In this document: one piece after another, positions 1-64,000 of the stretch
Numbering within the stretch: position 1 is the stretch's first letter
How the letters are laid out: every line of letters starts with the position of its first letter
NCBI GenBank assembly: GCA_903901425.1
Contig: CAIURC010000107.1
Location: forward strand, 1-64,000
DNA length: 64,000 nt
Origin: an uncultured Spartobacteria bacterium
GTDB lineage: Bacteria; Verrucomicrobiota; Verrucomicrobiia; Chthoniobacterales; Chthoniobacteraceae
Reading direction: 5' to 3'
Notes under the pieces: model-generated
The model's input: the letters and a program-made list of their open reading frames with translations, nothing else
What the model was told of the DNA's origin: nothing
The model's database searches: none
Made by a program: the position numbers and the translations under genes

Positions 1-446
1 CCCTCCGGGAACCAGACAACCGGCTCCGGTTCCCGGAGGGAACCGCCCGAGATGACGGAGGCATCGCAAGATAGTAGCCGGTGCGTGGCGCCCAGCGCCA
101 CCACCGGATGGGGCCCCAAATGGGCCCTCACCCCGGCGGGGTGACAGAGGCGCGGCTTTGCAGACGAACGCACCGTTTATATTCCCGCCCTCTGGCACGC
201 CCTCACGGGGTGCATCGCTTTTTTTCACACGCGACCGGGGGGGGCCGCTCCGCGCCACCGCCCGGCTACCCTCTTTGTTCCCTTCGGGAACCAAACAGCC
301 ACCGTCCGGCTACCCTCTTTGTTCTCTTCAGGAACCAAACAACCGCCTCCGGTTCCCGGAGGGAACCCCGCCGGTGTGTGGCGCGCAGCGCCCCCACCGA
401 ATAGGAGCCCCGCCCCGCCGAAACACCTCATGCCCGCGCGAGGTTC
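1..446. repeat. Array of short hairpin-forming repeats, no gene
   Basis: No convincing gene lies here; the ORFs in the track are translations of repeats. Three repeat types occur, each at least twice. (a) A 29-base unit around GGTTCCCGGAGGGAACC at 16-44 and 339-367, with one mismatch; its core is a perfect 7-bp hairpin. (b) A 27-base unit around GTGGCGCCCAGCGCCAC at 81-107 and 374-400; the first copy is a perfect 7-bp hairpin and the second is degenerate. (c) A 44-base tandem repeat at 255-342. The arrangement resembles REP-type intergenic elements. No transposase for them is visible in the window. The region lies beyond the 3' end of the Gfo/Idh gene. Confidence 0.7.
255..342. repeat. Two tandem 44-bp direct repeats
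   Basis: Copy one is 255-298 and copy two is 299-342. Both start CCACCG and contain CGGCTACCCTCTTTGTT. They differ at about four positions. The first copy contains the hairpin GTTCCC-TTC-GGGAAC; in the second copy two substitutions weaken it. Such tandem intergenic repeats are often variable in copy number between strains. Confidence 0.8.
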
Positions 447-1763
447 TCAGATCTGCGGATACACCCAGGGTGCACGGTAGGGACGGGAAAGAAGGGCGTT
501 GGCCTCGGCATCCCCGACAATCTGCTCAGACACGGCATCCCACTGGAGGCTGCGACCCGTTTTCCATGAGATCATTCCGAGCAAGGGCAGCACAGACGCT
601 CGGTGCGCCAGTTCGATGCTGGCCACCGGTGGACGCCGGGCATCAATTGCGGCCATGAAATCAGCCCAGAGCAACTGCAGATTGTGACCATCGGGTTCCT
701 GAAGCAGAGAATCGCCGTGCTCCGTCTTGCCGCCCTTGGTGCTGGGGTAAAAAGTCCAACCGTCACGCCAACCGATGTGGAGCACCCCGCGGCTTCCGTA
801 GTAATAAGCGCCAATCCGGTGCTTTTCACTGTCGTTACCGCCGAACCGACGGTGTTCCCAGACGCAGGTAAACTTCTCAAACTCATAGGTGGCCACCTGG
901 TGGTCAGGGGCGTCGCTGGTCTGGCCCTCCGCGCTCAGGACCGGCGCACCGAACACCGGTCGTCCCCCGGTGCAGAACACCCGTTTGGGATAGTGTTCGC
1001 CGCTCCACCAGAGCACTTGGTCCAGCCAGTGGACCCCCCAGTCGCCCAAGGTGCCGTTCCCGAAATCCAGAGTGTTGCGCCAGCCTCCGGGGTGGAGTTT
1101 TTTGCTGAAGGGCCTGAGCGGCGCCGGGCCGCACCAGAAATCCCAGTCCATGCCTTCGGGCACGGGTTCGTTGGCGACCGCGGTTTCGGGAGCTGAGCCT
1201 GCGCTGTGGGCGAAGAGCCGGACCATTCCGACCTCCCCGACGGCGCCCGATTTGAGGAACTCCATGCCTTGGACATGATGCGGCCCGATCCGGCGATGCA
1301 ACCCGACCTGGACCACGCGCCCGCTCTCTTTGGCCGCCTTCAGCATGGCACGGCTTTCGTGGACGGTATGGCCGGTGGGTTTTTCGACGAACACATGGGC
1401 CCCAGCCCGGAGCGCCTCGATGGTGTTCAGGGCATGCCAGTGGTCCGGGGTCGCGATGATCACGATATCCGGCTTTTCCTTGGCCAGCATTTCCCGGTAG
1501 TCCCGGTAGCACTTGGGTTTTTCGCCTGACAACCCCTCCACTTGGTCGGCAGCGATCTCCAACACATTGGCATCCACGTCCACCAGGGCAACCGTTGCGC
1601 AGCGGCCACTCGCCATGGCTTCTTTCAAGATGTTTTTGCCCCACCAACCGGAGCCGATCAAAGCCGTGCGCAGTTTGCCGCCCCCTGCAGCCCGAGCAAA
1701 AGGGGCGCCGAACGCGCTCGCACCAGCCAGGGCAGTGGTCCTGAGAAAAGTGCGGCGTTTCAT
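447..1763 (-). CDS. Gfo/Idh/MocA family oxidoreductase, Tat-exported
   Basis: A 438-residue NAD(P)-dependent oxidoreductase of the glucose-fructose oxidoreductase family, probably acting on a sugar or polyol in the periplasm. The N-terminus MKRRTFLRTT followed by a hydrophobic stretch ending in an alanine-rich site is a typical Tat signal. The nucleotide-binding motif ALIGSGWWG follows at about residue 35, and the EKP motif of the family (FVEKPTGHT) comes later in the Rossmann domain. The track starts this ORF at 1841, but the extra residues overlap the upstream gene. The start at 1763 forms an ATGA overlap with the stop of the PQQ-propeller gene, so the two are probably translationally coupled. 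The substrate cannot be read from the sequence. Confidence 0.88.
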   Translation of the reverse strand: MKRRTFLRTTALAGASAFGAPFARAAGGGKLRTALIGSGWWGKNILKEAMASGRCATVALVDVDANVLEIAADQVEGLSGEKPKCYRDYREMLAKEKPDIVIIATPDHWHALNTIEALRAGAHVFVEKPTGHTVHESRAMLKAAKESGRVVQVGLHRRIGPHHVQGMEFLKSGAVGEVGMVRLFAHSAGSAPETAVANEPVPEGMDWDFWCGPAPLRPFSKKLHPGGWRNTLDFGNGTLGDWGVHWLDQVLWWSGEHYPKRVFCTGGRPVFGAPVLSAEGQTSDAPDHQVATYEFEKFTCVWEHRRFGGNDSEKHRIGAYYYGSRGVLHIGWRDGWTFYPSTKGGKTEHGDSLLQEPDGHNLQLLWADFMAAIDARRPPVASIELAHRASVLPLLGMISWKTGRSLQWDAVSEQIVGDAEANALLSRPYRAPWVYPQI

Positions 1764-2977
1764 GGGAGTCGGAGGACGACGAGTTGTCCCTGATTGTTCC
1801 GGCAGTACAGGAGGCGATCTGAAAGCACCGGCGCGGTCCATGCTTTGGGCCCAAACACTTGGGTTCGGATCGTGGGTTCAAACCCAGCCGGACTCGCCCG
1901 GCCGATCTGGACCTCGCCCAGTCCGCTCAATGCAATCAGATGTCCATCCGCCAGCAGGACCCCGCCTGAGCCGAAGTTCTCGACGGCCCATTTTTCGCTG
2001 CCAGTCTCGAGTTCGATACACTTCAGAGCAGCCTTGGTGGTGGTATCCCCGTCCACACCGTACAGGTGCCCTTCGTGAAGCACGGCTGCGTTCATCTGAG
2101 TGCGAAGCTTCTTTGTTTTCCACAACTCGGTGACGCCGTTCCCGCCGAGTTTCACCAGCACCCCGCCCTTGCCGTACCCGGTGGAGATAAAGGCGCGGCC
2201 GTCTCCGGTCAGGACCGGGTCGGCAGCGTTCACACCGTATTCGGTAAGCCACTTCATTCGCCACGCTTCCTTGCCGGTGGCCGGATGGACGGCCACGTAG
2301 CTTTTGCCGCTGCCGATCAGAACGAGATCGCCGGCGGGAATCGGTGTGGAGTAACCGGCATCCGCGGCGCCTGATTTCCAGAGGAGTTTGCCGGTGGATT
2401 TGTCCACGGCGGCACCGGCCTCCCCGACGTTCAGCACGAGGCGATTGCCAGCCACCAGAGGCGCCCCGGTGTAGCCCCACATGGGGATGGGGACGCCGGT
2501 TTCCTTGGCGATCTGGACCTGCCACACAACCCGGCCCGTAGCCGTTTCGAAACAAATCAAGTCGCCCCAGCGGCCCAGCCAGTAGAGCTTGTCGCCGTCA
2601 AACGTGGGAGTCCCCGTAGTGCCCCCCTCGAAAAACTTGTCCCCGAGTTCTGCCGGATAGCTGTGCTTCCAAATCTCGCGTCCGGTGGCGGCCTCAAAAC
2701 AGAAGACGGTGTCCTTGCCGTTGGCGTGTCCAGCGGTTGCAGCCCGCCCCCCGGCCACCACCACGGAGGAAAAACCCAAGCCGACCTCGGCACGCCACGC
2801 AACCGCCAGTTCACCGCCCTTGACGGTTTGCGGGATTCCCTTTTCTTCGGAATGCCCGTTGCGGTTGGGGCCGCGGAACTGGGGCCAGTCGGATGCCAGG
2901 GCATGAACCAGTGGCAACGCGAACAGAGGAAGAAGAGATCGGAAGCCGAAACGCGGAGAAGAAACACGGCGACTCAT
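1760..2977 (-). CDS. PQQ-like beta-propeller repeat protein, secreted
   Basis: A 405-residue exported protein of the BamB/PQQ-enzyme-repeat type. An arginine-containing signal peptide precedes the signature SDWPQFRGPNRNG, which is common in planctomycetal and verrucomicrobial propellers. The rest consists of repeats such as FEAATGREIWKH, FETATGRVVWQV and VDKSTGKLLWKS, the blades of an eight-bladed propeller. Family members are periplasmic; some are scaffolds and few are proven enzymes. The stop overlaps the start of the Gfo/Idh gene, suggesting a two-gene unit for oxidative sugar metabolism. That pathway role is inference from context only. Confidence 0.85.
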   Translation of the reverse strand: MSRRVSSPRFGFRSLLPLFALPLVHALASDWPQFRGPNRNGHSEEKGIPQTVKGGELAVAWRAEVGLGFSSVVVAGGRAATAGHANGKDTVFCFEAATGREIWKHSYPAELGDKFFEGGTTGTPTFDGDKLYWLGRWGDLICFETATGRVVWQVQIAKETGVPIPMWGYTGAPLVAGNRLVLNVGEAGAAVDKSTGKLLWKSGAADAGYSTPIPAGDLVLIGSGKSYVAVHPATGKEAWRMKWLTEYGVNAADPVLTGDGRAFISTGYGKGGVLVKLGGNGVTELWKTKKLRTQMNAAVLHEGHLYGVDGDTTTKAALKCIELETGSEKWAVENFGSGGVLLADGHLIALSGLGEVQIGRASPAGFEPTIRTQVFGPKAWTAPVLSDRLLYCRNNQGQLVVLRLP

Positions 2978-3242
2978 AGGTTGGGGGAGGTGATGGAACC
3001 GCGCGGAGCCTGCGGGCGTCCCTCAAAGGGGCATCGATGCAAGAAAACCGCAGCTGGCGAGCCCATCCGTGGCAGGAACAAGATCGGATGTGAAGCCGAT
3101 TCAGAACCCTCCTATAGAGCTGCGTGCGCCCCCCCTGAGGTCTTCCGCAGGCAGGCAAATGTTTCCGGTTGCCATTGCATCCCCAGACAGCGGGAGAGGA
3201 AACCCGAAATCCAGCTCCGTGCGGAATTTGGGGCTGCCGTAT

Positions 3243-3256
3243 CCCAGATTTCTGGG
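3243..3256. terminator. Short hairpin after TonB-dependent receptor gene
   Basis: CCCAGA-TT-TCTGGG is a perfect 6-bp stem located just beyond the receptor stop codon on the minus strand. There is no clear T-tract, so it is only a weak terminator candidate. The 285-base gap 2978-3262 otherwise holds the leader of the PQQ-propeller gene; I see no riboswitch in it. Confidence 0.3.
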
Positions 3257-3262
3257 CCGGGT

Positions 3263-5356
3263 CTAAAACTGGAGGGATGCGCCGAGGTACAGGTTCCTGC
3301 CGTATGCGGGATCGATACCGTCGGCCCGGACCCGGGCATGGTACTCTTCGTCGAAGAGGTTGTTGATGCCGGCCATGAGAGTGACATGGTCACCAACGGG
3401 CAGTTCGGCAGTCAGATCCCAGGTTTGGTAGGCCGGGATGCGGAATCTGGGATCCGCGTCATCCCGTGCGCTGTGAGCGCCCATGAAGGTACCGAGGAAG
3501 GAGACCTTCCATTTTTTGAACCCGTAGACGAGGCCGGTGCGGAGCATGTGCGCGGGGGCGTACTGCGGGGAGCCGCCGTTGTTGGGGCCGCCGTACAAGC
3601 GGGCTTCGAGGAGCGTCAGGCTGCTGTAGAGGTTGAGCGAACCGAACCGGCTGCCCCAGTCCTCGCCGGCAGACTCGGCGGCAAGGCCGATGAGATCAAG
3701 CTGGAGAGCGGCATCCCATCCGTAGTTGATGCTCCGACCAACGCTGGTGAGCTGGTCATGGGCGACTCCAAACCGGTTATCGAGGTCGATCAGGAACACG
3801 CTGGTGTCGTAGGTCAACCAAGGCGTGGGGCGTCCACGGAAGCCGAGCTCGTAGTTCCAGCCGAGGCAGGGATCCGAGTTGGTCGCGGTGAGGCCCGGAG
3901 AAGCAACGATGGATTCGGTAAAGATGGTGGCCCTGTAGCTCTGGGAAACATTGGCGTACACTTGGTTTTCCCGGGGCAAATCATAGGCCACACCGAGGCC
4001 AAACAACGGCTGGTAGTCGGTCTTGTCGACCTCGGTTGCAAGGCTTCCATTCACCGACTTGCGCTGGACCTCCTGCTGGATGCGCTCCATCCGGAATCCC
4101 GGCGTCACGCTGAGGTTACCCCAGGTGAACTTGTTTTCCGCAAACGCAGACCAGTAAAAAACAGACCGATCGATGTCCCTTTGAAGGATGCCGGTGCGCG
4201 CATCCTTTTTCTGCCCTTCCCGCTCCTGACGCGGGGATTCCATGCCGTAGACTTGGAAGCCACCGGCAAGGGTGTGGCTTCCGCCGAGGCCGTCCCAGTC
4301 GTGTTTGAAGCGGGGTTCAAATCCGAGGCTGTAGAACTCCTGGCGTTCGATTGCGTTCCGGTCAGCGAGAGGCGCCACGCCAAAGACGTCCTTGCCCTGG
4401 AGAACGGGGTCGAGCTTTTGGCGGAAGCTGAGGCGGTCGTAGTAGGCAGCCCAGGTTTTGACGGAAAGCTCCGTGCCAGGCTGGACGGTGTGCTGGAGGT
4501 CAGCGGACGCCGCGTATCTCCGGATTGCGAGGCGGTCGTGTTGCCGGGTGCTTTTTGCCGGGGTTTCCGCGGCGTCCTTCTGGCTCAGGCCACCCGGTTC
4601 ACCGTTTTCCGCCTCGTAAAGGTCCAGGGCAAGCACCAGCCGGGTGTTCTGGCTGAACTCGTGCATCAGTTTGATCAGGCCGCCGTCGAGTTTGTAATCG
4701 CTGTTGTATTCGCGGAAACCGTCCGACTGCCGGTGATTGTAGTATCCGTAATAGCCTGTCTTGCCGGCTGTCCCGGAAAAGCTGGTGTAATTGCTGTAGA
4801 GGTTGTCCGTGCCGAAGATGCTCTGGGTCCGGAAACTGGCCACACGGTCCCTTGGGGGCATATGGGTGACGTAGTTGAGAACGCCGGCTGGCTGGGAACC
4901 GTACATGAGGCCACCGCCGCCCCGGATGAATTCGATCCGGTCCACCACGTCGAGGGGCGGCGTGTAGTAGGCTTCGGGGTACCCGAACGGATCGGCATGA
5001 ATCGGAATTCCGTCTTTGAGAACCTGGAGAAACTGCATCCGGTGGGGTTCGCCAATCCCGCGGTAGCCGAGGCTGACCAAGGGTGTGGTTTCCTCGGAAA
5101 AAAGGAGGCCCGGAGTCATGGCGAGGGCCTGTCGGTAGTTGTTGGCCTGAACCTTGGGCAGCGCATCCAAGTCGATCACAGTGGCGCGTTTGCCCGAAAA
5201 AATCCTGCCGTTTTCGACGGCAGGGAGGAACGGGTTTTGGATGATGCTGTCGTCCTCGGACTCGCCGTAGACCGTGACGGTTTCGAGGGTGGCCTGCTGG
5301 GCGGAAGCGAAAGGGGCAGCCAGGAGGAGGAAGAAGAAGCGCGCGGGGAGGTTCAT
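3263..5356 (-). CDS. TonB-dependent outer-membrane receptor (FecA-like)
   Basis: A 697-residue TonB-dependent receptor, the outer-membrane gate for energised uptake of a metal chelate. It has a signal peptide (MNLPARFFFLLLAAPFASAQ), a plug domain at about residues 40-180 with the segments YRQALAMTPGLLF and RIEFIRGGGGLMYG, and a barrel of about 500 residues ending in phenylalanine (LYLGASLQF). The plug resembles FecA/siderophore receptors. The track begins at 5479. I chose the ATG at 5356 because it opens directly on the signal peptide and leaves two Fur-box-like palindromes upstream rather than inside the gene; an ATG at 5377 is the alternative. No TonB, ABC importer or siderophore genes are adjacent, so the ligand is unknown; ferric chelate is likely. 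Confidence 0.9.
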   Translation of the reverse strand: MNLPARFFFLLLAAPFASAQQATLETVTVYGESEDDSIIQNPFLPAVENGRIFSGKRATVIDLDALPKVQANNYRQALAMTPGLLFSEETTPLVSLGYRGIGEPHRMQFLQVLKDGIPIHADPFGYPEAYYTPPLDVVDRIEFIRGGGGLMYGSQPAGVLNYVTHMPPRDRVASFRTQSIFGTDNLYSNYTSFSGTAGKTGYYGYYNHRQSDGFREYNSDYKLDGGLIKLMHEFSQNTRLVLALDLYEAENGEPGGLSQKDAAETPAKSTRQHDRLAIRRYAASADLQHTVQPGTELSVKTWAAYYDRLSFRQKLDPVLQGKDVFGVAPLADRNAIERQEFYSLGFEPRFKHDWDGLGGSHTLAGGFQVYGMESPRQEREGQKKDARTGILQRDIDRSVFYWSAFAENKFTWGNLSVTPGFRMERIQQEVQRKSVNGSLATEVDKTDYQPLFGLGVAYDLPRENQVYANVSQSYRATIFTESIVASPGLTATNSDPCLGWNYELGFRGRPTPWLTYDTSVFLIDLDNRFGVAHDQLTSVGRSINYGWDAALQLDLIGLAAESAGEDWGSRFGSLNLYSSLTLLEARLYGGPNNGGSPQYAPAHMLRTGLVYGFKKWKVSFLGTFMGAHSARDDADPRFRIPAYQTWDLTAELPVGDHVTLMAGINNLFDEEYHARVRADGIDPAYGRNLYLGASLQF

Positions 5357-5360
5357 GCTA

Positions 5361-5377
5361 TTGAGACTCTTTCTCAT
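5361..5377. promoter_or_regulatory. Fur-box-like palindrome, receptor-proximal
   Basis: TTGAGACTCTTTCTCAT reads as two opposed TTGAGA/ATGAGA half-sites and lies four bases upstream of the proposed receptor start. It resembles the palindrome at 5421-5437 and the pair in front of the outer-membrane protein gene at 12241. A Fur-family repressor is the obvious candidate, but no such regulator is encoded in the window. Confidence 0.5.
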
Positions 5378-5420
5378 GTGCGCAGCTTCGAGGAAACCCA
5401 CCCCGTCAAGCAAGTCTTTT

Positions 5421-5437
5421 TTGAGAGTGAGTCTCAA
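5421..5437. promoter_or_regulatory. Fur-box-like palindrome, receptor-distal
   Basis: TTGAGAGTGAGTCTCAA is an inverted repeat with perfect TTGAGA/TCTCAA arms, about 65 bases upstream of the receptor start. Paired operators at this spacing are typical of metal-regulated receptor promoters. Its core is nearly the same as TTGAGACCGGGTCTCAA at 12298-12314. Confidence 0.55.
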
Positions 5438-5450
5438 TCCCGGCTGGATC

Positions 5451-5954
5451 CTACTTCGTAAACACCGCCCACTGGCCAAGTCCTAGGATGATCCGGATGG
5501 TCTTGTGGCGGAACCCGAGAACCGTGGTGAGGTCGACGAGGTGATCGTGCGGGCTGGTCCGGCGCTGGTTAAGGCCGAGGGCTTCGGTGATTTTGAGCAG
5601 CCAGTCCATATGGGGGACCGGAGTGGTGAGGAGGAGTTTTCCGCCAGGTCGGAGGAGTTGGCGGCAAACTTCGAAACAGTCGACATGTTCAACCACCTCG
5701 AAAGCGATGATGGTGTCAAAAGATTCCGGCTGCAGGCCGAGTGTGCGCCATTGGTTGATATCGCCGACCAAATCGGCCGGCGGCTGGAGGTCGACCCCGG
5801 CGTAGTCGGTGTGGCCTGCAGCCGAAAGAGCTTCCCGCACCCAACCGGAGCCGGAGCCGATTTCGAGGATGCGACCAGGGCTGACGAGTTGAGGCTGAAA
5901 GAACTCGAGCCGCTTGCGGCGGGCCCAACCCTGGACTGGCGGCATGAGTTTCAC
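5451..5954 (-). CDS. Class I SAM-dependent methyltransferase
   Basis: A 167-residue methyltransferase with the glycine-rich motif I ILEIGSGSGWVREAL at about residue 30, an acidic residue closing strand 2 (YAGVDLQ), and the segment FDTIIAFEVVEHV followed by LLRPGGKLLLTTPVPH, typical of the Methyltransf_11 group. It begins with GTG at 5954, overlapping the stop of the glycosyltransferase gene as GTGA; an ATG at 5945 is the alternative. The tight coupling suggests that it modifies the same glycan or lipid-linked product as its neighbour, which is inference. The substrate is unknown. Confidence 0.8.
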   Translation of the reverse strand: MKLMPPVQGWARRKRLEFFQPQLVSPGRILEIGSGSGWVREALSAAGHTDYAGVDLQPPADLVGDINQWRTLGLQPESFDTIIAFEVVEHVDCFEVCRQLLRPGGKLLLTTPVPHMDWLLKITEALGLNQRRTSPHDHLVDLTTVLGFRHKTIRIILGLGQWAVFTK

Positions 5955-6700
5955 CGGAGCCTTCGGAGTTCAAGGAGCATGTCGATTCCCCAGTGGATGA
6001 CGTTGATGAGGTTGATGCTGTTCTGGCCGCCCTGTCTTTGAAGAAACCGGATGGGAACGCGCGCCCACCGGATTCCGGGCGTTTTTCGGAGGATAAAGGT
6101 AAGCGCAACATTGTGAATGTTGAAAGACGCCGGGATGCGTCGGAGCGCACTGGCGAGCACTTCCCGGCGGATGAGCCGGTAAGGGACGTTGGGATCCTCG
6201 AGGTCGCATCCACTCAGGAGGCTGGCGCCGAGTCGGCACAACTGGGAGGTAAATGCCCGTGCCGGGCCGTCGTCCCTCCGAACCCGGCGGCCGAAAATGC
6301 AGTCGGCGCTGGTGCGACGGCTCCAGAACTCGGCGAAATAAGCGGGGTCGCACTGTCCATCAGAATCGATCTGGAGGATCCATTCGACGCGCGGGGCGGC
6401 TACAGCGGCATCGTACCCAAGGCGGCAGGTGCGGCCGTGCCCGGAGTTGGTCTTGTCGACCACAACCACGCGGCGCGGATGCTCAGCTGAGATTGTTTTG
6501 AGTACGCTCAGGCTGGCATCGGAGGACCCATCGTTGAGAAGAATGAACTGGTAATCCACCCCCTGCCGGTCGAGCTCCTGCATCCAGGAGCCGACTACGG
6601 ACTGGATTGTTTGAGATTCGTTGTAGACGGGAACCACGATGGCCAGCGGAGCCTCCAGAAGTGCCGCAATCGAATCAGGGCGGAGGGATACAAGAGACAT
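5951..6700 (-). CDS. Family 2 glycosyltransferase (DPM1-like)
   Basis: A 249-residue GT-A fold glycosyltransferase. It contains LAIVVPVYNESQTIQSVV near the N-terminus, the LLNDGSSD motif at about residue 55, and the metal-binding IDSDGQCDP at about residue 115. It resembles dolichol-phosphate mannosyltransferase-like enzymes, which transfer a sugar to a lipid carrier. No membrane-anchoring C-terminal segments are present. It is the first gene of a two-gene unit with the methyltransferase. The upstream gap 6701-6921 should contain the promoter. Confidence 0.85.
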   Translation of the reverse strand: MSLVSLRPDSIAALLEAPLAIVVPVYNESQTIQSVVGSWMQELDRQGVDYQFILLNDGSSDASLSVLKTISAEHPRRVVVVDKTNSGHGRTCRLGYDAAVAAPRVEWILQIDSDGQCDPAYFAEFWSRRTSADCIFGRRVRRDDGPARAFTSQLCRLGASLLSGCDLEDPNVPYRLIRREVLASALRRIPASFNIHNVALTFILRKTPGIRWARVPIRFLQRQGGQNSINLINVIHWGIDMLLELRRLR

Positions 6701-6921
6701 GGTGGTGGCGCACTCCCGGGATGATTGAGGTGCCCGGGTGCGCGCAGCGTTTTTTCAGGAGGTCGTTTCCGGAAGGGCGGCAGAGAGCGTGCTTTTCATT
6801 CGAGACCGAGCGCCGGAGCGTACCGGCAGTCATCCCTAGGATTAAGCGATTTCGGGATGGGCATCAATCCGGCATTCCCGCAGGCGATCGCGTTGGCGGC
6901 GAGGGTTGCGCGGGGAGCGCT

Positions 6922-7740
6922 CTACTCAATTCGGATCACCAGCGGGCCACCTGGACTCTTGTCCACTGCTGCACGGCCCACGGACCAGCCTCCCTTGTAC
7001 AAGGCGGTGGAAGCGTAATTCCAAAAAGTGCCCACGCGTTTGGCGTCTCTGGTCGTGGCAGCCTCCACCACAATCTTGCGCTCGCCCCAAGAGCCGGATG
7101 CCAATGCTTTCTCCACCCCGTGGATCGAGGATACGATCTGCGAGAACCCGGCTGACTGTCCCAGTATTTTTTCTCCCGAAAGGGTCAGCGTGGATCCTTC
7201 GGTGGCCTTGGCTATCTCGTCTGGCGTGGCCGTGGCGGGCAGGGTATGCGTGGCTGGGAACCGGACGCTGTACCCGAGAATGACGTTCTGGCGTCTCCCG
7301 CCGCCTTTGCGCATTTCGCCCTGCACGGTCACTGAATCCTCAGAAAAGACCATCTCGAGCTCAAACCGGACCTTGTCTTCACAAAGGCCGACCATTTCGA
7401 TTTTTTTGGGTTGGATGGAGGGCTTCGGTTTTTTTTCGAGCTTGAGCAAGTCGAGGGATTCGCCCCTGCCGCCCTCCAGCTCGGCCACATTGAAATAAAG
7501 CTGGACCGGCTTACCGACGTCCTTGCCTTCACTCTGAGGTTGGACAGTCAAAATGCGGTCGGCATTCAGTTGAGCACGGTAGGTTTTTCCTTTGTAGAGC
7601 AGGTTCAATCCCTTGGCCTCCCCGGCAGCAAAAACCTCCAATTGAATGTCTTTTTCGGACGCGGCATCGGGCGCGGCAGAGAGCGGCACAGAACACAGGG
7701 GCAGGAGCAAAAAAGCAGCGGCAAGAAGGGTTTTGTTCAT
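6922..7740 (-). CDS. Secreted protein of unknown function
   Basis: A protein of about 272 residues with a clear signal peptide (MNKTLLAAAFLLLPLCSVPLSA) and a beta-rich mature part without cysteine pairs or enzyme motifs I recognise. The track extends to a GTG at 7761, and an ATG at 7755 is also possible; I chose 7740 because it gives the best signal peptide. It faces away from the large kinase gene across a gap of about 220 bases, so divergent promoters probably lie between them. I do not recognise the family. Confidence 0.7.
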   Translation of the reverse strand: MNKTLLAAAFLLLPLCSVPLSAAPDAASEKDIQLEVFAAGEAKGLNLLYKGKTYRAQLNADRILTVQPQSEGKDVGKPVQLYFNVAELEGGRGESLDLLKLEKKPKPSIQPKKIEMVGLCEDKVRFELEMVFSEDSVTVQGEMRKGGGRRQNVILGYSVRFPATHTLPATATPDEIAKATEGSTLTLSGEKILGQSAGFSQIVSSIHGVEKALASGSWGERKIVVEAATTRDAKRVGTFWNYASTALYKGGWSVGRAAVDKSPGGPLVIRIE

Positions 7741-7963
7741 GGGGTTGAAAAACATTTTCACGCGGGTGAACTGGTTGCAATTTTAAAAGGCTAGGCATTG
7801 CAGGAATCCGCTTTTTATCGGATTCTTCGCTGGTTTCGGGACTCCGGTTTGCCTCCGTGTGCATTCTGGGCGCCTCTGGATTCGAAACCCTGCCTCCCCA
7901 TCGCATGTGCCCGGCAGAACAGCTCGCTTTTCCGCAGCTCACCTCCCCCGCGAGGCACCTCCT

Positions 7964-10900
7964 GTGAACGCCCATCCGGCTCCCAATTCCAACTCCATTC
8001 GAGAGAACCGGGTGCTGACCCTGTGGGACCCCAACCGCCCGGACGCCACCCTGAGCCTCCGTTTCCCGCCCCAAGACGAGCCACTCGATTCGGGATCTGG
8101 GATTTCGATGGAAAAATCTTATGTGCTCGGCCCGGTGGTCGCCCGGGGGGGGATGGGGCAGATCTTTTCCGCGTCCGATCCGCTCCTGGAACGGGAGGTG
8201 GCGATCAAGGTGAACACGGCCGCGGATCGGAGCGAGGACCCGCTTTTTTTGAGGGAAGCCCGGGTGCTGGCCCAGTTGGCGCATCCGAACATTGTGCCGA
8301 TCCACGATTTTGGGAAGAACGCGGGAGGCCAGCCGTTCTACTCGATGAAGCTGGTGCGGGGACAAACGCTGAAAGCGTTGCTTGAAGCGGTCCGCGCGGG
8401 AAAGACGCATGTTTCAACGGCAAACTTGCTCCTGATTTTCCGAAAAATTTGTGATGCGGTGGCGTTTGCGCATTCCCGCGGGTTCCTCCACCGCGACTTG
8501 AAGCCCGAGAATGTGATGCTGGGGGAATACGGGGAAGTGCTGGTGATGGACTGGGGATTGGCGCTCAGAATGAATGAGCGGGGGGCGGCCCCGGGCGTCA
8601 CGGAGGGGGAAACTCCACTGATTGAGGGAACTCCGCAGTATATGGCTCCCGAACAGGCGAATGGCGACACGCTGGATGTCCGCTCAGACGTTTACGCGTT
8701 GGGAGCCACACTGTACTCCCTCCTCAGCGGTCAGCTTCCCGTAACCGGCGCTACCCTCGAGGAGATCCTCGGGAAGGTGCGGCGCGGCGATGTGCTGGAC
8801 AAAGATCCAAGCCTTGCTCCGACACGAATCCCTCCAGGGCTGAGGGCGGTTATCACCAAAGCGACGGCGTTCCATCCTTACAACCGCTACCCAGATGTCT
8901 CCGGGCTTTTGGCAGATCTGGACGCGTATCTGGCCGGGTTCGCCACGGAAGCCGAGCATGCCGGGCTTTTTCGGCAGCTCCTGCTTCTGGTCCGGCGGCA
9001 CCGGATTGCGGCAGGATTGACGGCCATACTTCTGCTCACCGCAGCGGGATTCACGCTCAGCCTGATTGCAAGCCAGCGCCAATCCGCCCTGCACGCCCGC
9101 GATGCACAGGCGCAGTCCCAGCGGGCACGGGAAAACGAAAGCCGGGCCATCGGCAACGAGGAGCGTGCACTGGCCAGCGCACGCGCGGCGCGGCAATCGG
9201 CGGCGGAGGCGACACTGGCGCTGGCAGAAGTCGCAGAGGAAGGCGGGCACGGCGGCGAGTTGCAGCGGGCGCTCACGCGGGTCCCGGAAGAGTTCCGGAG
9301 CCAACTCTGGCGGTACATGCACGACCGCCTTGACAAGGCGGAACTCACCTTCCTGGCGAGTCACGCAAACCGGCCGTGGATGACATGCGCCGCCGACGCC
9401 TCCGGCCCGCACCATCTCCTGGCTTTGGATGAGGCCGGCCGCCTCGCATCCCTCGATCTGGTTTCAGGCACCCAGACCACCGTCTGCACCGTGCCCCCCG
9501 AAGGCCTCGAGGATCTCCTAGTCGTCTCGCCCGACGGCTCCCGCGTTGTTTTGGTCCGACTTGCCCCCGAAAATCCGAACACGTTCCGAATCGAGATGCT
9601 GGAACGCGCCACCGGGAAACTGCTCTGGACTCTCGACCTGCCTCGAGGCGAGGAAAGGTTCAAGCCCTCGTTGCCCGTCTTCGACAGAAGCGGTTGCGTC
9701 CTGATCATGAGCTCGCTCAGCGGGGGCGGTGTTTTGGCAGCCCATGCATGGACAGGCACCCTCCTGTGGCATGCCCCCGAGGAAGAACGGGCCACCGCTC
9801 AGTGCGCCGGAAAAACCGCCCAAGTTTTCGTCTACTCCATCCTCCGTGGCTATTCCCGCCGGGACCTGTGGACCGGTGCCGTCCTCCACTCTGCCCCAGA
9901 ACAGAAATTTCCGAGCGGTAATCTTTCAGGCACAAAAGTGTGTTACGACCCCTTCTCGCTGCAACTCTACTTTCAACACCGCGGAGCGATTCAACGGATG
10001 GACGGACGCTCCCTTGAAACCGCCAGCGCATGCCCCCTCCCGGGAGGCGCCCATTTCCTCGGTGACTTCACTCATCTCCCCCGCAGGAACGTTGTGGCGC
10101 TGCTCGTGCGCGAATCCGATGCCTCCTCCCGTTTACAGTTCTGGGATGCTCACAGCGGAACACTTCTTCGGGAGGTGCTCGGGCCCGGGTCGCGAGGAAA
10201 TTCCAACCGCTGGAATCTGTTTTCCACACCCGTCCCCGGCCAGGTCGCGCTGCTCCAAGGGCTCCGGATCAAGACATGGACCCTGCCCCGGGTCTCCCCC
10301 ACATGGCGCGCTTCGGTCGAGCCCGACGACTTTTTCGACTCCTTCGCCTTTCTGCAAGACCCGGATGCCGCCGCGGCCCTCTACCGGAAATGGTCGGGCC
10401 CCAACTGGTATACGGAAATTGGCGTGGTGGACATCCGCCACACCCCATCCGGTGCCCTCTCCGGCCGGTCTCTGAGCCCCAACCCGAACAAAAACAACAC
10501 GCGCGGGACCCTTTCCACCAACCGGGACGGCACCCTACTCGCCACGGTCCGGCACGACCCGGCCCAGAATAGTTTCGTGCTCCGCCTTTTTTCAGGCAGC
10601 CATGCCGAGAACCCGGGCCCCCAACTTCCACTTCCGGACTGGCACCGCGGCAGCGCCCATCTGAACCCCTCCGGCACCCGCGTCTGGCTGGGAACTGCCG
10701 TCTGGGAGGTTGCCTCCGGGAGTCTCCAGAAAATCCAACGCAATGGCCTGCTCCAGCCCCCGGAAAAGGCCCGGGCCCCGCGCTGGCTGGACGACTCACG
10801 CATCCTCGAGATCGCGATGACTGTGGCATCCAACTCCCCGGGAGCGCCCAAACAGGAACGCCAAATCGTTCTTTGGGACGCAGTCTCTGGTGTCCGGATT

Positions 10901-11290
10901 GCCTCTGTGAACGCTCCCACCGCCCGCTGTATTTCGCCCGACCCGGCTGGCAACCAGTTTGCCGAAGGCGGCACGGACCGTCGGGTCCGAATCCGGGACG
11001 GCACTAACCTTGCCCTTCTCAAGGAACTGCGGGTACACGACGGAGCGCTGTCAGCCATTGCATGGCATCCCAATCTGCCCATCGTCGCCACCGCTTCCGA
11101 AGACCGGACCGTCCGGCTTTGGAACGTTCAAACCGAGGAGCAGTTGGAGGAATACGGCGTGTTCCACAGGCTGCCCGACCGCCTCTTCTGGGATCCCTCC
11201 GGAACGCGCCTCGCTGTGCTGAGCCGGGACGGCGAAGCCACCGTGGACATCTTCCGGCCCGCGTGTGTTTTGAAGTCAACCGTCCGGTGA
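7964..11290 (+). CDS. Ser/Thr protein kinase with WD40/propeller C-terminus
   Basis: A membrane-anchored eukaryotic-type kinase of about 1108 residues. The kinase domain spans about residues 50-330: glycine loop ARGGMGQIF, VAIKV with the ATP lysine near residue 82, catalytic HRDLKPEN with Asp near 178, and DWG in place of DFG near 196, followed by YMAPEQ. A transmembrane helix (ILLLTAAGFTLSLIA) near residue 350 is followed by an Ala/Arg-rich coiled coil and about 650 residues of WD40-like repeats, for example EDRTVRLWNVQTEEQLEEY, presumably extracytoplasmic. The track starts at 7859 (GTG); I prefer the GTG at 7964 because third codon positions become strongly G/C only from there. Such kinase-propeller fusions are common in Verrucomicrobiota and Planctomycetes. 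Substrates are unknown. Confidence 0.88.
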   Translation: MNAHPAPNSNSIRENRVLTLWDPNRPDATLSLRFPPQDEPLDSGSGISMEKSYVLGPVVARGGMGQIFSASDPLLEREVAIKVNTAADRSEDPLFLREARVLAQLAHPNIVPIHDFGKNAGGQPFYSMKLVRGQTLKALLEAVRAGKTHVSTANLLLIFRKICDAVAFAHSRGFLHRDLKPENVMLGEYGEVLVMDWGLALRMNERGAAPGVTEGETPLIEGTPQYMAPEQANGDTLDVRSDVYALGATLYSLLSGQLPVTGATLEEILGKVRRGDVLDKDPSLAPTRIPPGLRAVITKATAFHPYNRYPDVSGLLADLDAYLAGFATEAEHAGLFRQLLLLVRRHRIAAGLTAILLLTAAGFTLSLIASQRQSALHARDAQAQSQRARENESRAIGNEERALASARAARQSAAEATLALAEVAEEGGHGGELQRALTRVPEEFRSQLWRYMHDRLDKAELTFLASHANRPWMTCAADASGPHHLLALDEAGRLASLDLVSGTQTTVCTVPPEGLEDLLVVSPDGSRVVLVRLAPENPNTFRIEMLERATGKLLWTLDLPRGEERFKPSLPVFDRSGCVLIMSSLSGGGVLAAHAWTGTLLWHAPEEERATAQCAGKTAQVFVYSILRGYSRRDLWTGAVLHSAPEQKFPSGNLSGTKVCYDPFSLQLYFQHRGAIQRMDGRSLETASACPLPGGAHFLGDFTHLPRRNVVALLVRESDASSRLQFWDAHSGTLLREVLGPGSRGNSNRWNLFSTPVPGQVALLQGLRIKTWTLPRVSPTWRASVEPDDFFDSFAFLQDPDAAAALYRKWSGPNWYTEIGVVDIRHTPSGALSGRSLSPNPNKNNTRGTLSTNRDGTLLATVRHDPAQNSFVLRLFSGSHAENPGPQLPLPDWHRGSAHLNPSGTRVWLGTAVWEVASGSLQKIQRNGLLQPPEKARAPRWLDDSRILEIAMTVASNSPGAPKQERQIVLWDAVSGVRIASVNAPTARCISPDPAGNQFAEGGTDRRVRIRDGTNLALLKELRVHDGALSAIAWHPNLPIVATASEDRTVRLWNVQTEEQLEEYGVFHRLPDRLFWDPSGTRLAVLSRDGEATVDIFRPACVLKSTVR

Positions 11291-11317
11291 AACCGGAGTG
11301 TGCAGGGAAGACAGGTT

Positions 11318-12241
11318 TCAGCGGCCGAACATAGATGCCGGCGAACTGATCGACCCCTCCTCGTTGGCCCCGCGCGGACCGCCAAACCGGATTCCCGCCA
11401 CCACAAAGATTTCGGCCCGTGGGGCAGCATCGGTGCAACCAAAGAGCGGGGCCACGTTGATGAAAGTATCGTTGGTCGGCTTGAAGTTGAAGCTCGGTCC
11501 GATCAGAAACTCGTACTCGGCGCTGCCCCGGCTGGATTTGTCCGTTTTCCGTTCCCAGAGCGTTTCGAGGCCAATGTTCAGCTTGTTGTCCACGAGCGCG
11601 TAACTGAGGGCGCTGGTAGCTGACCACTCCTGTTCTCTGGCGCCACCTGTCTCATTTTCAAACGAGATGTTCGCCGCAAACTGCCAGCGCTTTGCAAAAA
11701 CCTCGCCCATCAAAAGCTTCGCCTCGTACGCGTCCGACGCGTTGTCGTTAAACATCCACTCGAAGTACAGGGTAGGATTCAGCGGGATCTTTCCCCAGTC
11801 CGCCAAAGCATACCGGACCTCCACACTCGAGCCCTTGTAAAAACCACGTCCACCCCCGTCGATTCCATAGTTCTGGTAGAGGTCCAACTGGAACCGGTGC
11901 GGCAACCCAATCTCCACCTCGGTCCGCATCCCATGCTCGACCTCGTTTGACCCCTTCGAAAACTCCGGGGTCCAGAACTGGACGATTTCGACCTGGCCCT
12001 CTGGCCGGACATAAACCCGACTGCTGGTGAAGTTGGGCTGGGTGGTCCAATAAGGCTGGTTGTAAGGCCCCACCGGATCCTGCTGACTGGTGATAGGCCG
12101 GAGGGTTTGCGAGGATCCGGTCACCAGAATCTCCGGGAGCGACTCGCCCCTCGCAGCGGGTGTTTTGGGAACAGGACTCTGGGCGGAGACCGAAAAAACA
12201 GAGGACGCAAGAATCGAGAGGAGGAAGGGTTGGATTTTCAT
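11318..12241 (-). CDS. Outer-membrane beta-barrel protein, probably metal-regulated
   Basis: A 307-residue exported protein: signal peptide MKIQPFLLSILASSVFSVSAQ, a short proline-rich linker, then alternating aromatic/polar strands (for example FQLDLYQNYGIDG and PTLYFEWMFND) that look like a small barrel, ending with FVVAGIRFGG. I do not recognise a specific transporter family. The track starts at 12271; the ATG at 12241 gives the signal peptide and leaves a palindrome just upstream. Two Fur-box-like palindromes precede it, matching those of the TonB-dependent receptor, so metal-limited expression is likely. It is convergent with the kinase gene, with a gap of 27 bases. Confidence 0.75.
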   Translation of the reverse strand: MKIQPFLLSILASSVFSVSAQSPVPKTPAARGESLPEILVTGSSQTLRPITSQQDPVGPYNQPYWTTQPNFTSSRVYVRPEGQVEIVQFWTPEFSKGSNEVEHGMRTEVEIGLPHRFQLDLYQNYGIDGGGRGFYKGSSVEVRYALADWGKIPLNPTLYFEWMFNDNASDAYEAKLLMGEVFAKRWQFAANISFENETGGAREQEWSATSALSYALVDNKLNIGLETLWERKTDKSSRGSAEYEFLIGPSFNFKPTNDTFINVAPLFGCTDAAPRAEIFVVAGIRFGGPRGANEEGSISSPASMFGR

Positions 12242-12247
12242 GCAGTT

Positions 12248-12266
12248 AATGAGACTGAATCCCATT
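12248..12266. promoter_or_regulatory. Fur-box-like palindrome, start-proximal
   Basis: AATGAGACTGAATCCCATT is an imperfect 19-base palindrome with 9-1-9 geometry, six bases upstream of the outer-membrane protein start. Its position relative to the start codon is nearly the same as that of 5361-5377 relative to the receptor start. Confidence 0.45.
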
Positions 12267-12297
12267 ACCAAACAGAAACCGCACCCATCAAGCCTTT

Positions 12298-12314
12298 TTG
12301 AGACCGGGTCTCAA
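12298..12314. promoter_or_regulatory. Fur-box-like palindrome, start-distal
   Basis: TTGAGACCGGGTCTCAA is a perfect 8-1-8 palindrome and the best example of the motif in the window. It lies about 57 bases upstream of the outer-membrane protein start, in the 89-base gap to the 3' end of the CDGSH gene. Confidence 0.6.
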
Positions 12315-12330
12315 TCGCAGCCCTGCCGAC

Positions 12331-12573
12331 TCAGCTCAGCTTTGAATGACTCCCGTCGCAGGTCGCGCCCGCAGCGCTCTTTTTGCAGCCGCAGAAATAC
12401 ACGGTACCCGTCTTTTCCGCCTTGTACGGAACGGGACTAAATCCTGTGCCCTTGTGGCTGCCGTCGCACAACGGCTGGGTGGCGCTGCGGCCGCAGGAAC
12501 ACCAGTAGTAGGTTTTACCGGCTTCAACTTCCGTGGGATACGGTCCGCGCTTGGCAATGATCGGTTCGCTCAT
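12331..12573 (-). CDS. Double CDGSH iron-sulfur protein
   Basis: An 80-residue protein with two CDGSH-type 2Fe-2S sites: WCSCGRSATQPLCDGSHKG and FCGCKKSAAGATCDGSH. Each supplies three cysteines and one histidine, as in the mitoNEET superfamily. Members act in iron or redox homeostasis; a precise bacterial role is not established. The track extends to 12747, but the start at 12573 (MSEPIIAKRGPYP) matches the usual short form of the family and avoids overlap with the divergent gene at 12668. Its 3' end lies next to the Fur-like operator of the outer-membrane protein gene, in keeping with an iron-related neighbourhood. Confidence 0.9.
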   Translation of the reverse strand: MSEPIIAKRGPYPTEVEAGKTYYWCSCGRSATQPLCDGSHKGTGFSPVPYKAEKTGTVYFCGCKKSAAGATCDGSHSKLS

Positions 12574-12667
12574 GCCAACGCCTCTACCCGGGCTTTGCAC
12601 AAAACTCCATCCGGATTGCCCGGTCTCCCGAATAAACCGCAGCTCAGCTCCGTCCAATCCAGCACTT

Positions 12668-13213
12668 ATGCAAAAACTCCTCCTGCTCCTGCTGCTGCTT
12701 GCATCCTCGCTTTCCGCACAAACCTTCGTGTACTCCGGCACCCGCAAGGATTACACGGTCAGCTCGGAGTCCGGCGCCTACGGCTCCAACTCGAAAATTC
12801 TGGCCGTTTCCGATGGCGGGACGAAAGTCACCCTCATCTACTACGGAAAAGCCGGGTCTTACAAATACTACGGGGTGATGGAAACCCACGGGACCCTGCG
12901 TTCCATTCAGACACCGGACGGCCGGTATCAGGCCGTGTATTCGCAGGCGTACTCGGACGAAACCATGGACTACGGGCTGCACCTGCGCGGGCCCTACTCG
13001 AGCCTGGCGCTGAACGGCAGCGTGTTGACCTTTCCCAGATCCTTGGTCGGCACCGAGCGTTATGCCGCCAACGGCATTTCCATCGAAACTGCCTATGCCC
13101 TTTCTTTCGATCGGCGGCGCTCCACGGATGCTTTTCTTTCCGGCAGCTCCCCGGAATCGGTCCGGGACGCCTTTGTCGCGCTTCTCCGTTCCCAAGGATA
13201 CTCCGCCCTTTGA
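12668..13213 (+). CDS. Small secreted protein of unknown function
   Basis: A 181-residue protein with a strongly hydrophobic signal peptide (MQKLLLLLLLLASSLSAQ) and a mature part rich in Tyr, Ser and Gly, with no cysteine and no motif I recognise. The track opens at 12533 in the same frame; the ATG at 12668 is chosen because it begins the signal peptide and does not overlap the divergent CDGSH gene. It is followed by a 123-base gap and the LytS-like kinase on the same strand; whether they share a transcript is unclear. Confidence 0.7.
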   Translation: MQKLLLLLLLLASSLSAQTFVYSGTRKDYTVSSESGAYGSNSKILAVSDGGTKVTLIYYGKAGSYKYYGVMETHGTLRSIQTPDGRYQAVYSQAYSDETMDYGLHLRGPYSSLALNGSVLTFPRSLVGTERYAANGISIETAYALSFDRRRSTDAFLSGSSPESVRDAFVALLRSQGYSAL

Positions 13214-13336
13214 AGTCGGGTCCGCGCATTCCGGCCCCGTCTTTCGTCCATTCAGCCCCTTTTTCCGGCTGTCTGTCCCATCCGGGTTTTCAGGGCGACC
13301 GCTTTCCCATAGGGTTGCGGCCGAACTGGATGCCCG

Positions 13337-14350
13337 ATGCAGACCCCACAAAGCTCCCGCCTCGATTCTGTTGTTAAATCCCTTCAGGAGGGGTTCCACA
13401 AATACGCAGCGTTTGTCGTCGCAATCTCGTGGCGCAAGTTTGCGCTCCTCGCTTTCCTAGCATTGGTGGCCGGAAGCATTCTGGACGATTTCCTGCCAAG
13501 CAGAAGAAGCGCCGAAATGGAGGCCGCGTTTCAGTTCCTTTCGCAGGTGATGGACTCGGGACACGGCACCCCTTCTGGACTCAGCACGCTTCGGCTGGAA
13601 ACGTCTTCCTCTGCGGGAAGCAAGCTGGCTTGGATTGTGGTGATCGGATCGATCGTCCTGAAGGTGTCTGCCCGCGGCAAGGTGGAGGCCGAGGCCGCTG
13701 CCAGCGCGGCCGAAGAAAACGCGGACCGCGAGGCACTCAAGCGTCAAGTGGCAGAAGCCCGCATGGCAGCGATGGAAGCCCAGGTGGAACCCCATTTCCT
13801 GTTCAACACCCTGGCCAGTATCGACCACCTTATTGAGACCGATCCGGCCACCGCCAGCCGGATGCAGAAGCACTTCATTGCATTCCTCCGGGCAACACTT
13901 CCTTCGTTGCGCGAATCCACCCCTGGCTCGATTCAACCCCTTGAACGCGAGATGGAAATCGTACAGCCCTATCTTGAACTCTTCAAGATCCGGATGGGCT
14001 CCCGGCTCCAAACCCGAATCGAAGTGCCCCCTGAACTCCTCCGCGCTGCGTTTCCCCCCATGATGCTTCAGTCCCTCGTGGAAAACGCGATCAAACACGG
14101 CCTTGAACCCAAACCGGAGGGCGGCCAACTCCAAATCGTGGCTCGCTCGGAAAACAACTCCCTGATCTTGGAAGTCACAGACACTGGCCTCGGCTTTGGC
14201 GCGTCCCCGGTGCCAGGGGCTGGAATTGGCCTCAAAAACATCGAGGAACGGCTCCGCCTTCTTTTCGGAGACCGTGCAGGCCTCCAGATCACCACCCCTC
14301 CCACAGCCGGTACCCGCGTGACGCTCCGCCTCCCGCATTCCAGCCTCTGA
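13337..14350 (+). CDS. LytS-type sensor histidine kinase
   Basis: A 337-residue membrane histidine kinase of the His_kinase/LytS group. Two hydrophobic segments (FALLAFLALVAGSIL at about residues 35-50 and KLAWIVVIGSIVLKVSA at about 95-111) flank a short external loop. A coiled linker leads to EPHFLFNTLASI, in which His153 is the phosphorylation site. The ATPase has the N-box LVENAIKHGLEP and the G-box GAGIGLKNIEERL. There is no separate sensor domain, so the membrane part probably senses the signal. The stop is two bases before the start of the LytTR regulator, a standard pair. Confidence 0.92.
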   Translation: MQTPQSSRLDSVVKSLQEGFHKYAAFVVAISWRKFALLAFLALVAGSILDDFLPSRRSAEMEAAFQFLSQVMDSGHGTPSGLSTLRLETSSSAGSKLAWIVVIGSIVLKVSARGKVEAEAAASAAEENADREALKRQVAEARMAAMEAQVEPHFLFNTLASIDHLIETDPATASRMQKHFIAFLRATLPSLRESTPGSIQPLEREMEIVQPYLELFKIRMGSRLQTRIEVPPELLRAAFPPMMLQSLVENAIKHGLEPKPEGGQLQIVARSENNSLILEVTDTGLGFGASPVPGAGIGLKNIEERLRLLFGDRAGLQITTPPTAGTRVTLRLPHSSL

Positions 14351-14352
14351 TC

Positions 14353-15132
14353 ATGCCCACCGTTCTCATTGCGGATGACGAAACCCTGCTCCGGGACCAG
14401 CTCAGGGCACGCTTCGCGGAGTCCTGTCCCGGTCTGGTCCTTTTGGCTGAAGCCCGGAACGGGCCGGAAGCCGTCGAACTGGCAACTCAGCACAAGCCCG
14501 AGGTGGTGTTTCTCGACATCCGGATGCCCGGAATCACGGGAGTTGAAGCGGCCCGGCAAATTCTCCACCACCAGCGGAGCGCCGGCCCCGCATGGCCCAA
14601 GTGTGAACTGGTATTTGTCACCGCCTACGACCAGTACGCTCTCGATGCCTTTGCACATGGCGCCCTGGATTACCTCCTCAAACCCGTCGCCGCGGAACGC
14701 CTCCGGCTCACTTGGGATCGCGTCCTGCAACGCCTCGAGGCTCGCCCCCACCATGGACAGCTCGAAAAAATCGAGGCACTCGCAACGCAAATGTCCAGCC
14801 GCCCCAGATTCCTCAAATGGATCCCCGCAGCCACAGGGGCGACACTCCAAATGTGGCCCGTGGAACAGGTGCTGTTTTTTGTCGCCGAGGACAAGTACAC
14901 CCGGGCCGCCACCGCCGAAAGCCAAGCGCTCCTCCGCAAATCGATCCGGGAGCTTCTGGCGGAACTGGACCCGGATCTCTTCTGGCAGATCCACCGGAGC
15001 ACACTCATCAACATCCGGGCGTTGGACAGGGTGCACCGATCGCTGACAGGGGCACTGACCGTCACGCTGCGCGGCTCCACCGAACGTTTCGAAGTCAGCC
15101 GCGCGCACGCGGCCCGGTTCAAATCCTTTTAA
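14353..15132 (+). CDS. LytR/AlgR-type response regulator (LytTR domain)
   Basis: A 259-residue response regulator. The receiver domain has the acidic pair IADDE, the phosphoacceptor Asp55 in VVFLDIRMPG, and a conserved lysine in LLKPV. The C-terminal half is a LytTR DNA-binding domain, recognisable from VLFFVAEDKYTRA and FWQIHRSTLINI. It is the partner of the upstream LytS-like kinase. LytTR regulators bind paired direct repeats; I could not identify a target site in the window. Confidence 0.93.
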   Translation: MPTVLIADDETLLRDQLRARFAESCPGLVLLAEARNGPEAVELATQHKPEVVFLDIRMPGITGVEAARQILHHQRSAGPAWPKCELVFVTAYDQYALDAFAHGALDYLLKPVAAERLRLTWDRVLQRLEARPHHGQLEKIEALATQMSSRPRFLKWIPAATGATLQMWPVEQVLFFVAEDKYTRAATAESQALLRKSIRELLAELDPDLFWQIHRSTLINIRALDRVHRSLTGALTVTLRGSTERFEVSRAHAARFKSF

Positions 15133-15136
15133 CCCT

Positions 15137-15559
15137 ATGCGCTTCCGCTTTCCTCCCCTCGCTATTTTTCTGCTGCTCCTCGGCATGTGGCCATGGCTCC
15201 GCATCGCCCACGAAACCCAACCCACGACGAAGACCATTCAAATCCAGAAAGGCCCCGCAGCGGGACCGCTGACCACCGAGGAACGCCCCATTCAGGTCGA
15301 AAGCCACAGCCACCGCCTCCAGATCGGGTTCCCGTTCAAACCTGCGTTCCACGCCGATTACACCCGGACCCTCGAAAAACCTGTGCCCAAGGCAATCGAA
15401 CCCTCCTACACCACCGAGGAAACCACCGGCTTCTTTGTGATTACTGACCCGCTCGGGCTGCTCCTCAGCGGTCTGTGTGTAGCAGGCGCCGCCGTCCTTT
15501 TTTTCAACCACCTTGCGGCCGCGAAAAAATCTGAACCCGCCTCGACTCCGCCGCGGTAA
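15137..15559 (+). CDS. Small two-helix membrane protein next to LytS/LytR
   Basis: A 140-residue protein beginning four bases after the LytTR regulator and therefore probably in its operon. An N-terminal hydrophobic helix (LAIFLLLLGMWPWLRIA) and a C-terminal one (LLLSGLCVAGAAVLFF) bracket about 75 polar residues, presumably extracytoplasmic. I recognise no family. Its position suggests an accessory or output role for the LytSR pair, which is inference. Confidence 0.65.
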   Translation: MRFRFPPLAIFLLLLGMWPWLRIAHETQPTTKTIQIQKGPAAGPLTTEERPIQVESHSHRLQIGFPFKPAFHADYTRTLEKPVPKAIEPSYTTEETTGFFVITDPLGLLLSGLCVAGAAVLFFNHLAAAKKSEPASTPPR

Positions 15560-15640
15560 AGCACGTTTGCAGTCCTTTCTGGACAGTACTCTTGCCCCGC
15601 CAAACCAGGGGACTGGATCAACACCTCCAGCTCCGGCAGC

Positions 15641-16159
15641 TCACTCCAGACGGACCAGTTTTGTTTTCCATTCCGCCGGGATTTCATTCAACGCCATGAT
15701 CCGGAGCGCACGTTCCGTTGAAGTTACTCCCGTGGTTTTGGTGAGATTCACCGTGGCATCCTCGGGCAGCCGGAACATGGCCCCGGTAGCAGGATCCACA
15801 ACGAGCAAGCCGACCAACCCTCCGAACAAAAGATTGCCCACATACCATCCGTTCAAGCCCGCGGACACGGTGCCTTTTGTGGCCGTGTACCCGGCCATCT
15901 TTACCTCAAACTCGTACCGGGCTGCCGAAAAATATCCGCTGGATGCCGGAAGCGTGAGAGTTGTCGGCGTGATGCTCCGGTGGATCTCCCGCCCGCTCTT
16001 GTCCGAAATCACGATTTCGGCGCCCTTGGGATTGCTGCTGAACGTCACGGGCCAGTCCGACTTGCTCACAATGCTGGCGCATCCTGCAGTCAGAAGTGCT
16101 GAAACAGCACATCCCATGGCTCCCCATTCTTTTCCAGTCCACACTCGGTTCATTTTCAT
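15641..16159 (-). CDS. PEGA-like domain lipoprotein
   Basis: A 172-residue protein with a lipobox (LLTAGC) near residue 27, so it is probably a lipid-anchored envelope protein. The mature part begins with a PEGA-like segment (FSSNPKGAEIVISDKSG, then a strand-rich YEFEVKMAGY) followed by a glycine-rich hydrophobic region (GNLLFGGLVGLLVVDPATGAM), a pattern common in lipoproteins of unknown function. The track starts at 16228; the ATG at 16159 gives a normal lipoprotein signal. It is convergent with the LytSR operon. Confidence 0.75.
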   Translation of the reverse strand: MKMNRVWTGKEWGAMGCAVSALLTAGCASIVSKSDWPVTFSSNPKGAEIVISDKSGREIHRSITPTTLTLPASSGYFSAARYEFEVKMAGYTATKGTVSAGLNGWYVGNLLFGGLVGLLVVDPATGAMFRLPEDATVNLTKTTGVTSTERALRIMALNEIPAEWKTKLVRLE

Positions 16160-16279
16160 CGCGATTTCTCTATTTGTGAAAGTAAGGCGGCACGGTTTAA
16201 ACGCCTGCCCATCTCCTGCCAAGCCCAACCCAACCCGTTTCCATGCGCCGGAGCCGGAACCGGACGCTGGCAGGATACT

Positions 16280-17323
16280 TCACATCACCGGAATTTTCCG
16301 GTGCCACACGCACCGGAACGCGCCCCCGGCCCCATCCGGGTCCCGCAGAAACCGGCTGCGTTCAAGGTCTTCCGAGGCGCTTCGTTTCCAGAATCTTCGC
16401 GGGGAAACCGCCGGCGCATGCGCCTCCAAAAACTCCGTCTGGGTCTGGAAGCCACCGTGCTCCCAACCCAGCCCGGCAGCCCACGCATTGTAATCCGTAA
16501 AATTCACGTCTGCGGTCAGATCCTGCTGACCCACGTTCGCGTACACCTCAGTGCTCCGCTCCTGAAGCAGGTAGGCCCGGACCGTCCCACGGGGACGCCG
16601 CCGGTACAGTGCCGGAAACTCGTCCCCGTAATCCACCGCGAGGACCGAGCCACGGTGCAGAGCCGGAGCCCAGCCCAGCAGCCACTCCCGGGAGGCCCGG
16701 TGCAGCTCACAGCGCTGTCCTTCTGCCGCGCAGAACCTCAGCACCGAGTACGCATCGGCGGGTTCAACGCCAAGGGATTCAAGGAACTCCCTGGGCCGAC
16801 CGGCTCCGTCCCATTCGATCCAGATCTCCTGCCACCGACCCTCCCGCCATTCCACGCGGACCACCGGGAAGGCATCCAGAAGTTCATTGTGGAAGATGAG
16901 CGCTTCCCCGCCACAGGCCAGGAGCGCCTCCTCCATCGTGGTGTGCCATGTCACAGAACCGCCCAGAACCGCCTGCTGGCGTTTCCGCAAAACCGGCGAG
17001 GCTTCCACCAGATGCCAGTTCCACCGGCGCCGCTCCCAGAATCCCAGCTCCCTGCGAACCACCGCCGAGAGCTGACCGCCGCCAGGGCCTGCCTCAATCG
17101 CATTCCGGATTCCAGCATGAAACCGGCTTTCCCTCCGGAGCCATTCGGCGATTGCAACACCGAGATCCGGAGCCAGGGTGGCCGAGGTGGAGAAGTCCCC
17201 GCCGGGACCGACATCCCGGATCCGGCAGGTGTAATAACCGTGGTTCGGGTCGTACAGCGCCCTAGCCATGAACGCCTCAAAGGATTCGACCCGGACACCG
17301 GACTGGCCGGGTGCCTCAGCCAT
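16280..17323 (-). CDS. MidA-family SAM-dependent protein methyltransferase
   Basis: A 347-residue homologue of the MidA/NDUFAF7 family, arginine methyltransferases that act in assembly of respiratory complex I in mitochondria; bacterial substrates are less clear. Visible family features are FMARALYDPNHGYYT near the N-terminus, GDFSTSATLAPDLGVAIA, the SAM site IEAGPGGGQL, and FHNELLDAFPV. The start at 17323 is preferred over the track start at 17449 because the family begins shortly before these motifs. It overlaps the end of the yaeQ-like gene by 8 bases, implying co-transcription. Confidence 0.85.
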   Translation of the reverse strand: MAEAPGQSGVRVESFEAFMARALYDPNHGYYTCRIRDVGPGGDFSTSATLAPDLGVAIAEWLRRESRFHAGIRNAIEAGPGGGQLSAVVRRELGFWERRRWNWHLVEASPVLRKRQQAVLGGSVTWHTTMEEALLACGGEALIFHNELLDAFPVVRVEWREGRWQEIWIEWDGAGRPREFLESLGVEPADAYSVLRFCAAEGQRCELHRASREWLLGWAPALHRGSVLAVDYGDEFPALYRRRPRGTVRAYLLQERSTEVYANVGQQDLTADVNFTDYNAWAAGLGWEHGGFQTQTEFLEAHAPAVSPRRFWKRSASEDLERSRFLRDPDGAGGAFRCVWHRKIPVM

Positions 17324-17861
17324 GGAGCCGGGCAGGCGTGATCTCAATCGAAAGGCGGCCGTTGCCCACATAGAGGGCACCATCCTGCACCGTGACCTGA
17401 AGCACCATGGTCCGCTCAGCCAGAGTCGCGAGGGACTCGACCTGTTCATCGAAAATCCGCCAGGCCTGGACGTTCCGGACCCGCGCCAGTTTTCCCGCCA
17501 AAGCCGCCCACCACGACTCGGGTCCGAACGAGTAGATGGTGACCTGGTCGGCTCGCGCAGCCGCGCGGAGAATCTTGCGTTCGTCCGGCTGGCCCACTTC
17601 GATCCAGTGGGCGATCCGGCCAGTAAGATCGTTCTGAATCAGAGCTGGAAGATCGGGATCCCAAAGGTCCTGCGTCAGTTCCAGCGGGGTGCGGTCCCCC
17701 GGATCCGCCACATGCAGGGCGTAAGCCAGGAGGCGGATCATCATGCGTTCGTCCGTCTCGGACGGATGCCGGGCAAGGACGACCGGGAACGTCTCGTAAA
17801 CATGGCGGTCCATGTCCGAGAGTTCGAGCGTGGCTTTGTAAACGGTGGCTTTGAGGCCCAT
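17316..17861 (-). CDS. yaeQ: YaeQ family protein
   Basis: A 181-residue YaeQ homologue. The start [19 protein letters not shown] is diagnostic, and the motif [11 protein letters not shown] matches the PD-(D/E)XK nuclease-like core known from YaeQ structures. The biochemical role of the family is unresolved. The track extends to 18098; the start at 17861 matches the family length. The gene is divergent from deoD, with the 154-base gap 17862-18015 between them, and is coupled to the MidA gene downstream. Confidence 0.9.
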
Positions 17862-18015
17862 GACAGGCCCCGCAGGATCGGTTTTTCCCAACCAAACGCA
17901 ACCCCGGATCCACCCGGAAAAACCCGAGCTCCTCCTCCGGGCGGCTGTCGGCCGCCGCGTCCGAAACGCGGTCGTGACGCACTGCCCCATTTGCGCGAGG
18001 ATCTCCGCCGAACTT

Positions 18016-18726
18016 ATGAGCATCCATCTCCACGCCCAGAAAGGCGATGTAGCCGAAACCGTCCTCCTGCCCGGTGACCCGCTGCGAGCCCGGTTCATCG
18101 CAGAGCGCTACCTGGAACGCGTGACATGTTACAACGAGGTCCGCGGGATGCTGGGTTTTACGGGATTTTACAAGGGCCACCGGGTCTCGGTGCAGGGTAC
18201 TGGCATGGGCGTCCCCTCCATCAGCATTTACGCAAGCGAACTCATCACCGAGTTCGGGGCCCGCCAACTCATCCGGGTCGGCACCTGCGGCGGGATGCAA
18301 CCCCATGTCCAGGTCCGCGACCTGGTCCTGGCGCTGACTTCCTCCACCGATTCCAGCCTCAACCGGAACACGTTTGGCGGCGTCGATTTCGCACCCCCGG
18401 CCAGTTACCGGCTCCTGCGTGCAGCCGCAGACTGCGCGGCCCGGCTGAACCTCACCACGCATGTGGGCTCAATTTTCACCTCAGACATTTTTTACCGGGA
18501 AGACCGTTCCCTGACCGATCGCCTGATCCAGCACGGAGTGCTGGCAGTGGAAATGGAGACCTCGGCGCTTTACACGCTCGCGGCACGGCACAACATCGAG
18601 GCGCTGACCGTCCTCACCGTGAGCGACCATCTCATTTCAGGCGAATCCGTTTCCGCGGCGGACCGTCAATCGTCGTTCACGGGAATGATGGAGGTCGCTC
18701 TGGAAACCGCAGTGGGTGAGTCCTAG
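18016..18726 (+). CDS. deoD: Purine-nucleoside phosphorylase
   Basis: A 236-residue hexameric-type (NP-I) purine-nucleoside phosphorylase, which splits purine nucleosides with phosphate in salvage. Diagnostic segments are [43 protein letters not shown] and the catalytic Asp in LTVSDHL. Length and start ([20 protein letters not shown]) match E. coli DeoD. The track start at 17845 lies in the divergent yaeQ gene and is rejected. Its stop shares the palindrome CTAG with the stop of the convergent PhoD-like gene. Confidence 0.95.
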
Positions 18727-20669
18727 ATCTGCGCCCGGAGCTCACCAGCGTCTGAGGCCGGACGCGGCTCGAGATCAGACCAAGTCTGTGTGTCGGGCCG
18801 ATCGGCCCCGGCCTTGACCGTGTACCGGCCTGGTGCATAGACCCGCGGCTGAAACCGGTCACCCGCAGCGCGGACCGTGTAAAGAATCTCTTGGGTCTCC
18901 TGACGGATCACCTGGACCACGCCGTTTTTCGGGAAGACCACTGTGGGCAGATATCCAACGGGCTTGCGTCCGTCATTGTCCGCCTGAGTGATTGTGATGG
19001 GCCAACCGGGAAACTGACCCTTGTCACCCTCCGCCACCTTGGCAAACCGCGGCCAGCATTCGAACGTGATCTTCCGCGTCTTCTTGTGGAACCGGATGAG
19101 GCCGTATCCGTCAGCACGTTTTTTCTCGTCCTTCATGTCCTCGGGATTGGCATAAGCGTGCATGCTCATCCGGTTGCCCAAGCCATCAAGGAACTCGCCG
19201 GTCCACGGCAACGGACTGCCGGGCACAGTATTCGGCCCGGCCTTTTCGTCTACCGGATGCCACCAGCGACCGTAGATGGTGTTGACCAGAGCTGGGCTGG
19301 TGAAGTTGAAGGGCCCATCGCCAAACTGCTCAATCCCGTGCTGGACCACCACCGCAAGATGCTGGTCCCCGCACAGATGCGGCGCCCACGCTTTCCGGAT
19401 CTCCACCAGCGCGCGGTTCCGCCCCGCCTGTGGCCACCCGTTGCAATCCAGATCGGCAAGGAGCCTCTGGTCATGCCCCCCGTGCATATGCACCGCCCCG
19501 CAAAATGCCGTCGCCGACAGCACGCATTTCATCTCCGCCCCTCGCCCGTAGTCCTGGCCCCAGTCGCGCAGGAACTTTTCCTGACGCTCCCCAAGAAGCT
19601 GCAATCCCGGAAGATCCACGCTTTTTGGGTCGTACGCAGGGTCGTTGATGTGGTCCGGACGCGGCCCCATCTGCGGAATTTTTCCAGCTGGCCCACTCTT
19701 AAATTTGCGGTCCTCAAGGATGGCAAAGTCGATGCCGCCCACGAGCATCCGGGTGAAATACACACCGACATCACGGCTGACCGGCGCGGAGTCCACAGGG
19801 TCGGGCAAATGCCAGCTCTGCTGCCGTTGGACCTGGTTGACATACGCCACCGGGTACCGAAACCCGCCGTCGGCGTCCCCCGGGATGTGCGACTGTGCCC
19901 CGGCCTCTCCCCAGAGATTTCCGTGCCCCACATCGTGATCATCGGGAATGCATACCGTGGGGCGGTCACGGATGATGTCGCGGAACTGGAGCCCGAACTC
20001 GATCCAGCCGGCGGTATGCTCGGTGTGCCGGTAATGCTGGTCGCCTCCAAAGAACAACACGTCAGGATCCTGTGCCCGGAGGTTCTCCACAATCTCCGTG
20101 CGCGGCCCCGTGGTCCGGCTCGAGTTGCAGCTCATGTTCGCCACGACGATCTCCTCCTTCTCCACAGGATCCCGCCGGATCACCCCTTCAAACCGCGCTT
20201 TTGCGCCATGCAACACCCGGTAGCCCACGGTTTTCGAACCGTCCCAGCCTTCTACTCGGAAATGAGCGTCCCAGCCCGGATACAGGACCGGGCTCCTCGC
20301 AATTTCCTGCCATGTTCCGTCACCCCGCTTCACCTCCAGCCGCGCCACCCGTTCCTCGCCGGGTTTGAGCGGAAACAGCTGGGCGCTCATCTTCAAGACC
20401 CCATTCTGCTGCGTGTAATACGCAAAACACACCACCTCGTCCCTCGGCACATCCATGGAAAGAATCTGCGGTTGAGCCCCTTTCGCGGCCTTCTTTGGCT
20501 CTGCGCCCGCCTTCTTCCACCATTCCCCCGTCGTCAGAGACTCCAGTTGGGGAAACTCTGCGGAAAACGGCGCTTCAAACCCAGGTTCGGCAGCCAGAGC
20601 CTGCACCATGCCGCGCCGCCAAAAAAGCAACGGGGCCAGTTTGAGAAGAAATCGACGCGATATGTTCAT
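18723..20669 (-). CDS. PhoD-like phosphatase, Tat-exported
   Basis: A 648-residue metallophosphatase of the PhoD family, acting on phosphomonoesters or diesters outside the cytoplasm. A Tat signal ([16 protein letters not shown]) is followed by metal-binding segments [31 protein letters not shown] and, near residue 430, [10 protein letters not shown]. The start at 20669 is chosen for the twin-arginine signal; the track start at 20717 adds unrelated residues. PhoD enzymes are usually induced by phosphate limitation; a Pho-box-like repeat occurs elsewhere in the window (37351) but I see none here. Confidence 0.88.
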
Positions 20670-22057
20670 GGACGGCAGGGGGGATGGATGAATCCGCCAC
20701 GGCATCCTCCTCCACAATGGGGGGAACAGTCCGGGCCGATCTTCTAAACTCCAGCCACAGCAAATAGTTTCAAAAAAACAGCCGGATTGATCGAATCATT
20801 GGGATCTAACCACCTGCCCGGGGAGCACGGCGCCTCAGAGTCCACGCTGTCTTGAGGCACACCATCCGGAGCCGCACTGGCCCCGTGCAGCGGCCTTGTC
20901 CAGCCATGCGTCCCACGTTGTTCCAACCCAGGAATTGCGCACTGCCCCCCGTGGACCGCTTTACTCCCCAGCGCATCCGCCCCCCGCTTCCCCCAGCAAC
21001 TCCATCACGGGCTCCCGATGGGATTAGAGCCCGCAGCCAGCAGTGGAGCGCCCCGCGCCATTCCGCCCGGAGTATCTCATGTGTCTTGAGATGGAGAGTG
21101 GCATCGTTTAAGGTTTGAAGCGTCCGTTTTTCATGCCGCGCCGCGAGCTTACTCATCCTCATCAAGTGCACGGCTGGCTCCAGATTTGGAGGCAACAATT
21201 GCATCAAACCGCTTCCATGGTTTTGATTGACCCTGCAGCGCTTCTTTGGCCGGCGGGCCAAAAAGGCATCAAATCGGGATTGCCCGAACACATCATGGAT
21301 GCCGACCCGGTGACTAACTCCGACGAACTGGCGTGGCTGTGTTACCAAGCCCTCATCGGTAGCGAGTTCGAACAAAAGCATGGATCGCACGTCCACCTCA
21401 TGCCCTTCTCTGTGCCCACCGAGTTGCCTGCGGGATGGAAAGAGCGGGCCTCCACGGGATCTTCCGCCTCACCGTCACGGCCCCTCATCCAGCGGATCTC
21501 CTCGCCATCCGAAACCCCGCCGGGACAAGCGTCGCGACCGGCAAGCATGCTGCCTCGGCACGCCGACACGGATTGATCTAGCCCCGGAGAGAACGCCTTC
21601 CCACCCATGAACCGCCTTCTGTATCAAGACGAAGCCCGACTTGAGTATGGAAGGCGTTTCTGGCGGGACCCAGAGCGGAACGCGGGCCTGCTTGCCCCCT
21701 GGCTGGATGCGTGCCATCCCCACCGCGATCGTTTTGTTGAGCGCAGGCAACCCTTGGTGGATCGGGCGCTCTCCTACCCTGCCGGAAGCGATGATGCGCT
21801 GGATGCCGCCCCACAATCCGAAGGATTGAACCTTCGCGTGGTGGTGAAAGAAATCCCCCCGTGTTCGGAAGCTTTCGGGCGTAGGCCAGATCCAGTGCAT
21901 TCGTGTCAGACCTTGACTTTGACACGCCCTCCTAATGCGGGTTTATCAATTTTAATCCTGTGAGCCCAAGGTGCCTTAGCCCCTTTCCACAGAAAACTTA
22001 ATAAGTGGACATTCGATTTGAGAAGTTTTTAAGTTTTATTACTTATTTTACAAGCCC
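20670..22057. other. Gene-poor gap containing the transposase relic
   Basis: Between the PhoD-like gene and the caspase gene there is no ORF I would call a gene; the track entries are frames of the relic described at 20750-21930. The last 100 bases (about 21960-22057) are distinctly AT-rich, with runs such as AGTTTTTAAGTTTTATTAC, and probably hold the promoter of the caspase gene. Confidence 0.6.
20750..21930 (-). pseudogene. Decayed IS4-type transposase remnant
   Basis: This 1.2-kb stretch has no intact gene. On the minus strand, segments in different frames follow in order the layout of an IS4-type DDE transposase as I remember it: a degenerate first-Asp block (GLDQSV, then PGGVSDGEEIRW; about 21500-21590), LLFELATDEG with VGIHDVFGQSRFDAF and ARRPKKR (about 21250-21390), KPWKRFDAI in another frame (about 21200), then KLAARHEKRTLQTL and LKTHEILRAEW (about 21070-21160), resembling the family's RRW..ELxLR..K and LRCKTPEMVRKEL blocks. 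Frames shift and stops intervene, so it is dead. Terminal inverted repeats were not found. A profile search could overturn this call. Confidence 0.45.
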
Positions 22058-23659
22058 ATGCACCGCTCCCTTTTGCGCGTCATCACCCTGCTCGGCGTCA
22101 TCTTGCTGATGCCTAAAATTGGCAATGGAGAGCAGGCACCCCCACGCACGGCTCTGGTGATGGGGGTGGGGGATTATGGCGGGGCAAAATTCAAGGGCAG
22201 AACCATCCCAAACCTGCCAGGCATCACCACGGCTGACCTTCCAAGAATGGAGGCCAAGCTGAAGTCGCTAGGTTTCACGGTTGCGGTGGTGAGCAATCCC
22301 ACGCTGAGTCAAGCAAAGGAGGCAGTGGATGCTTTCTCGGCGCGAATCAAGGTCAATCCTGGCGTTTCACTCTTCTACTTCAGCGGCCACGGCGGTGAGT
22401 ATGAGGGAAAAAACTACCTGATCCCTCGCGGCGCAAACATCGGCAGCAAGGCAGACTTGAGCGATGAGGCCCTCAGCGCACAGCGGGTGCTCAACGGCAT
22501 GGAGGAGAGCGGTGCCCGAATAAATCTGGTCTTCTTGGACTGCTGCAGGGAGGATTTGGGGAAAGGCGCGGGCGGGGCGGAAATGGCTCCGCTAAAAGCA
22601 AAGGGAAGTTTCATCGGCTTTGCCACGCGCAGCGGGAACTTTGCCGATACGGGCGAGGACGGCAGTCCATACACGCGATTTTTGCTCAAGCACATGGATA
22701 AACCGGGACTGAGCGTTGCAGATATGTATTCCATGGTGATCGGGGATGTGAAGGAATTCAGCAGGCGGGTGCTGGGGGAGGAACGGCGGCCAGGGTTTTA
22801 CTCGGAACTAGACGCGCCATTTTACTTGGCACCAACTGCAGCCTCTCGATCTTTACCAATGACAAAACCTTTGCTCCCCTTAAAACCGTTGGAATCTGGC
22901 ACGATTTTCAATAGCTTAGGAATGAAGTTTGTTTCCGTACCAAGCACAGACGTACTCATTTGCAGCACCGAGACGCGCGTTCGTGATTACAAAGTCTTCA
23001 TCGCTGAAACCCGATACGACATGAGCGGTTCCGCTCAAACTCTGGCGCAGGATGGCTGGCAACGGCGTGAAGGACAGAACTGGCTGCGGCCGGGTTTCAA
23101 CCAAACAGATGACCATCCGGTCACCTGTGTGAGCTGGGACGATGCGCAGGCATTCTGCAGGTGGCTCAGCCGGAAAGAAGGGCGGAACTATCGGCTGCCT
23201 ACGGACCATGAGTGGAGCCTGGCCGTGGGCATTGGCGACCGTGAATCTTCAACAGAAGCGCCTACCACCAAAGATGAGAAAATCATCGCCTACCCCTGGG
23301 GACGTGGTTTTCCTCCGATGCTCAAGGATGGCAACTATCGCGGCACTGAGAGCCGTCTTGGTGCGGAGCCAAGCAATTGGACAACACTTATTGACGTCAA
23401 TGATGGATTTCCCCGGACTGCTCCGGTGGGAAGCTTCGCGCCTAGTGTCCATGGTCTATACGACCTCGGTGGCAACGTCTGGGAGTGGTGTGCGGATTGG
23501 CATGATCCCGCCGAGCCTATCTGCCGTGTGTTGCGCGGCGGCTCGTGGGCGAGCAGCCAGTCTATCAGCATGCTCTCTTCCATGCGCCTGATTGGTGGGT
23601 CGCCAGAAACACGCCGTAGTGACATCGGTTTCCGTTGCGCGCTGGAGCCAGCCCCCTGA
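22058..23659 (+). CDS. Exported caspase fused to FGE-fold (C-lectin) domain
   Basis: A 533-residue two-domain protein. A signal peptide (MHRSLLRVITLLGVILL) is followed by a peptidase C14/metacaspase domain at about residues 30-245, with the catalytic dyad in YFSGHGGEYEG (His111) and VFLDCCRE (Cys163, second Cys of the pair). Residues about 285-530 form a formylglycine-generating-enzyme/sulfatase-modifying-factor fold: LGMKFVSVPS, DHPVTCVSWDDAQAFCRWL, YRLPTDHEWSLA, GLYDLGGNVWEWCADW, RVLRGGSWASS and IGFRCA. The two active-site cysteines that real FGE carries shortly after GGS are absent, so this is probably a binding module. Base composition is lower in GC than its neighbours. The secreted protein 18 bases downstream is probably its partner. 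Confidence 0.88.
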   Translation: MHRSLLRVITLLGVILLMPKIGNGEQAPPRTALVMGVGDYGGAKFKGRTIPNLPGITTADLPRMEAKLKSLGFTVAVVSNPTLSQAKEAVDAFSARIKVNPGVSLFYFSGHGGEYEGKNYLIPRGANIGSKADLSDEALSAQRVLNGMEESGARINLVFLDCCREDLGKGAGGAEMAPLKAKGSFIGFATRSGNFADTGEDGSPYTRFLLKHMDKPGLSVADMYSMVIGDVKEFSRRVLGEERRPGFYSELDAPFYLAPTAASRSLPMTKPLLPLKPLESGTIFNSLGMKFVSVPSTDVLICSTETRVRDYKVFIAETRYDMSGSAQTLAQDGWQRREGQNWLRPGFNQTDDHPVTCVSWDDAQAFCRWLSRKEGRNYRLPTDHEWSLAVGIGDRESSTEAPTTKDEKIIAYPWGRGFPPMLKDGNYRGTESRLGAEPSNWTTLIDVNDGFPRTAPVGSFAPSVHGLYDLGGNVWEWCADWHDPAEPICRVLRGGSWASSQSISMLSSMRLIGGSPETRRSDIGFRCALEPAP

Positions 23660-23677
23660 AAACGCCCTCTCCTTTTT

Positions 23678-25105
23678 ATGTCCCTGCCATTCACATCGTC
23701 CATCGCTAGCCTGATTGTCGGTCTTGGGTTGTTTTTTTCCAATGCAAGCGCCATCGGAGAGGATCGCACCTACTCTGGCAAAGTTGGCGCACAGGACGCT
23801 ATCTTCACCCTTCGTTGGCAGGACGACAGTGTTGTAACGGGCTCCTATTTTTGCCCATCGGGAAAACGCATCAGCTACGAGCTGCGCGGAGAGAACCAAA
23901 CCGCCGGCCGTTTGAACTTGGATGAATACACCCATGGCCAACTCACCGCCAAAATTGTCCTGCTAAAAGCCGGTGACACGGGCAAGATCACTTGGCAGGG
24001 CATGATATACAATCTCGACGGCCGCAGTCTGCCTGTCTCGTTCACCCGCACCATCTCCATTCCTGTACCAAAAACCTCTGCGGTCTCAGCGAGCAGTCGT
24101 TTATACCTCGCGGTCTGGAACCGCACCCGGTTCACCTGCATGCTAGACTGGAATAAAGATGGCACGGTACGCGGAATTATGAGCGAACCTTCCACGGGCG
24201 AATCCACGCAGATCGAAGGAAAAAATCCAAAGGAAGGCCTCCTCCGTCTGAATTGGCTTCGCAAAGGTGAGCTTGAAAGCTTGGAGCTCAATAAATCTCT
24301 CACCTCCAGAGGAATCGTCTGGCAGGGTGTACTCTCCAGTGGTGAGCCATTCATCTTGGCCCGTTTTCGTAATGGTGGTGCGCCAGCTCAGGCATCCGAA
24401 ACTTACGAACAAGTACGCGTCATTGTGGCACCGCGAACCGACTGGCCTGCCCCGCCATTCCAAGGGAAAAACCTAAGTAACGCGGCATTCAGGGCAGAAC
24501 TCAGAAGGAAAGCAGCTGATGAAACGGACATATATCTGGTCAAAGCGGCGATTGAGTCCGTTTCAAAAACTCATGGTACGCTGCACCTTCACTTCCGCGC
24601 CTTGGCGTTTGATAATGACTATGACAAAATGCACTACATTCCTTCCCTTGAGCATTTCTCATTCAGCGTACCCACCCTTGCTGAACCTGGCTCTTTCAAC
24701 GTCGGAGACCAGTGTTTTGTAAGCGTTGACAAAAAAGGCACTGTTTTTGGAGTTAGCCTTGGGGCCGCTGCCATTACTCATTGGCGAAAACGAGCCGATG
24801 GCTACGTGGAGGTGCTAACAGCCCATAATCGCGGCATGGAGACCGGCACAGCAGTTTCTCGTGAGTATTTACCAGACCGTCTCGATCTGAATGACGGTTC
24901 AGGAGGACAACCTATCCCGCGTGATCTCTATTTCACTCCGAGTTTCGGGTTGGTTCTGCATGTCGAGATGGCAGGTCCTGGCGAGATGGAACTGGAATCC
25001 CTCCCTCCTCAAAAAGGGGACGTAGAAAAGCTTTGGATTTTAGAGGAAAAGCAAGGCGGCAGGCAGGCTATTCCGCTTGCACAGCGCGCTTACGATGCAG
25101 GCTAA
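23678..25105 (+). CDS. Secreted beta-rich protein with internal duplication
   Basis: A 475-residue exported protein (signal peptide up to NASAIGED) that I do not recognise. Two segments of about 90 residues, roughly 31-125 and 135-228, share one pattern: an opening Tyr strand, TLRW or MLDW, DDSVVTGSY or DGTVRGIM, a GENQ or GKNP turn, LNL or LNW, ITWQGMI or IVWQGVL, and a closing VSFTR or ILARF. They look like a duplicated beta-sandwich or lipocalin-like unit. The C-terminal half (about 240-475) is unrelated and ends in a charged tail. The gene follows the caspase gene by 18 bases and shares its low GC; a 60-base sample at 24601 has 24 G/C. Confidence 0.75.
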   Translation: MSLPFTSSIASLIVGLGLFFSNASAIGEDRTYSGKVGAQDAIFTLRWQDDSVVTGSYFCPSGKRISYELRGENQTAGRLNLDEYTHGQLTAKIVLLKAGDTGKITWQGMIYNLDGRSLPVSFTRTISIPVPKTSAVSASSRLYLAVWNRTRFTCMLDWNKDGTVRGIMSEPSTGESTQIEGKNPKEGLLRLNWLRKGELESLELNKSLTSRGIVWQGVLSSGEPFILARFRNGGAPAQASETYEQVRVIVAPRTDWPAPPFQGKNLSNAAFRAELRRKAADETDIYLVKAAIESVSKTHGTLHLHFRALAFDNDYDKMHYIPSLEHFSFSVPTLAEPGSFNVGDQCFVSVDKKGTVFGVSLGAAAITHWRKRADGYVEVLTAHNRGMETGTAVSREYLPDRLDLNDGSGGQPIPRDLYFTPSFGLVLHVEMAGPGEMELESLPPQKGDVEKLWILEEKQGGRQAIPLAQRAYDAG

Positions 25106-25452
25106 GGATTCCCAAACCTTGCCTCCCTCGTGCAAACCCGCCCAGACGAGAAGTGCAAGCAGGCATAGGAGAGTTTGAAACTCCCAGACGGAAGCCAAAC
25201 CGTCGTTCTGCCAGACAATCCCGGCAATCTCCCTCCGCGGCATGGAAAGACACCGTGGAGCGCGACCCTGCTCACCGAATGCCGCGCGGTCCTACTCCGC
25301 ACGAAGTTCGGATTTTTCCGCCAGGTCACCTCCACATTTCTGGCTATCTTTGCCCTAGCGCGTCAGCTTCCGGCAGGACCGCATCCCTCCCACCCGGCGA
25401 TCTCGATCGAGCGCTCGGAAATACTGCCCCCCACCGCTTTTACCGGTCCGGC
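25106..25452. other. Intergenic gap, no gene seen
   Basis: This 347-base gap separates the low-GC pair from the convergent ThuA fusion gene. It contains a perfect 6-1-6 inverted repeat GAGTTTGAAACTC at 25171-25183 but no T-tract, and no ORF with a recognisable product. I searched it for a template-repeat-like copy of the caspase gene's 3' end and saw none. Confidence 0.5.
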
Positions 25453-28400
25453 TCAGCGCCTCTCGCCGGCCCACTGGAACAGGTTCCGGATCAAACGCTG
25501 GTACTCGGGAAGTTCGTGCGCACGGCCATCGTGTCCGAGCGTGATGCAGGCGATCCGGGACTTGGGATGCTCCACCAGCCACACCTGCGGGAACACCTCG
25601 CCCGTTGCCGGGCTTTTCGCCTGCGCCAGCACCGTGATCTTTGCACCCTCCGGGTCCGGCTTGAAATGGTAGAGTTCGTCCGTGACACGGAACGTCTTGG
25701 GAAGCCCCTCCATGAGCGGGTGTCCCGGCTGAACCACTTCGACCTCAAACTCGCCCAACCGATCATGCCCGCGGGCTCCGCCCCCGACAATCTGTCGGTT
25801 CCACTCCGGGAAGCTCTTCCAAGCGTACCACGTGCCGGGATGCATCAGAACCATGCCTTTTCCAGCTGCCGCAAAATCCATCAGGGCGCGCCGTGTCTGG
25901 CTGGAAATCGGCTGGTTCGCGCTCCAACCCAGCACATCCAACCGGCTCAGCACCGCATGCACGCCATTCGCATTCTGGGTGTAGTCGACCCAGCCCCGGC
26001 CGGACAGAGTTCCCTTGTCCGCTCCACCGAACCATTTTGCGAAATCATGTGAACTGCCGCCTCCCACCAGCAGGACCCTCGGACCTGCCGCTTCAACCGA
26101 AGGCTCCGGCACGGGATCACTGAACTGCGCCACAAATCCCGGATCCTCTGTGCTTCCCGGATTCGTTGGGCCCGCATTTTTTGCGGACTTCGGCTCAGGC
26201 GCAGCAGTCGCGGAACTGCTGGTCTCGGCCCATTCGGCGGTGATGGCTGCCAGGGTTGCCGCTGCGCTGGGATTCACGCTCTCAAGTACGATCTTTTCCA
26301 CCAAGCCACCGCGTGCGAGGGGTTTGCTGAACCAGCGGATCTGATGGTTTTGGAGGAGACCGTCGACATACTTCGACGCTGGGACATCGATCCGGCGGTA
26401 ATAGTCCGAGAACTCGACGCCATTTCGGAAAACGAACCGTTCCTTTCCGCCTCCGGTGTACTCGACCGTGACAGCCATGAGGTCTGACGGGTCACCACTT
26501 TGGTACCCCCAGCCTGTCACGCCGCCGAGGAAATGGAGGCGGTTCGCCTTGAACCCGCCCACGCGGAGTTCGACTTTTTCGGGCAGCGTGCTCGCGTAGC
26601 TTCCGCGCGGCCCGCCCCGCAGCACAACCAGATTCTTCCCCCCGGCCACCTTGGCAGGGTCCACGACAGCAAACGGAACCCCTTCCACCTGTTGGGTCCC
26701 GAATTTCTTAAAAGGCAACGTGTCGCCCTTGTGCTCCACCGATTGGTAGAGCCCGTTGCGGCTGTCGGCGGTGAACGCGTTGCGCAGGTCCAATAGCCGG
26801 AACCGGCTGGCATCCCCCCCGCAGAGGTAGGCCAGAAGGTCGCGCAACGATTCTGCGCCCAACCCCTCGAACCCTTCCGGCATCAACGAACGCCCGGTGT
26901 TCACCTTGGCCTTGATCGCCACAGTCTTCACCTCCTCGATCCCCGCAGGCCCCTTCAAAGTCACTGCCCCGGGATTTTCGCGAACAATGATTCCGGAATG
27001 GAACTGGCCGTCCTTGGTTTCCAAGTTCCATGTCACAAAACTCGGATCCACCTCCCGGTTTGGATCGAGGATGTGCACCAGCAGTTCCGCCGGCCCGTGC
27101 GAACCCATGCCCGTCAACGCCGGCCCGACTTCCGCGCCGGTTTCGCCGAGCTTGTGACACACCGCGCAGGCACTTCCGAAAACCTGTTTTCCCTTGGCCT
27201 CATCGCCCGGCTTTTCGACCTCCGGCGTCAACTTTGCGATCAGGTCGTTCTTGGCTTTTGCAGCCGGCCCGAGCAACTGGTCCAGCATTGCGTTCGCCCG
27301 CGTGGCCACCGCCTTGTCCGGATGCGCGCGCAACCGACCCACGTTCACCGGCCCAATCATCGACGCGTTCACTTGGTTCGCCTGGATCGCGTCCAGCAAC
27401 GCAAGAGCCCAAGGACCGCGCTGCAGCAACACCCCAAACGCCGCGGACTGTCCTTCCACCGTCAACTTGCCATACGCTCCAGCCACCATTTTGCCCACCG
27501 GCAAAGCTCCCGTCTCACCCAGCAGCGTCACCAGTTCCGCCTGGAGTTTTTCCGCCCCGAGCGCCGCAGCCAACACCTTCTCCAGATCCTCGCTCCGGCC
27601 CAACCCAAGCAGGTTCCGAGCCGCAGCCACCCGGGCCGGACCGGCAGCGCCCGCGTCCTGCAGGGTCGCAACCAGACGCGCCGCACCGGCCCCCACTTCG
27701 GCAGACAGCCGACCGTGCTTGTCCCATGCGGCTGCCAGAGGAAGGGCACTGGGCCCGTTCGGCCCGCCCAAAAGCGTTTTCAGGGACTGCGCCAGCGCCT
27801 CATCCAGTTCCGGCACCTCCTTCAAAGCGCGGCCCAATTCCTCAAGCACCACTGCGCCCACCCGAGCCCCCCCGCCGGGTGCCGCCGCGACTGTCCGCAC
27901 CAAGGCGGCGGCGGAGGCCAGCATCTTTTTCTCGCCGATTCCCATCGCCAACTGGCCTACCAGAGGACGCAGCGCATCGGGATTCGCCGCTCCCAGCGCC
28001 GCCCCAATGGTCGCCTCCGGCCGGCTCATCGCGGCGCCCACCGCCGCGCTTCTCTGGAAATCATCGTCCAGAAGAGGCCACGCTGCCACCAGATCCCGGG
28101 CGCCCTCTTCATCCAGACCAGCCACAGCCAAGGCCCGGAGCCCTGCCACGCGGACCTGAGGATCGCTGTCTTTTAGCAGGGCGCGCAATCCGGCCCCCAC
28201 GCGCTCCTGTCCGACAGGGGCACCCGTTTTTTCCTCCACCAACAGCGCTGCATTCCGGCGGACCTCCGGAGAAGGATCCGTGAGAGCGACCTGCATCCTT
28301 TCAGAAGTGAGCCCGCCCATCCGGTGCAACGCCCACAGTGCTGCCAATCGGGTCAGGGGCTCGGGATTTTTGAGACGTGCCGACACCGCGTCGGCTGCGG

Positions 28401-30624
28401 ACGGTTTGTCTGCCAGCAACTGCACCGCCATCAGACGCACAGCCCGGTTGGGGTGTTCGAGAGCGGCAGCGAGTTCACCATCCCCCGCCCGGCTCAGATC
28501 CGGCACTGGCACAGCACGGGCCGCCTTGTGGTTCACCCGCCAGATCCGGCCGAAATAATGGTCCCGGTCTGGACGGACCGCCGCATTCACGTCGTTGTGG
28601 TCCGGTCCGCGGGTGTCGTTATGGATAACGGCTTGGTTGTAGAAGTCCGCGATGTACATCGCGCCGTCCGGTCCCACACGGACCTCGATGGGACGCCACC
28701 ACATGTCCTTGGACCGGATGAACTCGGTTTCCTCGCGCCCCGGCAGCTTGTTGGCGGAATAGCTCGCACCCTCCCGCTGAAGCCGTTGATGATGGACAAT
28801 GTTGATCGTGGGTTCGGTGGTGAAATAGTCGCCCGCGTATTCGGCGGGCCAGGTGCCACCGTCGTAGACCACGCAGCCTGCTGCGGCCGTGAACGAGCCT
28901 ACGAAGTCAATCTGGACGTAGGCCATCTGTTCCCAGGTCATTGCCGGGAAGGATTTGGGGGACCGGATCACCTGTTTAAAACTCGTCTGAGTGCCGACCT
29001 TGCCCCGGGCCAGCGCGGCCTCAGGCAGCACCGTGTGGAGGAGCAGCACCCCGCTGGTGGGCTGGGTCCAGAAAACCCGGTTGTCTCCCGTCACTGTCAG
29101 TCCCCAGGTGTTTCCCCCCCTCGAACTGTACTGTTCAAATGCGGAGCCGTCAGGGCGGAATCGGACGACGCCGGAACCGATCACGCCAAAGTCACGCTGT
29201 CCGTCCCCGCTGAGCACATGCTGCGAGCTACTGTACCCGTGGGTCGCGTACACCCAGCCGTCCCAGCCCATCCGGGGATTGTTGATGACCGCGTGCGTGT
29301 CCCGCGTTCCCAAACCCGTGTAGAGTTTCTCCACCCGGTCACAGCGCCCGTCCTTGTCGGTGTCCCGCAGCCAGAGCACATCCGGCGCCTGCGTCACAAT
29401 CACGCCGTCCTTGTAAAAGACGAGCCCAGTCACCAGATCCAGCCCTTCATGGAACACCGCACGCTGGTCCATGACGCCGTCGCCATTTGTGTCCGTCAAA
29501 ATGCTGATCTTGTCCCGGGCCGGCCGTTCCTGCTGGCCGGGTTTCGGATCCACGCCGCCATGGTCCTTCCACTCCTTGCCCCGGTAATCCGGCCGCATCC
29601 CGCGGCGGCCGTTGGGATACTCGGGCGTTTCCGCTACCCAGAGGCGGCCTGCAGCATCCCAGTCAAAGTTGATGGGCTTGCTCAGAAGCGGCTCGGCTGC
29701 CACGAGTTTCAGATCAAAATCCGGGTGCACCTCCAGATTGCTCTGCGTCTGTTCGGGGCGCTGCGGACCGCCCTCCGGATAGGTCAGCGCCGCGATTTCC
29801 TCGGGCCGGGCGAATCCATCCAATGCGGCATCGCGTTTCCCCGCCCACGCAATTCCGCGGAGCAGAAGCGCCCGAAAATGGGGCTTTTCGAAGGTGCCAT
29901 ACAGGTGGCCCGGGATGCTCACAAAAGCCCGGTAGGGTTCGGTGCCGCCTTCGAGTTTCCGTTCGTACACCCACATCTGCGGCTGGATGTCGTAAATGTG
30001 GGCCCGGCCGCCCTCGGCCTCCTTTTTGCCGTCCCGGACCCGGGGGGTGTAGGAAGTCGCCAGAACCCGGATCTCGGGGGAAAGATCCATGTCATAATAA
30101 ATCTCGTCATTGAGATGGAAGTTGGAGGCGCCCCGGGTGATGGGGTGTCCGCCTTCGAGCCACTGGTTTTCGGTGTAGTAAAGGTCCATGGGGCCTTCTT
30201 TCCACCGGGTCCTGCCGGGAACCCATGCGCCGCCGATCACGGACTTCCACCAGGGCGGATCGTTGGAGACGGAGGCGGTGTGGATCACCACGAGCCCCCC
30301 CCCTTTTTTGAGGAACGCATCCAGAGCGGTTTTCTGGGAATCGGTAGCGTTGCCACCGTCCTGGGCATACATCACCAGCACATCGGTCTGCTGCAATTGC
30401 GCGGCATCGGGCCAGTCCATGGCGCCTTCGACACGCATCCCGCGCTCCGTCAGCAAACGCTTCCAGTCGTTCAGAAAACGCTCGTGCTCATGGGCGTTGG
30501 GGCCGTGCGTTTTGCGACCGCCCCGGAGGAAGATCCGGAGAGGTTCCGCAGCATCCACAACGGCGGACCCCAGCGGTCCAAGGAGAAACGCCAGTACGAC
30601 ACACAGGGGAAACGTGATTTTCAT
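25453..30624 (-). CDS. Double-ThuA PVC-type dehydrogenase with HEAT and cytochrome c
   Basis: A 1723-residue exported protein. After the signal peptide (MKITFPLCVVLAFLLG) come: a ThuA domain (about 30-270: LRIFLRGGRKTHGPNAH, HLNDEIYYDMD); a membrane-bound-dehydrogenase-type six-bladed propeller (about 310-720: LWVAETPEYPNGRRG, WWRPIEVRVGPDGAMYIADF), the family catalogued as Piru_Ver_Nterm/TIGR02604; HEAT-like helices (about 730-1100); a heme-c domain with CAVCH at about 1153-1157 (TIGR02603-like); a beta-rich NPCBM-like segment; and a second ThuA domain (about 1490-1720: VLLVGGGSSHDFAKWFGG, VTDELYHFKPD). Such proteins are typical of Verrucomicrobiota and probably oxidise sugars or alcohols. 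Two ThuA domains in one chain is unusual. The start at 30624 gives the signal peptide. Confidence 0.88.
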   Translation of the reverse strand: MKITFPLCVVLAFLLGPLGSAVVDAAEPLRIFLRGGRKTHGPNAHEHERFLNDWKRLLTERGMRVEGAMDWPDAAQLQQTDVLVMYAQDGGNATDSQKTALDAFLKKGGGLVVIHTASVSNDPPWWKSVIGGAWVPGRTRWKEGPMDLYYTENQWLEGGHPITRGASNFHLNDEIYYDMDLSPEIRVLATSYTPRVRDGKKEAEGGRAHIYDIQPQMWVYERKLEGGTEPYRAFVSIPGHLYGTFEKPHFRALLLRGIAWAGKRDAALDGFARPEEIAALTYPEGGPQRPEQTQSNLEVHPDFDLKLVAAEPLLSKPINFDWDAAGRLWVAETPEYPNGRRGMRPDYRGKEWKDHGGVDPKPGQQERPARDKISILTDTNGDGVMDQRAVFHEGLDLVTGLVFYKDGVIVTQAPDVLWLRDTDKDGRCDRVEKLYTGLGTRDTHAVINNPRMGWDGWVYATHGYSSSQHVLSGDGQRDFGVIGSGVVRFRPDGSAFEQYSSRGGNTWGLTVTGDNRVFWTQPTSGVLLLHTVLPEAALARGKVGTQTSFKQVIRSPKSFPAMTWEQMAYVQIDFVGSFTAAAGCVVYDGGTWPAEYAGDYFTTEPTINIVHHQRLQREGASYSANKLPGREETEFIRSKDMWWRPIEVRVGPDGAMYIADFYNQAVIHNDTRGPDHNDVNAAVRPDRDHYFGRIWRVNHKAARAVPVPDLSRAGDGELAAALEHPNRAVRLMAVQLLADKPSAADAVSARLKNPEPLTRLAALWALHRMGGLTSERMQVALTDPSPEVRRNAALLVEEKTGAPVGQERVGAGLRALLKDSDPQVRVAGLRALAVAGLDEEGARDLVAAWPLLDDDFQRSAAVGAAMSRPEATIGAALGAANPDALRPLVGQLAMGIGEKKMLASAAALVRTVAAAPGGGARVGAVVLEELGRALKEVPELDEALAQSLKTLLGGPNGPSALPLAAAWDKHGRLSAEVGAGAARLVATLQDAGAAGPARVAAARNLLGLGRSEDLEKVLAAALGAEKLQAELVTLLGETGALPVGKMVAGAYGKLTVEGQSAAFGVLLQRGPWALALLDAIQANQVNASMIGPVNVGRLRAHPDKAVATRANAMLDQLLGPAAKAKNDLIAKLTPEVEKPGDEAKGKQVFGSACAVCHKLGETGAEVGPALTGMGSHGPAELLVHILDPNREVDPSFVTWNLETKDGQFHSGIIVRENPGAVTLKGPAGIEEVKTVAIKAKVNTGRSLMPEGFEGLGAESLRDLLAYLCGGDASRFRLLDLRNAFTADSRNGLYQSVEHKGDTLPFKKFGTQQVEGVPFAVVDPAKVAGGKNLVVLRGGPRGSYASTLPEKVELRVGGFKANRLHFLGGVTGWGYQSGDPSDLMAVTVEYTGGGKERFVFRNGVEFSDYYRRIDVPASKYVDGLLQNHQIRWFSKPLARGGLVEKIVLESVNPSAAATLAAITAEWAETSSSATAAPEPKSAKNAGPTNPGSTEDPGFVAQFSDPVPEPSVEAAGPRVLLVGGGSSHDFAKWFGGADKGTLSGRGWVDYTQNANGVHAVLSRLDVLGWSANQPISSQTRRALMDFAAAGKGMVLMHPGTWYAWKSFPEWNRQIVGGGARGHDRLGEFEVEVVQPGHPLMEGLPKTFRVTDELYHFKPDPEGAKITVLAQAKSPATGEVFPQVWLVEHPKSRIACITLGHDGRAHELPEYQRLIRNLFQWAGERR

Positions 30625-30708
30625 AGGTCCAAGGATTGCGTGGCCACCGGCGGCGAATTGACACGGCCGGGGGTTGTGAGGAGTCTGACAGCAAGAGTCA
30701 ACGGCTCC
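30625..30708. promoter_or_regulatory. Divergent promoter region, ThuA fusion / AraC regulator
   Basis: Only 84 bases separate the two divergent start codons, so both promoters and any AraC-family operator must lie here or inside the genes. I see no perfect repeat that would define the operator. The arrangement implies that the AraC protein regulates the ThuA fusion gene. Confidence 0.5.
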
Positions 30709-31551
30709 ATGCCCAGAAAGCACCTCCCCCTATCCGAGACGCACATCATGGGCGCAGACACCCGCGAGATCCGGGTCACCGCCCAGGACTGTCCCGCGCT
30801 TGCCCTGCACCATATCGCGCATGTGGGCGTGGCCTGTGCCGTTGCCCCCTATGAAATGGTGCGCATGGATCTTTCGGGCACCTACCTGCTCTCGTGCAGT
30901 GCCGGGGCCGGCCAGATCTTTCTGGACGGCCGCTGGCAGGCGTGCCGGGAAGGGTGGGCCTGCCTCGCACCACCGCATGCGCTGCTGGCCTTCCACGCCG
31001 ACAAAGGAGCGCCGTGGGAGTTCAGCTGGGTCCGGTACCTGCAGCCGCCTGACCAGAAACCCCTCATTTCCTCATCCTCACCGGCACTGGCCAAGTTTGA
31101 TCCCGCGCCACTCCGGGCCGCGGTACAAGGACTGCACGCCGAGATTCAGAGCCAGTTGGCACCAGCCACGGTGAGTCACTGGGTCGAGATCCTCCACACG
31201 TACGTGCTCCGGTTTGCCCGGCCCTGGCACACCGACGACCGGCTCGGGCACCTCTGGGAATTCGTCTCCACACGACTCTCGGAACCGTGGTCCCTGGAAC
31301 GCCTCGCCCAACGCTGCCACCTGAGCACCGAACACCTGCGCCGGCTCTGCCGAAAGGAACTTGGCCGGAGCCCGATGCACCAGGTGATCTTCCTTAGGAT
31401 GCAGCTCGCCGCACGGCTCCTGTCCACCACCACCGACAAGATCGAGACCATCGCAGGGGCCGTCGGCTACGAGAACCCATTTGTGTTCTCCACCACGTTC
31501 AAAAAATGGGTCGGCTGGCGCCCCAGCGATTACCGGGCACGGAAACCCTGA
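30709..31551 (+). CDS. AraC-family transcriptional regulator
   Basis: A 280-residue regulator. The N-terminal half is an AraC-type cupin (DLSGTYLLSCSAGAGQIFLDG, then WACLAPPHALLAFHAD), and the C-terminal 100 residues hold two helix-turn-helix motifs (WSLERLAQRCHLSTEHLRRL and KIETIAGAVGYENPFVFSTT) followed by the family signature FKKWVGWRPSDYR. The track joins it to a long unrelated reading frame from 28324, a shadow of the opposite-strand gene; the ATG at 30709 is the sensible start. It is divergent from the double-ThuA gene, so that gene is the likely target, with a sugar or derivative as inducer (inference). Confidence 0.88.
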   Translation: MPRKHLPLSETHIMGADTREIRVTAQDCPALALHHIAHVGVACAVAPYEMVRMDLSGTYLLSCSAGAGQIFLDGRWQACREGWACLAPPHALLAFHADKGAPWEFSWVRYLQPPDQKPLISSSSPALAKFDPAPLRAAVQGLHAEIQSQLAPATVSHWVEILHTYVLRFARPWHTDDRLGHLWEFVSTRLSEPWSLERLAQRCHLSTEHLRRLCRKELGRSPMHQVIFLRMQLAARLLSTTTDKIETIAGAVGYENPFVFSTTFKKWVGWRPSDYRARKP

Positions 31552-31567
31552 AGCCGTTTGGCTTCAG
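31548..31567. terminator. Hairpin spanning two convergent stop codons
   Basis: CTGAAGCC-GTTT-GGCTTCAG is a perfect 8-bp stem with a 4-base loop. The AraC stop (31549-31551) lies in its left arm and the gpsA stop (31564-31566) in its right arm. There is no strong T-tract on either side, so termination efficiency is uncertain. Confidence 0.4.
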
Positions 31568-32565
31568 CCCAATTCGGACTTCGGATTCCGGTTGAGCAGC
31601 GCGGCCAGGGCCTCGCCGGCCCGGATTTCGCCATCCAACAGGGCGCGCATCTGGTCGATGATCGGCGTCTCAATCCCGTGCCGGCGCGCGCACTCGACCG
31701 CGCTGAACGTAGTCGGAACGCCCTCCGCCACCATGCTCATGGAGGCGATGATCTGCGGCAGTGTTTCGCCGCGCCCAAGCCGTTCACCCACTGCCCGGTT
31801 CCGGCTGTGCCGGCTGAAACACGTCACCATCAAATCCCCCAGCCCGCTCAGCCCGTAGAAGGTGTCCCGCTGGCCGCCCAGCGCCGCACCGAGCCGAACC
31901 AGTTCAGCGAGGGCCCGTGTCACCAGCGCCGCCTTGGAGTTATCGCCCAGCCCAAGGCCGTCGCCCACCCCGGCGGCAATCGCAAACACGTTCTTCAACG
32001 CGCCGCCCAGCTCGATCCCAGCCACGTCCAGACTCGTGTATGCCCGGAAAAAAGGGGTCGAAAACGCCTTCTGCAGATCGCGTCCCACCGCCGCGTCCCG
32101 GCTCCCCAAAACCACCGCCGTGGGCCGTTTCAAAGCCACCTCCTCCGCATGGCTCGGCCCGGAAAGCACCGCCACAGGGTGCCCCGGGAAACTTTCCTCC
32201 AAAATCTCGCTCATCCGGAGGCCGCTCCCCCGCTCCACTCCCTTGGTGCAGGAAAGCAGCACCGCGTCCCGCCTCACACCGACCGTGGAAAGTCGCGCCG
32301 ACACCTCGCGCATCGCCTTGGACGGCACCACGACCACCACCAGCTCGCTACCCGCCAAGTCTTCCAGTTCCGCGCTCCACCGCACATCCTCCGGGAGCCG
32401 GATTCCGGGCAAATAAGCAGCGTTCTCGCCCTCCTGCCGCATCCGTTCCAGATGCAAGGCGTCATGTCCCCAGACGGTCACCGTGCGGCCGGGCGCGGCC
32501 AGAAGCAACGCGAGAGCGGTACCCCAACTCCCTGCCCCCACAATCCCAATCCGTTCAAAACTCAT
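31564..32565 (-). CDS. gpsA: NAD(P)-dependent glycerol-3-phosphate dehydrogenase
   Basis: A 333-residue enzyme that reduces dihydroxyacetone phosphate to sn-glycerol 3-phosphate, the first step of phospholipid synthesis. It shows the Rossmann motif IGIVGAGSWGTALA, the SCTKG segment, the catalytic-lysine block LGGALKNVFAIAAGVGDGL, DNSKAALVTRAL, and GLSGLGDLMVTCFS with SRNR. Length is normal. It is convergent with the AraC regulator and divergent from selO. Confidence 0.96.
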   Translation of the reverse strand: MSFERIGIVGAGSWGTALALLLAAPGRTVTVWGHDALHLERMRQEGENAAYLPGIRLPEDVRWSAELEDLAGSELVVVVVPSKAMREVSARLSTVGVRRDAVLLSCTKGVERGSGLRMSEILEESFPGHPVAVLSGPSHAEEVALKRPTAVVLGSRDAAVGRDLQKAFSTPFFRAYTSLDVAGIELGGALKNVFAIAAGVGDGLGLGDNSKAALVTRALAELVRLGAALGGQRDTFYGLSGLGDLMVTCFSRHSRNRAVGERLGRGETLPQIIASMSMVAEGVPTTFSAVECARRHGIETPIIDQMRALLDGEIRAGEALAALLNRNPKSELG

Positions 32566-32712
32566 GGCATCAAAACCGGCACACGCTTCAGTGGGTGGAG
32601 TCCTTTCATCCCGGAACTACCTAGCGCCCCGCCGCCCTGCCGTCCACCCCGGCATTTCCATCTTCCTTTTTCCTCCCCTCAAACCCGCTCCACCCGCATT
32701 CTGCTCCCGTCC

Positions 32713-34197
32713 ATGAACCTTCTAGCCGCTGATCCGCCTCCCACCCGTTCCAGGGACGGCTGGTGCCTTGACCACTCCTACACGCGGCTTCCCGCTGCGC
32801 TCCACCGTGCCTGTTCCCCCGCGCCCGCAGACGCGCCGGGTCTGGTGCTTTTCAACAGCGCTCTTGCCAAAGACCTCGGACTGGATCCCAGCCTCGGCGA
32901 ACACCCCAGCGCGGCCGCGCTCTTCACGGGCAACCCGCTCCCGGAAGGTGCGCGCCCCATTGCCCAAGCCTATGCCGGACACCAGTTCGGCAACTTCACA
33001 GTGCTGGGTGATGGACGTGCCCTGCTTTTGGGCGAACAAATCAGCCCGGACGGTTCCCGGCACGACGTCCAGTTCAAGGGCAGCGGTCCCACGCCGTTTT
33101 CGCGGAATGGCGACGGCCGGGCCGCACTCGGTCCGATGCTGCGCGAATACCTGATCAGCGAGGCCATGCACGCATTGGGCATCCCAACCACCCGAAGTCT
33201 GGCAGTTGCTACCACAGGAATCCCTGTGTTCCGCTCCGAAATGCTCCGGGGGGCTGTTCTGACCCGGATCGCAGCCAGCCACATCCGGGTGGGCACCTTT
33301 GAATGGGTGGCAGCCTGTGAGCGGCCTGAAACCCTCAATGCACTTGTCCAGTACACGCTCAAGCGACATTTTCCTGCCCACTCAGAAGCTGCAAATCCCG
33401 CGGCGGCGTTGTTGGATGCCGCACTCGAAAGCCAGGCGTCGCTCCTGGCCCGCTGGATGCAAGTCGGTTTCGTGCACGGTGTCATGAACACCGACAACAT
33501 GGCGCTCTCAGGGGAGACGATTGATTACGGCCCGTGCGCGTTCATGGACCGGCACAATGCCGGCACCGTTTTCAGTTCGATTGACCGGCAAGGCAGGTAC
33601 GCCTACGGCCGCCAGCCGCTGGTTGCCCAGTGGAACCTCGCACGGTTCGCTGAAACCCTTCTCCCGCTTTTGGATCCGAACCCGGACACCGCCGTGGAGT
33701 TTGCCACCGAAAAAGTGCACGGGTTCGCCCGCCGCTACCACGCCCACTGGCTGGACGGGTACCGGCTCAAACTGGGCTTTGCCAGCCCGGATCCCGAAGA
33801 CGCCACGCTCATCCAAGGTGTTCTGGACTGGATGCAAAACACGGGGGCAGACCACACCCACACATTTGCCGCCCTCAGCCGAGCGGAAGCCCAGCAGTGT
33901 CCCCCGTGGCAGGACCCAGTTTTTGTGGAGTGGCATGGCCGCTGGAAAAACCGGCTGGCCTCCGAGGCTCCAGAGCGGGTGTCTGCCCGGATGCGGGCGC
34001 AGAACCCGGTGGTGATTCCGCGCAACCATGCCGTGGAAGCGGCACTTCAGGCGGCTGAAGCCGGCGACCTCGGCCCCTGTCACCGGCTTTTGGAAGGCTG
34101 GAATGCGCCTTACGATCATTCCCGTTCCCGGCCTCCGGAACTGATGAACCCGCCCCCGGCGGGCACACCACCGCACCGAACCTTCTGCGGGACATGA
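32713..34197 (+). CDS. selO: SelO/YdiU family protein AMPylator
   Basis: A 494-residue member of the SelO pseudokinase family, which transfers AMP from ATP to Ser/Thr/Tyr hydroxyls and is linked to redox stress. Family segments seen are YAGHQFGNFTVLGDGRA, FKGSGPTPFSRNGDGRA, EAMHALGIPTTRSLAV and HGVMNTDNMALSGETIDYGP, the last containing the metal-binding Asn and Asp. There is no C-terminal selenocysteine or cysteine motif; the chain ends with FCGT, so a redox-active Cys near the end is possible. The track start at 31558 is rejected; the ATG at 32713 matches the usual N-terminus. Confidence 0.93.
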   Translation: MNLLAADPPPTRSRDGWCLDHSYTRLPAALHRACSPAPADAPGLVLFNSALAKDLGLDPSLGEHPSAAALFTGNPLPEGARPIAQAYAGHQFGNFTVLGDGRALLLGEQISPDGSRHDVQFKGSGPTPFSRNGDGRAALGPMLREYLISEAMHALGIPTTRSLAVATTGIPVFRSEMLRGAVLTRIAASHIRVGTFEWVAACERPETLNALVQYTLKRHFPAHSEAANPAAALLDAALESQASLLARWMQVGFVHGVMNTDNMALSGETIDYGPCAFMDRHNAGTVFSSIDRQGRYAYGRQPLVAQWNLARFAETLLPLLDPNPDTAVEFATEKVHGFARRYHAHWLDGYRLKLGFASPDPEDATLIQGVLDWMQNTGADHTHTFAALSRAEAQQCPPWQDPVFVEWHGRWKNRLASEAPERVSARMRAQNPVVIPRNHAVEAALQAAEAGDLGPCHRLLEGWNAPYDHSRSRPPELMNPPPAGTPPHRTFCGT

Positions 34198-34602
34198 ACC
34201 CCGGCAATCCGTCATGCCCAACTCGATCCCGGGATGCACGGGCCCCTCAAGGAATCCCACACCCGTTTTTCAAGGCGCTGGGATGAGTTCAAATGCACGG
34301 TTTCGACTTCGATTCACGCGGGGACGCCAACCCGCCGCGGCCAGAAAAAAGCTTGGCATGGCAGATCAGAGAACGATCCTCGCCATCGGAGATCCGTGCC
34401 ATGAATTTCACTTCGGCCACACTCATTCCCACAAAATGTCTGGTGCAATCCGGCACGGCGTGGGCCTTGCAACCCGTTTGGGGCCTTCTCACTTCCAGCC
34501 CCAACCTGCCAAGTGTCTCCCGCTGGCTCCACTTTGGCTCCGCGTGCACGGGGCGGACCGGCAATCTGGTGGCGGGGACCATTATTGATTAGATTCCGGC
34601 AG
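34198..34602. other. Gap with overlapping small ORFs, none convincing
   Basis: This 405-base gap precedes the sensor kinase gene. Small ORFs exist on both strands (for example + 34293-34592, 99 residues, ending 10 bases before the kinase start; - 34289-34582, 97 residues). The plus-strand one has moderately G/C-rich third positions but no signal peptide and no recognisable family. I would not call either a gene without comparative evidence. Confidence 0.4.
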
Positions 34603-36609
34603 ATGCCCAGAAAGCAACTGCTCATCACCACATGTCTCATCGTGGTTCCGGCGCTGGCTTTGGCGCTGCTGAGCCTGCTCTCTGTGCGGAGTCAAAAAGA
34701 GGGCACCGACCGGGAACGGGAACGGCTGGCGGACAGACTAGGCAAAGGCATCCTTGAACAAATCAACCGCTCGTTCTCGGAGATCGAAGCCCGGGTGGAT
34801 TTAGCCGAAATCGAGCTTCTTGCACCGGACCGCAACCAAACCGCTCTGCCCGCGCTACTTGCACTGCCGCCCATCGAAACCGTGTTTGTCATTGCCAAGG
34901 ACGGCGCGCTCAAGGCTCCGGTCCCGCATTGGAGGACGGCAGCCGTACAGGAACTGGATAGGGATTTCAAAAGCGCCTTCGACCAGGCTGAGGTGCTCGA
35001 GATCCGGGGCAAGCCGCAGGAAGCGGCAGGCCGGTATGAAGAACTTCTGGCGGCCTCGCGTTCCAGCCGAACTCAGGCGCTCCTTTTGAACGCGCTTGCA
35101 CGGTGCCTCCGCAAGGCGGGACAGCCCGAAAAGGCCGAGGAGCTCTACCACCGCCTGCGCACCGAACACCCAACGGAGCTTTCAACCCAAGAGACGTCAC
35201 TGGCGGCTGCAGCCGCCTTGGAAACCCTGTCCATCGCAATTCAACTCAAGGATCCCAGCCGGGCTTTGGATCCGTGCCGCCGGTTTTTAGAAGACCTTCT
35301 GAAGGGGCGGATTCCGGTTTCCCGCCCCGAGGCAGCCTACTGTGCATCCGAGGTGGCTGCATTTCTCAAGACGCCCGGGCTTACCGCAGAGGGCGCAGAA
35401 TGCTCGCGTGCCCTGTCGCTTTTGCGCAATGTGCTCGACGCCGAACGCACCGCGGAAAAACTTTGGGCCGAGCCCGTGCCGACAGAACCGGTTCCCAACA
35501 AATCCCCCGTTCGATACACCTATCGGGCCGCCACACCGGAAATACTGGTCGGAACAAAGCCGCTGGGACCGGATGGACTCCGGCTCGTGACCTGCCTGCG
35601 TACTGAGGTGCTCAAAGCCGAATCCCGAACCTCGATCGCACAGCTCCTGCAATACTCAGGCAGTTTCGCCTACGAGATCCGGGACGCCCGTCAAGCCGCC
35701 TGGCTGGCAGCCATAGACGGCCCGCTCACCCCGCCTATCGCGCGTTTTTCGCTTGAACGCCTCCCGGGCTGTGAACTTTCCGTAAGCGTGCCAGAATCTC
35801 CGGCTTTAAAAGCGGAGGCCCGGATCCGGATGCTGGCATCCTGCGGGCTGGTCCTGCTGCTCCTGATGACCATCGGTGCAAGCCTGTATTTCATGAACAC
35901 CCTGGTCCGGCGGACGGCCGAGTTGTCCGCATTGAAGACCGATTTTGTGTCTGCGGTCTCCCATGAGATGCGCACCCCGCTGGCCACCATTCGAATGATT
36001 GCGGAGATGTTCCAGATGCAACGGGTCAAGGACCTGAGGACCAGCCAGGAGTACATCGAGACCATCGCAAGCGAGACCGACCGGCTCACGCGCCTCATCA
36101 ACAAGGTGTTAGACTTTTCCCGGATGGACTCGGGTCGGCAGAACTATTCGTTTGTCCGCACAGCACTCGGGCCGATCGTCAGCGCCACGGTGCGAAACTT
36201 CGAAGCCGGCCTTTCAAGAGCCTGCAGGATCCGCGTGACCATCCAGGAGGAACTCCCCGAAGTGGCGGTGGACGAGGACGCCATCGTCCAGGCGCTACTC
36301 AACCTGCTCGATAACGCGGTGAAATATTCGCCCGAACCCGGTCAGGTGGAAGTGACGTTGTCACTGCAGGGAACCGAACTGCTCCTGCATGTAGCCGACC
36401 AAGGCATCGGGATTGACCCGCGCGAACTGGGAATGATTTTTGAGAAATTCTACCGCTGCGAAGACGAATTGACGCGCAGGACCACAGGCACCGGCATCGG
36501 GCTTTCGATCGTCCAACACATCGCCGAGGCGCACCGGGGCCGGATCGAGGCCCGAAGCGCTCCCGGCTCGGGCAGCGTGTTCACGCTGCACCTTCCCTTG
36601 ACTGAATAA
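34603..36609 (+). CDS. Sensor histidine kinase with TPR-like periplasmic domain
   Basis: A 668-residue kinase. An N-terminal helix (LLITTCLIVVPALALALLSL) and a second one near residue 415-435 (LASCGLVLLLLMTIGASLYF) bracket about 390 extracytoplasmic residues that include a TPR-like stretch (AEVLEIRGKPQEAAGRYEEL, CLRKAGQPEKAEELYHRL). The cytoplasmic part has the H-box VSHEMRTPLATIR (His454), N-box NLLDNAVKYSP and G-boxes DQGIGIDPRE and TGTGIGLSIV. The start at 34603 (MPRKQLL) gives the membrane helix. The response regulator starts 21 bases after it and is surely its partner. Confidence 0.92.
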   Translation: MPRKQLLITTCLIVVPALALALLSLLSVRSQKEGTDRERERLADRLGKGILEQINRSFSEIEARVDLAEIELLAPDRNQTALPALLALPPIETVFVIAKDGALKAPVPHWRTAAVQELDRDFKSAFDQAEVLEIRGKPQEAAGRYEELLAASRSSRTQALLLNALARCLRKAGQPEKAEELYHRLRTEHPTELSTQETSLAAAAALETLSIAIQLKDPSRALDPCRRFLEDLLKGRIPVSRPEAAYCASEVAAFLKTPGLTAEGAECSRALSLLRNVLDAERTAEKLWAEPVPTEPVPNKSPVRYTYRAATPEILVGTKPLGPDGLRLVTCLRTEVLKAESRTSIAQLLQYSGSFAYEIRDARQAAWLAAIDGPLTPPIARFSLERLPGCELSVSVPESPALKAEARIRMLASCGLVLLLLMTIGASLYFMNTLVRRTAELSALKTDFVSAVSHEMRTPLATIRMIAEMFQMQRVKDLRTSQEYIETIASETDRLTRLINKVLDFSRMDSGRQNYSFVRTALGPIVSATVRNFEAGLSRACRIRVTIQEELPEVAVDEDAIVQALLNLLDNAVKYSPEPGQVEVTLSLQGTELLLHVADQGIGIDPRELGMIFEKFYRCEDELTRRTTGTGIGLSIVQHIAEAHRGRIEARSAPGSGSVFTLHLPLTE

Positions 36610-36630
36610 GCTACATCCCCCCTGATCCCC

Positions 36631-37314
36631 ATGAAACGCATTCTGGTGGTTGAAGACGAACCCAAGCTCCGGCGGGTACTCGTTGATTTTCTTGAAACCG
36701 AAGGCTACGAGGTGGTCGTCGCCACCGATGGCGAGGCCGCCCTGGATCTTGCATGCCAAAGAAAGCCCGACGTCATCATCCTCGACGTCATGCTTCCCAA
36801 GGTGAACGGGTTCGACGTGTGCCGTTCCCTGCGCGAGCGCGGATCAAGGACTCCGATCCTGTTGATCACGGCCAAGGGCGAGGAAACCGACAAAGTGCTC
36901 GGTTTGGAGCTGGGCGCGGACGATTACATCACCAAACCTTTTGGCCTGAAGGAACTGAACGCCCGGGTCCGCGCACGGCTCAGAACGGCCACGCCCCGCC
37001 CGGAGCGTGCCGTGGAGCAGTACTCCCTCGGTTCGATGGTCATTGATTTCAAGCAACACTGTGTGCTTCGGGATGGCCGTCCGCTGCCGCTCTCGGCACT
37101 GGAAGCGGGCCTCCTCAAGTATTTCATCGAACACCGGGGCGAGGTCGTCAGCCGGAACGACCTGCTCGACAAAGTCTGGGGGTACGACAGTTTTCCCAGC
37201 ACCCGCACCATAGACACCCATGTGCTGAATCTGCGCAAAAAACTGGAGGACCGGCCCGATGCACCCCGCTGGCTGATTACCGTACATGGCGTGGGCTACA
37301 AGTTCACCGGCTGA
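36631..37314 (+). CDS. OmpR/PhoB-type response regulator
   Basis: A 227-residue regulator. The receiver has VVEDE, phosphoacceptor Asp52 in VIILDVMLPK, and the conserved lysine in DYITKPFGLKEL. The winged-helix domain is of the OmpR/PhoB type (VSRNDLLDKVWGYDSFPS, TIDTHVLNLRKKLE, ending HGVGYKFTG). Such regulators bind direct repeats with an 11-base period; one occurs 36 bases beyond its stop codon, at 37351. Confidence 0.94.
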   Translation: MKRILVVEDEPKLRRVLVDFLETEGYEVVVATDGEAALDLACQRKPDVIILDVMLPKVNGFDVCRSLRERGSRTPILLITAKGEETDKVLGLELGADDYITKPFGLKELNARVRARLRTATPRPERAVEQYSLGSMVIDFKQHCVLRDGRPLPLSALEAGLLKYFIEHRGEVVSRNDLLDKVWGYDSFPSTRTIDTHVLNLRKKLEDRPDAPRWLITVHGVGYKFTG

Positions 37315-37350
37315 ACTTGAAGAAGCGCCTCGCGAACGTTTGGCCGCGTT

Positions 37351-37368
37351 TTGACAATTGCCTGACAA
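37351..37368. promoter_or_regulatory. Pho-box-like tandem direct repeat
   Basis: TTGACAA-TTGC-CTGACAA consists of two 7-base direct repeats with a 4-base spacer, the same 7-4-7 geometry as the Pho box bound by PhoB-type regulators. It lies between the OmpR-type regulator gene and the TPR-like gene, 75 bases upstream of the latter's start codon, so it may be the operator through which the regulator controls that gene. Confidence 0.4.
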
Positions 37369-37442
37369 CCTTCGCAAACCCCCGCTCTACCTTCCGAGCG
37401 TCACGGGAAACCATGGGTTTCCCCGCAACCTAAAAAACACTG

Positions 37443-38633
37443 ATGAAAAAATTGTTCACGATCCTCGGCCTGTGCGCAGCCATGGGCACCGCCCCAGCTG
37501 CAGAAGCGGAAAGCATGGAACTGCTTTACCAACGGGCGTTACACCTCGAAACAGCCAAGGCGGATTACGATGGCGCAATCCCCATCTACGCCACAATCCT
37601 TAGCGTCCACGCCCAGAACGCGGGGCTCGCAGCCAAGTCGCTCTTCCGGCAAGGCCTGTGCTACGAAAAAACGGGCAAGTTCGAACTGGCCAGGGACTGC
37701 GCGCGAAAGCTCCTCGGCGCGTTTCAGGCCATCACCAAATCCGACCCGGAAATCGCCAAATGGGCAGTGCGGGTCAGCGGCGACTCCAAGAGCGAGGATC
37801 TGGCTCACATCAAGCTCCCAGACAACCCCAGTAAAGATGAGGTCCGGGCCTACGTCAGGGCAATCGTCGACGCCTGTCGCGGCCGACGGAGCTGGTCGAA
37901 CACCGATCCTGAGGTAAAAATGCTCGAGAAAGTCGGCCCGAAAAACTTGGACCTCCTCATTGCCGCTCTGGCCGTTGAACCACAGAACTTTCATCTGCGT
38001 TACGTCATTGGCGAACTCGTAGATGAAAACAGCAAGCAACTGGTCCTTGAAAACTTGGGAGCCTGCAGTGCCCTCGTGGGAGTGGTTTTACAGCAGGGTT
38101 GGGAACAGGAGGCCAAACAGACACTGATCAAGGGCTTCGGAAACGGAAACCATCATCTCTCTCCCGAGTGGATTGAAGCCGTTGCAAAGCTGAAAGAACC
38201 CTCCACATACCCCCTACTTCGGGACTATTTTGTCCGGGGCGCCAATAGATACCTAACCTATGAGGCGATCAAAAATCTGCCCATCGAAAATCTGCCGGGT
38301 GCCGTGCAGGATGCATGGCAGATGACCCGCTCTCTGGGAGTGGGTCTCGGCCTCACGGCGCTCATCGCGGCCGAATACGGGCACCTCGACGCTCTGGAGT
38401 GCCTCTTCGAAGAATTGACCGGCATTTCCGGAAATGACGAATGGTTCGCAAAGCGCGCCCGCAAAGTCATCTACCGCGTCACGGATTTCACCGGGAGCAA
38501 GGAGGAGGCTTTGGCATGGTTTAAAACCTGCCGCGAGAACCTGCGGTTTGACCCCGAAAAAAAGAGGTTCGTCTTCTCCAAAGAGAGCACACAGTCTGGC
38601 AGCCCCGCACGGAACGCCATGCCTGCCAAATAG
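37443..38633 (+). CDS. Secreted TPR/HEAT-like helical protein
   Basis: A 396-residue protein with a signal peptide (MKKLFTILGLCAAMGTAPAAEA), then TPR-like helices (YQRALHLETAKADYDGAIPIYATIL, read in two parts; SLFRQGLCYEKTGKFELAR) and, further on, helices of HEAT/ankyrin type (YPLLRDYFVRGANRYLTYEA). No catalytic motif is visible, so a scaffold or binding role is likely. It lies downstream of the kinase/regulator pair, whose kinase also has TPR-like sequence outside the membrane; an interaction is possible but unproven. A hairpin terminator follows. Confidence 0.75.
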   Translation: MKKLFTILGLCAAMGTAPAAEAESMELLYQRALHLETAKADYDGAIPIYATILSVHAQNAGLAAKSLFRQGLCYEKTGKFELARDCARKLLGAFQAITKSDPEIAKWAVRVSGDSKSEDLAHIKLPDNPSKDEVRAYVRAIVDACRGRRSWSNTDPEVKMLEKVGPKNLDLLIAALAVEPQNFHLRYVIGELVDENSKQLVLENLGACSALVGVVLQQGWEQEAKQTLIKGFGNGNHHLSPEWIEAVAKLKEPSTYPLLRDYFVRGANRYLTYEAIKNLPIENLPGAVQDAWQMTRSLGVGLGLTALIAAEYGHLDALECLFEELTGISGNDEWFAKRARKVIYRVTDFTGSKEEALAWFKTCRENLRFDPEKKRFVFSKESTQSGSPARNAMPAK

Positions 38634-38979
38634 TTCGGGCCACCTCATTCTCAGACGCCACCGCCCCATGGGCAGTGGCGTCTTTCTGTTCTGAAAAAGT
38701 GCATCCTCCGCCAGCCATCCAAAGGCGCCTGCGCACTGGGCAGATCGCCTGATCGAACTCGAATGAAAGCGGGCTCCATCCGCAGGCGGGTTCCGTCTTT
38801 GCGGAGGACGCTCTAAAGCCCCGCAAAAAAAGGAACTTTTTTTGCACCCGGAAGTGGGAACGGTCCGCAGATGTCCTACCCCTCCTGCTAGGATCCCGGT
38901 ATTCAGATTTGAAATACCCGTCTTCCCTAATTTTGACCTCCCGTTGGTTTTCTCGAATCCCGTAGGCTCCATCCACCCC
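38634..38979. other. Intergenic gap before sbcD
   Basis: Apart from the terminator at 38653, this 346-base gap shows no gene. It includes the run AGGAACTTTTTTTGCACCC near 38830. The promoter of the sbcDC operon is presumably in the last 150 bases. Confidence 0.5.
38653..38690 (+). terminator. Rho-independent terminator
   Basis: AGACGCCAC (38653-38661) and GTGGCGTCT (38675-38683) form a perfect 9-bp stem with a 13-base loop, followed by TTCTGTT. It lies 20 bases after the stop of the TPR-like gene. Confidence 0.75.
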
Positions 38980-40254
38980 ATGGCTTTCCGTTTCTTCCAT
39001 ACCGCCGACTGGCACCTTGGCCAGACCTTTCACGAGTACGACCGCGACCATGAACACGGCCGGTTTTTGGAATGGTTTCTGGATTGCCTGATCCAGAAAC
39101 AACCAGATGCCCTTCTTCTGGCTGGCGATGTTTTTGATACCATCAACCCCTCGGCTGTCGCACAACGCCGTTTCTACGCGTTTCTGGGGCAGGTCCGGAT
39201 GACCTTGCCGGGCCTTCAAATCGTCATCACCGCAGGCAACCATGACGCCGGGTCACGTCTGGAGGCGCCTTCCGCGCTGCTGGATTCGCTCAACATCCAT
39301 CTGGTTGGCACCATCCAAAAAACGGTGGACGGCGAGATCCTGCTCGACCGCATGATCCTGCCGTTGCGTGACGCATCAGGAACGGTGAAAGCGCTGGCTC
39401 TGGCTGTTCCCTACCTGCGCCCCTCGGACGTACCCATGGTTACAGACGCGAGCGATCCCTATCTGGAGGGGGTTCGCGCACTGTATCACGCGCTCACCCA
39501 GCGGGCCCGGCTCCTTCGGGATGAGAAGTATCCTGAGGCTGCGCTCATCGCACTCGGCCATTGCCACATGGCTGGCGCCAACGAGTCACGTGATTCCGAA
39601 CGGCGCCTCATTATTGGCGGCAATGAGGCGCTGCGGCCGGACTCGTTCCCACCGGATCTGGCCTACGTGGCTTTGGGTCACCTGCACAAGCCCCAGGCGA
39701 TCGACGGAGGCCGGATCCGGTACTGCGGCAGTCCGATCCCCCTGTCTTTCTCAGAACTGGATTACCCGCACCAAGTGCTTCTGTGTACGCTGCATCCCAG
39801 CGAGGGTTTGGTGGTTGAACCGTTGCCGATTCCCAAAACCGCCCATTTGATCAGGATCCCCAAGGCCGGTGCTGCAAAGATGGACGAGGTCCTCCGCAGG
39901 ATTGGCGAGATCGCCGCGGATCCGTCGGTTCCGTTGGGCGAGCAACCCTTTTTGGAAGTGAACGTGGTTAACGATGGACCAGACCCGTCTCGGCGGCACC
40001 GAATCGAGCAGGAGCTCATCGGCAAAGGGGTTCGGCTGGCAGTGATCCGGCAGCACCAGCCAGCTGAGGAGACACCCCCGATCCACTCCGCGACCGGCAC
40101 ACCGCAGGTGCTGGCTGATTTGAGCACGCTCGACCCGGAGAGCCTCCTTCAGGACGCGTTCCGCGAGAAATATCGCACCGATCTCCCTCAGGAGTTGCTC
40201 GTTGCCCTCCGCGAGTTGCTCGCCACAGAAGCTGTCGACTCCACCGCCTCATGA
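38980..40254 (+). CDS. sbcD: Nuclease SbcCD subunit D (Mre11-like)
   Basis: A 424-residue metallophosphoesterase nuclease, partner of SbcC in cutting hairpins and processing DNA ends. Phosphoesterase motifs seen are FHTADWHLGQTF, LLAGDVFDTINPS, ITAGNHDAGSRLE, ALGHCHMAG and VALGHLHKPQ. The start at 38980 (MAFRFFHTADWHLG) matches the family; the upstream extension in the track is rejected. The gene overlaps sbcC by the ATGA tetranucleotide. Confidence 0.96.
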   Translation: MAFRFFHTADWHLGQTFHEYDRDHEHGRFLEWFLDCLIQKQPDALLLAGDVFDTINPSAVAQRRFYAFLGQVRMTLPGLQIVITAGNHDAGSRLEAPSALLDSLNIHLVGTIQKTVDGEILLDRMILPLRDASGTVKALALAVPYLRPSDVPMVTDASDPYLEGVRALYHALTQRARLLRDEKYPEAALIALGHCHMAGANESRDSERRLIIGGNEALRPDSFPPDLAYVALGHLHKPQAIDGGRIRYCGSPIPLSFSELDYPHQVLLCTLHPSEGLVVEPLPIPKTAHLIRIPKAGAAKMDEVLRRIGEIAADPSVPLGEQPFLEVNVVNDGPDPSRRHRIEQELIGKGVRLAVIRQHQPAEETPPIHSATGTPQVLADLSTLDPESLLQDAFREKYRTDLPQELLVALRELLATEAVDSTAS

Positions 40255-43200
40255 AAATTCTCCGCATCAGCCTCAGGAACCTGGCTTCGCTCGGAGGCAG
40301 CCACACGGTGGATTTCACCCGCGAGCCGATGAAATCCACCGGCCTGTTTTCGATCAGTGGCGACACCGGCTCTGGAAAAAGCACGCTGTTGGATGCGCTT
40401 TGCCTTGCCCTGTACGAAAACACCCCCCGGTTGACCGCTGCCAAAGGCGTGAAAATTCCGGATGCGGACGGACTCATCACGCAGAAAGACCCCGGCAATC
40501 TTCTCCGGCGCGGCACCGCCGAGGGTTTCGCTGAGGTGGCCTTTGTCGGTGTGGACCAGGCTGTCTACACCTCCCGGTGGAGCATCCGGAGGGCACGGGG
40601 TCGGAGCGAAGGCGGGCTGCAGAACTCCGAGATGGTGCTCTACCACGGGAATGTGATCCACGGTGCCAATGGCGTGGTGTGCCAGGGCGGCCGGAAAACC
40701 GAGGTCCTGCCGGTGATCGCCCAGAAAGTGGGGCTGAAGTTTGAGCAATTCACCCGGGCAGTCCTGCTCGCCCAAAACGATTTTGCGGTGTTTTTGAAGG
40801 CGGACGACAAAGAACGTGCAGAGATCCTCCAGGCCCTCACCGGCACCGAGCGTTTCGAGCGACTTTCAGTGGCAGTGTTTGAACGCGACCGCGCGGAGCA
40901 GGAAAAAATCAAGGCCCTCGAGAGTCAACTGCAGGGAAACGCCCCGCTGTCGGCCGAGTTGCGGGCCGAAAAAGAGGCGGAGCACAAGGCTGCCGAGGAG
41001 GCTTTCCAGACTGCAGAAACGAAATTCAATGAACGCAAGGTCCACGCGGAGTGGCTGCGCCGTCTGGCCGAGTTGAATGCGGCACAGGAGGCTTCGCAGG
41101 CCGCCAAACGTACTGCAGCTGAGGCGTTTGAGGCAGCGGCTCCGCGTCGCGCCCATCTGGCCCGGGCACTGGAGGTCTCCCGAAACGCACGGTCCCTGTT
41201 TGATCAGGAGCGTCATGCGATGGCTCACCAGCAGCGCGCTGAACTGGCGTCCGGGACGGCCGTCGAAAAGCATACGGCGGCCAAAAAACAGCTTGAGGAA
41301 AGCCTCCTAGCCCAAGCTGCGGCAATCGACATCGAAAACAAGGCTAGGCAGGCCGAACTCGCACAGGCTCCGATCCTGCTCAAGACCCGCGAACTCGATG
41401 CGCAGTTGATTCCACTCAGCCAGCGGTTTAGTGAAGCCTCCAAGGAACGGGCGCAGGCCGCCAGGAATGTTTCTGATTTAGAAACCAGCAGCGAAACCCT
41501 CCGGAAACGGGGCTTAAAACTGGATACGGACCGGGCTGACATCGAAAAACAGAAGCAGCGCTTCATTCATCTGGCGCCACTGATGGAGGAAGCCGGTGTC
41601 TGGATTGGCCGGCTCTCAGAAGCGTACCGCGCATTCACTGATGAAGTTGCAAAGCGGCGTGATCTGGAAACGAAAGCCCGGGTGTCCAAAGCCGCCACAC
41701 TCGCGCTTGAAACCGCCCTGAATCGCGCAAATACGGCAGCGGAACAGTTGAACCTGCGAAAGAAGGCACTCGGAGAGGCGCAGAACGCCTTGAAGTTGTT
41801 TGACGCCGAAAAACTCGCCCTCCGTGGACGGCAATTGAACGAAACCGGCCAAGCCTTGGGGTTTCTCAGGGAACGGTTCGCCACGATTGCAACTCTTGAA
41901 GCGCAGCGGACCGAGTTGGAGAACGAGCTCACCACGCTCCAAAAGGACATTGCAACCGACACAGCATCGCTGGCGGATCTGCAAGGCATCCAAATCCGGG
42001 ATGCGGAAATCGCCGCGCAATCCGCCCAGGAGGCGCTTGCAGCGGCGGAGGCCGCGGTGAGTGATCAAGCTGCGATGCTGAGAGCCAAACTCCAGGAACA
42101 TCTGGCCTGTCCGGTCTGCGGCTCTCAGGAGCACCCGTTTTCGACTCATCCACCGGTGCATGACGCGGCACTGGAGGCCATCCGGAAGAGCAAGAACGCG
42201 AAGGATCAGACCCTCGAAAAACTCCGCGGTCTTGCAGCCGGGTTGACCGCGCGGCTGGAGACGCTTCGGAAATTGGTGAAAACCAAAGAGCCGCAGCTCA
42301 CGAAACTTCAGAGACAGATGGATCTCGCTCAGAGCACGCCTTCCCATCACCCCCTGGCTCAGGGGATTTTGAATCTTGCCAAGACGGAGCAGAGTGGAGC
42401 GTTGGAGGAGCAACTCCGCGCGCTCGAAACGGAGCGTCGAAAACTGGAGGAGGACGAAGGCGTATTCCGCAAAGCGACTCTGGCGCGGGATACGGCCCAA
42501 ATGGCTTACGATCGTGAGAACGAGGTCTTTACTCAGGCGGAAAAGTCCGCATCTGTTTCACGCACGGAGGCTGCCACGGCCGAGCAGGCCCTGAAATCCA
42601 GCCAGGCGGCTCTGGAGCGCGCACAAGCCGAGACGGCCCTGCGTTCTGCCGAAGTCGAGCCCCTCTGGCGCGTGCTTCCGGAACCGGACAAACGGCGGTT
42701 CCCGGCCGATGCACCGGCGCTGATCCAAGGCCTGAAGGAAGACACCGACCAGTTGCGCATCTTCGACCAGGCGCTGCAGAAAAACGCGCAGGAGTTAGAC
42801 ACATTGAAGGTGCAAATGACCGCCAGTACCCAGACCCTGGCTGCCGCAAATGGAACTCTGGAAAAGTGCGCTCAGAAGGAGGCCGCTGCCCGCGAGGATC
42901 ACCAGAAAATCCACGCGGCCCGCAAAGAACTCTTCGGCGACCGCATACCCGATGCGGTGGAAGCGGAGCTTCGGAACGCCCGCGCTCAGGCTGAACAGCA
43001 GAAGACCAAGGCCGAAGCGGATTTCGCAATGGCAGACAAACGGATCGCTGCGGCCGTCGAATCCATGGAAAAGGCCGCCGCCGATCGGATCGCTGCAGTC
43101 AAGGCCTGTGCGGACACCACGGCTCTGCTGAATCAGTGGGTGTCAGATTTTTCCAAGCGCTCAGGTGCGCCACTGGACCGTCAGGAACTGGAGTCTTTGC

Positions 43201-44264
43201 TTGGTTTGGACAACGCATGGTTTCCGGAGGAGCAGGCGGCATTGGATGCCCTCTCGAATCAGTTGAAACTTACCGAGGGCCAGCTCCAAACTCACGCAGA
43301 TCAACGAGCCCAACATCTGGCGGAACCACCGACACAAGATGACGCGTTGACAGTGGCCAGCGATCTTGAGCTCAGGCGGCAAGCGAGGAGCGAGGCAGAC
43401 GAAAAACGGATTGCGGCAGCTGCCGTGCTTAGCGCTGACGACCGCCGGGCATCGGCAAGTGCGGAATTGACCGGCCAACTTTCGGACCAACGTATGAAAG
43501 CGGCGCCATGGGCAAGGTTGAACGAACTGGCGGGGTCCGCCGATGGGTCCAAGTTCCGCTCAATTGCCCAGCGCCGCACTCTGGACCTGCTGCTGGCCAA
43601 CGCCAATGCACAACTCGATCAACTGGCTGCCCGCTACAGGTTGGAACGTCTGCCCGAGTCCCTAAACCTGATCGTGATTGACCGCGACATGGCCGACGAA
43701 CGCCGGGGCGTGCATTCGCTTTCGGGCGGCGAGTCCTTTCTGGTGTCTCTCGCGCTGGCGCTGGGCCTCGCTTCACTGACTGCCAGCCGGATCCGGATCG
43801 AGTCTCTGTTTATCGATGAAGGCTTCGGCAGCCTTGACCCGGCCACCCTGAACACCGCGATGGGCGCCCTCATGCACCTCGAGACTCAAGGGCGCAAGGT
43901 CGGGGTAATCTCCCATGTGCGGGAAATGACCGATGCCATTCCGGTTCAAATCCGCGTGGTCAAAGGGCGTCAGGGATCCTCCCGGTTGATGGTTCCGGGC
44001 ACGGAACCAGCCGAGCCCTACGAAGAGACGGTTTCCGGTCCGCGCGAGCGCGTCGCTACCGTACCCCAGCTCGCAGTGGAAGACCTGGCAGCCCGGCTAA
44101 CCGAAATTTTGCGCCGTGAAAAATTGGAGGGAAACGCGATTGTCTCGACACGAAGCCTCCGCGAGGAACTGGGCTGCTCCACGGAGGAGTTCTCGGCGGC
44201 CAGAGCGGCGCTTGGGGGCAGATTGGTGTCTCAAGGCAGAAGCATCGGTCTGCCCGCTGAGTGA
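40251..44264 (+). CDS. sbcC: Nuclease SbcCD subunit C (Rad50-like ATPase)
   Basis: A 1337-residue SMC-like ATPase. Walker A is [15 protein letters not shown] at about residue 37; long coiled coils flank a zinc hook (CPVCGSQEH, near residue 619); the C-terminal lobe has the signature LSGGESFLVSLALALGLA and Walker B LFIDEGFGSLD. It holds DNA ends for SbcD and drives the nuclease. The protein is longer than usual: after the D-loop/H-loop region (VGVISHVREMTD) about 90 extra residues follow, ending in a helical segment (IVSTRSLREELGCSTEEFSA) that looks like a winged helix. Translation is coupled to sbcD. Confidence 0.95.
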   Translation: MKILRISLRNLASLGGSHTVDFTREPMKSTGLFSISGDTGSGKSTLLDALCLALYENTPRLTAAKGVKIPDADGLITQKDPGNLLRRGTAEGFAEVAFVGVDQAVYTSRWSIRRARGRSEGGLQNSEMVLYHGNVIHGANGVVCQGGRKTEVLPVIAQKVGLKFEQFTRAVLLAQNDFAVFLKADDKERAEILQALTGTERFERLSVAVFERDRAEQEKIKALESQLQGNAPLSAELRAEKEAEHKAAEEAFQTAETKFNERKVHAEWLRRLAELNAAQEASQAAKRTAAEAFEAAAPRRAHLARALEVSRNARSLFDQERHAMAHQQRAELASGTAVEKHTAAKKQLEESLLAQAAAIDIENKARQAELAQAPILLKTRELDAQLIPLSQRFSEASKERAQAARNVSDLETSSETLRKRGLKLDTDRADIEKQKQRFIHLAPLMEEAGVWIGRLSEAYRAFTDEVAKRRDLETKARVSKAATLALETALNRANTAAEQLNLRKKALGEAQNALKLFDAEKLALRGRQLNETGQALGFLRERFATIATLEAQRTELENELTTLQKDIATDTASLADLQGIQIRDAEIAAQSAQEALAAAEAAVSDQAAMLRAKLQEHLACPVCGSQEHPFSTHPPVHDAALEAIRKSKNAKDQTLEKLRGLAAGLTARLETLRKLVKTKEPQLTKLQRQMDLAQSTPSHHPLAQGILNLAKTEQSGALEEQLRALETERRKLEEDEGVFRKATLARDTAQMAYDRENEVFTQAEKSASVSRTEAATAEQALKSSQAALERAQAETALRSAEVEPLWRVLPEPDKRRFPADAPALIQGLKEDTDQLRIFDQALQKNAQELDTLKVQMTASTQTLAAANGTLEKCAQKEAAAREDHQKIHAARKELFGDRIPDAVEAELRNARAQAEQQKTKAEADFAMADKRIAAAVESMEKAAADRIAAVKACADTTALLNQWVSDFSKRSGAPLDRQELESLLGLDNAWFPEEQAALDALSNQLKLTEGQLQTHADQRAQHLAEPPTQDDALTVASDLELRRQARSEADEKRIAAAAVLSADDRRASASAELTGQLSDQRMKAAPWARLNELAGSADGSKFRSIAQRRTLDLLLANANAQLDQLAARYRLERLPESLNLIVIDRDMADERRGVHSLSGGESFLVSLALALGLASLTASRIRIESLFIDEGFGSLDPATLNTAMGALMHLETQGRKVGVISHVREMTDAIPVQIRVVKGRQGSSRLMVPGTEPAEPYEETVSGPRERVATVPQLAVEDLAARLTEILRREKLEGNAIVSTRSLREELGCSTEEFSAARAALGGRLVSQGRSIGLPAE

Positions 44265-44600
44265 GTAAACCTGCGGCCGAAAACCGGTGGTCTGTCCCCA
44301 GAAAAGTCCACCGCTGCGTTCCTCTCACGGCACACAACGTGGTCTTTCCCCCCAAAAAAACGCCTGCCCCATCCAGACTATCAGGGCGCACCCACTCAGC
44401 GTTCTGTCCCCAGAATTCACCCGTTTTCCTGAAAACGGAGGTCTGTCCCCAGCGAGAACCACCTGAACGTGGTCTGTCCCCAAGATTCGGCTCCCGGGCA
44501 TCCGGATTCTCATCCAGAAATGCCCCCCTGTGGGCAATGCGAGCGACTCCCACTGAATTGTTCCGCCTAAGAAACCACCCGATCCGGGGGTGACCAGCCC
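44265..44600. repeat. Cluster of five GGTCTGTCCCC-type repeats
   Basis: In the 336-base gap after sbcC a motif related to GTGGTCTGTCCCCAGA occurs five times in the same orientation: 44286-44302, 44336-44353 (degenerate, TTTCCCC), 44399-44417, 44437-44452 and 44466-44487. Similar TGGGGACAGAC elements accompany REP-associated (RAYT, IS200-like) transposases in other bacteria, as far as I recall. No such transposase is in the window. No protein gene is seen here. Confidence 0.75.
44421..44438. repeat. Perfect hairpin within the repeat cluster
   Basis: CCGTTTTC-CT-GAAAACGG is a perfect 8-bp stem with a 2-base loop, placed between the third and fourth GTCTGTCCCC copies. It lacks a T-tract and is more likely part of the mobile repeat than a terminator. 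Confidence 0.6.
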
Positions 44601-46583
44601 GTGTCCATCGCCTTCAGAGTTCCCGTGACCGCTCCCGTGAAAACCTTTCTCCGGCTCGCCTTTTGGCTCTCCTGTGCTTGGCAGATTCCTGCAGCCGCGG
44701 CACCTCCCGGAGACGCCTCCGGAGCAGCGGACCAAGGGCTCAGTGAGCTAGGAACTGGTTTTTCAACGCGAGTGGCTCAGGCGTTTGAAATCCAGCGTGG
44801 CAAACCCCTAGCCCGCGCAAAAAAAGAACCGCCGCTCGGCCCGGGAAGAGGTCAGTATGTCAGGGGCTATTCGTTTTCGCTGGTTGAATTTGCCACGCGC
44901 TGTCTCCTCCTCAACGAACAGGTGCCGGAAGCCAACGCGGCCCTGATTGAGAATGCCCGGCATTACTTGGAAAACCCGGATGACCTGTCAGACCGTGACA
45001 ATTTCCACTGGCACTCCGAGATGCTCCTGCGCCTCATCGAAATGTACGGCGCCAAGGGTCGCGAGGCAGCGGGAAGACTGGGGCCAGAAGCGGAGACGGA
45101 GATTCTTGCCGCAGTCTGGCAGTATGCCCGCCGGGTGTCGAAGCTCTCAGACGCCGACGCCGATCGTTCGCAGACTTGGGAGGTGCACGAATCCGAGAAC
45201 CATCACCTCCAGATCATCACCACGCTCTGGCATTTTGTGCAGATTGCAAGAGAGCTTCCGGAATACCGGGAGATGAAGTTCGAGGACGGTTTTCGCGCAG
45301 AAGAGCATTACTTGGCGTGGACGAATTACCTCAAGGCTTACTGCTTGGAGAGGGCACGGAAGGGTTTGTTCATCGAAGCCGGTTCGGACAACTACAACGG
45401 TGTAGCGATCAAAGGGTTGTACAACATGTTCGATTTTGCGGCGGACCCGGAGCTAGCCCGTCGGGCGGGCCTTCTGCTGGACCTGTTTTGGGCGTGTTGG
45501 GCGGAGCAACAACTGGACGGGGTGCGTGGCGGCGGAAAAGCCCGGATTTACCAGGGAGGCGACAGTCTTTCCGGGCGTGGCTCGCATATTGCCCGGCTGG
45601 CATGGTTTTATTTCGGCCTCGGTCAGCCACCCAAGTCGGTCTTTTGCCCGATGCTGTCCGCCCTGACCAGCCGTTGGAAACCCGCACAGGTGTTGGCAGA
45701 CCTTGCTCAGGATCCGTCTTCCCGCGGGAATTATGCTGTTCGACAACGGATCCAGGGTCTTGCCGTGCCCGGGTTTCACACCCTGCCCGTGTACCATCTG
45801 CGGACGGACCAGGGGGGGATTTTGAATTATGCGTGGTGCACACCGGGTTTTGTGCTCGGTTCACTGATGTTCGAGGCGCGCCCCGGCTCAGACTGGGCCG
45901 CCATCAGTTCCCAGAACCGCTGGCAGGGGGTGGTGTTTTCAGGAGACCCGGAGGCGCGGATTGTGCCACAGGTTCAGTCCGAAAACGGGGATGTGGTTTA
46001 CAACGCGCACTGGTCGGTTCAGGAACGGGGCGCATTGATCACCCAGAAACTGAAGACGCACCGGTTTGGAAAATCCATGCGCGTTTGGTTTTCCGAGTCC
46101 GGGTTGTCTGCGCGCCACGAAGAATCCGGCTGGTTTTTTGTGACAGCACCGGAGGCCTATGCTGCCGTCCGGCCTGTCTCAGGCGGCACGGCATGGGAGC
46201 CGGCACCCCCGGGGCGCCTTCGCGGGGCATGGATGGTCTGTGAGGACGAGTGGACCCCGGTGATTCTTGAGGTGGCCGGCAAAACGGAGTGGCCGTCAGC
46301 AGAGGCCTTCCAAAAGGCCGTCGTCGCGTTGCCGATCCGGCAGGAGGCTGGCGTGGTGCACTACACGAGCCTCGCCGGCGACACGTTCCGGTTTTGGGCG
46401 GACCAGAGCCGGCCTCCGGAGGTGAACGGCAGACGCGTGGACCTGGCCCCCCGGCTGGCATTCGACAGCCCGTTTGTCCGCGGGGAATGGAACAGCGGGG
46501 TCATTACGGTATCCGCAGGGGACCGGCGTCTCGTGCTCGACTTCAACTCCCCGCCAGAGAGAAAGACACAGACCAATCCATGA
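44601..46583 (+). CDS. Secreted (alpha/alpha)-barrel protein, lyase-like fold
   Basis: A protein of about 650 residues. The first 330 mature residues are helical with HWHSEMLLRLIEMYG and WEVHESENHHLQI, followed by a beta-rich half (WCTPGFVLGSLMFEARPGSD, WQGVVFSGDPEARIV). A helical toroid plus beta-sandwich is the architecture of heparinase/alginate-lyase-like enzymes, so polysaccharide degradation is plausible; I do not recognise the family. Possible GTG starts are 44601, 44625 and 44637; the last would give the cleanest signal peptide (KTFLRLAFWLSCAWQIPAAAA). It follows the repeat cluster and precedes the amidohydrolase. Confidence 0.7.
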   Translation: MSIAFRVPVTAPVKTFLRLAFWLSCAWQIPAAAAPPGDASGAADQGLSELGTGFSTRVAQAFEIQRGKPLARAKKEPPLGPGRGQYVRGYSFSLVEFATRCLLLNEQVPEANAALIENARHYLENPDDLSDRDNFHWHSEMLLRLIEMYGAKGREAAGRLGPEAETEILAAVWQYARRVSKLSDADADRSQTWEVHESENHHLQIITTLWHFVQIARELPEYREMKFEDGFRAEEHYLAWTNYLKAYCLERARKGLFIEAGSDNYNGVAIKGLYNMFDFAADPELARRAGLLLDLFWACWAEQQLDGVRGGGKARIYQGGDSLSGRGSHIARLAWFYFGLGQPPKSVFCPMLSALTSRWKPAQVLADLAQDPSSRGNYAVRQRIQGLAVPGFHTLPVYHLRTDQGGILNYAWCTPGFVLGSLMFEARPGSDWAAISSQNRWQGVVFSGDPEARIVPQVQSENGDVVYNAHWSVQERGALITQKLKTHRFGKSMRVWFSESGLSARHEESGWFFVTAPEAYAAVRPVSGGTAWEPAPPGRLRGAWMVCEDEWTPVILEVAGKTEWPSAEAFQKAVVALPIRQEAGVVHYTSLAGDTFRFWADQSRPPEVNGRRVDLAPRLAFDSPFVRGEWNSGVITVSAGDRRLVLDFNSPPERKTQTNP

Positions 46584-46755
46584 ACCGGAGCCTCGCCAAG
46601 AATTTTGGGCGCTTCGGTCGGGGATTCAAAGCCCGCCTAGTGCAGACAAAGCGTTCGGCCACCTAGCTCTGATTGCATCCGGCCCATCCTCTGTGTTCCC
46701 TACCGGGTTTTCTGGTGGTATTCAGTAGCCCATCCCTCGCCAGCCTCTTTCTCCC

Positions 46756-47712
46756 ATGAACACCCCAAAGAAGCTTTCAATCCGCTCCTCAGCCGGGACC
46801 GTAGCGCTTGTTTTGTTGACCGGATCAATGCCCGGTTTGGCGGTCGAGGCGACTCCAGCAGAAATCCCGATCGTCGACACCCACACCCATTTCTACGATC
46901 CCTCGCGACCGGAGGGAGTGCCATGGCCGGGAAAAGGGAGCCCGCTTTTTCGGACAGTCCTGCCCGGAGATTTTCGCGCGTTAAAGAAGTTCCGCCCGGT
47001 GCGAGGGACGGTAGTGGTGGAGGCCAGCAAATGGGTGGAAGACAATGCCTGGCTGCTCGCTCTCGGGGAAAGTGAACCCCAAATCCTTGGGATCGTGGGG
47101 AACCTGAATCCCCTCGCGCCCTCATTTGCTGCAGATCTGGCCCGGTTTTCCGCAAATCCACTCTTCCGAGGGATCCGTGTTTCCGAGCAATCTCTGGAGA
47201 CGGTACTCAACCGCGGAGAGTTGCAGGAACTGAGCCTGTTGGCGGAACGGAAACTCACGCTGGATGTGATTGGCGGCCCGTCGATGCCAGCGCTGGCGGC
47301 CAAGGTGGCGAGACGGATGCCCCATTTGACCTTGGTTCTGGACCACATGGGGGGTGTTCCCATCACGGAATCCCCCCTTCCTTCGGAGTGGGTGGAGGGA
47401 ATCCGGGCCGCAGGCGCGTGCGGAAACGTGTACTGCAAGGTTTCGGGCATGATGGAAAGTGCTGCGGTTTCCGGCAAACGTCCCGCGCCCCGCGACCCGG
47501 CCTTTTACCGGCCCTATCTGGACGCGGTCTGGCAGGCATTTGGCACAGACCGCGTGCTGTATGGCAGCAACTGGCCGGTCTGCGAGCTCGGAGCCGACTA
47601 CGAAACCGTCCAACGACTGGCGATCGAGTATGCCAATGAGAAGGGGCCGGATGCTGTCGCGAAGTTCTGTTCTGGGAACAGCCAGCGGGCCTACCGGTGG
47701 GCGGACCGCTGA
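46756..47712 (+). CDS. Amidohydrolase-2 family TIM-barrel hydrolase, secreted
   Basis: A 318-residue exported member of the amidohydrolase_2 (COG3618-like) family. After a signal peptide (TVALVLLTGSMPGLAVEA) comes the metal-binding VDTHTHFYDP, then LTLVLDHMGG and DRVLYGSNWPVCELG, the usual positions of the metal/catalytic residues. Relatives hydrolyse lactones, such as sugar or aromatic-acid lactones. A lactonase acting on products of the sugar-oxidising proteins in this window is conceivable but unproven. Confidence 0.82.
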   Translation: MNTPKKLSIRSSAGTVALVLLTGSMPGLAVEATPAEIPIVDTHTHFYDPSRPEGVPWPGKGSPLFRTVLPGDFRALKKFRPVRGTVVVEASKWVEDNAWLLALGESEPQILGIVGNLNPLAPSFAADLARFSANPLFRGIRVSEQSLETVLNRGELQELSLLAERKLTLDVIGGPSMPALAAKVARRMPHLTLVLDHMGGVPITESPLPSEWVEGIRAAGACGNVYCKVSGMMESAAVSGKRPAPRDPAFYRPYLDAVWQAFGTDRVLYGSNWPVCELGADYETVQRLAIEYANEKGPDAVAKFCSGNSQRAYRWADR

Positions 47713-47807
47713 CGGGGTCAGCGCCGGACCGTTGAGCGGCTTGGATTAAAAAGGGCGTGCAACCCCACCGTTTCCTTCCTTAGCCTTTGAGTTTGACCGG
47801 TTGCACC

Positions 47808-47993
47808 ATGAAAACCTGCTTTCTCCCTCTTGCCCTGCTCCTGCCACTGATTGCCTCTGCGCATCCGGGCCATCTTGCACTGGACCCCGCTGCCGGGCTC
47901 CCGCATCCGGGGCACGAACTGGAGATTGTGCCTTTCCTTCTGGTGGGCGTGCTGGCAGCGGCAGCCTGGCGGTTGTTCCGTTCCACCCGGTAG
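47808..47993 (+). CDS. Small exported membrane peptide with HPGH motifs
   Basis: A 61-residue protein: signal peptide MKTCFLPLALLLPLIASA, then two HPGH motifs (AHPGHLALDP and LPHPGHELE), then one membrane helix (IVPFLLVGVLAAAAWRLF). The start at 47808 is preferred over the GTG at 47787. HPGH near the mature N-terminus is reminiscent of HupE/UreJ-type metal-transport proteins, but this protein is too short to be one. Metal binding by the histidines is inference. Confidence 0.6.
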   Translation: MKTCFLPLALLLPLIASAHPGHLALDPAAGLPHPGHELEIVPFLLVGVLAAAAWRLFRSTR

Positions 47994-48020
47994 TCCCCCC
48001 GGGGCTCCCAGCCGGGAGAT

Positions 48021-48734
48021 TCACTCTCCGCGGGCAAGAAACTGGATTTGTTTCCGGAGTTCGGTGGCCTCCCATTGGCCGCTGGCATTGGGTTGGTCCA
48101 GGTAACCATAGTTGAGCACGGACCCCGCCCGGGCGAGGACCAGTCTCGACACCTGTCCGAACGCACCCATCCCCATCACGGCCAGATGTTGTCCGGCGGA
48201 TCCCGGGAAGAGGCCCAGCAGAGTAGCAACGTCAGCCGGTCGTTCGGCCTTGGCCGCAAGCTTGAACACATCGGCCCCTGCCCGACGCGCCTTCCCTGCC
48301 AACGCTTTGAGCTGGGTCAAAGACGGCATCCGCCGGAAAAAATGGCTCGAAACCACCACCTGCACCCCGGCCGTCCGCGCCTCCGAAACCACATGGGCCA
48401 GAGGTTTCATGGAGCGCAGTTCCACGTCCATCCAGACGGCATACGGCAGAAAACGGCGATACAGCGCCCCCCGCGCCCCCGCCGACAGACCGCCCACCCC
48501 ACCCTCAGCCGGATGCCGGGCAGTGATCAGGAGCGGAAACTTCAATCTCCGCGCGGCCTTCTCCAGGGTTTCGAGGTCGGAGACAAATGCGTCCAGGCGC
48601 AACTCCAGGACGTCCACGCTACCGGGCTTTAACTTCAGTGCGCATCGGAGGGCTCCGGGAGAATGCACGGTGCCGACCACGCGCGCGCCCTCTGGAAATA
48701 CCGGGATCCGGGATTCACTAGAAAATTTTTTCAT
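48021..48734 (-). CDS. aroD: Type I 3-dehydroquinate dehydratase
   Basis: A 237-residue class I dehydroquinase, third step of the shikimate pathway. Seen are VLELRLDAF, LLITARHPAEGG, VVVSSHFF, the Schiff-base lysine region ADVFKLAAKAE, and MGMGAFGQVSRLVLARAGSVLNYG (in parts), closely following the family. Length is slightly below that of E. coli AroD (252). It is divergent from the sugar transferase gene. Confidence 0.9.
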   Translation of the reverse strand: MKKFSSESRIPVFPEGARVVGTVHSPGALRCALKLKPGSVDVLELRLDAFVSDLETLEKAARRLKFPLLITARHPAEGGVGGLSAGARGALYRRFLPYAVWMDVELRSMKPLAHVVSEARTAGVQVVVSSHFFRRMPSLTQLKALAGKARRAGADVFKLAAKAERPADVATLLGLFPGSAGQHLAVMGMGAFGQVSRLVLARAGSVLNYGYLDQPNASGQWEATELRKQIQFLARGE

Positions 48735-48782
48735 GGGAATATCACCTGCTCAGGAGGAACCTATCAGCCGCTAGAACACGGA

Positions 48783-50174
48783 ATGCTCGGCCGAACTCAA
48801 GAACTGAATGTGCAGTGGCAGAAGTTCCTCGACGGACTTCTGCTCGGGCTCGCGCTCTGGCTGGCCCACCGGCTCCGGTTGTCCGTGGCGGAGTTGCCAC
48901 CGTTTGAAAAAACGATTCCTGAATTTGTCCATTTCCGGTGGCTGCTTCTGGTGATCGTGCCTCTGGGACCGTTCCTTCTGGATCTGCAGGGCTTTTACGC
49001 CCAGAAGGCGAGCGGAGACCAGAGCCATGCTGCCCGGCAGATGGCCCGGGCAGCGATCTGGCTGGGGTTGGCCGTCGCGGGCTGCAGTTATTTTCTCCGC
49101 TTGGAGGTGCCGAGCCGGGCCGTGATGCCGCTTTTTGCATTTCTTGCGGCCGGCCTTCTCCTGCTCCGCCATGGGCTCGGACTCCGGATGCTCCACCACC
49201 AGATCCGGAGGGCGGCCCTTCGGGAACCCGTGTTGCTGGCAGGGAGCCTGGGGGACATCGCCCAGTTCAGACAGAGCCTTTCAGCGGAGGAACTCCTGTC
49301 GCTGGAGGTTGTGACGGAGTTCGATTTAGATACCCGGCCGGTCTCGGAATTGACCGAGCTCCTGCACCGGCACTCGGTTTCGCGGGTGGTTTTTGCCGGA
49401 GGCCAGAGTCCGCTCCATGTGCTGCAGCAGGCGATTGGAGCGTGCGAACTGGAGGGGGTGGAAGCCTGGCTGAGTGCAGATTTCATCCGGACCGCGATTG
49501 CGAGGCCGGTCCTGGACACATTCGGTGCGCGGCCCATGCTGGTGTTCCGGACAACGCCGGAAGTGTCATGGGCGCTCCTAGTCAAGGCGTGCATGGACCG
49601 GGTGGGTGCGGCCCTTGGACTGCTGTTGACGGCGCCGCTGCTGCTCCTCATCGCGCTGGCCGTTAAACTGACCTCCAGGGGACCGGTCCTTTTCCGGCAA
49701 CAGCGCGGGGGAAGACATGGGCGCCCATTCACCTTTTACAAGTTTAGGTCGATGGTCTGGGATGCCGAGCATCGCCAAGCCGAGCTTGCGCCGTTCAACC
49801 AAATGCAGGGACCAGTGTTCAAACTGGAGGAAGACCCGCGCGTCACCCCGCTGGGGAGGTTTCTGCGCCGGAGCAGCTTGGACGAACTGCCACAGCTCTG
49901 GAACGTGCTTCGCGGGGAAATGAGCCTGGTCGGCCCCCGCCCCCTTCCCGTCTACGAAATCGCCCAAATCCAGTCCTCTGCCCAGCGACGGCGGCTGAGC
50001 ATGAAACCCGGCCTGACCTGCCTCTGGCAGATCCGCGGCCGGAGCGAAATCCGGAGCTTTGAGGAATGGGTCCGGCTCGATCTCGAATACATCGACCACT
50101 GGTCCTTGGGCCTCGACTTCAATATCCTTCTCCAAACCGTCCCGGTGGTGCTCCGCGGCGCCGGCGCCCGCTGA
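48783..50174 (+). CDS. Polyprenyl-phosphate sugar-1-phosphate transferase (WcaJ-like)
   Basis: A 463-residue initiating transferase for exopolysaccharide or O-antigen synthesis. The N-terminal half has several membrane helices ([34 protein letters not shown]) and a CoA-binding-like domain; a further helix ([19 protein letters not shown]) precedes the catalytic bacterial-sugar-transferase domain with [20 protein letters not shown] (in parts), [25 protein letters not shown] and [14 protein letters not shown]. The start at 48783 is chosen because the upstream frame overlaps aroD. No other polysaccharide genes are adjacent, so the sugar is unknown. Confidence 0.92.
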
Positions 50175-50228
50175 CACCTGTCCCCGCGCTTGCGCACGGG
50201 CGCACTTTGGGGAAGAGTCCCCCGGCCC

Positions 50229-51821
50229 ATGCAAGACGAGATCCAACGCCGGCGCACCTTCGCCATCATCTCCCATCCGGACGCCGGAAAGACCACGCTC
50301 ACCGAAAAGCTCCTGCTTTACGGGGGGGCCGTTCAGTTGGCCGGCTCGGTCACCGCACGCAAAAACGCCCGGGCCGCGACCTCCGACTGGATGGAACTGG
50401 AACGCAAACGCGGCATCTCGGTCAGCTCCACCGTGCTTCAGTTCGACTACGCCGGGTTCCGGGTCAATCTCCTCGACACGCCCGGCCACCGCGATTTCTC
50501 GGAGGACACCTACCGGGTGCTGACCGCCGTGGATGCGGTGGTCATGGTGATCGACGCAGGGAAGGGGATCGAATCCCAGACCCGGAAACTCTTCGAGGTG
50601 TGCCGGCGCCGCGGAGTGCCGATCTTCACGTTCATGAACAAGTGCGACCGGCCCACCCGGGAACCGCTTGCTTTGCTCGACGAGCTCGAGAGCGTGCTCG
50701 GGATCGGCGCGTTTCCGGTCAACTGGCCGCTTGGGACCGGCTTCAGTTTCAAGGGCCTGTTCGATCGCCAGAAACTTCAGGTCCATCTGTTTGAAAAAAC
50801 GCCGCAGGGCGCGTACCGGGTCCCGGTCGAGGTCGGGAGCATCGATGAACCGTTTGTACGCGACCGGCTGGATCCGGATGATTTCAAGAAGGCACTCGAG
50901 GAACTTGAGATGCTCGACATGGCCGGGATGGCGTATTCCCAAGAAAAAGTGCTGCGAGGCGAGCTGACCCCGGTGTTTTTCGGGTCCGCAATGAACAACT
51001 TCGGTGTCCAGCTCCTGCTGGACGCCTTCCTGGAACGGTCCACACCGCCCCAGCCCCACAAATCCCTTGAACAGGTCATCGCCCCGGATCATCCCGCGTT
51101 CTCCGGGTTCATTTTCAAAATCCAGGCCAACATGGATCCACGCCACCGGGACCGCATCGCCTTTCTCCGGATCTGTTCCGGCCGGTTCACCCGCGACATG
51201 ACCGTGCTCCATTCGCGCACCGGGAAAAAAGTGCGGCTATCCAGCGCGCACAAGCTGTTCGCGCAGGAACGGGAAACGATTGATGAGGCGTATGCCGGGG
51301 ACGTGATTGGCCTGGTGGGCCATTCCGAGTTCGGGATTGGCGACACGCTCACGGAAGACGCCGCGATCGCCTACCATGAGATCCCGCGGTTTCCTCCGGA
51401 GTGCTTTGCCTTTCTACACAACCCGAACCCATCGAAGTTCAAGCAGTTCCGCCAAGGCGTGGATCAACTCCTTCAGGAGGGCGTGATCCAAGTGTTTGAT
51501 CTCCGGGACAGTGTTCAGAAAATCCCGCTGCTTGCCGCGGTCGGTCAGCTCCAGTTTGAGGTGGTCCAGTACCGTCTCGAGAGCGAGTACGGAGCCGAGT
51601 CCCGTCTTGAGACTGCGGATTGGCAGGCATACCGGTGGCTGCCCGAGACCGTAGACGTCAAGGCGCTCAAGCTTCCCACCGGGTGCCGGGTCGCCCACGA
51701 CGGCAGGGGCCAGGCCGGGGTTCTCTTTCCCAGCTCCTGGACGGAACGCTACTTTGGCGAGATCAATCCGGGCGTGTCTCTTTCGGAAACCCCTGCCGAG
51801 GCCGCAGGCTCCGGCGATTGA
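50229..51821 (+). CDS. prfC: Peptide chain release factor 3
   Basis: A 530-residue translational GTPase that recycles RF1/RF2 after termination. Motifs: G1 ISHPDAGKTTLTEKLL, G3 LLDTPGHRDF, G4 FMNKCDRPTR, followed by RF3-specific sequence such as AYSQEKVLRGELTPVFFGSA written with M before it. Length equals that of E. coli PrfC within one residue. The start at 50229 (MQDEIQRRRTFAI) is standard; the track start at 50190 is rejected. Confidence 0.96.
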   Translation: MQDEIQRRRTFAIISHPDAGKTTLTEKLLLYGGAVQLAGSVTARKNARAATSDWMELERKRGISVSSTVLQFDYAGFRVNLLDTPGHRDFSEDTYRVLTAVDAVVMVIDAGKGIESQTRKLFEVCRRRGVPIFTFMNKCDRPTREPLALLDELESVLGIGAFPVNWPLGTGFSFKGLFDRQKLQVHLFEKTPQGAYRVPVEVGSIDEPFVRDRLDPDDFKKALEELEMLDMAGMAYSQEKVLRGELTPVFFGSAMNNFGVQLLLDAFLERSTPPQPHKSLEQVIAPDHPAFSGFIFKIQANMDPRHRDRIAFLRICSGRFTRDMTVLHSRTGKKVRLSSAHKLFAQERETIDEAYAGDVIGLVGHSEFGIGDTLTEDAAIAYHEIPRFPPECFAFLHNPNPSKFKQFRQGVDQLLQEGVIQVFDLRDSVQKIPLLAAVGQLQFEVVQYRLESEYGAESRLETADWQAYRWLPETVDVKALKLPTGCRVAHDGRGQAGVLFPSSWTERYFGEINPGVSLSETPAEAAGSGD

Positions 51822-51854
51822 CACCGTAGGCGGGTTTCTGCTCGAGTCGGGTCC

Positions 51855-52106
51855 GTGAAACTCTGCCTCCCCCTGATTTTCTGTGCCGCCACTCTTCTGG
51901 CGGGTTGTTCGACCCTTTCCAACCGCCACGGCGACTACCGTCCCACCGAGGGCTCAGGCCCCTATTCTAAGGCCCTCAAGGCAGGGACATGGAGAAAGGG
52001 CGTTGAGTTAAAACCCAACCAGAAAGCACAGCCCGGCAAGCTCACGCCGCCTCCGCCCGCGCCGGTTCTGCCGTATGCGCCGGTGGAGCCGCTTAAACTT
52101 CCCTGA
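51855..52106 (+). CDS. Small proline-rich lipoprotein
   Basis: An 83-residue lipoprotein starting with GTG: MKLCLPLIFCAATLLAGC contains the lipobox LAGC, followed by a polar stretch and a proline-rich tail (KLTPPPPAPVLPYAPVEP). It probably sits in the outer membrane with an extended tail into the periplasm or peptidoglycan. No family is recognised. It follows prfC by 33 bases and ends before a strong terminator. Confidence 0.7.
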   Translation: MKLCLPLIFCAATLLAGCSTLSNRHGDYRPTEGSGPYSKALKAGTWRKGVELKPNQKAQPGKLTPPPPAPVLPYAPVEPLKLP

Positions 52107-52170
52107 CCCGCACTCGGAGCGGCCTTGGTCTTTTAAAGTCACGGTCTGGCCGCAAACACTCAAACGGAAA

Positions 52171-52205
52171 GCGGTCTTCCAGATTTCTCTGGAAGACCGC
52201 TTTTT
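52171..52205. terminator. Strong, probably bidirectional terminator
   Basis: GCGGTCTTCCAGA (52171-52183) pairs perfectly over 13 bp with 52188-52200 around the loop TTTC and is followed by TTTTT. On the minus strand the stem is followed by TTTCCG. It serves the lipoprotein gene and probably also the convergent fusion gene ending at 52227. Confidence 0.9.
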
Positions 52206-52226
52206 CGTGACAGGCTCAGGCTTGAA

Positions 52227-55200
52227 TCAGCGCACCTTGAACACGCCACGCATCAGGATGTGATGCCCGGGGAAGGTGCAGACATACGGGTAATCGCCAG
52301 GAGTCTTCGGAGCGACGAATTCGATGGTCGATTCCTTGTTGGCATCAATCAGCTTTGTGGAAGCTAGGATGTCCGCGCTTTGCGGAATGAAGCCGACTTC
52401 AAACCCCTTCGCGCCAAGCTCTGCTGCCTTGGCTGCCACTTCATCCGCCTTGCCCGGGTTCACCACCACGAGGTTGTGCGGCATGCTGTCAGGGTTGGAC
52501 AACGTCAACTTCACCTTTTTGCCCGCTTTCAACGGCAGTTCCTTCAAATCGTAGTTCATCTTCTCCACCACCGTCGCAATCCGGATTTCGGTCAGGTCCG
52601 GTTTGTCCGAGATGATCCCCGACTTTTTGACGGCCTCAGTCTTCTTCTCCGCCGCAGCCAAACTCGGCGTGCCGGGCTTCGCATCGAACCAGTTTTTGGT
52701 GTGCAACGCCGCAAATCGCGCATGCGGTTCGGGTGACTCCAGAAGTTTGCCCAGCAGTTCCGCGTCGTTTTCCCCGTGCTGCTGCTGGATCCAAAGCGCC
52801 TCCAGAAGATGATGCGCGTCCTCCTTCTTCGCGGGATCAAACTGCTTCTTCCATTTCTTCGCCTCCGCCAGCACCTCCGCCGAGTTGCGGCCGCTCAATT
52901 CCACCCGGGTCCGGTGCCGGACACCGTCCACCGGATGCTTGAGGTTTTCAAGAAGAGCAGGAATCGGCTGGCCCGCAATCTTGACCTTCGGCTGCAACGC
53001 CCTGCCTTCCGCGGTGATCCGGTAAATCCGGCCATGGAGATGGTCCCGGTTGGGGTCCCGGACGTTGTGCTGCATGTGGCCAATGATCACGTTCTGCCAG
53101 TCGGCCAGAAACAGCGACCCGTCTTCGCCGAACACCGCGTCTGCGGGCCGGAAGTTTTTGTCGCCGCTCATCAGGAACCCCTTGGAGGCCTGGGGCGCCT
53201 TGCTGCCATCGGCCATGACTTCCTCCACGTTCAAATCGGCGCCGGCAGGTTCTCCCCAGACGCTGCCATCGGCCGTGTTCCGGGCGAGTTTGTAATGTTT
53301 CACCCCGCGGAACCCGATCACATTGCAGATGAGGAAATCGCCCTGCATGGATTCCGGGAAATGCGTGCTTGAAACGATCTCCGAGGCTGTCACGGGGCGC
53401 ACTTCCTTTTTCAGCAGCTCATGCATCTTGAATCCGCTGCCCTCAGGACGGACCTGGTAGGCGCGACCACCCGTGCCGTCGGTGGCGTACTGGTAGCCCC
53501 AGTAGTCGAAACTGGTCCCGTGCGGGTTGGGGCTGTTGGTGGCTTGGAACGTCACGCTGTAGCGGCGCGGGTCAAACCGGAACAGGCCGGAATTGCCCGT
53601 CTGCAACGAGGTGCCCCAGGGATGCTCGTGGTTGTGGACTAGGAAAATCCCGCTCTGCCAGTAGATGCCGCCATCCGGCCCGAGGATCAGATTGTTTGCT
53701 GCGTGATGCGTGTCCGCAGTGCCGAATCCCTGAAGAAGGACGGTACGCTGATCGGCTTTGTCGTCGCCATCCGTGTCCTTGAGAAACACCAACTCGGAAC
53801 TGGTCGTCACCAGCACACCACCATTCCAGAGCTCGAATCCGAGCGGGTTCTGGATCCGGGCAAATTCGGTGACCCGGTCGGCGCGACCATCCGAGTTGTC
53901 GTCATGGAGAATGAGGAGGGCGTCGTTCATTTCCTTGCCTGGCTCCCATTTCGGGTAGGTCGGCCAGACTGCGGCCCAGAGGCGGCCCTTGGGATCGACC
54001 TGAAGCTGGACGGGATTGACCAAGCCGGGGAACTGGCCTTCCTCGGCAAAAAGTTCGATTTTGAACCCAGGCGCAATGGCGATCGAGGAGATCGCCTCTT
54101 TGCCGCCCTGATACTTTAAAACGCCCTCCTTCATGGCGCTAGAGCTCTTGCTGCCGCCCCCGACATTCGAGATCACCGGGACGGGTTTCGGCATGTTGGA
54201 GTCGTCGAGCTTGTGCTGTTTACCGGCCGCCAGCGCCCAGACATGCTCGTCCCGGTTGGCAGTCAGCACATCCAGCATCGCCATTTCGTGGACCAACACC
54301 TCGGCATTGGTCTGGTTGTTGACGAACGCCAGAGTGGACCGGCCGCCCCAGACATCGTTCTCGTCCGTGGCACGCGCCCGGTTGAACCAGTGGAAATCCT
54401 TGTCCAGAACCGCCTCGCGGAGCTTCGCCATGGAGGAGGACACGCCCACTTCCCGGCCCAGCAAGGCCTTGGCTATGAACTCGGAAACCGCCTTGTAGCC
54501 GTCCTCATTGAGGTGCACACCGTTCAGGGTCAGTGCCCGCTTCGCACTTCCAAAAAGGGCCAGGCTCGGATGATAGAGGTCCACATACGCCACTCCGGCC
54601 TCCTTGGCCGCAGCTTCGGTGGCTGCCGCATACGCCTCCAAACGCTGGTTGTGTTCCTTGCCATCCGGCAACAACGGCGTCTTCAAGTTTTCAAAAGCCG
54701 TCGGGCTGAACAGCACGATCCGCGGGAAACTCTTCCCATTCGGCTGCAGCCCCCGCGTCTTCTGAACAAATTCCACCAGTTGTTTCCGGTACTCGTCCGG
54801 TTTCCCGTCAAACGACTCGTTGTACCCGTAAAAAGCGAAAACCACGTCCGCCTTGGCCTCCCGCAGGAGCGCCTCCACGGACGGCACGTTCGCACTCCGG
54901 GGCGCACTGTTCACGCGGTCCCCACTCGTCGCCAGATTCCGGAACCGGACCTGTTTCCCATTCAACTGGCTCTGCAAGAGCGTTTCCAGCCAGCCGTCAG
55001 CATGCATCCGTTCCGCCAGTCCGTTGCCCACCACCGCCACCACGTCTTTCTCCTGAAACGCGAACGGGGCGGCATCCTTGTACCCCGCAGGCACTGGCAC
55101 TGCCGGCGGCAACTGCGCGGCAGCAGGCGCGGGCTTTCTCTCAGACTGCGCGGGCTTCGCCTCGGCTTTTTTCGGGGCTGCAGCCGGCGCACTGGTGTTG

Positions 55201-56213
55201 TGATTCGCCGGGATCGGGCTTTCAAACCCGTTGTACACGGCAGGCTTCACTCCCCGCGCATGCCCCATCCCCTTGAACGTGTTGGGCTCGTACTTGCCCA
55301 CAAACCCAATTTCCGATTCAGGCTGGATCTGCCCTTCAAGGCCCAGAATCCAGTACACACCGTTCACCAGCATCCGCCGGTATCCGGGATTCAGCAGGTC
55401 CTCCGAGGCCCCGTAGAGCGAGGTGAAGACCCGCCCTTCCTTGCCACCTGCAACTTTGTAGGTCCGCGTCCATTCACTGGCCATCGGCGGCTTGCTCGCA
55501 TCTGGCGCAGCACCGGCATCCATCGCCATCAGCGGCTGGGCCATCGTCAGAATCGTCCAGTCCGGCGCAGGTTCCGCGTTGTAGCCACCGGCCTGCACGT
55601 GCACATCTTTCACACCACGCAGAATCGGGTGAGCGGACTGCGCCGGCACTGCGGTGATCCGGGTGCTCTGCTGGTGGTTCTTTCCATAATGTCCCACCCA
55701 AGTCTGCCCCAGAACCTGGTGCCCGAATCCCTTCAGAAAATCCGTGCCGTCGTACGTGAAATGGTACCGGTAATAAGGGTCGTCCTTCCGGTCCTTGGGA
55801 TAACTGAAGGCGTGCGTCGATGTGCGCAACCCCATCACCGGTCCGCCCCGCTTCAGATACCCATCCAGATGCTTCATCTGATCCGGGGGCAATGCCAGAA
55901 ACCGGGTGAAAATCACCAGTCCATCCGCCTGGTCCAGTTCTTCCATCCCGGGGATGTTCGAAACGCCCGCCTCAATCTCCCCATTCTTGTCCACGCCAAA
56001 CAATACCCGGCATTCGATCCCGTGGTGCTTGGCCAGAATCCGGGCCAGTGCCGGGATGGTTTCCTCGGAGCGGTACTCATGGTCACTGGCCATCAGAACC
56101 AGTTTTTTACCCTTGGGAGCGGTTCCCGCGGGGTAAACAACCGGGTTCGCGTAGAGCGGGCACACTGCGGCGACCAAATAAGCTGCGCCGAGCAGCAGGA
56201 TTTTTTTCTTCAT
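52227..56213 (-). CDS. ThuA-SGNH-PVC dehydrogenase-azurin fusion protein
   Basis: A 1328-residue exported protein. Domains in order: signal peptide (MKKKILLLGAAYLVAAVC); ThuA (about 35-310, KKLVLMASDHEYRSEETIP, VNGVYWILGLEG); a Pro/Ala linker; an SGNH-hydrolase fold (about 390-600) with degenerate catalytic blocks (VVGNGLAER where GDS is expected, FYGYNES, LNGVHLNEDGY); the dehydrogenase propeller (about 690-1130, GRLWAAVWPTYPKW, DTHHAANNLILGPDGGIYWQ); a short helical HEAT-like part; and a C-terminal blue-copper domain with MPHN, then Cys1312, His1317 and Met1321 in VCTFPGHHILM, spaced as in azurin. The copper site could pass electrons from the propeller. The start at 56213 gives the signal peptide. 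Confidence 0.88.
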   Translation of the reverse strand: MKKKILLLGAAYLVAAVCPLYANPVVYPAGTAPKGKKLVLMASDHEYRSEETIPALARILAKHHGIECRVLFGVDKNGEIEAGVSNIPGMEELDQADGLVIFTRFLALPPDQMKHLDGYLKRGGPVMGLRTSTHAFSYPKDRKDDPYYRYHFTYDGTDFLKGFGHQVLGQTWVGHYGKNHQQSTRITAVPAQSAHPILRGVKDVHVQAGGYNAEPAPDWTILTMAQPLMAMDAGAAPDASKPPMASEWTRTYKVAGGKEGRVFTSLYGASEDLLNPGYRRMLVNGVYWILGLEGQIQPESEIGFVGKYEPNTFKGMGHARGVKPAVYNGFESPIPANHNTSAPAAAPKKAEAKPAQSERKPAPAAAQLPPAVPVPAGYKDAAPFAFQEKDVVAVVGNGLAERMHADGWLETLLQSQLNGKQVRFRNLATSGDRVNSAPRSANVPSVEALLREAKADVVFAFYGYNESFDGKPDEYRKQLVEFVQKTRGLQPNGKSFPRIVLFSPTAFENLKTPLLPDGKEHNQRLEAYAAATEAAAKEAGVAYVDLYHPSLALFGSAKRALTLNGVHLNEDGYKAVSEFIAKALLGREVGVSSSMAKLREAVLDKDFHWFNRARATDENDVWGGRSTLAFVNNQTNAEVLVHEMAMLDVLTANRDEHVWALAAGKQHKLDDSNMPKPVPVISNVGGGSKSSSAMKEGVLKYQGGKEAISSIAIAPGFKIELFAEEGQFPGLVNPVQLQVDPKGRLWAAVWPTYPKWEPGKEMNDALLILHDDNSDGRADRVTEFARIQNPLGFELWNGGVLVTTSSELVFLKDTDGDDKADQRTVLLQGFGTADTHHAANNLILGPDGGIYWQSGIFLVHNHEHPWGTSLQTGNSGLFRFDPRRYSVTFQATNSPNPHGTSFDYWGYQYATDGTGGRAYQVRPEGSGFKMHELLKKEVRPVTASEIVSSTHFPESMQGDFLICNVIGFRGVKHYKLARNTADGSVWGEPAGADLNVEEVMADGSKAPQASKGFLMSGDKNFRPADAVFGEDGSLFLADWQNVIIGHMQHNVRDPNRDHLHGRIYRITAEGRALQPKVKIAGQPIPALLENLKHPVDGVRHRTRVELSGRNSAEVLAEAKKWKKQFDPAKKEDAHHLLEALWIQQQHGENDAELLGKLLESPEPHARFAALHTKNWFDAKPGTPSLAAAEKKTEAVKKSGIISDKPDLTEIRIATVVEKMNYDLKELPLKAGKKVKLTLSNPDSMPHNLVVVNPGKADEVAAKAAELGAKGFEVGFIPQSADILASTKLIDANKESTIEFVAPKTPGDYPYVCTFPGHHILMRGVFKVR

Positions 56214-56452
56214 GGAATGGATTGGGGTCGGGGGGAATGGGCGGGGATTTTTCGGGGAAAAGGACAGGAACCTGAGCAATACATTTCGCAAACTGATCAC
56301 ATTGATTTGTTTGCGCAATGAACTGCACGGGTTGAATCCCGAAACGCTCGGATTCTTAGTGGATTTCCACCTCCGCGGATCATTTGCCGCTCGGGCCCAC
56401 CCGAATTTCACCGTTTCCCTCGCACCGGGTCGCCCGTTACCCTGAGCGCCTT

Positions 56453-57055
56453 ATGTTCACAGGCCTTGTCCAAGAATGCGGCACCGTTTCCCAAGTCGAA
56501 CTGTCCCCAGCAGGAGCCCGGCTGACCCTTGAGGCTCCCAAAATGGCGGCCGACGCCCAGCTCGGGGACAGCATTGCCGTCAACGGTTGCTGCCTGACGG
56601 TAGCCGCGAGACCGGAAGGCCTTCTTCAGTTTGATCTTCTGGCCGAGACCCTCCGGTGCACCAATCTCGGCAGCCTGCGCCCCGGCAGTCTGGTGAATCT
56701 GGAGCCCGCTTTGGCTGCCACCGACAAGCTGGGTGGCCATTTTGTCCAGGGACACGTGGACTGCACCTCAGAGATTCTTGCCTTTGAACCGTCTGGCGCG
56801 GACTACCGTCTGGAGATTGGGCTTCCGACGAAAAAGGCGCGGTATGTGGTGCACAAGGGATCCATCGCGGTGAACGGCATCAGCCTGACGGTAGCGGAGC
56901 TTCTGCCCTCGAGTTTTGTGCTCTGGATCATCCCGCACACCTTGGCTGTCACCCAGCTGCGCCAGAGCCGGGCCGGAGATCTGGTGAATCTGGAGTTTGA
57001 TTTGCTCGCCAAATACGTCGAACGGCTGCTGGGAGACCGGCTCGCTGGAAGCTGA
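56453..57055 (+). CDS. ribE: Riboflavin synthase alpha chain
   Basis: A 200-residue enzyme that converts two 6,7-dimethyl-8-ribityllumazines into riboflavin. It has the N-terminal MFTGLVQECGTV and two lumazine-binding half-domains, with GDSIAVNGCCLTVAA in the first and KGSIAVNGISLTVAELLP in the second, plus GHFVQGHVDCTSEIL. The start at 56453 is the standard MFTG start. The gene stands alone; no FMN riboswitch is visible in the 239 bases upstream. Its stop lies six bases from the convergent LysR gene. Confidence 0.95.
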   Translation: MFTGLVQECGTVSQVELSPAGARLTLEAPKMAADAQLGDSIAVNGCCLTVAARPEGLLQFDLLAETLRCTNLGSLRPGSLVNLEPALAATDKLGGHFVQGHVDCTSEILAFEPSGADYRLEIGLPTKKARYVVHKGSIAVNGISLTVAELLPSSFVLWIIPHTLAVTQLRQSRAGDLVNLEFDLLAKYVERLLGDRLAGS

Positions 57056-57061
57056 CCCGTT

Positions 57062-57967
57062 TCAGGCCAGTCCTTCCGCCACGCTCTGGCAGAGTCCAAT
57101 AAAAGTCTCTTCTGCAAGACTTAACCGGCGCCCGTTTGACAGCAGAACCGCCCATTTTCTCCTCAACTTCCGGCGTCCCAGCGGGAGCGTGACCAGAGAA
57201 CCTTCCGCAAGCTCCTTCCGGAGCGTCCAAGGGGCCAGAATGCTTACCCCATACCCAAGCTTCACGAGTTCCTTCGCCGCCTCCACACTGCCCATCTCAA
57301 GAGTGCTGAAGAGCGTGGTGCCCTCCTCGCGGAAATAGTCTTCGATCATCGCGAAGGTGTAGCTGGCCTTTTCGTAGAAGATGTAATTCTGCCGCGGAAT
57401 TTCATCCCGAGTCACCTTCCCGGCCTTTGCCCACGGGTGCAACGGACTGAGAACAAACGCAAGTTCATCCGAAAAAATTGGCCGGATGTCCAAGGCTTCC
57501 TGTTGTTTGGGTTCAAGGTTGATGGCCAGATCAATCTGATGCGCCCGCAACCGCTCCAGGTTTCTGGGTGTGTCCCCGGGTTGAATGGAAATGTCGCAGT
57601 GCGCAAAGCTTTCCCGGAACTCGCGTAACACGGGAGGCAGAATGTACTGGCATGCGGTACTGCCGGCCCCGATCCGCATTCTGCTGCTGCCCCAGCGCCC
57701 CAAGCGCCCGAGCTCCGCCCGCGCAACCTCCATCTCCGAGAGGATCTTTTCCGCCTGAGCAAGAAGCTGCTCCCCCGCCTGCGTCACCAGCACGGTTTTT
57801 CCCACCCTGTCAAAAAGACGACACGCCACATCCCGCTCCAGCGCCTTGATGCTGTGGCTCACAGCGGACTGGGTCAGATTCAGCTCATGCGCAGTCCGGG
57901 TAAAACTCAGAGTTCTGGCGAGCACCACAAAAGCCCGGAGTTGCCTACTGTCGAGGGGTTCGCCCAT
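57062..57967 (-). CDS. LysR-family transcriptional regulator
   Basis: A 301-residue LysR-type regulator. The N-terminal helix-turn-helix is LRAFVVLARTLSFTRTAHEL with LTQSAVSHSIKALERDVACR; the rest is the periplasmic-binding-like co-inducer domain (MRIGAGSTACQYILPPVL, IDLAINLEP). It is divergent from the nitrate-type transporter operon and is presumably its activator; NtcB and Cbl/Nac-like regulators play this role elsewhere. The start at 57967 (MGEPLDSRQLRAF) is preferred to 57988, because the segment between them is one arm of a perfect palindrome that is probably the operator. Confidence 0.9.
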   Translation of the reverse strand: MGEPLDSRQLRAFVVLARTLSFTRTAHELNLTQSAVSHSIKALERDVACRLFDRVGKTVLVTQAGEQLLAQAEKILSEMEVARAELGRLGRWGSSRMRIGAGSTACQYILPPVLREFRESFAHCDISIQPGDTPRNLERLRAHQIDLAINLEPKQQEALDIRPIFSDELAFVLSPLHPWAKAGKVTRDEIPRQNYIFYEKASYTFAMIEDYFREEGTTLFSTLEMGSVEAAKELVKLGYGVSILAPWTLRKELAEGSLVTLPLGRRKLRRKWAVLLSNGRRLSLAEETFIGLCQSVAEGLA

Positions 57968-57988
57968 GCATGAATCTTTTTCATGCAT
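57966..57988. promoter_or_regulatory. Perfect palindrome in LysR/nrt divergent region
   Basis: ATGCATGAA (57966-57974) and TTCATGCAT (57980-57988) form a perfect 9-bp inverted repeat separated by TCTTT. It overlaps the LysR start codon and lies 50 bases upstream of the divergent operon. Size and position suit a LysR operator used both for autorepression and for activation of the operon. A smaller repeat ATCGA-AAAG-TCGAT follows at 57992-58005. Confidence 0.65.
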
Positions 57989-58037
57989 TTGATCGAAAAG
58001 TCGATTCCCGTTTTATGCACATCTGCCACCCGATGGC

Positions 58038-59132
58038 ATGCCAGAGGCTTATGGGGCTGCCATCGCTCCCATGGCTGCTCGCACTCACATCTCAGCACCC
58101 GCCTTGCGCATCGGCTTCGTGGCGCTTGCGGACTGCGCACCCCTGGTGGTTGCCCAAGAGCGCGGGCTCTTCAGCGCAGCCGGTCTGCGGGTTGAACTTC
58201 ACAGGGAGGTCGGCTGGGCCACCATCCGGGACAAGATCATCTACGGGGAGCTCGACGCGGCACAGGCGCCTGCCGGACTCTTGGTTGCGGCAAACTGCGG
58301 GATTGGCTGCATTCCAACGCCCTGTGTCACTGCGCTGATCCTCAACCTGCACGGCAATGGGATCACACTCTCCATGAGCCTTCGCAGGGAGGGCGTCGAA
58401 GATGGTCCTTCACTGGCGGCACATGCACGTTCCCGCGAGGAACCGCTGACGTTCGGCGTGGTGCATTCTCTTTCGTCCCACCACATCCTGCTCCGTCAAT
58501 GGCTCCGAAAGGCCGGCCTGCATCCCGAAAGAGATGTGCGTATCGTGGTGGTGCCTCCCGCGCAAATCCACCGTCACCTCGCAGCCGGCAACCTTGACGG
58601 CTTCTGCGTGGGAGAACCCTGGAACTCCCTTGCAGTGCTGAAAAGGACCGGATGGTGTGTCGCGACCAGCCCGGACCTCGCTCCCGGCCATCCCGAAAAG
58701 GTCCTGCTGGTCACCGAATCCTTCACCAAGCGAAGGTCCAGCGAGCACCGCCTCCTGCTCGCGGCGCTTCAGGAGGCCTGCGCCTACTGCGAACTCCCGG
58801 AACATCGGGATGCGATTGCGGACCTTCTCAGCGCGGACCGCTTCGTCGCCACCTCCCCTGAAGCCCTCCGCCGCAGTCTCTCAGGTCCCTTTGCCTATGG
58901 AGATGGCAGGACCTGCGAAGCAGCCGGACTTCACATTTTTTCGGGAGACCGATGCAACGAACCCTCGGGAGACAAACTCCGCTGGCTGCTGCACGGACTG
59001 CAATCGACGGAAATTGTTCCCGCGGGAACCCTTCCCGAACTCTCCGAATCTGCGCGCTGGTTCCGATCGGACCTGTATCGGGACGCCCGTTCTTTTGCTG
59101 CAGCCACAACCATCCATCCCAACGCCTCATGA
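58038..59132 (+). CDS. Leaderless NrtA-like nitrate-binding protein (NasS-like)
   Basis: A 364-residue homologue of the NrtA/CmpA/SsuA binding-protein family without any signal peptide; an internal ATG at 58071 would also give a leaderless form. Family segments include LRIGFVALADCAPLVVAQER, WATIRDKIIYGELDAAQ and LDGFCVGEPWN, parallel to the same blocks in the exported NrtA encoded next to it. Cytosolic relatives are NasS, a nitrate sensor that holds the antiterminator NasT, and the C-terminal domain of cyanobacterial NrtC. A sensor role is therefore likely. No NasT gene is visible. The gene overlaps the next by ATGA. Confidence 0.82.
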   Translation: MPEAYGAAIAPMAARTHISAPALRIGFVALADCAPLVVAQERGLFSAAGLRVELHREVGWATIRDKIIYGELDAAQAPAGLLVAANCGIGCIPTPCVTALILNLHGNGITLSMSLRREGVEDGPSLAAHARSREEPLTFGVVHSLSSHHILLRQWLRKAGLHPERDVRIVVVPPAQIHRHLAAGNLDGFCVGEPWNSLAVLKRTGWCVATSPDLAPGHPEKVLLVTESFTKRRSSEHRLLLAALQEACAYCELPEHRDAIADLLSADRFVATSPEALRRSLSGPFAYGDGRTCEAAGLHIFSGDRCNEPSGDKLRWLLHGLQSTEIVPAGTLPELSESARWFRSDLYRDARSFAAATTIHPNAS

Positions 59133-60418
59133 AATCCCAACCAAATCCACTCTCACGCCGCCGGTTCCTTGCGCAAAGCACCAAGACCCTCGGGTTGCGT
59201 GCCCTTCTGGCCGGACTTCCCGCAGGCTGGTCAGGGACCGCATATGCCAGCGACGCCCCTGAGACACCAGACGTCAAGTTTGGCATCATCGCACTGACCG
59301 ACTGTTCGCCCATCGTGATCGCCCACGAAAAGGGGCTTTTTAAGAAATACGGAATCCGTTCTGTGGTGGCCAAGGGGGCGAACTGGGCAGCGATCCGGGA
59401 TTCGCTTTCCACAGGAGACAACCAGGCGACGCACATGCTGCTGGGCATGCCCCTCGCCTCAACGATGGGTCTCGCAGGGGCCCCAAAGAAGGAGATGGTT
59501 GTGCCCTGGCTTCTCAACAGGAACGGGCAGGCGATCACGCTCAAACGGGAACTGGCTGGCAAGGTGAGCGAGGATCCCAAGGCACTCAAACCCTTTGCCG
59601 ATGCTGCCAAGGCCAAGGGGACACCCATGACATTCGCCATGACGTTCCCGCCGGGCACCCATGCCATGTGGATGCGTTATTACCTCGCGGCAGGCGGCAT
59701 TCATCCGGGCGACGCCCAAGGAGCCGGAGCCGACATCTCGCTGATCACCATTCCCCCTCCGCAAATGGTGGCCAACATGAAGGTCGGAAAAATGGATGGT
59801 TTCTGCGTTGGGGAACCATGGAACTCCCGCTCCATCGCAGACGAAGTGGGATTCACGGCCATCACCACCCAAGCCATCTGGAAGGATCATCCCGAGAAAG
59901 TCTGCGCTTTCACGGCAGAGTTTGCTGACAAAAACCCCAAGACGGTGAAGGCGGTTCTCAAGGCACTCCACGAAGCCAGCGTCTGGCTCGACAAAATGGA
60001 AAACCGCACAGAGGCCGCCCAGATCGTTTCTGCCCCCACGTACATCAACTGTCCTCCAGAGACCATCCTTGGAAGGCTTCTGGGCAAGTACGACATGGGT
60101 GATGGCCGCAAGTTCCGTGACCCGAATCCCATGATCTTCAGCCTCCGGGACTGCAACTTTCCCCAACCCAAGTTCGCCAAATGGTGGATCACGCAGTTCC
60201 GCCGCTGGGGCTTTGTGGAAGGCACACCCGACTATGCCGGGGTGACGAAAAAGGTGATGCGTCCGGATCTGTACGAGGAAGCGATGAAGGAAATAGGGCA
60301 CACCCATGGAGGCCTGAACAACGCCCCGGAAAAGTTCTTTGACGGCACCGTGTTCGATCCGGGCGCAGACCTGGACGCCTTTGCCAAGAGCTTCCCGATT
60401 CACAGCATCAAAGGCTGA
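59129..60418 (+). CDS. nrtA: Nitrate-type ABC transporter binding protein, Tat-exported
   Basis: A 429-residue substrate-binding protein. The Tat signal PLSRRRFLAQSTKTLGLRAL is followed by the NrtA-type domain: VKFGIIALTDCSPIVIAHEK, NWAAIRDSLSTGDNQATHML, and MDGFCVGEPWN. This family binds nitrate/nitrite (NrtA), bicarbonate (CmpA) or related anions; nitrate is most likely with this operon structure but cannot be proven from sequence. The start overlaps the preceding gene, and the permease gene follows after five bases. Confidence 0.92.
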   Translation: MKSQPNPLSRRRFLAQSTKTLGLRALLAGLPAGWSGTAYASDAPETPDVKFGIIALTDCSPIVIAHEKGLFKKYGIRSVVAKGANWAAIRDSLSTGDNQATHMLLGMPLASTMGLAGAPKKEMVVPWLLNRNGQAITLKRELAGKVSEDPKALKPFADAAKAKGTPMTFAMTFPPGTHAMWMRYYLAAGGIHPGDAQGAGADISLITIPPPQMVANMKVGKMDGFCVGEPWNSRSIADEVGFTAITTQAIWKDHPEKVCAFTAEFADKNPKTVKAVLKALHEASVWLDKMENRTEAAQIVSAPTYINCPPETILGRLLGKYDMGDGRKFRDPNPMIFSLRDCNFPQPKFAKWWITQFRRWGFVEGTPDYAGVTKKVMRPDLYEEAMKEIGHTHGGLNNAPEKFFDGTVFDPGADLDAFAKSFPIHSIKG

Positions 60419-60423
60419 GCCCC

Positions 60424-61317
60424 ATGAAACCGCTTCAGCGACTACAACGCTTCTTTCTGGAGTCCCTGTTTCTACCCGCGGTGGGCCTTCTTCTCTGCCT
60501 TCTCCTATGGCAGGTGCTCTCGGGCAAAACGGTGAAGACCACCGTGCGGGATGACTTCGGGGATCTGGTGACCGTCACCAAACGCGTGGGGCTTTCCAAG
60601 GACCTGCCCAGCCCCGCGGAAACGTGGGCTGCCAGCAAAACGTATGTGCTCCAACCTTGGGCCAAACGCGGGGAACTCGACCAAGGCATCCTCGCATTCA
60701 CCTGGCTCTCCCTCAAGCTGGTGGCGCAGGGGTACGCGATTGCCCTGATCCTCGGCACTCCGATCGGTTTTTGCCTCGGCCTCTCCAAGTCCTTCGCAAA
60801 GACCTTTGACCCCATCATCCAGATCCTCCGGCCCGTGTCTCCACTCGCATGGCTGCCTTTGGGCATGGTGCTGTTTCTGAGCGTCAAAATCCATGTGCCC
60901 GGAGCGGGGGCTCCCTACACCGCCTCTGAGCTCGCTGCGATCTTCACCATCGCCGTGTGTTCCATGTGGCCCACCGTGCTCAACACCGCTGTGGGTGTCC
61001 GGGCCATTCCTCAAGATTACCTCAACGTCGCCAAGGTTCTGAAACTCTCGCGCACCAAGACGCTGCTCAAGGTGCTGGTACCCGCCACTCTCCCCTACAT
61101 GTTCACTGGCTTCCGGCTTTCCCTCGGGATCGCATGGCTGGTGATCGTGGCCGCCGAAATGCTCACGGGCCGCCCAGGAGTCGGAGGTTTCCTGTGGCAG
61201 CAATACAATGCTCTGAACTACGCCCACATCATCCTCTGCATCCTCACGATCGGGTTCGTCGGATACGCCCTCGACCGCCTCATGAGCCTCGTCGAAAGCC
61301 GCTTCAAATCTGTCTAG
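60424..61317 (+). CDS. nrtB: Nitrate-type ABC transporter permease
   Basis: A 297-residue inner-membrane permease with about six helices. The N-terminal helix (LFLPAVGLLLCLLLWQVL) is followed by a polar stretch, then the transport domain with the EAA-type cytoplasmic loop (IPQDYLNVAKVLKLSRTK) and GRPGVGGFLWQQYNALNYAH, characteristic of NrtB/CmpB. It is co-transcribed with the binding protein and the two ATPases. Confidence 0.93.
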   Translation: MKPLQRLQRFFLESLFLPAVGLLLCLLLWQVLSGKTVKTTVRDDFGDLVTVTKRVGLSKDLPSPAETWAASKTYVLQPWAKRGELDQGILAFTWLSLKLVAQGYAIALILGTPIGFCLGLSKSFAKTFDPIIQILRPVSPLAWLPLGMVLFLSVKIHVPGAGAPYTASELAAIFTIAVCSMWPTVLNTAVGVRAIPQDYLNVAKVLKLSRTKTLLKVLVPATLPYMFTGFRLSLGIAWLVIVAAEMLTGRPGVGGFLWQQYNALNYAHIILCILTIGFVGYALDRLMSLVESRFKSV

Positions 61318-61320
61318 CCC

Positions 61321-62229
61321 ATGCCGCTCCTCTCTCTCAAAGATGTCAGGATCGGTTTCGGCTCCGGGCCCGGACGCCATGAGGTCCTGCGCGACATTCA
61401 CCTCGAAATCCAAGAAGGCGAGTTCGTTGCGATTGTCGGTTACTCAGGCTCTGGCAAGTCCACCCTGCTGAACCTCCTCGCCGGTCTCCTGCAGCCGGAT
61501 GCAGGTTCCCTGCAGCTCCGCGGCTTGCCCGCACCTGGCCCCGGCCCCGACCGGGGAGTGGTCTTCCAGAATTATTCGCTCCTCCCGTGGCTTACCGTGA
61601 CGGAGAACATCGCGCTCGCAGTAGACCAGGTTTTTCCAGAATGGCAGCCCGGACAACGGGCGGCGCATGTGCGTCGGTACATCGAGATGGTCCGCCTCAC
61701 ACCCGCTGCCCAGAAGCGGCCGTCCGAACTCTCCGGGGGAATGCGCCAGCGTGTTTCGCTTGCACGGGCTCTGGCCTGCGAACCCGCGATTCTACTGATG
61801 GACGAACCCTTCGGAGCCTTGGATGCGCTGACACGGGCCAATCTTCAAGACGAGGTGGTCCGCATCTGGCTCGAGAACCGGCGCACCGCCTTGCTGATTA
61901 CGAACGACGTCGATGAGGCCCTTCTGATGGCTGACAGGATCCTCCCACTCAGCGCAGGTCCCGGGGCCACACTGGGCCCCTCGGTCTCCGTGCCGCTTTC
62001 GCGTCCTCGGGACCGGAGATCTCTCCACCATGAAGCTTCCTACAAACACGCGCGCCGCACGGTGCTCGACTATCTGCTGGGACCGGGCAGCCATGCGAAA
62101 CTGGCGGTTTCCCGCAAACTCGTTCTGCCTGACCTCCTTCCGGAGGACCTCGATGGCCCTCGGCCCTCCCTGTTTGCCCCACCGAAGCGGCGGGCTCATT
62201 CCGCCACGGAAACCGTTGAGCTGCACTAG
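61321..62229 (+). CDS. nrtC: Nitrate-type ABC transporter ATPase (NrtC-like, short)
   Basis: A 302-residue ATPase. Walker A is [13 protein letters not shown], the signature is [16 protein letters not shown], Walker B is [12 protein letters not shown]. The H-loop reads TNDVDEA, with Asn in place of the usual His, as I recall for NrtC-type subunits; [20 protein letters not shown] is also NrtC-like. Cyanobacterial NrtC carries an extra C-terminal NrtA-like regulatory domain, which is missing here: the chain stops after about 50 linker residues. The leaderless NrtA-like protein of the same operon may fill that role. Confidence 0.9.
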
Positions 62230-62246
62230 CCCCTTTCTTCCAGCCC

Positions 62247-63125
62247 ATGAGCGCACACCTTGAGCTTTCACAAATCGGAAAAACCTATTCATCCGCCCGG
62301 GGCAGGGCGGTGATCGTGCAGAACTTTAACCTCAAGGTCGCCAAAGGCGAATTTGTGACCCTCATCGGCCATTCCGGCTGTGGCAAGTCCACCGTTCTCT
62401 CCATGCTCTCAGGACTCCAACCCCCGTCAGAGGGCGCCATCATTCTTGCAGGGAAAGAAGTCCGTGGACCGGGCCCTGACCGCGGGGTGGTTTTTCAATC
62501 GCCCTGCCTTCTTCCGTGGTTGTCTGCATTCGACAATGTCCTTCTGGGGGTCAACCAAGTCTTCCCGAATGCCCCGCGGGCTGAACGGCATCAGGTGGCC
62601 GAATATTACCTCAGCATCGTTGGCCTCGCCGACTCCATGCACCGTCGGCCCGCCGAAATCTCTGCCGGCATGCGTCAGCGGGTCGGCATCGCGCGAGCCT
62701 TCGCAATCGCACCCAAGATGCTCCTCCTCGACGAACCCTTTGGGATGCTCGATTCCCTGACCCGCATGGAGCTCCAGCAGGTGTTGGTCGACCTGTGGCG
62801 CCGGGATCAGAAAACCGCCGTCATGGTCACGCATGACGTCGATGAGGCCCTCTTCCTCTCCGACCGCATCGTCATGATGACCGACGGACCCGCTGCAGAG
62901 GTGGGAGACATCCTCACGGTGCCCTTTCCCCATCCCCGTTCCCGACAGGAAGTGTTGGACCATCCCGAGTACAGCCGTCTGCGCGATCATCTCATCGAAT
63001 TCCTTGAAGTTCACGCCCATCGCCGAAAGACGGGCCCTGCTGAAGCTCCAGCAGACACCGCCGCGTCCGTGCCGCTCGCCTGCCCCCATCCCGAACCCAC
63101 CCCCCTTCCGCTTTCCACTCCATGA
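62247..63125 (+). CDS. nrtD: Nitrate-type ABC transporter ATPase (NrtD-like)
   Basis: A 292-residue ATPase: Walker [15 protein letters not shown], signature [16 protein letters not shown] (Ala in place of the first Gly of the usual SGG), Walker [13 protein letters not shown], and a normal H-loop [17 protein letters not shown]. The C-terminus has the NrtD-like segment [13 protein letters not shown]. It pairs with the NrtC-like ATPase to form a heterodimeric motor, which is the normal arrangement in nitrate transporters. Confidence 0.92.
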
Positions 63126-63127
63126 AC

Positions 63128-63148
63128 CAGACCGGGGGTCCCGGTCTG
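63128..63148. promoter_or_regulatory. Intergenic hairpin between nrtD and porin gene
   Basis: CAGACCGGG-GGT-CCCGGTCTG is a perfect 9-bp stem with a 3-base loop, beginning three bases after the nrtD stop. No T-tract follows, so it is more likely an mRNA-processing or stability element, or a partial attenuator, than a full terminator. Confidence 0.5.
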
Positions 63149-63202
63149 CCACAGAACCGCCACCACGTCCACGCAGCCCAGTCCACTCCATCCACAGCCA
63201 CC

Positions 63203-64000
63203 ATGAAAAACTCCGCCCTTCCATTCCTCCTCGCAGGCTCAATCGCCTGCGTTCCAAACGCGCATTCCGGAGAACCCGCGCCGCGCCCTGCGCCAGACAC
63301 GGTGCTCGAGAAGAAAAGCGAGAATCCACTGAGCTTTCTCGATGGCAAAGTGGTTTTTGACCTGCATGAAAAACTTCGGTTTGAGGCCAGGCACAACAAC
63401 TTTGATTTCAACGATTCCGTCAACGCATTCACGGACGATGCCTGGTTGCTCCAAAAGTTCCGGCTCGGATTGACCCTCCAACCGACTCCCTGGTTCAAAG
63501 CCTATGTTCAGGCCCAAGACGCTAGGGAAATCGACTCTGACCGCCCCAACATTCCCGGCGCGCTCGCGGCCGAAGGGGACGACAACTTTGACCTGTATCA
63601 AGGCTATTTGGAGTTCTCCAACTACAAGGTCTTCCCGCTTGGCCTCAAGGTCGGACGCCAGATTCTGACTTATGGGGATGAACGCCTGGTTGGCCCCCTG
63701 GACTGGAACAACTTCAGCCGGACCTTCGATGCGGTCAAACTCCGGCTTGAGCAGCCGGGATGGTCGGTGGACCTTTTCACCAGCACTCCCGCGGTTGTCA
63801 GCCGGGATTCGTTCAACACTTCCGACCTGTTTAATGGCACCGAAACCGGCCGGAACCTTGTGTTCAGCGGAATCCATTTCCAGACCGATGCGGTCCCTTG
63901 GGGCAGTTATGAAGCCTACAGCTATGTGGTGGACCAGGCTCTCGGCAACACCAGCAACCTCTCCGGACAGCTCGCCGCCCGTGTCTTCACGGGCAACCCG
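63203..64000 (+). CDS. Alginate-export-family porin, 3' end outside window
   Basis: An ORF open to the window edge (266 residues seen), missing from the ORF track because it has no stop here; the minus-strand ORF 63239-63877 is its shadow. It begins with a signal peptide (MKNSALPFLLAGSIACVPNA) and continues with strands such as LHEKLRFEARHNNFDFND, FKAYVQAQDAREI, GLKVGRQILTYGDERLVGPL and WNNFSRTFDAVKLRLEQPGW. The RQxLxYGDxRLVG block is typical of the alginate_exp porin family. It is last in the operon and probably gives the transporter's substrate passage through the outer membrane. Confidence 0.85.
   Translation, partial: MKNSALPFLLAGSIACVPNAHSGEPAPRPAPDTVLEKKSENPLSFLDGKVVFDLHEKLRFEARHNNFDFNDSVNAFTDDAWLLQKFRLGLTLQPTPWFKAYVQAQDAREIDSDRPNIPGALAAEGDDNFDLYQGYLEFSNYKVFPLGLKVGRQILTYGDERLVGPLDWNNFSRTFDAVKLRLEQPGWSVDLFTSTPAVVSRDSFNTSDLFNGTETGRNLVFSGIHFQTDAVPWGSYEAYSYVVDQALGNTSNLSGQLAARVFTGNP

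Follow-up and report, generated by a model that had tools for sequence, protein, structure and literature searches.

In Escherichia coli, the Fur box is the 7-1-7 inverted repeat TGATAAT-N-ATTATCA. The palindromes studied here, located in a 64-kb stretch of DNA from an uncultured Spartobacteria bacterium (the window), resemble it in being 15-bp 7-1-7 inverted repeats and in being placed before tonB-type receptor, feo and fur genes. Each half-site agrees with the E. coli heptamer at five of seven positions (TGA.A.T); at the two others G and C stand where E. coli has T and A (TGAGACT or TGCGACT). Fur boxes differ among taxa (PMC7536154). A further difference is that the palindromes normally come as two distinct copies, spaced by 25-33 or 60-66 bp, rather than as a single extended box. 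Half-sites of the TTGCAA/TCGCAA type in the feoAB1 operator of Magnetospirillum Fur are similar to the TTGCGA variant found here, and that operator also precedes feo, but its core is different; binding was shown for the Magnetospirillum operator (PMC4506495). A literature search of open-licence papers found no published Fur regulon for Verrucomicrobiota.

Two window genes are preceded by the palindromes. The first encodes a TonB-dependent receptor, with plug and barrel domains both above cut-off. Its closest solved relative is the ferric dicitrate receptor FecA of E. coli, with a match covering the full-length plug and barrel (4e-38 for the receptor family profile against the FecA structure 1kmo). 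The receptor is named FecA-like only, because its score with the FecA equivalog NF041676 (124.5 bits) is far under the cut-off of 1100 bits. No N-terminal signalling domain was found in the receptor and, as the FecA match begins at profile position 99, this domain appears to be absent. The second gene encodes an outer-membrane (OM) protein that matches the Phenol_MetA_deg barrels (PF13557) and is related to the DUF6662 barrels (PF20367) by profile-profile homology only. We propose, with a probability of roughly 0.87, that the four palindromes would be operators, two per gene, for a repressor of the Fur family that most likely senses iron.

Four palindromes in the window

The genes and boxes are listed below; no strand is assigned to the boxes, whose scores were obtained with a matrix built from relatives only (see below).

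3263-5356, minus strand: gene of the FecA-like TonB-dependent receptor; start codon ATG at 5356, with another ATG in frame at 5377; Pfam Plug 3e-11, TonB barrel 5e-34
5361-5377 (TTGAGACTCTTTCTCAT): receptor gene, start-proximal Fur-type box (box 2); 23.9 bits, rank 1 of the 64-kb window
5421-5437 (TTGAGAGTGAGTCTCAA): receptor gene, upstream Fur-type box (box 1); 22.8 bits, rank 3; the same pair is present in orthologues
11318-12241, minus strand: gene of the OM protein, of beta-barrel type and with a signal-like segment at its N terminus; PF13557 38.6 bits (gathering cut-off 22); distant relative of DUF6662
12249-12265 (ATGAGACTGAATCCCAT): OM gene, start-proximal Fur-type box (box 2); 23.1 bits, rank 2
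12298-12314 (TTGAGACCGGGTCTCAA): OM gene, upstream Fur-type box (box 1); 21.5 bits, rank 4; consensus matched perfectly

All four sites conform to TTG[A/C]GACT-n-AGTC[T/G]CAA, a 7-1-7 inverted repeat with the TGA...TCA ends of a Fur box. Three of them were present exactly where the initial annotation had placed them (5361-5377, 5421-5437 and 12298-12314), but the fourth, given there as 12248-12266, is best described as the 17-mer 12249-12265. The spacing is not the same at the two genes, as had been claimed: the boxes are 60 bp apart (centre to centre) at the receptor gene and 49 bp apart at the OM gene. The distance from box 2 to the start codon, initially given as 4-6 bases, is 4 nt at the receptor gene (ATG at 5356) and 7 nt at the OM gene (ATG at 12241). 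At both genes box 1 has retained its place immediately before a CTTG -35-like element. Box 2 is shifted by about 20-30 bp downstream compared with many relatives, so that it adjoins the ATG, and could overlap an alternative in-frame start (MRKSLNS- and MGFSLIN-). A canonical sigma-70 promoter was found at neither locus.

The initial annotation considered this arrangement unlikely by chance. Simple consensus scans gave weak support: allowing up to 3 mismatches, the window contained 4 matches, and 9 of 100 shuffled sequences contained as many. The site at 12249-12265 is missed by such a scan at 3 mismatches. When the genome was scanned with up to 2 mismatches, 10 sites were found versus 12 in the backward control. 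Five of the ten are iron loci and five lie inside reading frames, and the plain consensus was rejected as a regulon finder for this genome. The exact perfect palindrome was equally unsuitable as a phylum marker; it occurs in only 2 of 289 genomes, so a degenerate matrix was needed.

A symmetric 21-bp matrix was built from 92 sites taken solely from receptor promoters of named genomes, with no window sequence included; its consensus is TTGMGACT-n-AGTCKCAA. With this matrix the result was decisive. The four sites occupied ranks 1-4 in the 64-kb window (23.9, 23.1, 22.8 and 21.5 bits), the next position scored 11.7 bits, and the best scores in 20 Markov-shuffled 64-kb windows were between 10.9 and 18.6 bits. 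Although the record of a fairly close relative (G112; its receptor is 67% identical) is part of the training set, protein-level identities are 40-63% for the receptors behind most training promoters, and thus the agreement is not simple recent descent. Outside the window, the matrix was applied to about 230 kb of this genome. The palindromes are real.

Conservation and further targets of the boxes

Receptor orthologues were gathered from the order and from named genomes. Lack of conservation in related species had been named as an outcome that would speak against the Fur-box reading; instead, 48 of 55 FecA-like receptor promoters in named Verrucomicrobiota genomes carry a box of at least 18 bits, and 33 of the 55 carry two or more, with spacings clustering at 25-33 bp and 60-66 bp. 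Box density is 3.4 per kb in receptor promoters, a figure favoured by training, versus 0.018 per kb in the surrounding DNA. None of the regions scanned at the six other TonB receptors of this genome reached 14 bits. In many relatives a TTG -35-like element and a TAAA -10-like element flank the second box, which takes up their 17-bp spacer (TTGACA-N17-TAAACA in L200). The -35/-10 spacer is a classic position for repressor binding. The boxes are conserved across the bacterial order.

These data bear on two other interpretations. Perfect or near-perfect inverted repeats might be RNA hairpins or terminators, or chance repeats, and the genome-wide consensus count did not exceed the control. Taking into account that neither locus has a terminator-like site (the A/T run is on the wrong side), that the four sites are isolated top scorers in the window and that the boxes are conserved at varied distances across families, we consider this highly improbable; it is largely refuted by the conservation. 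The other interpretation accepts the upstream box as the operator and regards the start-proximal one as coding sequence or a weak relic. The start-proximal palindromes can indeed be read as coding from the upstream in-frame ATG (MRKSLNS, MGFSLIN), and the one at 12249 has an imperfect arm. It is precisely these two, however, that rank highest of all positions by the independent matrix, most of the 55 receptor promoters have at least two boxes, and an OM barrel gene of a relative (G054) shows the same paired layout with the second box 2 nt before its ATG. A single operator is therefore improbable, and we continue to regard both boxes of each pair as putative operators.

The initial annotation described a two-gene regulon. 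This is too narrow, because in this genome a third pair, scoring 21.7 and 21.6 bits and spaced by 25 bp, is located 30 nt before feoA-feoA-feoB, which encode the ferrous-iron importer; the background score in the same 16 kb is 7.9 bits, and at least three operons are thus boxed here, with more in relatives. A looser pattern matched well above the backward control in 44 relatives, and the matches outside receptor promoters precede feoA, feoB, feoA-feoB fusions, OprB porins and DUF6662-type barrels. At named loci, 17 strong matches were found outside receptor promoters, most of them before exbB, a tonB-like gene, a second siderophore-type receptor, feoA or fur, the last adjoining a ferritin-like gene. 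Some of these target genes were named from profile scans, the remainder by reading translations. In one genus (g30, L341-L345) the order is exbB-exbD-tonB-[box box]-FecA-like receptor-fur-[box]-feoA::feoB fusion. The matches are thus not scattered without metal-related genes, the other outcome that would have counted against the proposed iron link; that link and the Fur-box reading find support in the deep conservation, in feo, exbB, tonB and fur as further targets and in the fur gene inside the g30 cluster, and the initial interpretation holds in large part.

Boxes were also seen near the start of OprB-type porins and of another porin-like OM protein in relatives (L208:3824, L213:3937, L347:1501). 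A weaker box (about 17 bits) is present in two g30 genomes before a gene that reads like a succinyl-CoA synthetase beta subunit (L222:3983, L225:4173).

Candidate regulator

The genome encodes three Fur-family proteins, designated C71, C63 and C28 after their contigs. The closest PDB entries to the C71 protein (gene at C71:7759-8229) are 6d57/4ets (4e-20), which we take to be Campylobacter-type Fur. Its recognition helix keeps the Tyr-Arg pair (ATVYRTL), which in the structure of Magnetospirillum Fur with its operator touches T and G bases (PMC4506495). The fur gene directly behind the receptor in the g30 cluster is an orthologue of C71 Fur, and a C71-type Fur is encoded in all 23 genomes with a boxed receptor versus one of six without (Fisher 5e-5, a value inflated by phylogeny, as most non-carriers belong to one family). 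These observations suggest that C71 Fur is the likely repressor of the boxed genes; against this, its own gene lacks a box in this genome.

C28 is a paralogue with a Tyr-Asn recognition pair, which heads the suf operon. A different conserved box, TTTAGAATnATTCTTGA, was found some 50-180 nt ahead of the suf-linked Fur-family gene, which heads sufCBD, in 29 of 29 orthologous promoters (L232-L260); the reversed control gave 8. We rejected C28 as the binder of the window boxes, since possession of a distinct box of its own argues against this role. TTTAGAATnATTCTTGA resembles PerR/Irr boxes; the promoter of the C28 gene of this genome (C28:13-480, G000) is cut off by the contig end. C63 adjoins a metal-ATPase gene.

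That the boxes serve one of these paralogues, C63 or the suf-linked C28, or that they respond to a metal other than iron, for example zinc or manganese, is unlikely, if slightly less so than the single operator. Three Fur-family proteins are encoded, 7-1-7 boxes are common to Zur and PerR, and in one relative a NicO-type transporter gene has a box. In contrast, the C63 type is absent from 11 of the 23 boxed-receptor genomes (threshold E <= 1e-18), C28 has the box and the recognition pair described above, the targets feoAB, exbB, tonB and the FecA-like receptor are iron genes, and it is a C71-type fur that lies inside the g30 cluster.

For C71 Fur, we infer the following mechanism. With plentiful iron, metal-loaded Fur dimers, most likely of C71 Fur, would occupy both boxes of each promoter, and the dimers at box 1, upstream of the CTTG -35-like element, and at box 2, in the start region, would block RNA polymerase. 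Under iron shortage Fur would come off the DNA and the boxed genes would be expressed; in this genome these would be the FecA-like receptor (3263-5356), the OM barrel protein (11318-12241) and feoA-feoA-feoB. The exact geometry of blocking is a guess, because no canonical promoter was found at the receptor or the OM locus.

The outer-membrane protein and its proposed place in the regulon

DUF6662-type barrels with a box were found in five relatives (G054, G060, G078, G124 and G043). The window OM protein gave no direct DUF6662 match above the gathering cut-off, but its profile aligned with those of the box-bearing barrels with an hhalign probability of 98.3%. The most similar proteins within the genus and family (L062-L069) are encoded by genes with no box, and the box at the OM gene therefore represents a local gain or loss. 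In another family of the order (f8), the OM-protein homologues (L261-L272) adjoin czcR/czcS-type heavy-metal two-component genes, mostly above the curated cut-off, and in some of these genomes a TonB receptor or an NRAMP transporter gene is also adjacent. A single-sequence fold of the OM protein was unusable (mean pLDDT 34), and a literature search found no paper on the function of DUF6662.

Two neighbouring genes were also noted. A twin-CDGSH iron-sulfur protein gene (12331-12573, minus strand) immediately precedes the OM gene in the same orientation, and box 1 of the latter falls between the two genes. A large Ser/Thr kinase with C-terminal WD40 repeats is encoded between the receptor and OM genes (7859-11290, plus strand).

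The initial annotation predicted that the OM protein takes part in metal uptake. The boxed homologous barrels and the metal-related neighbours in f8 support a metal link, while the closest homologues without a box do not; a metal role is likely and uptake is plausible, and the protein may be an iron-starvation outer-membrane channel or helper. A broader proposal, which we put forward tentatively and at somewhat less than even odds, is that barrels of the widespread DUF6662/PF13557 superfamily would act as Fur-controlled iron-starvation channels in Verrucomicrobiota, recruited repeatedly and separately under paired boxes, beside FecA-like/Feo uptake.

For the most part, the proposed iron-starvation switch is an ordinary one of a known kind. 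What is new, and apparently undescribed, is the box consensus of this lineage and the place of the OM protein in the regulon. TTGMGACT-n-AGTCKCAA, usually paired, provides a usable Fur-box model for Verrucomicrobiota, which lets iron genes be found by sequence. An OM protein family of unassigned function gains a testable role in iron starvation, and its window member is likely to be an iron-stress protein.
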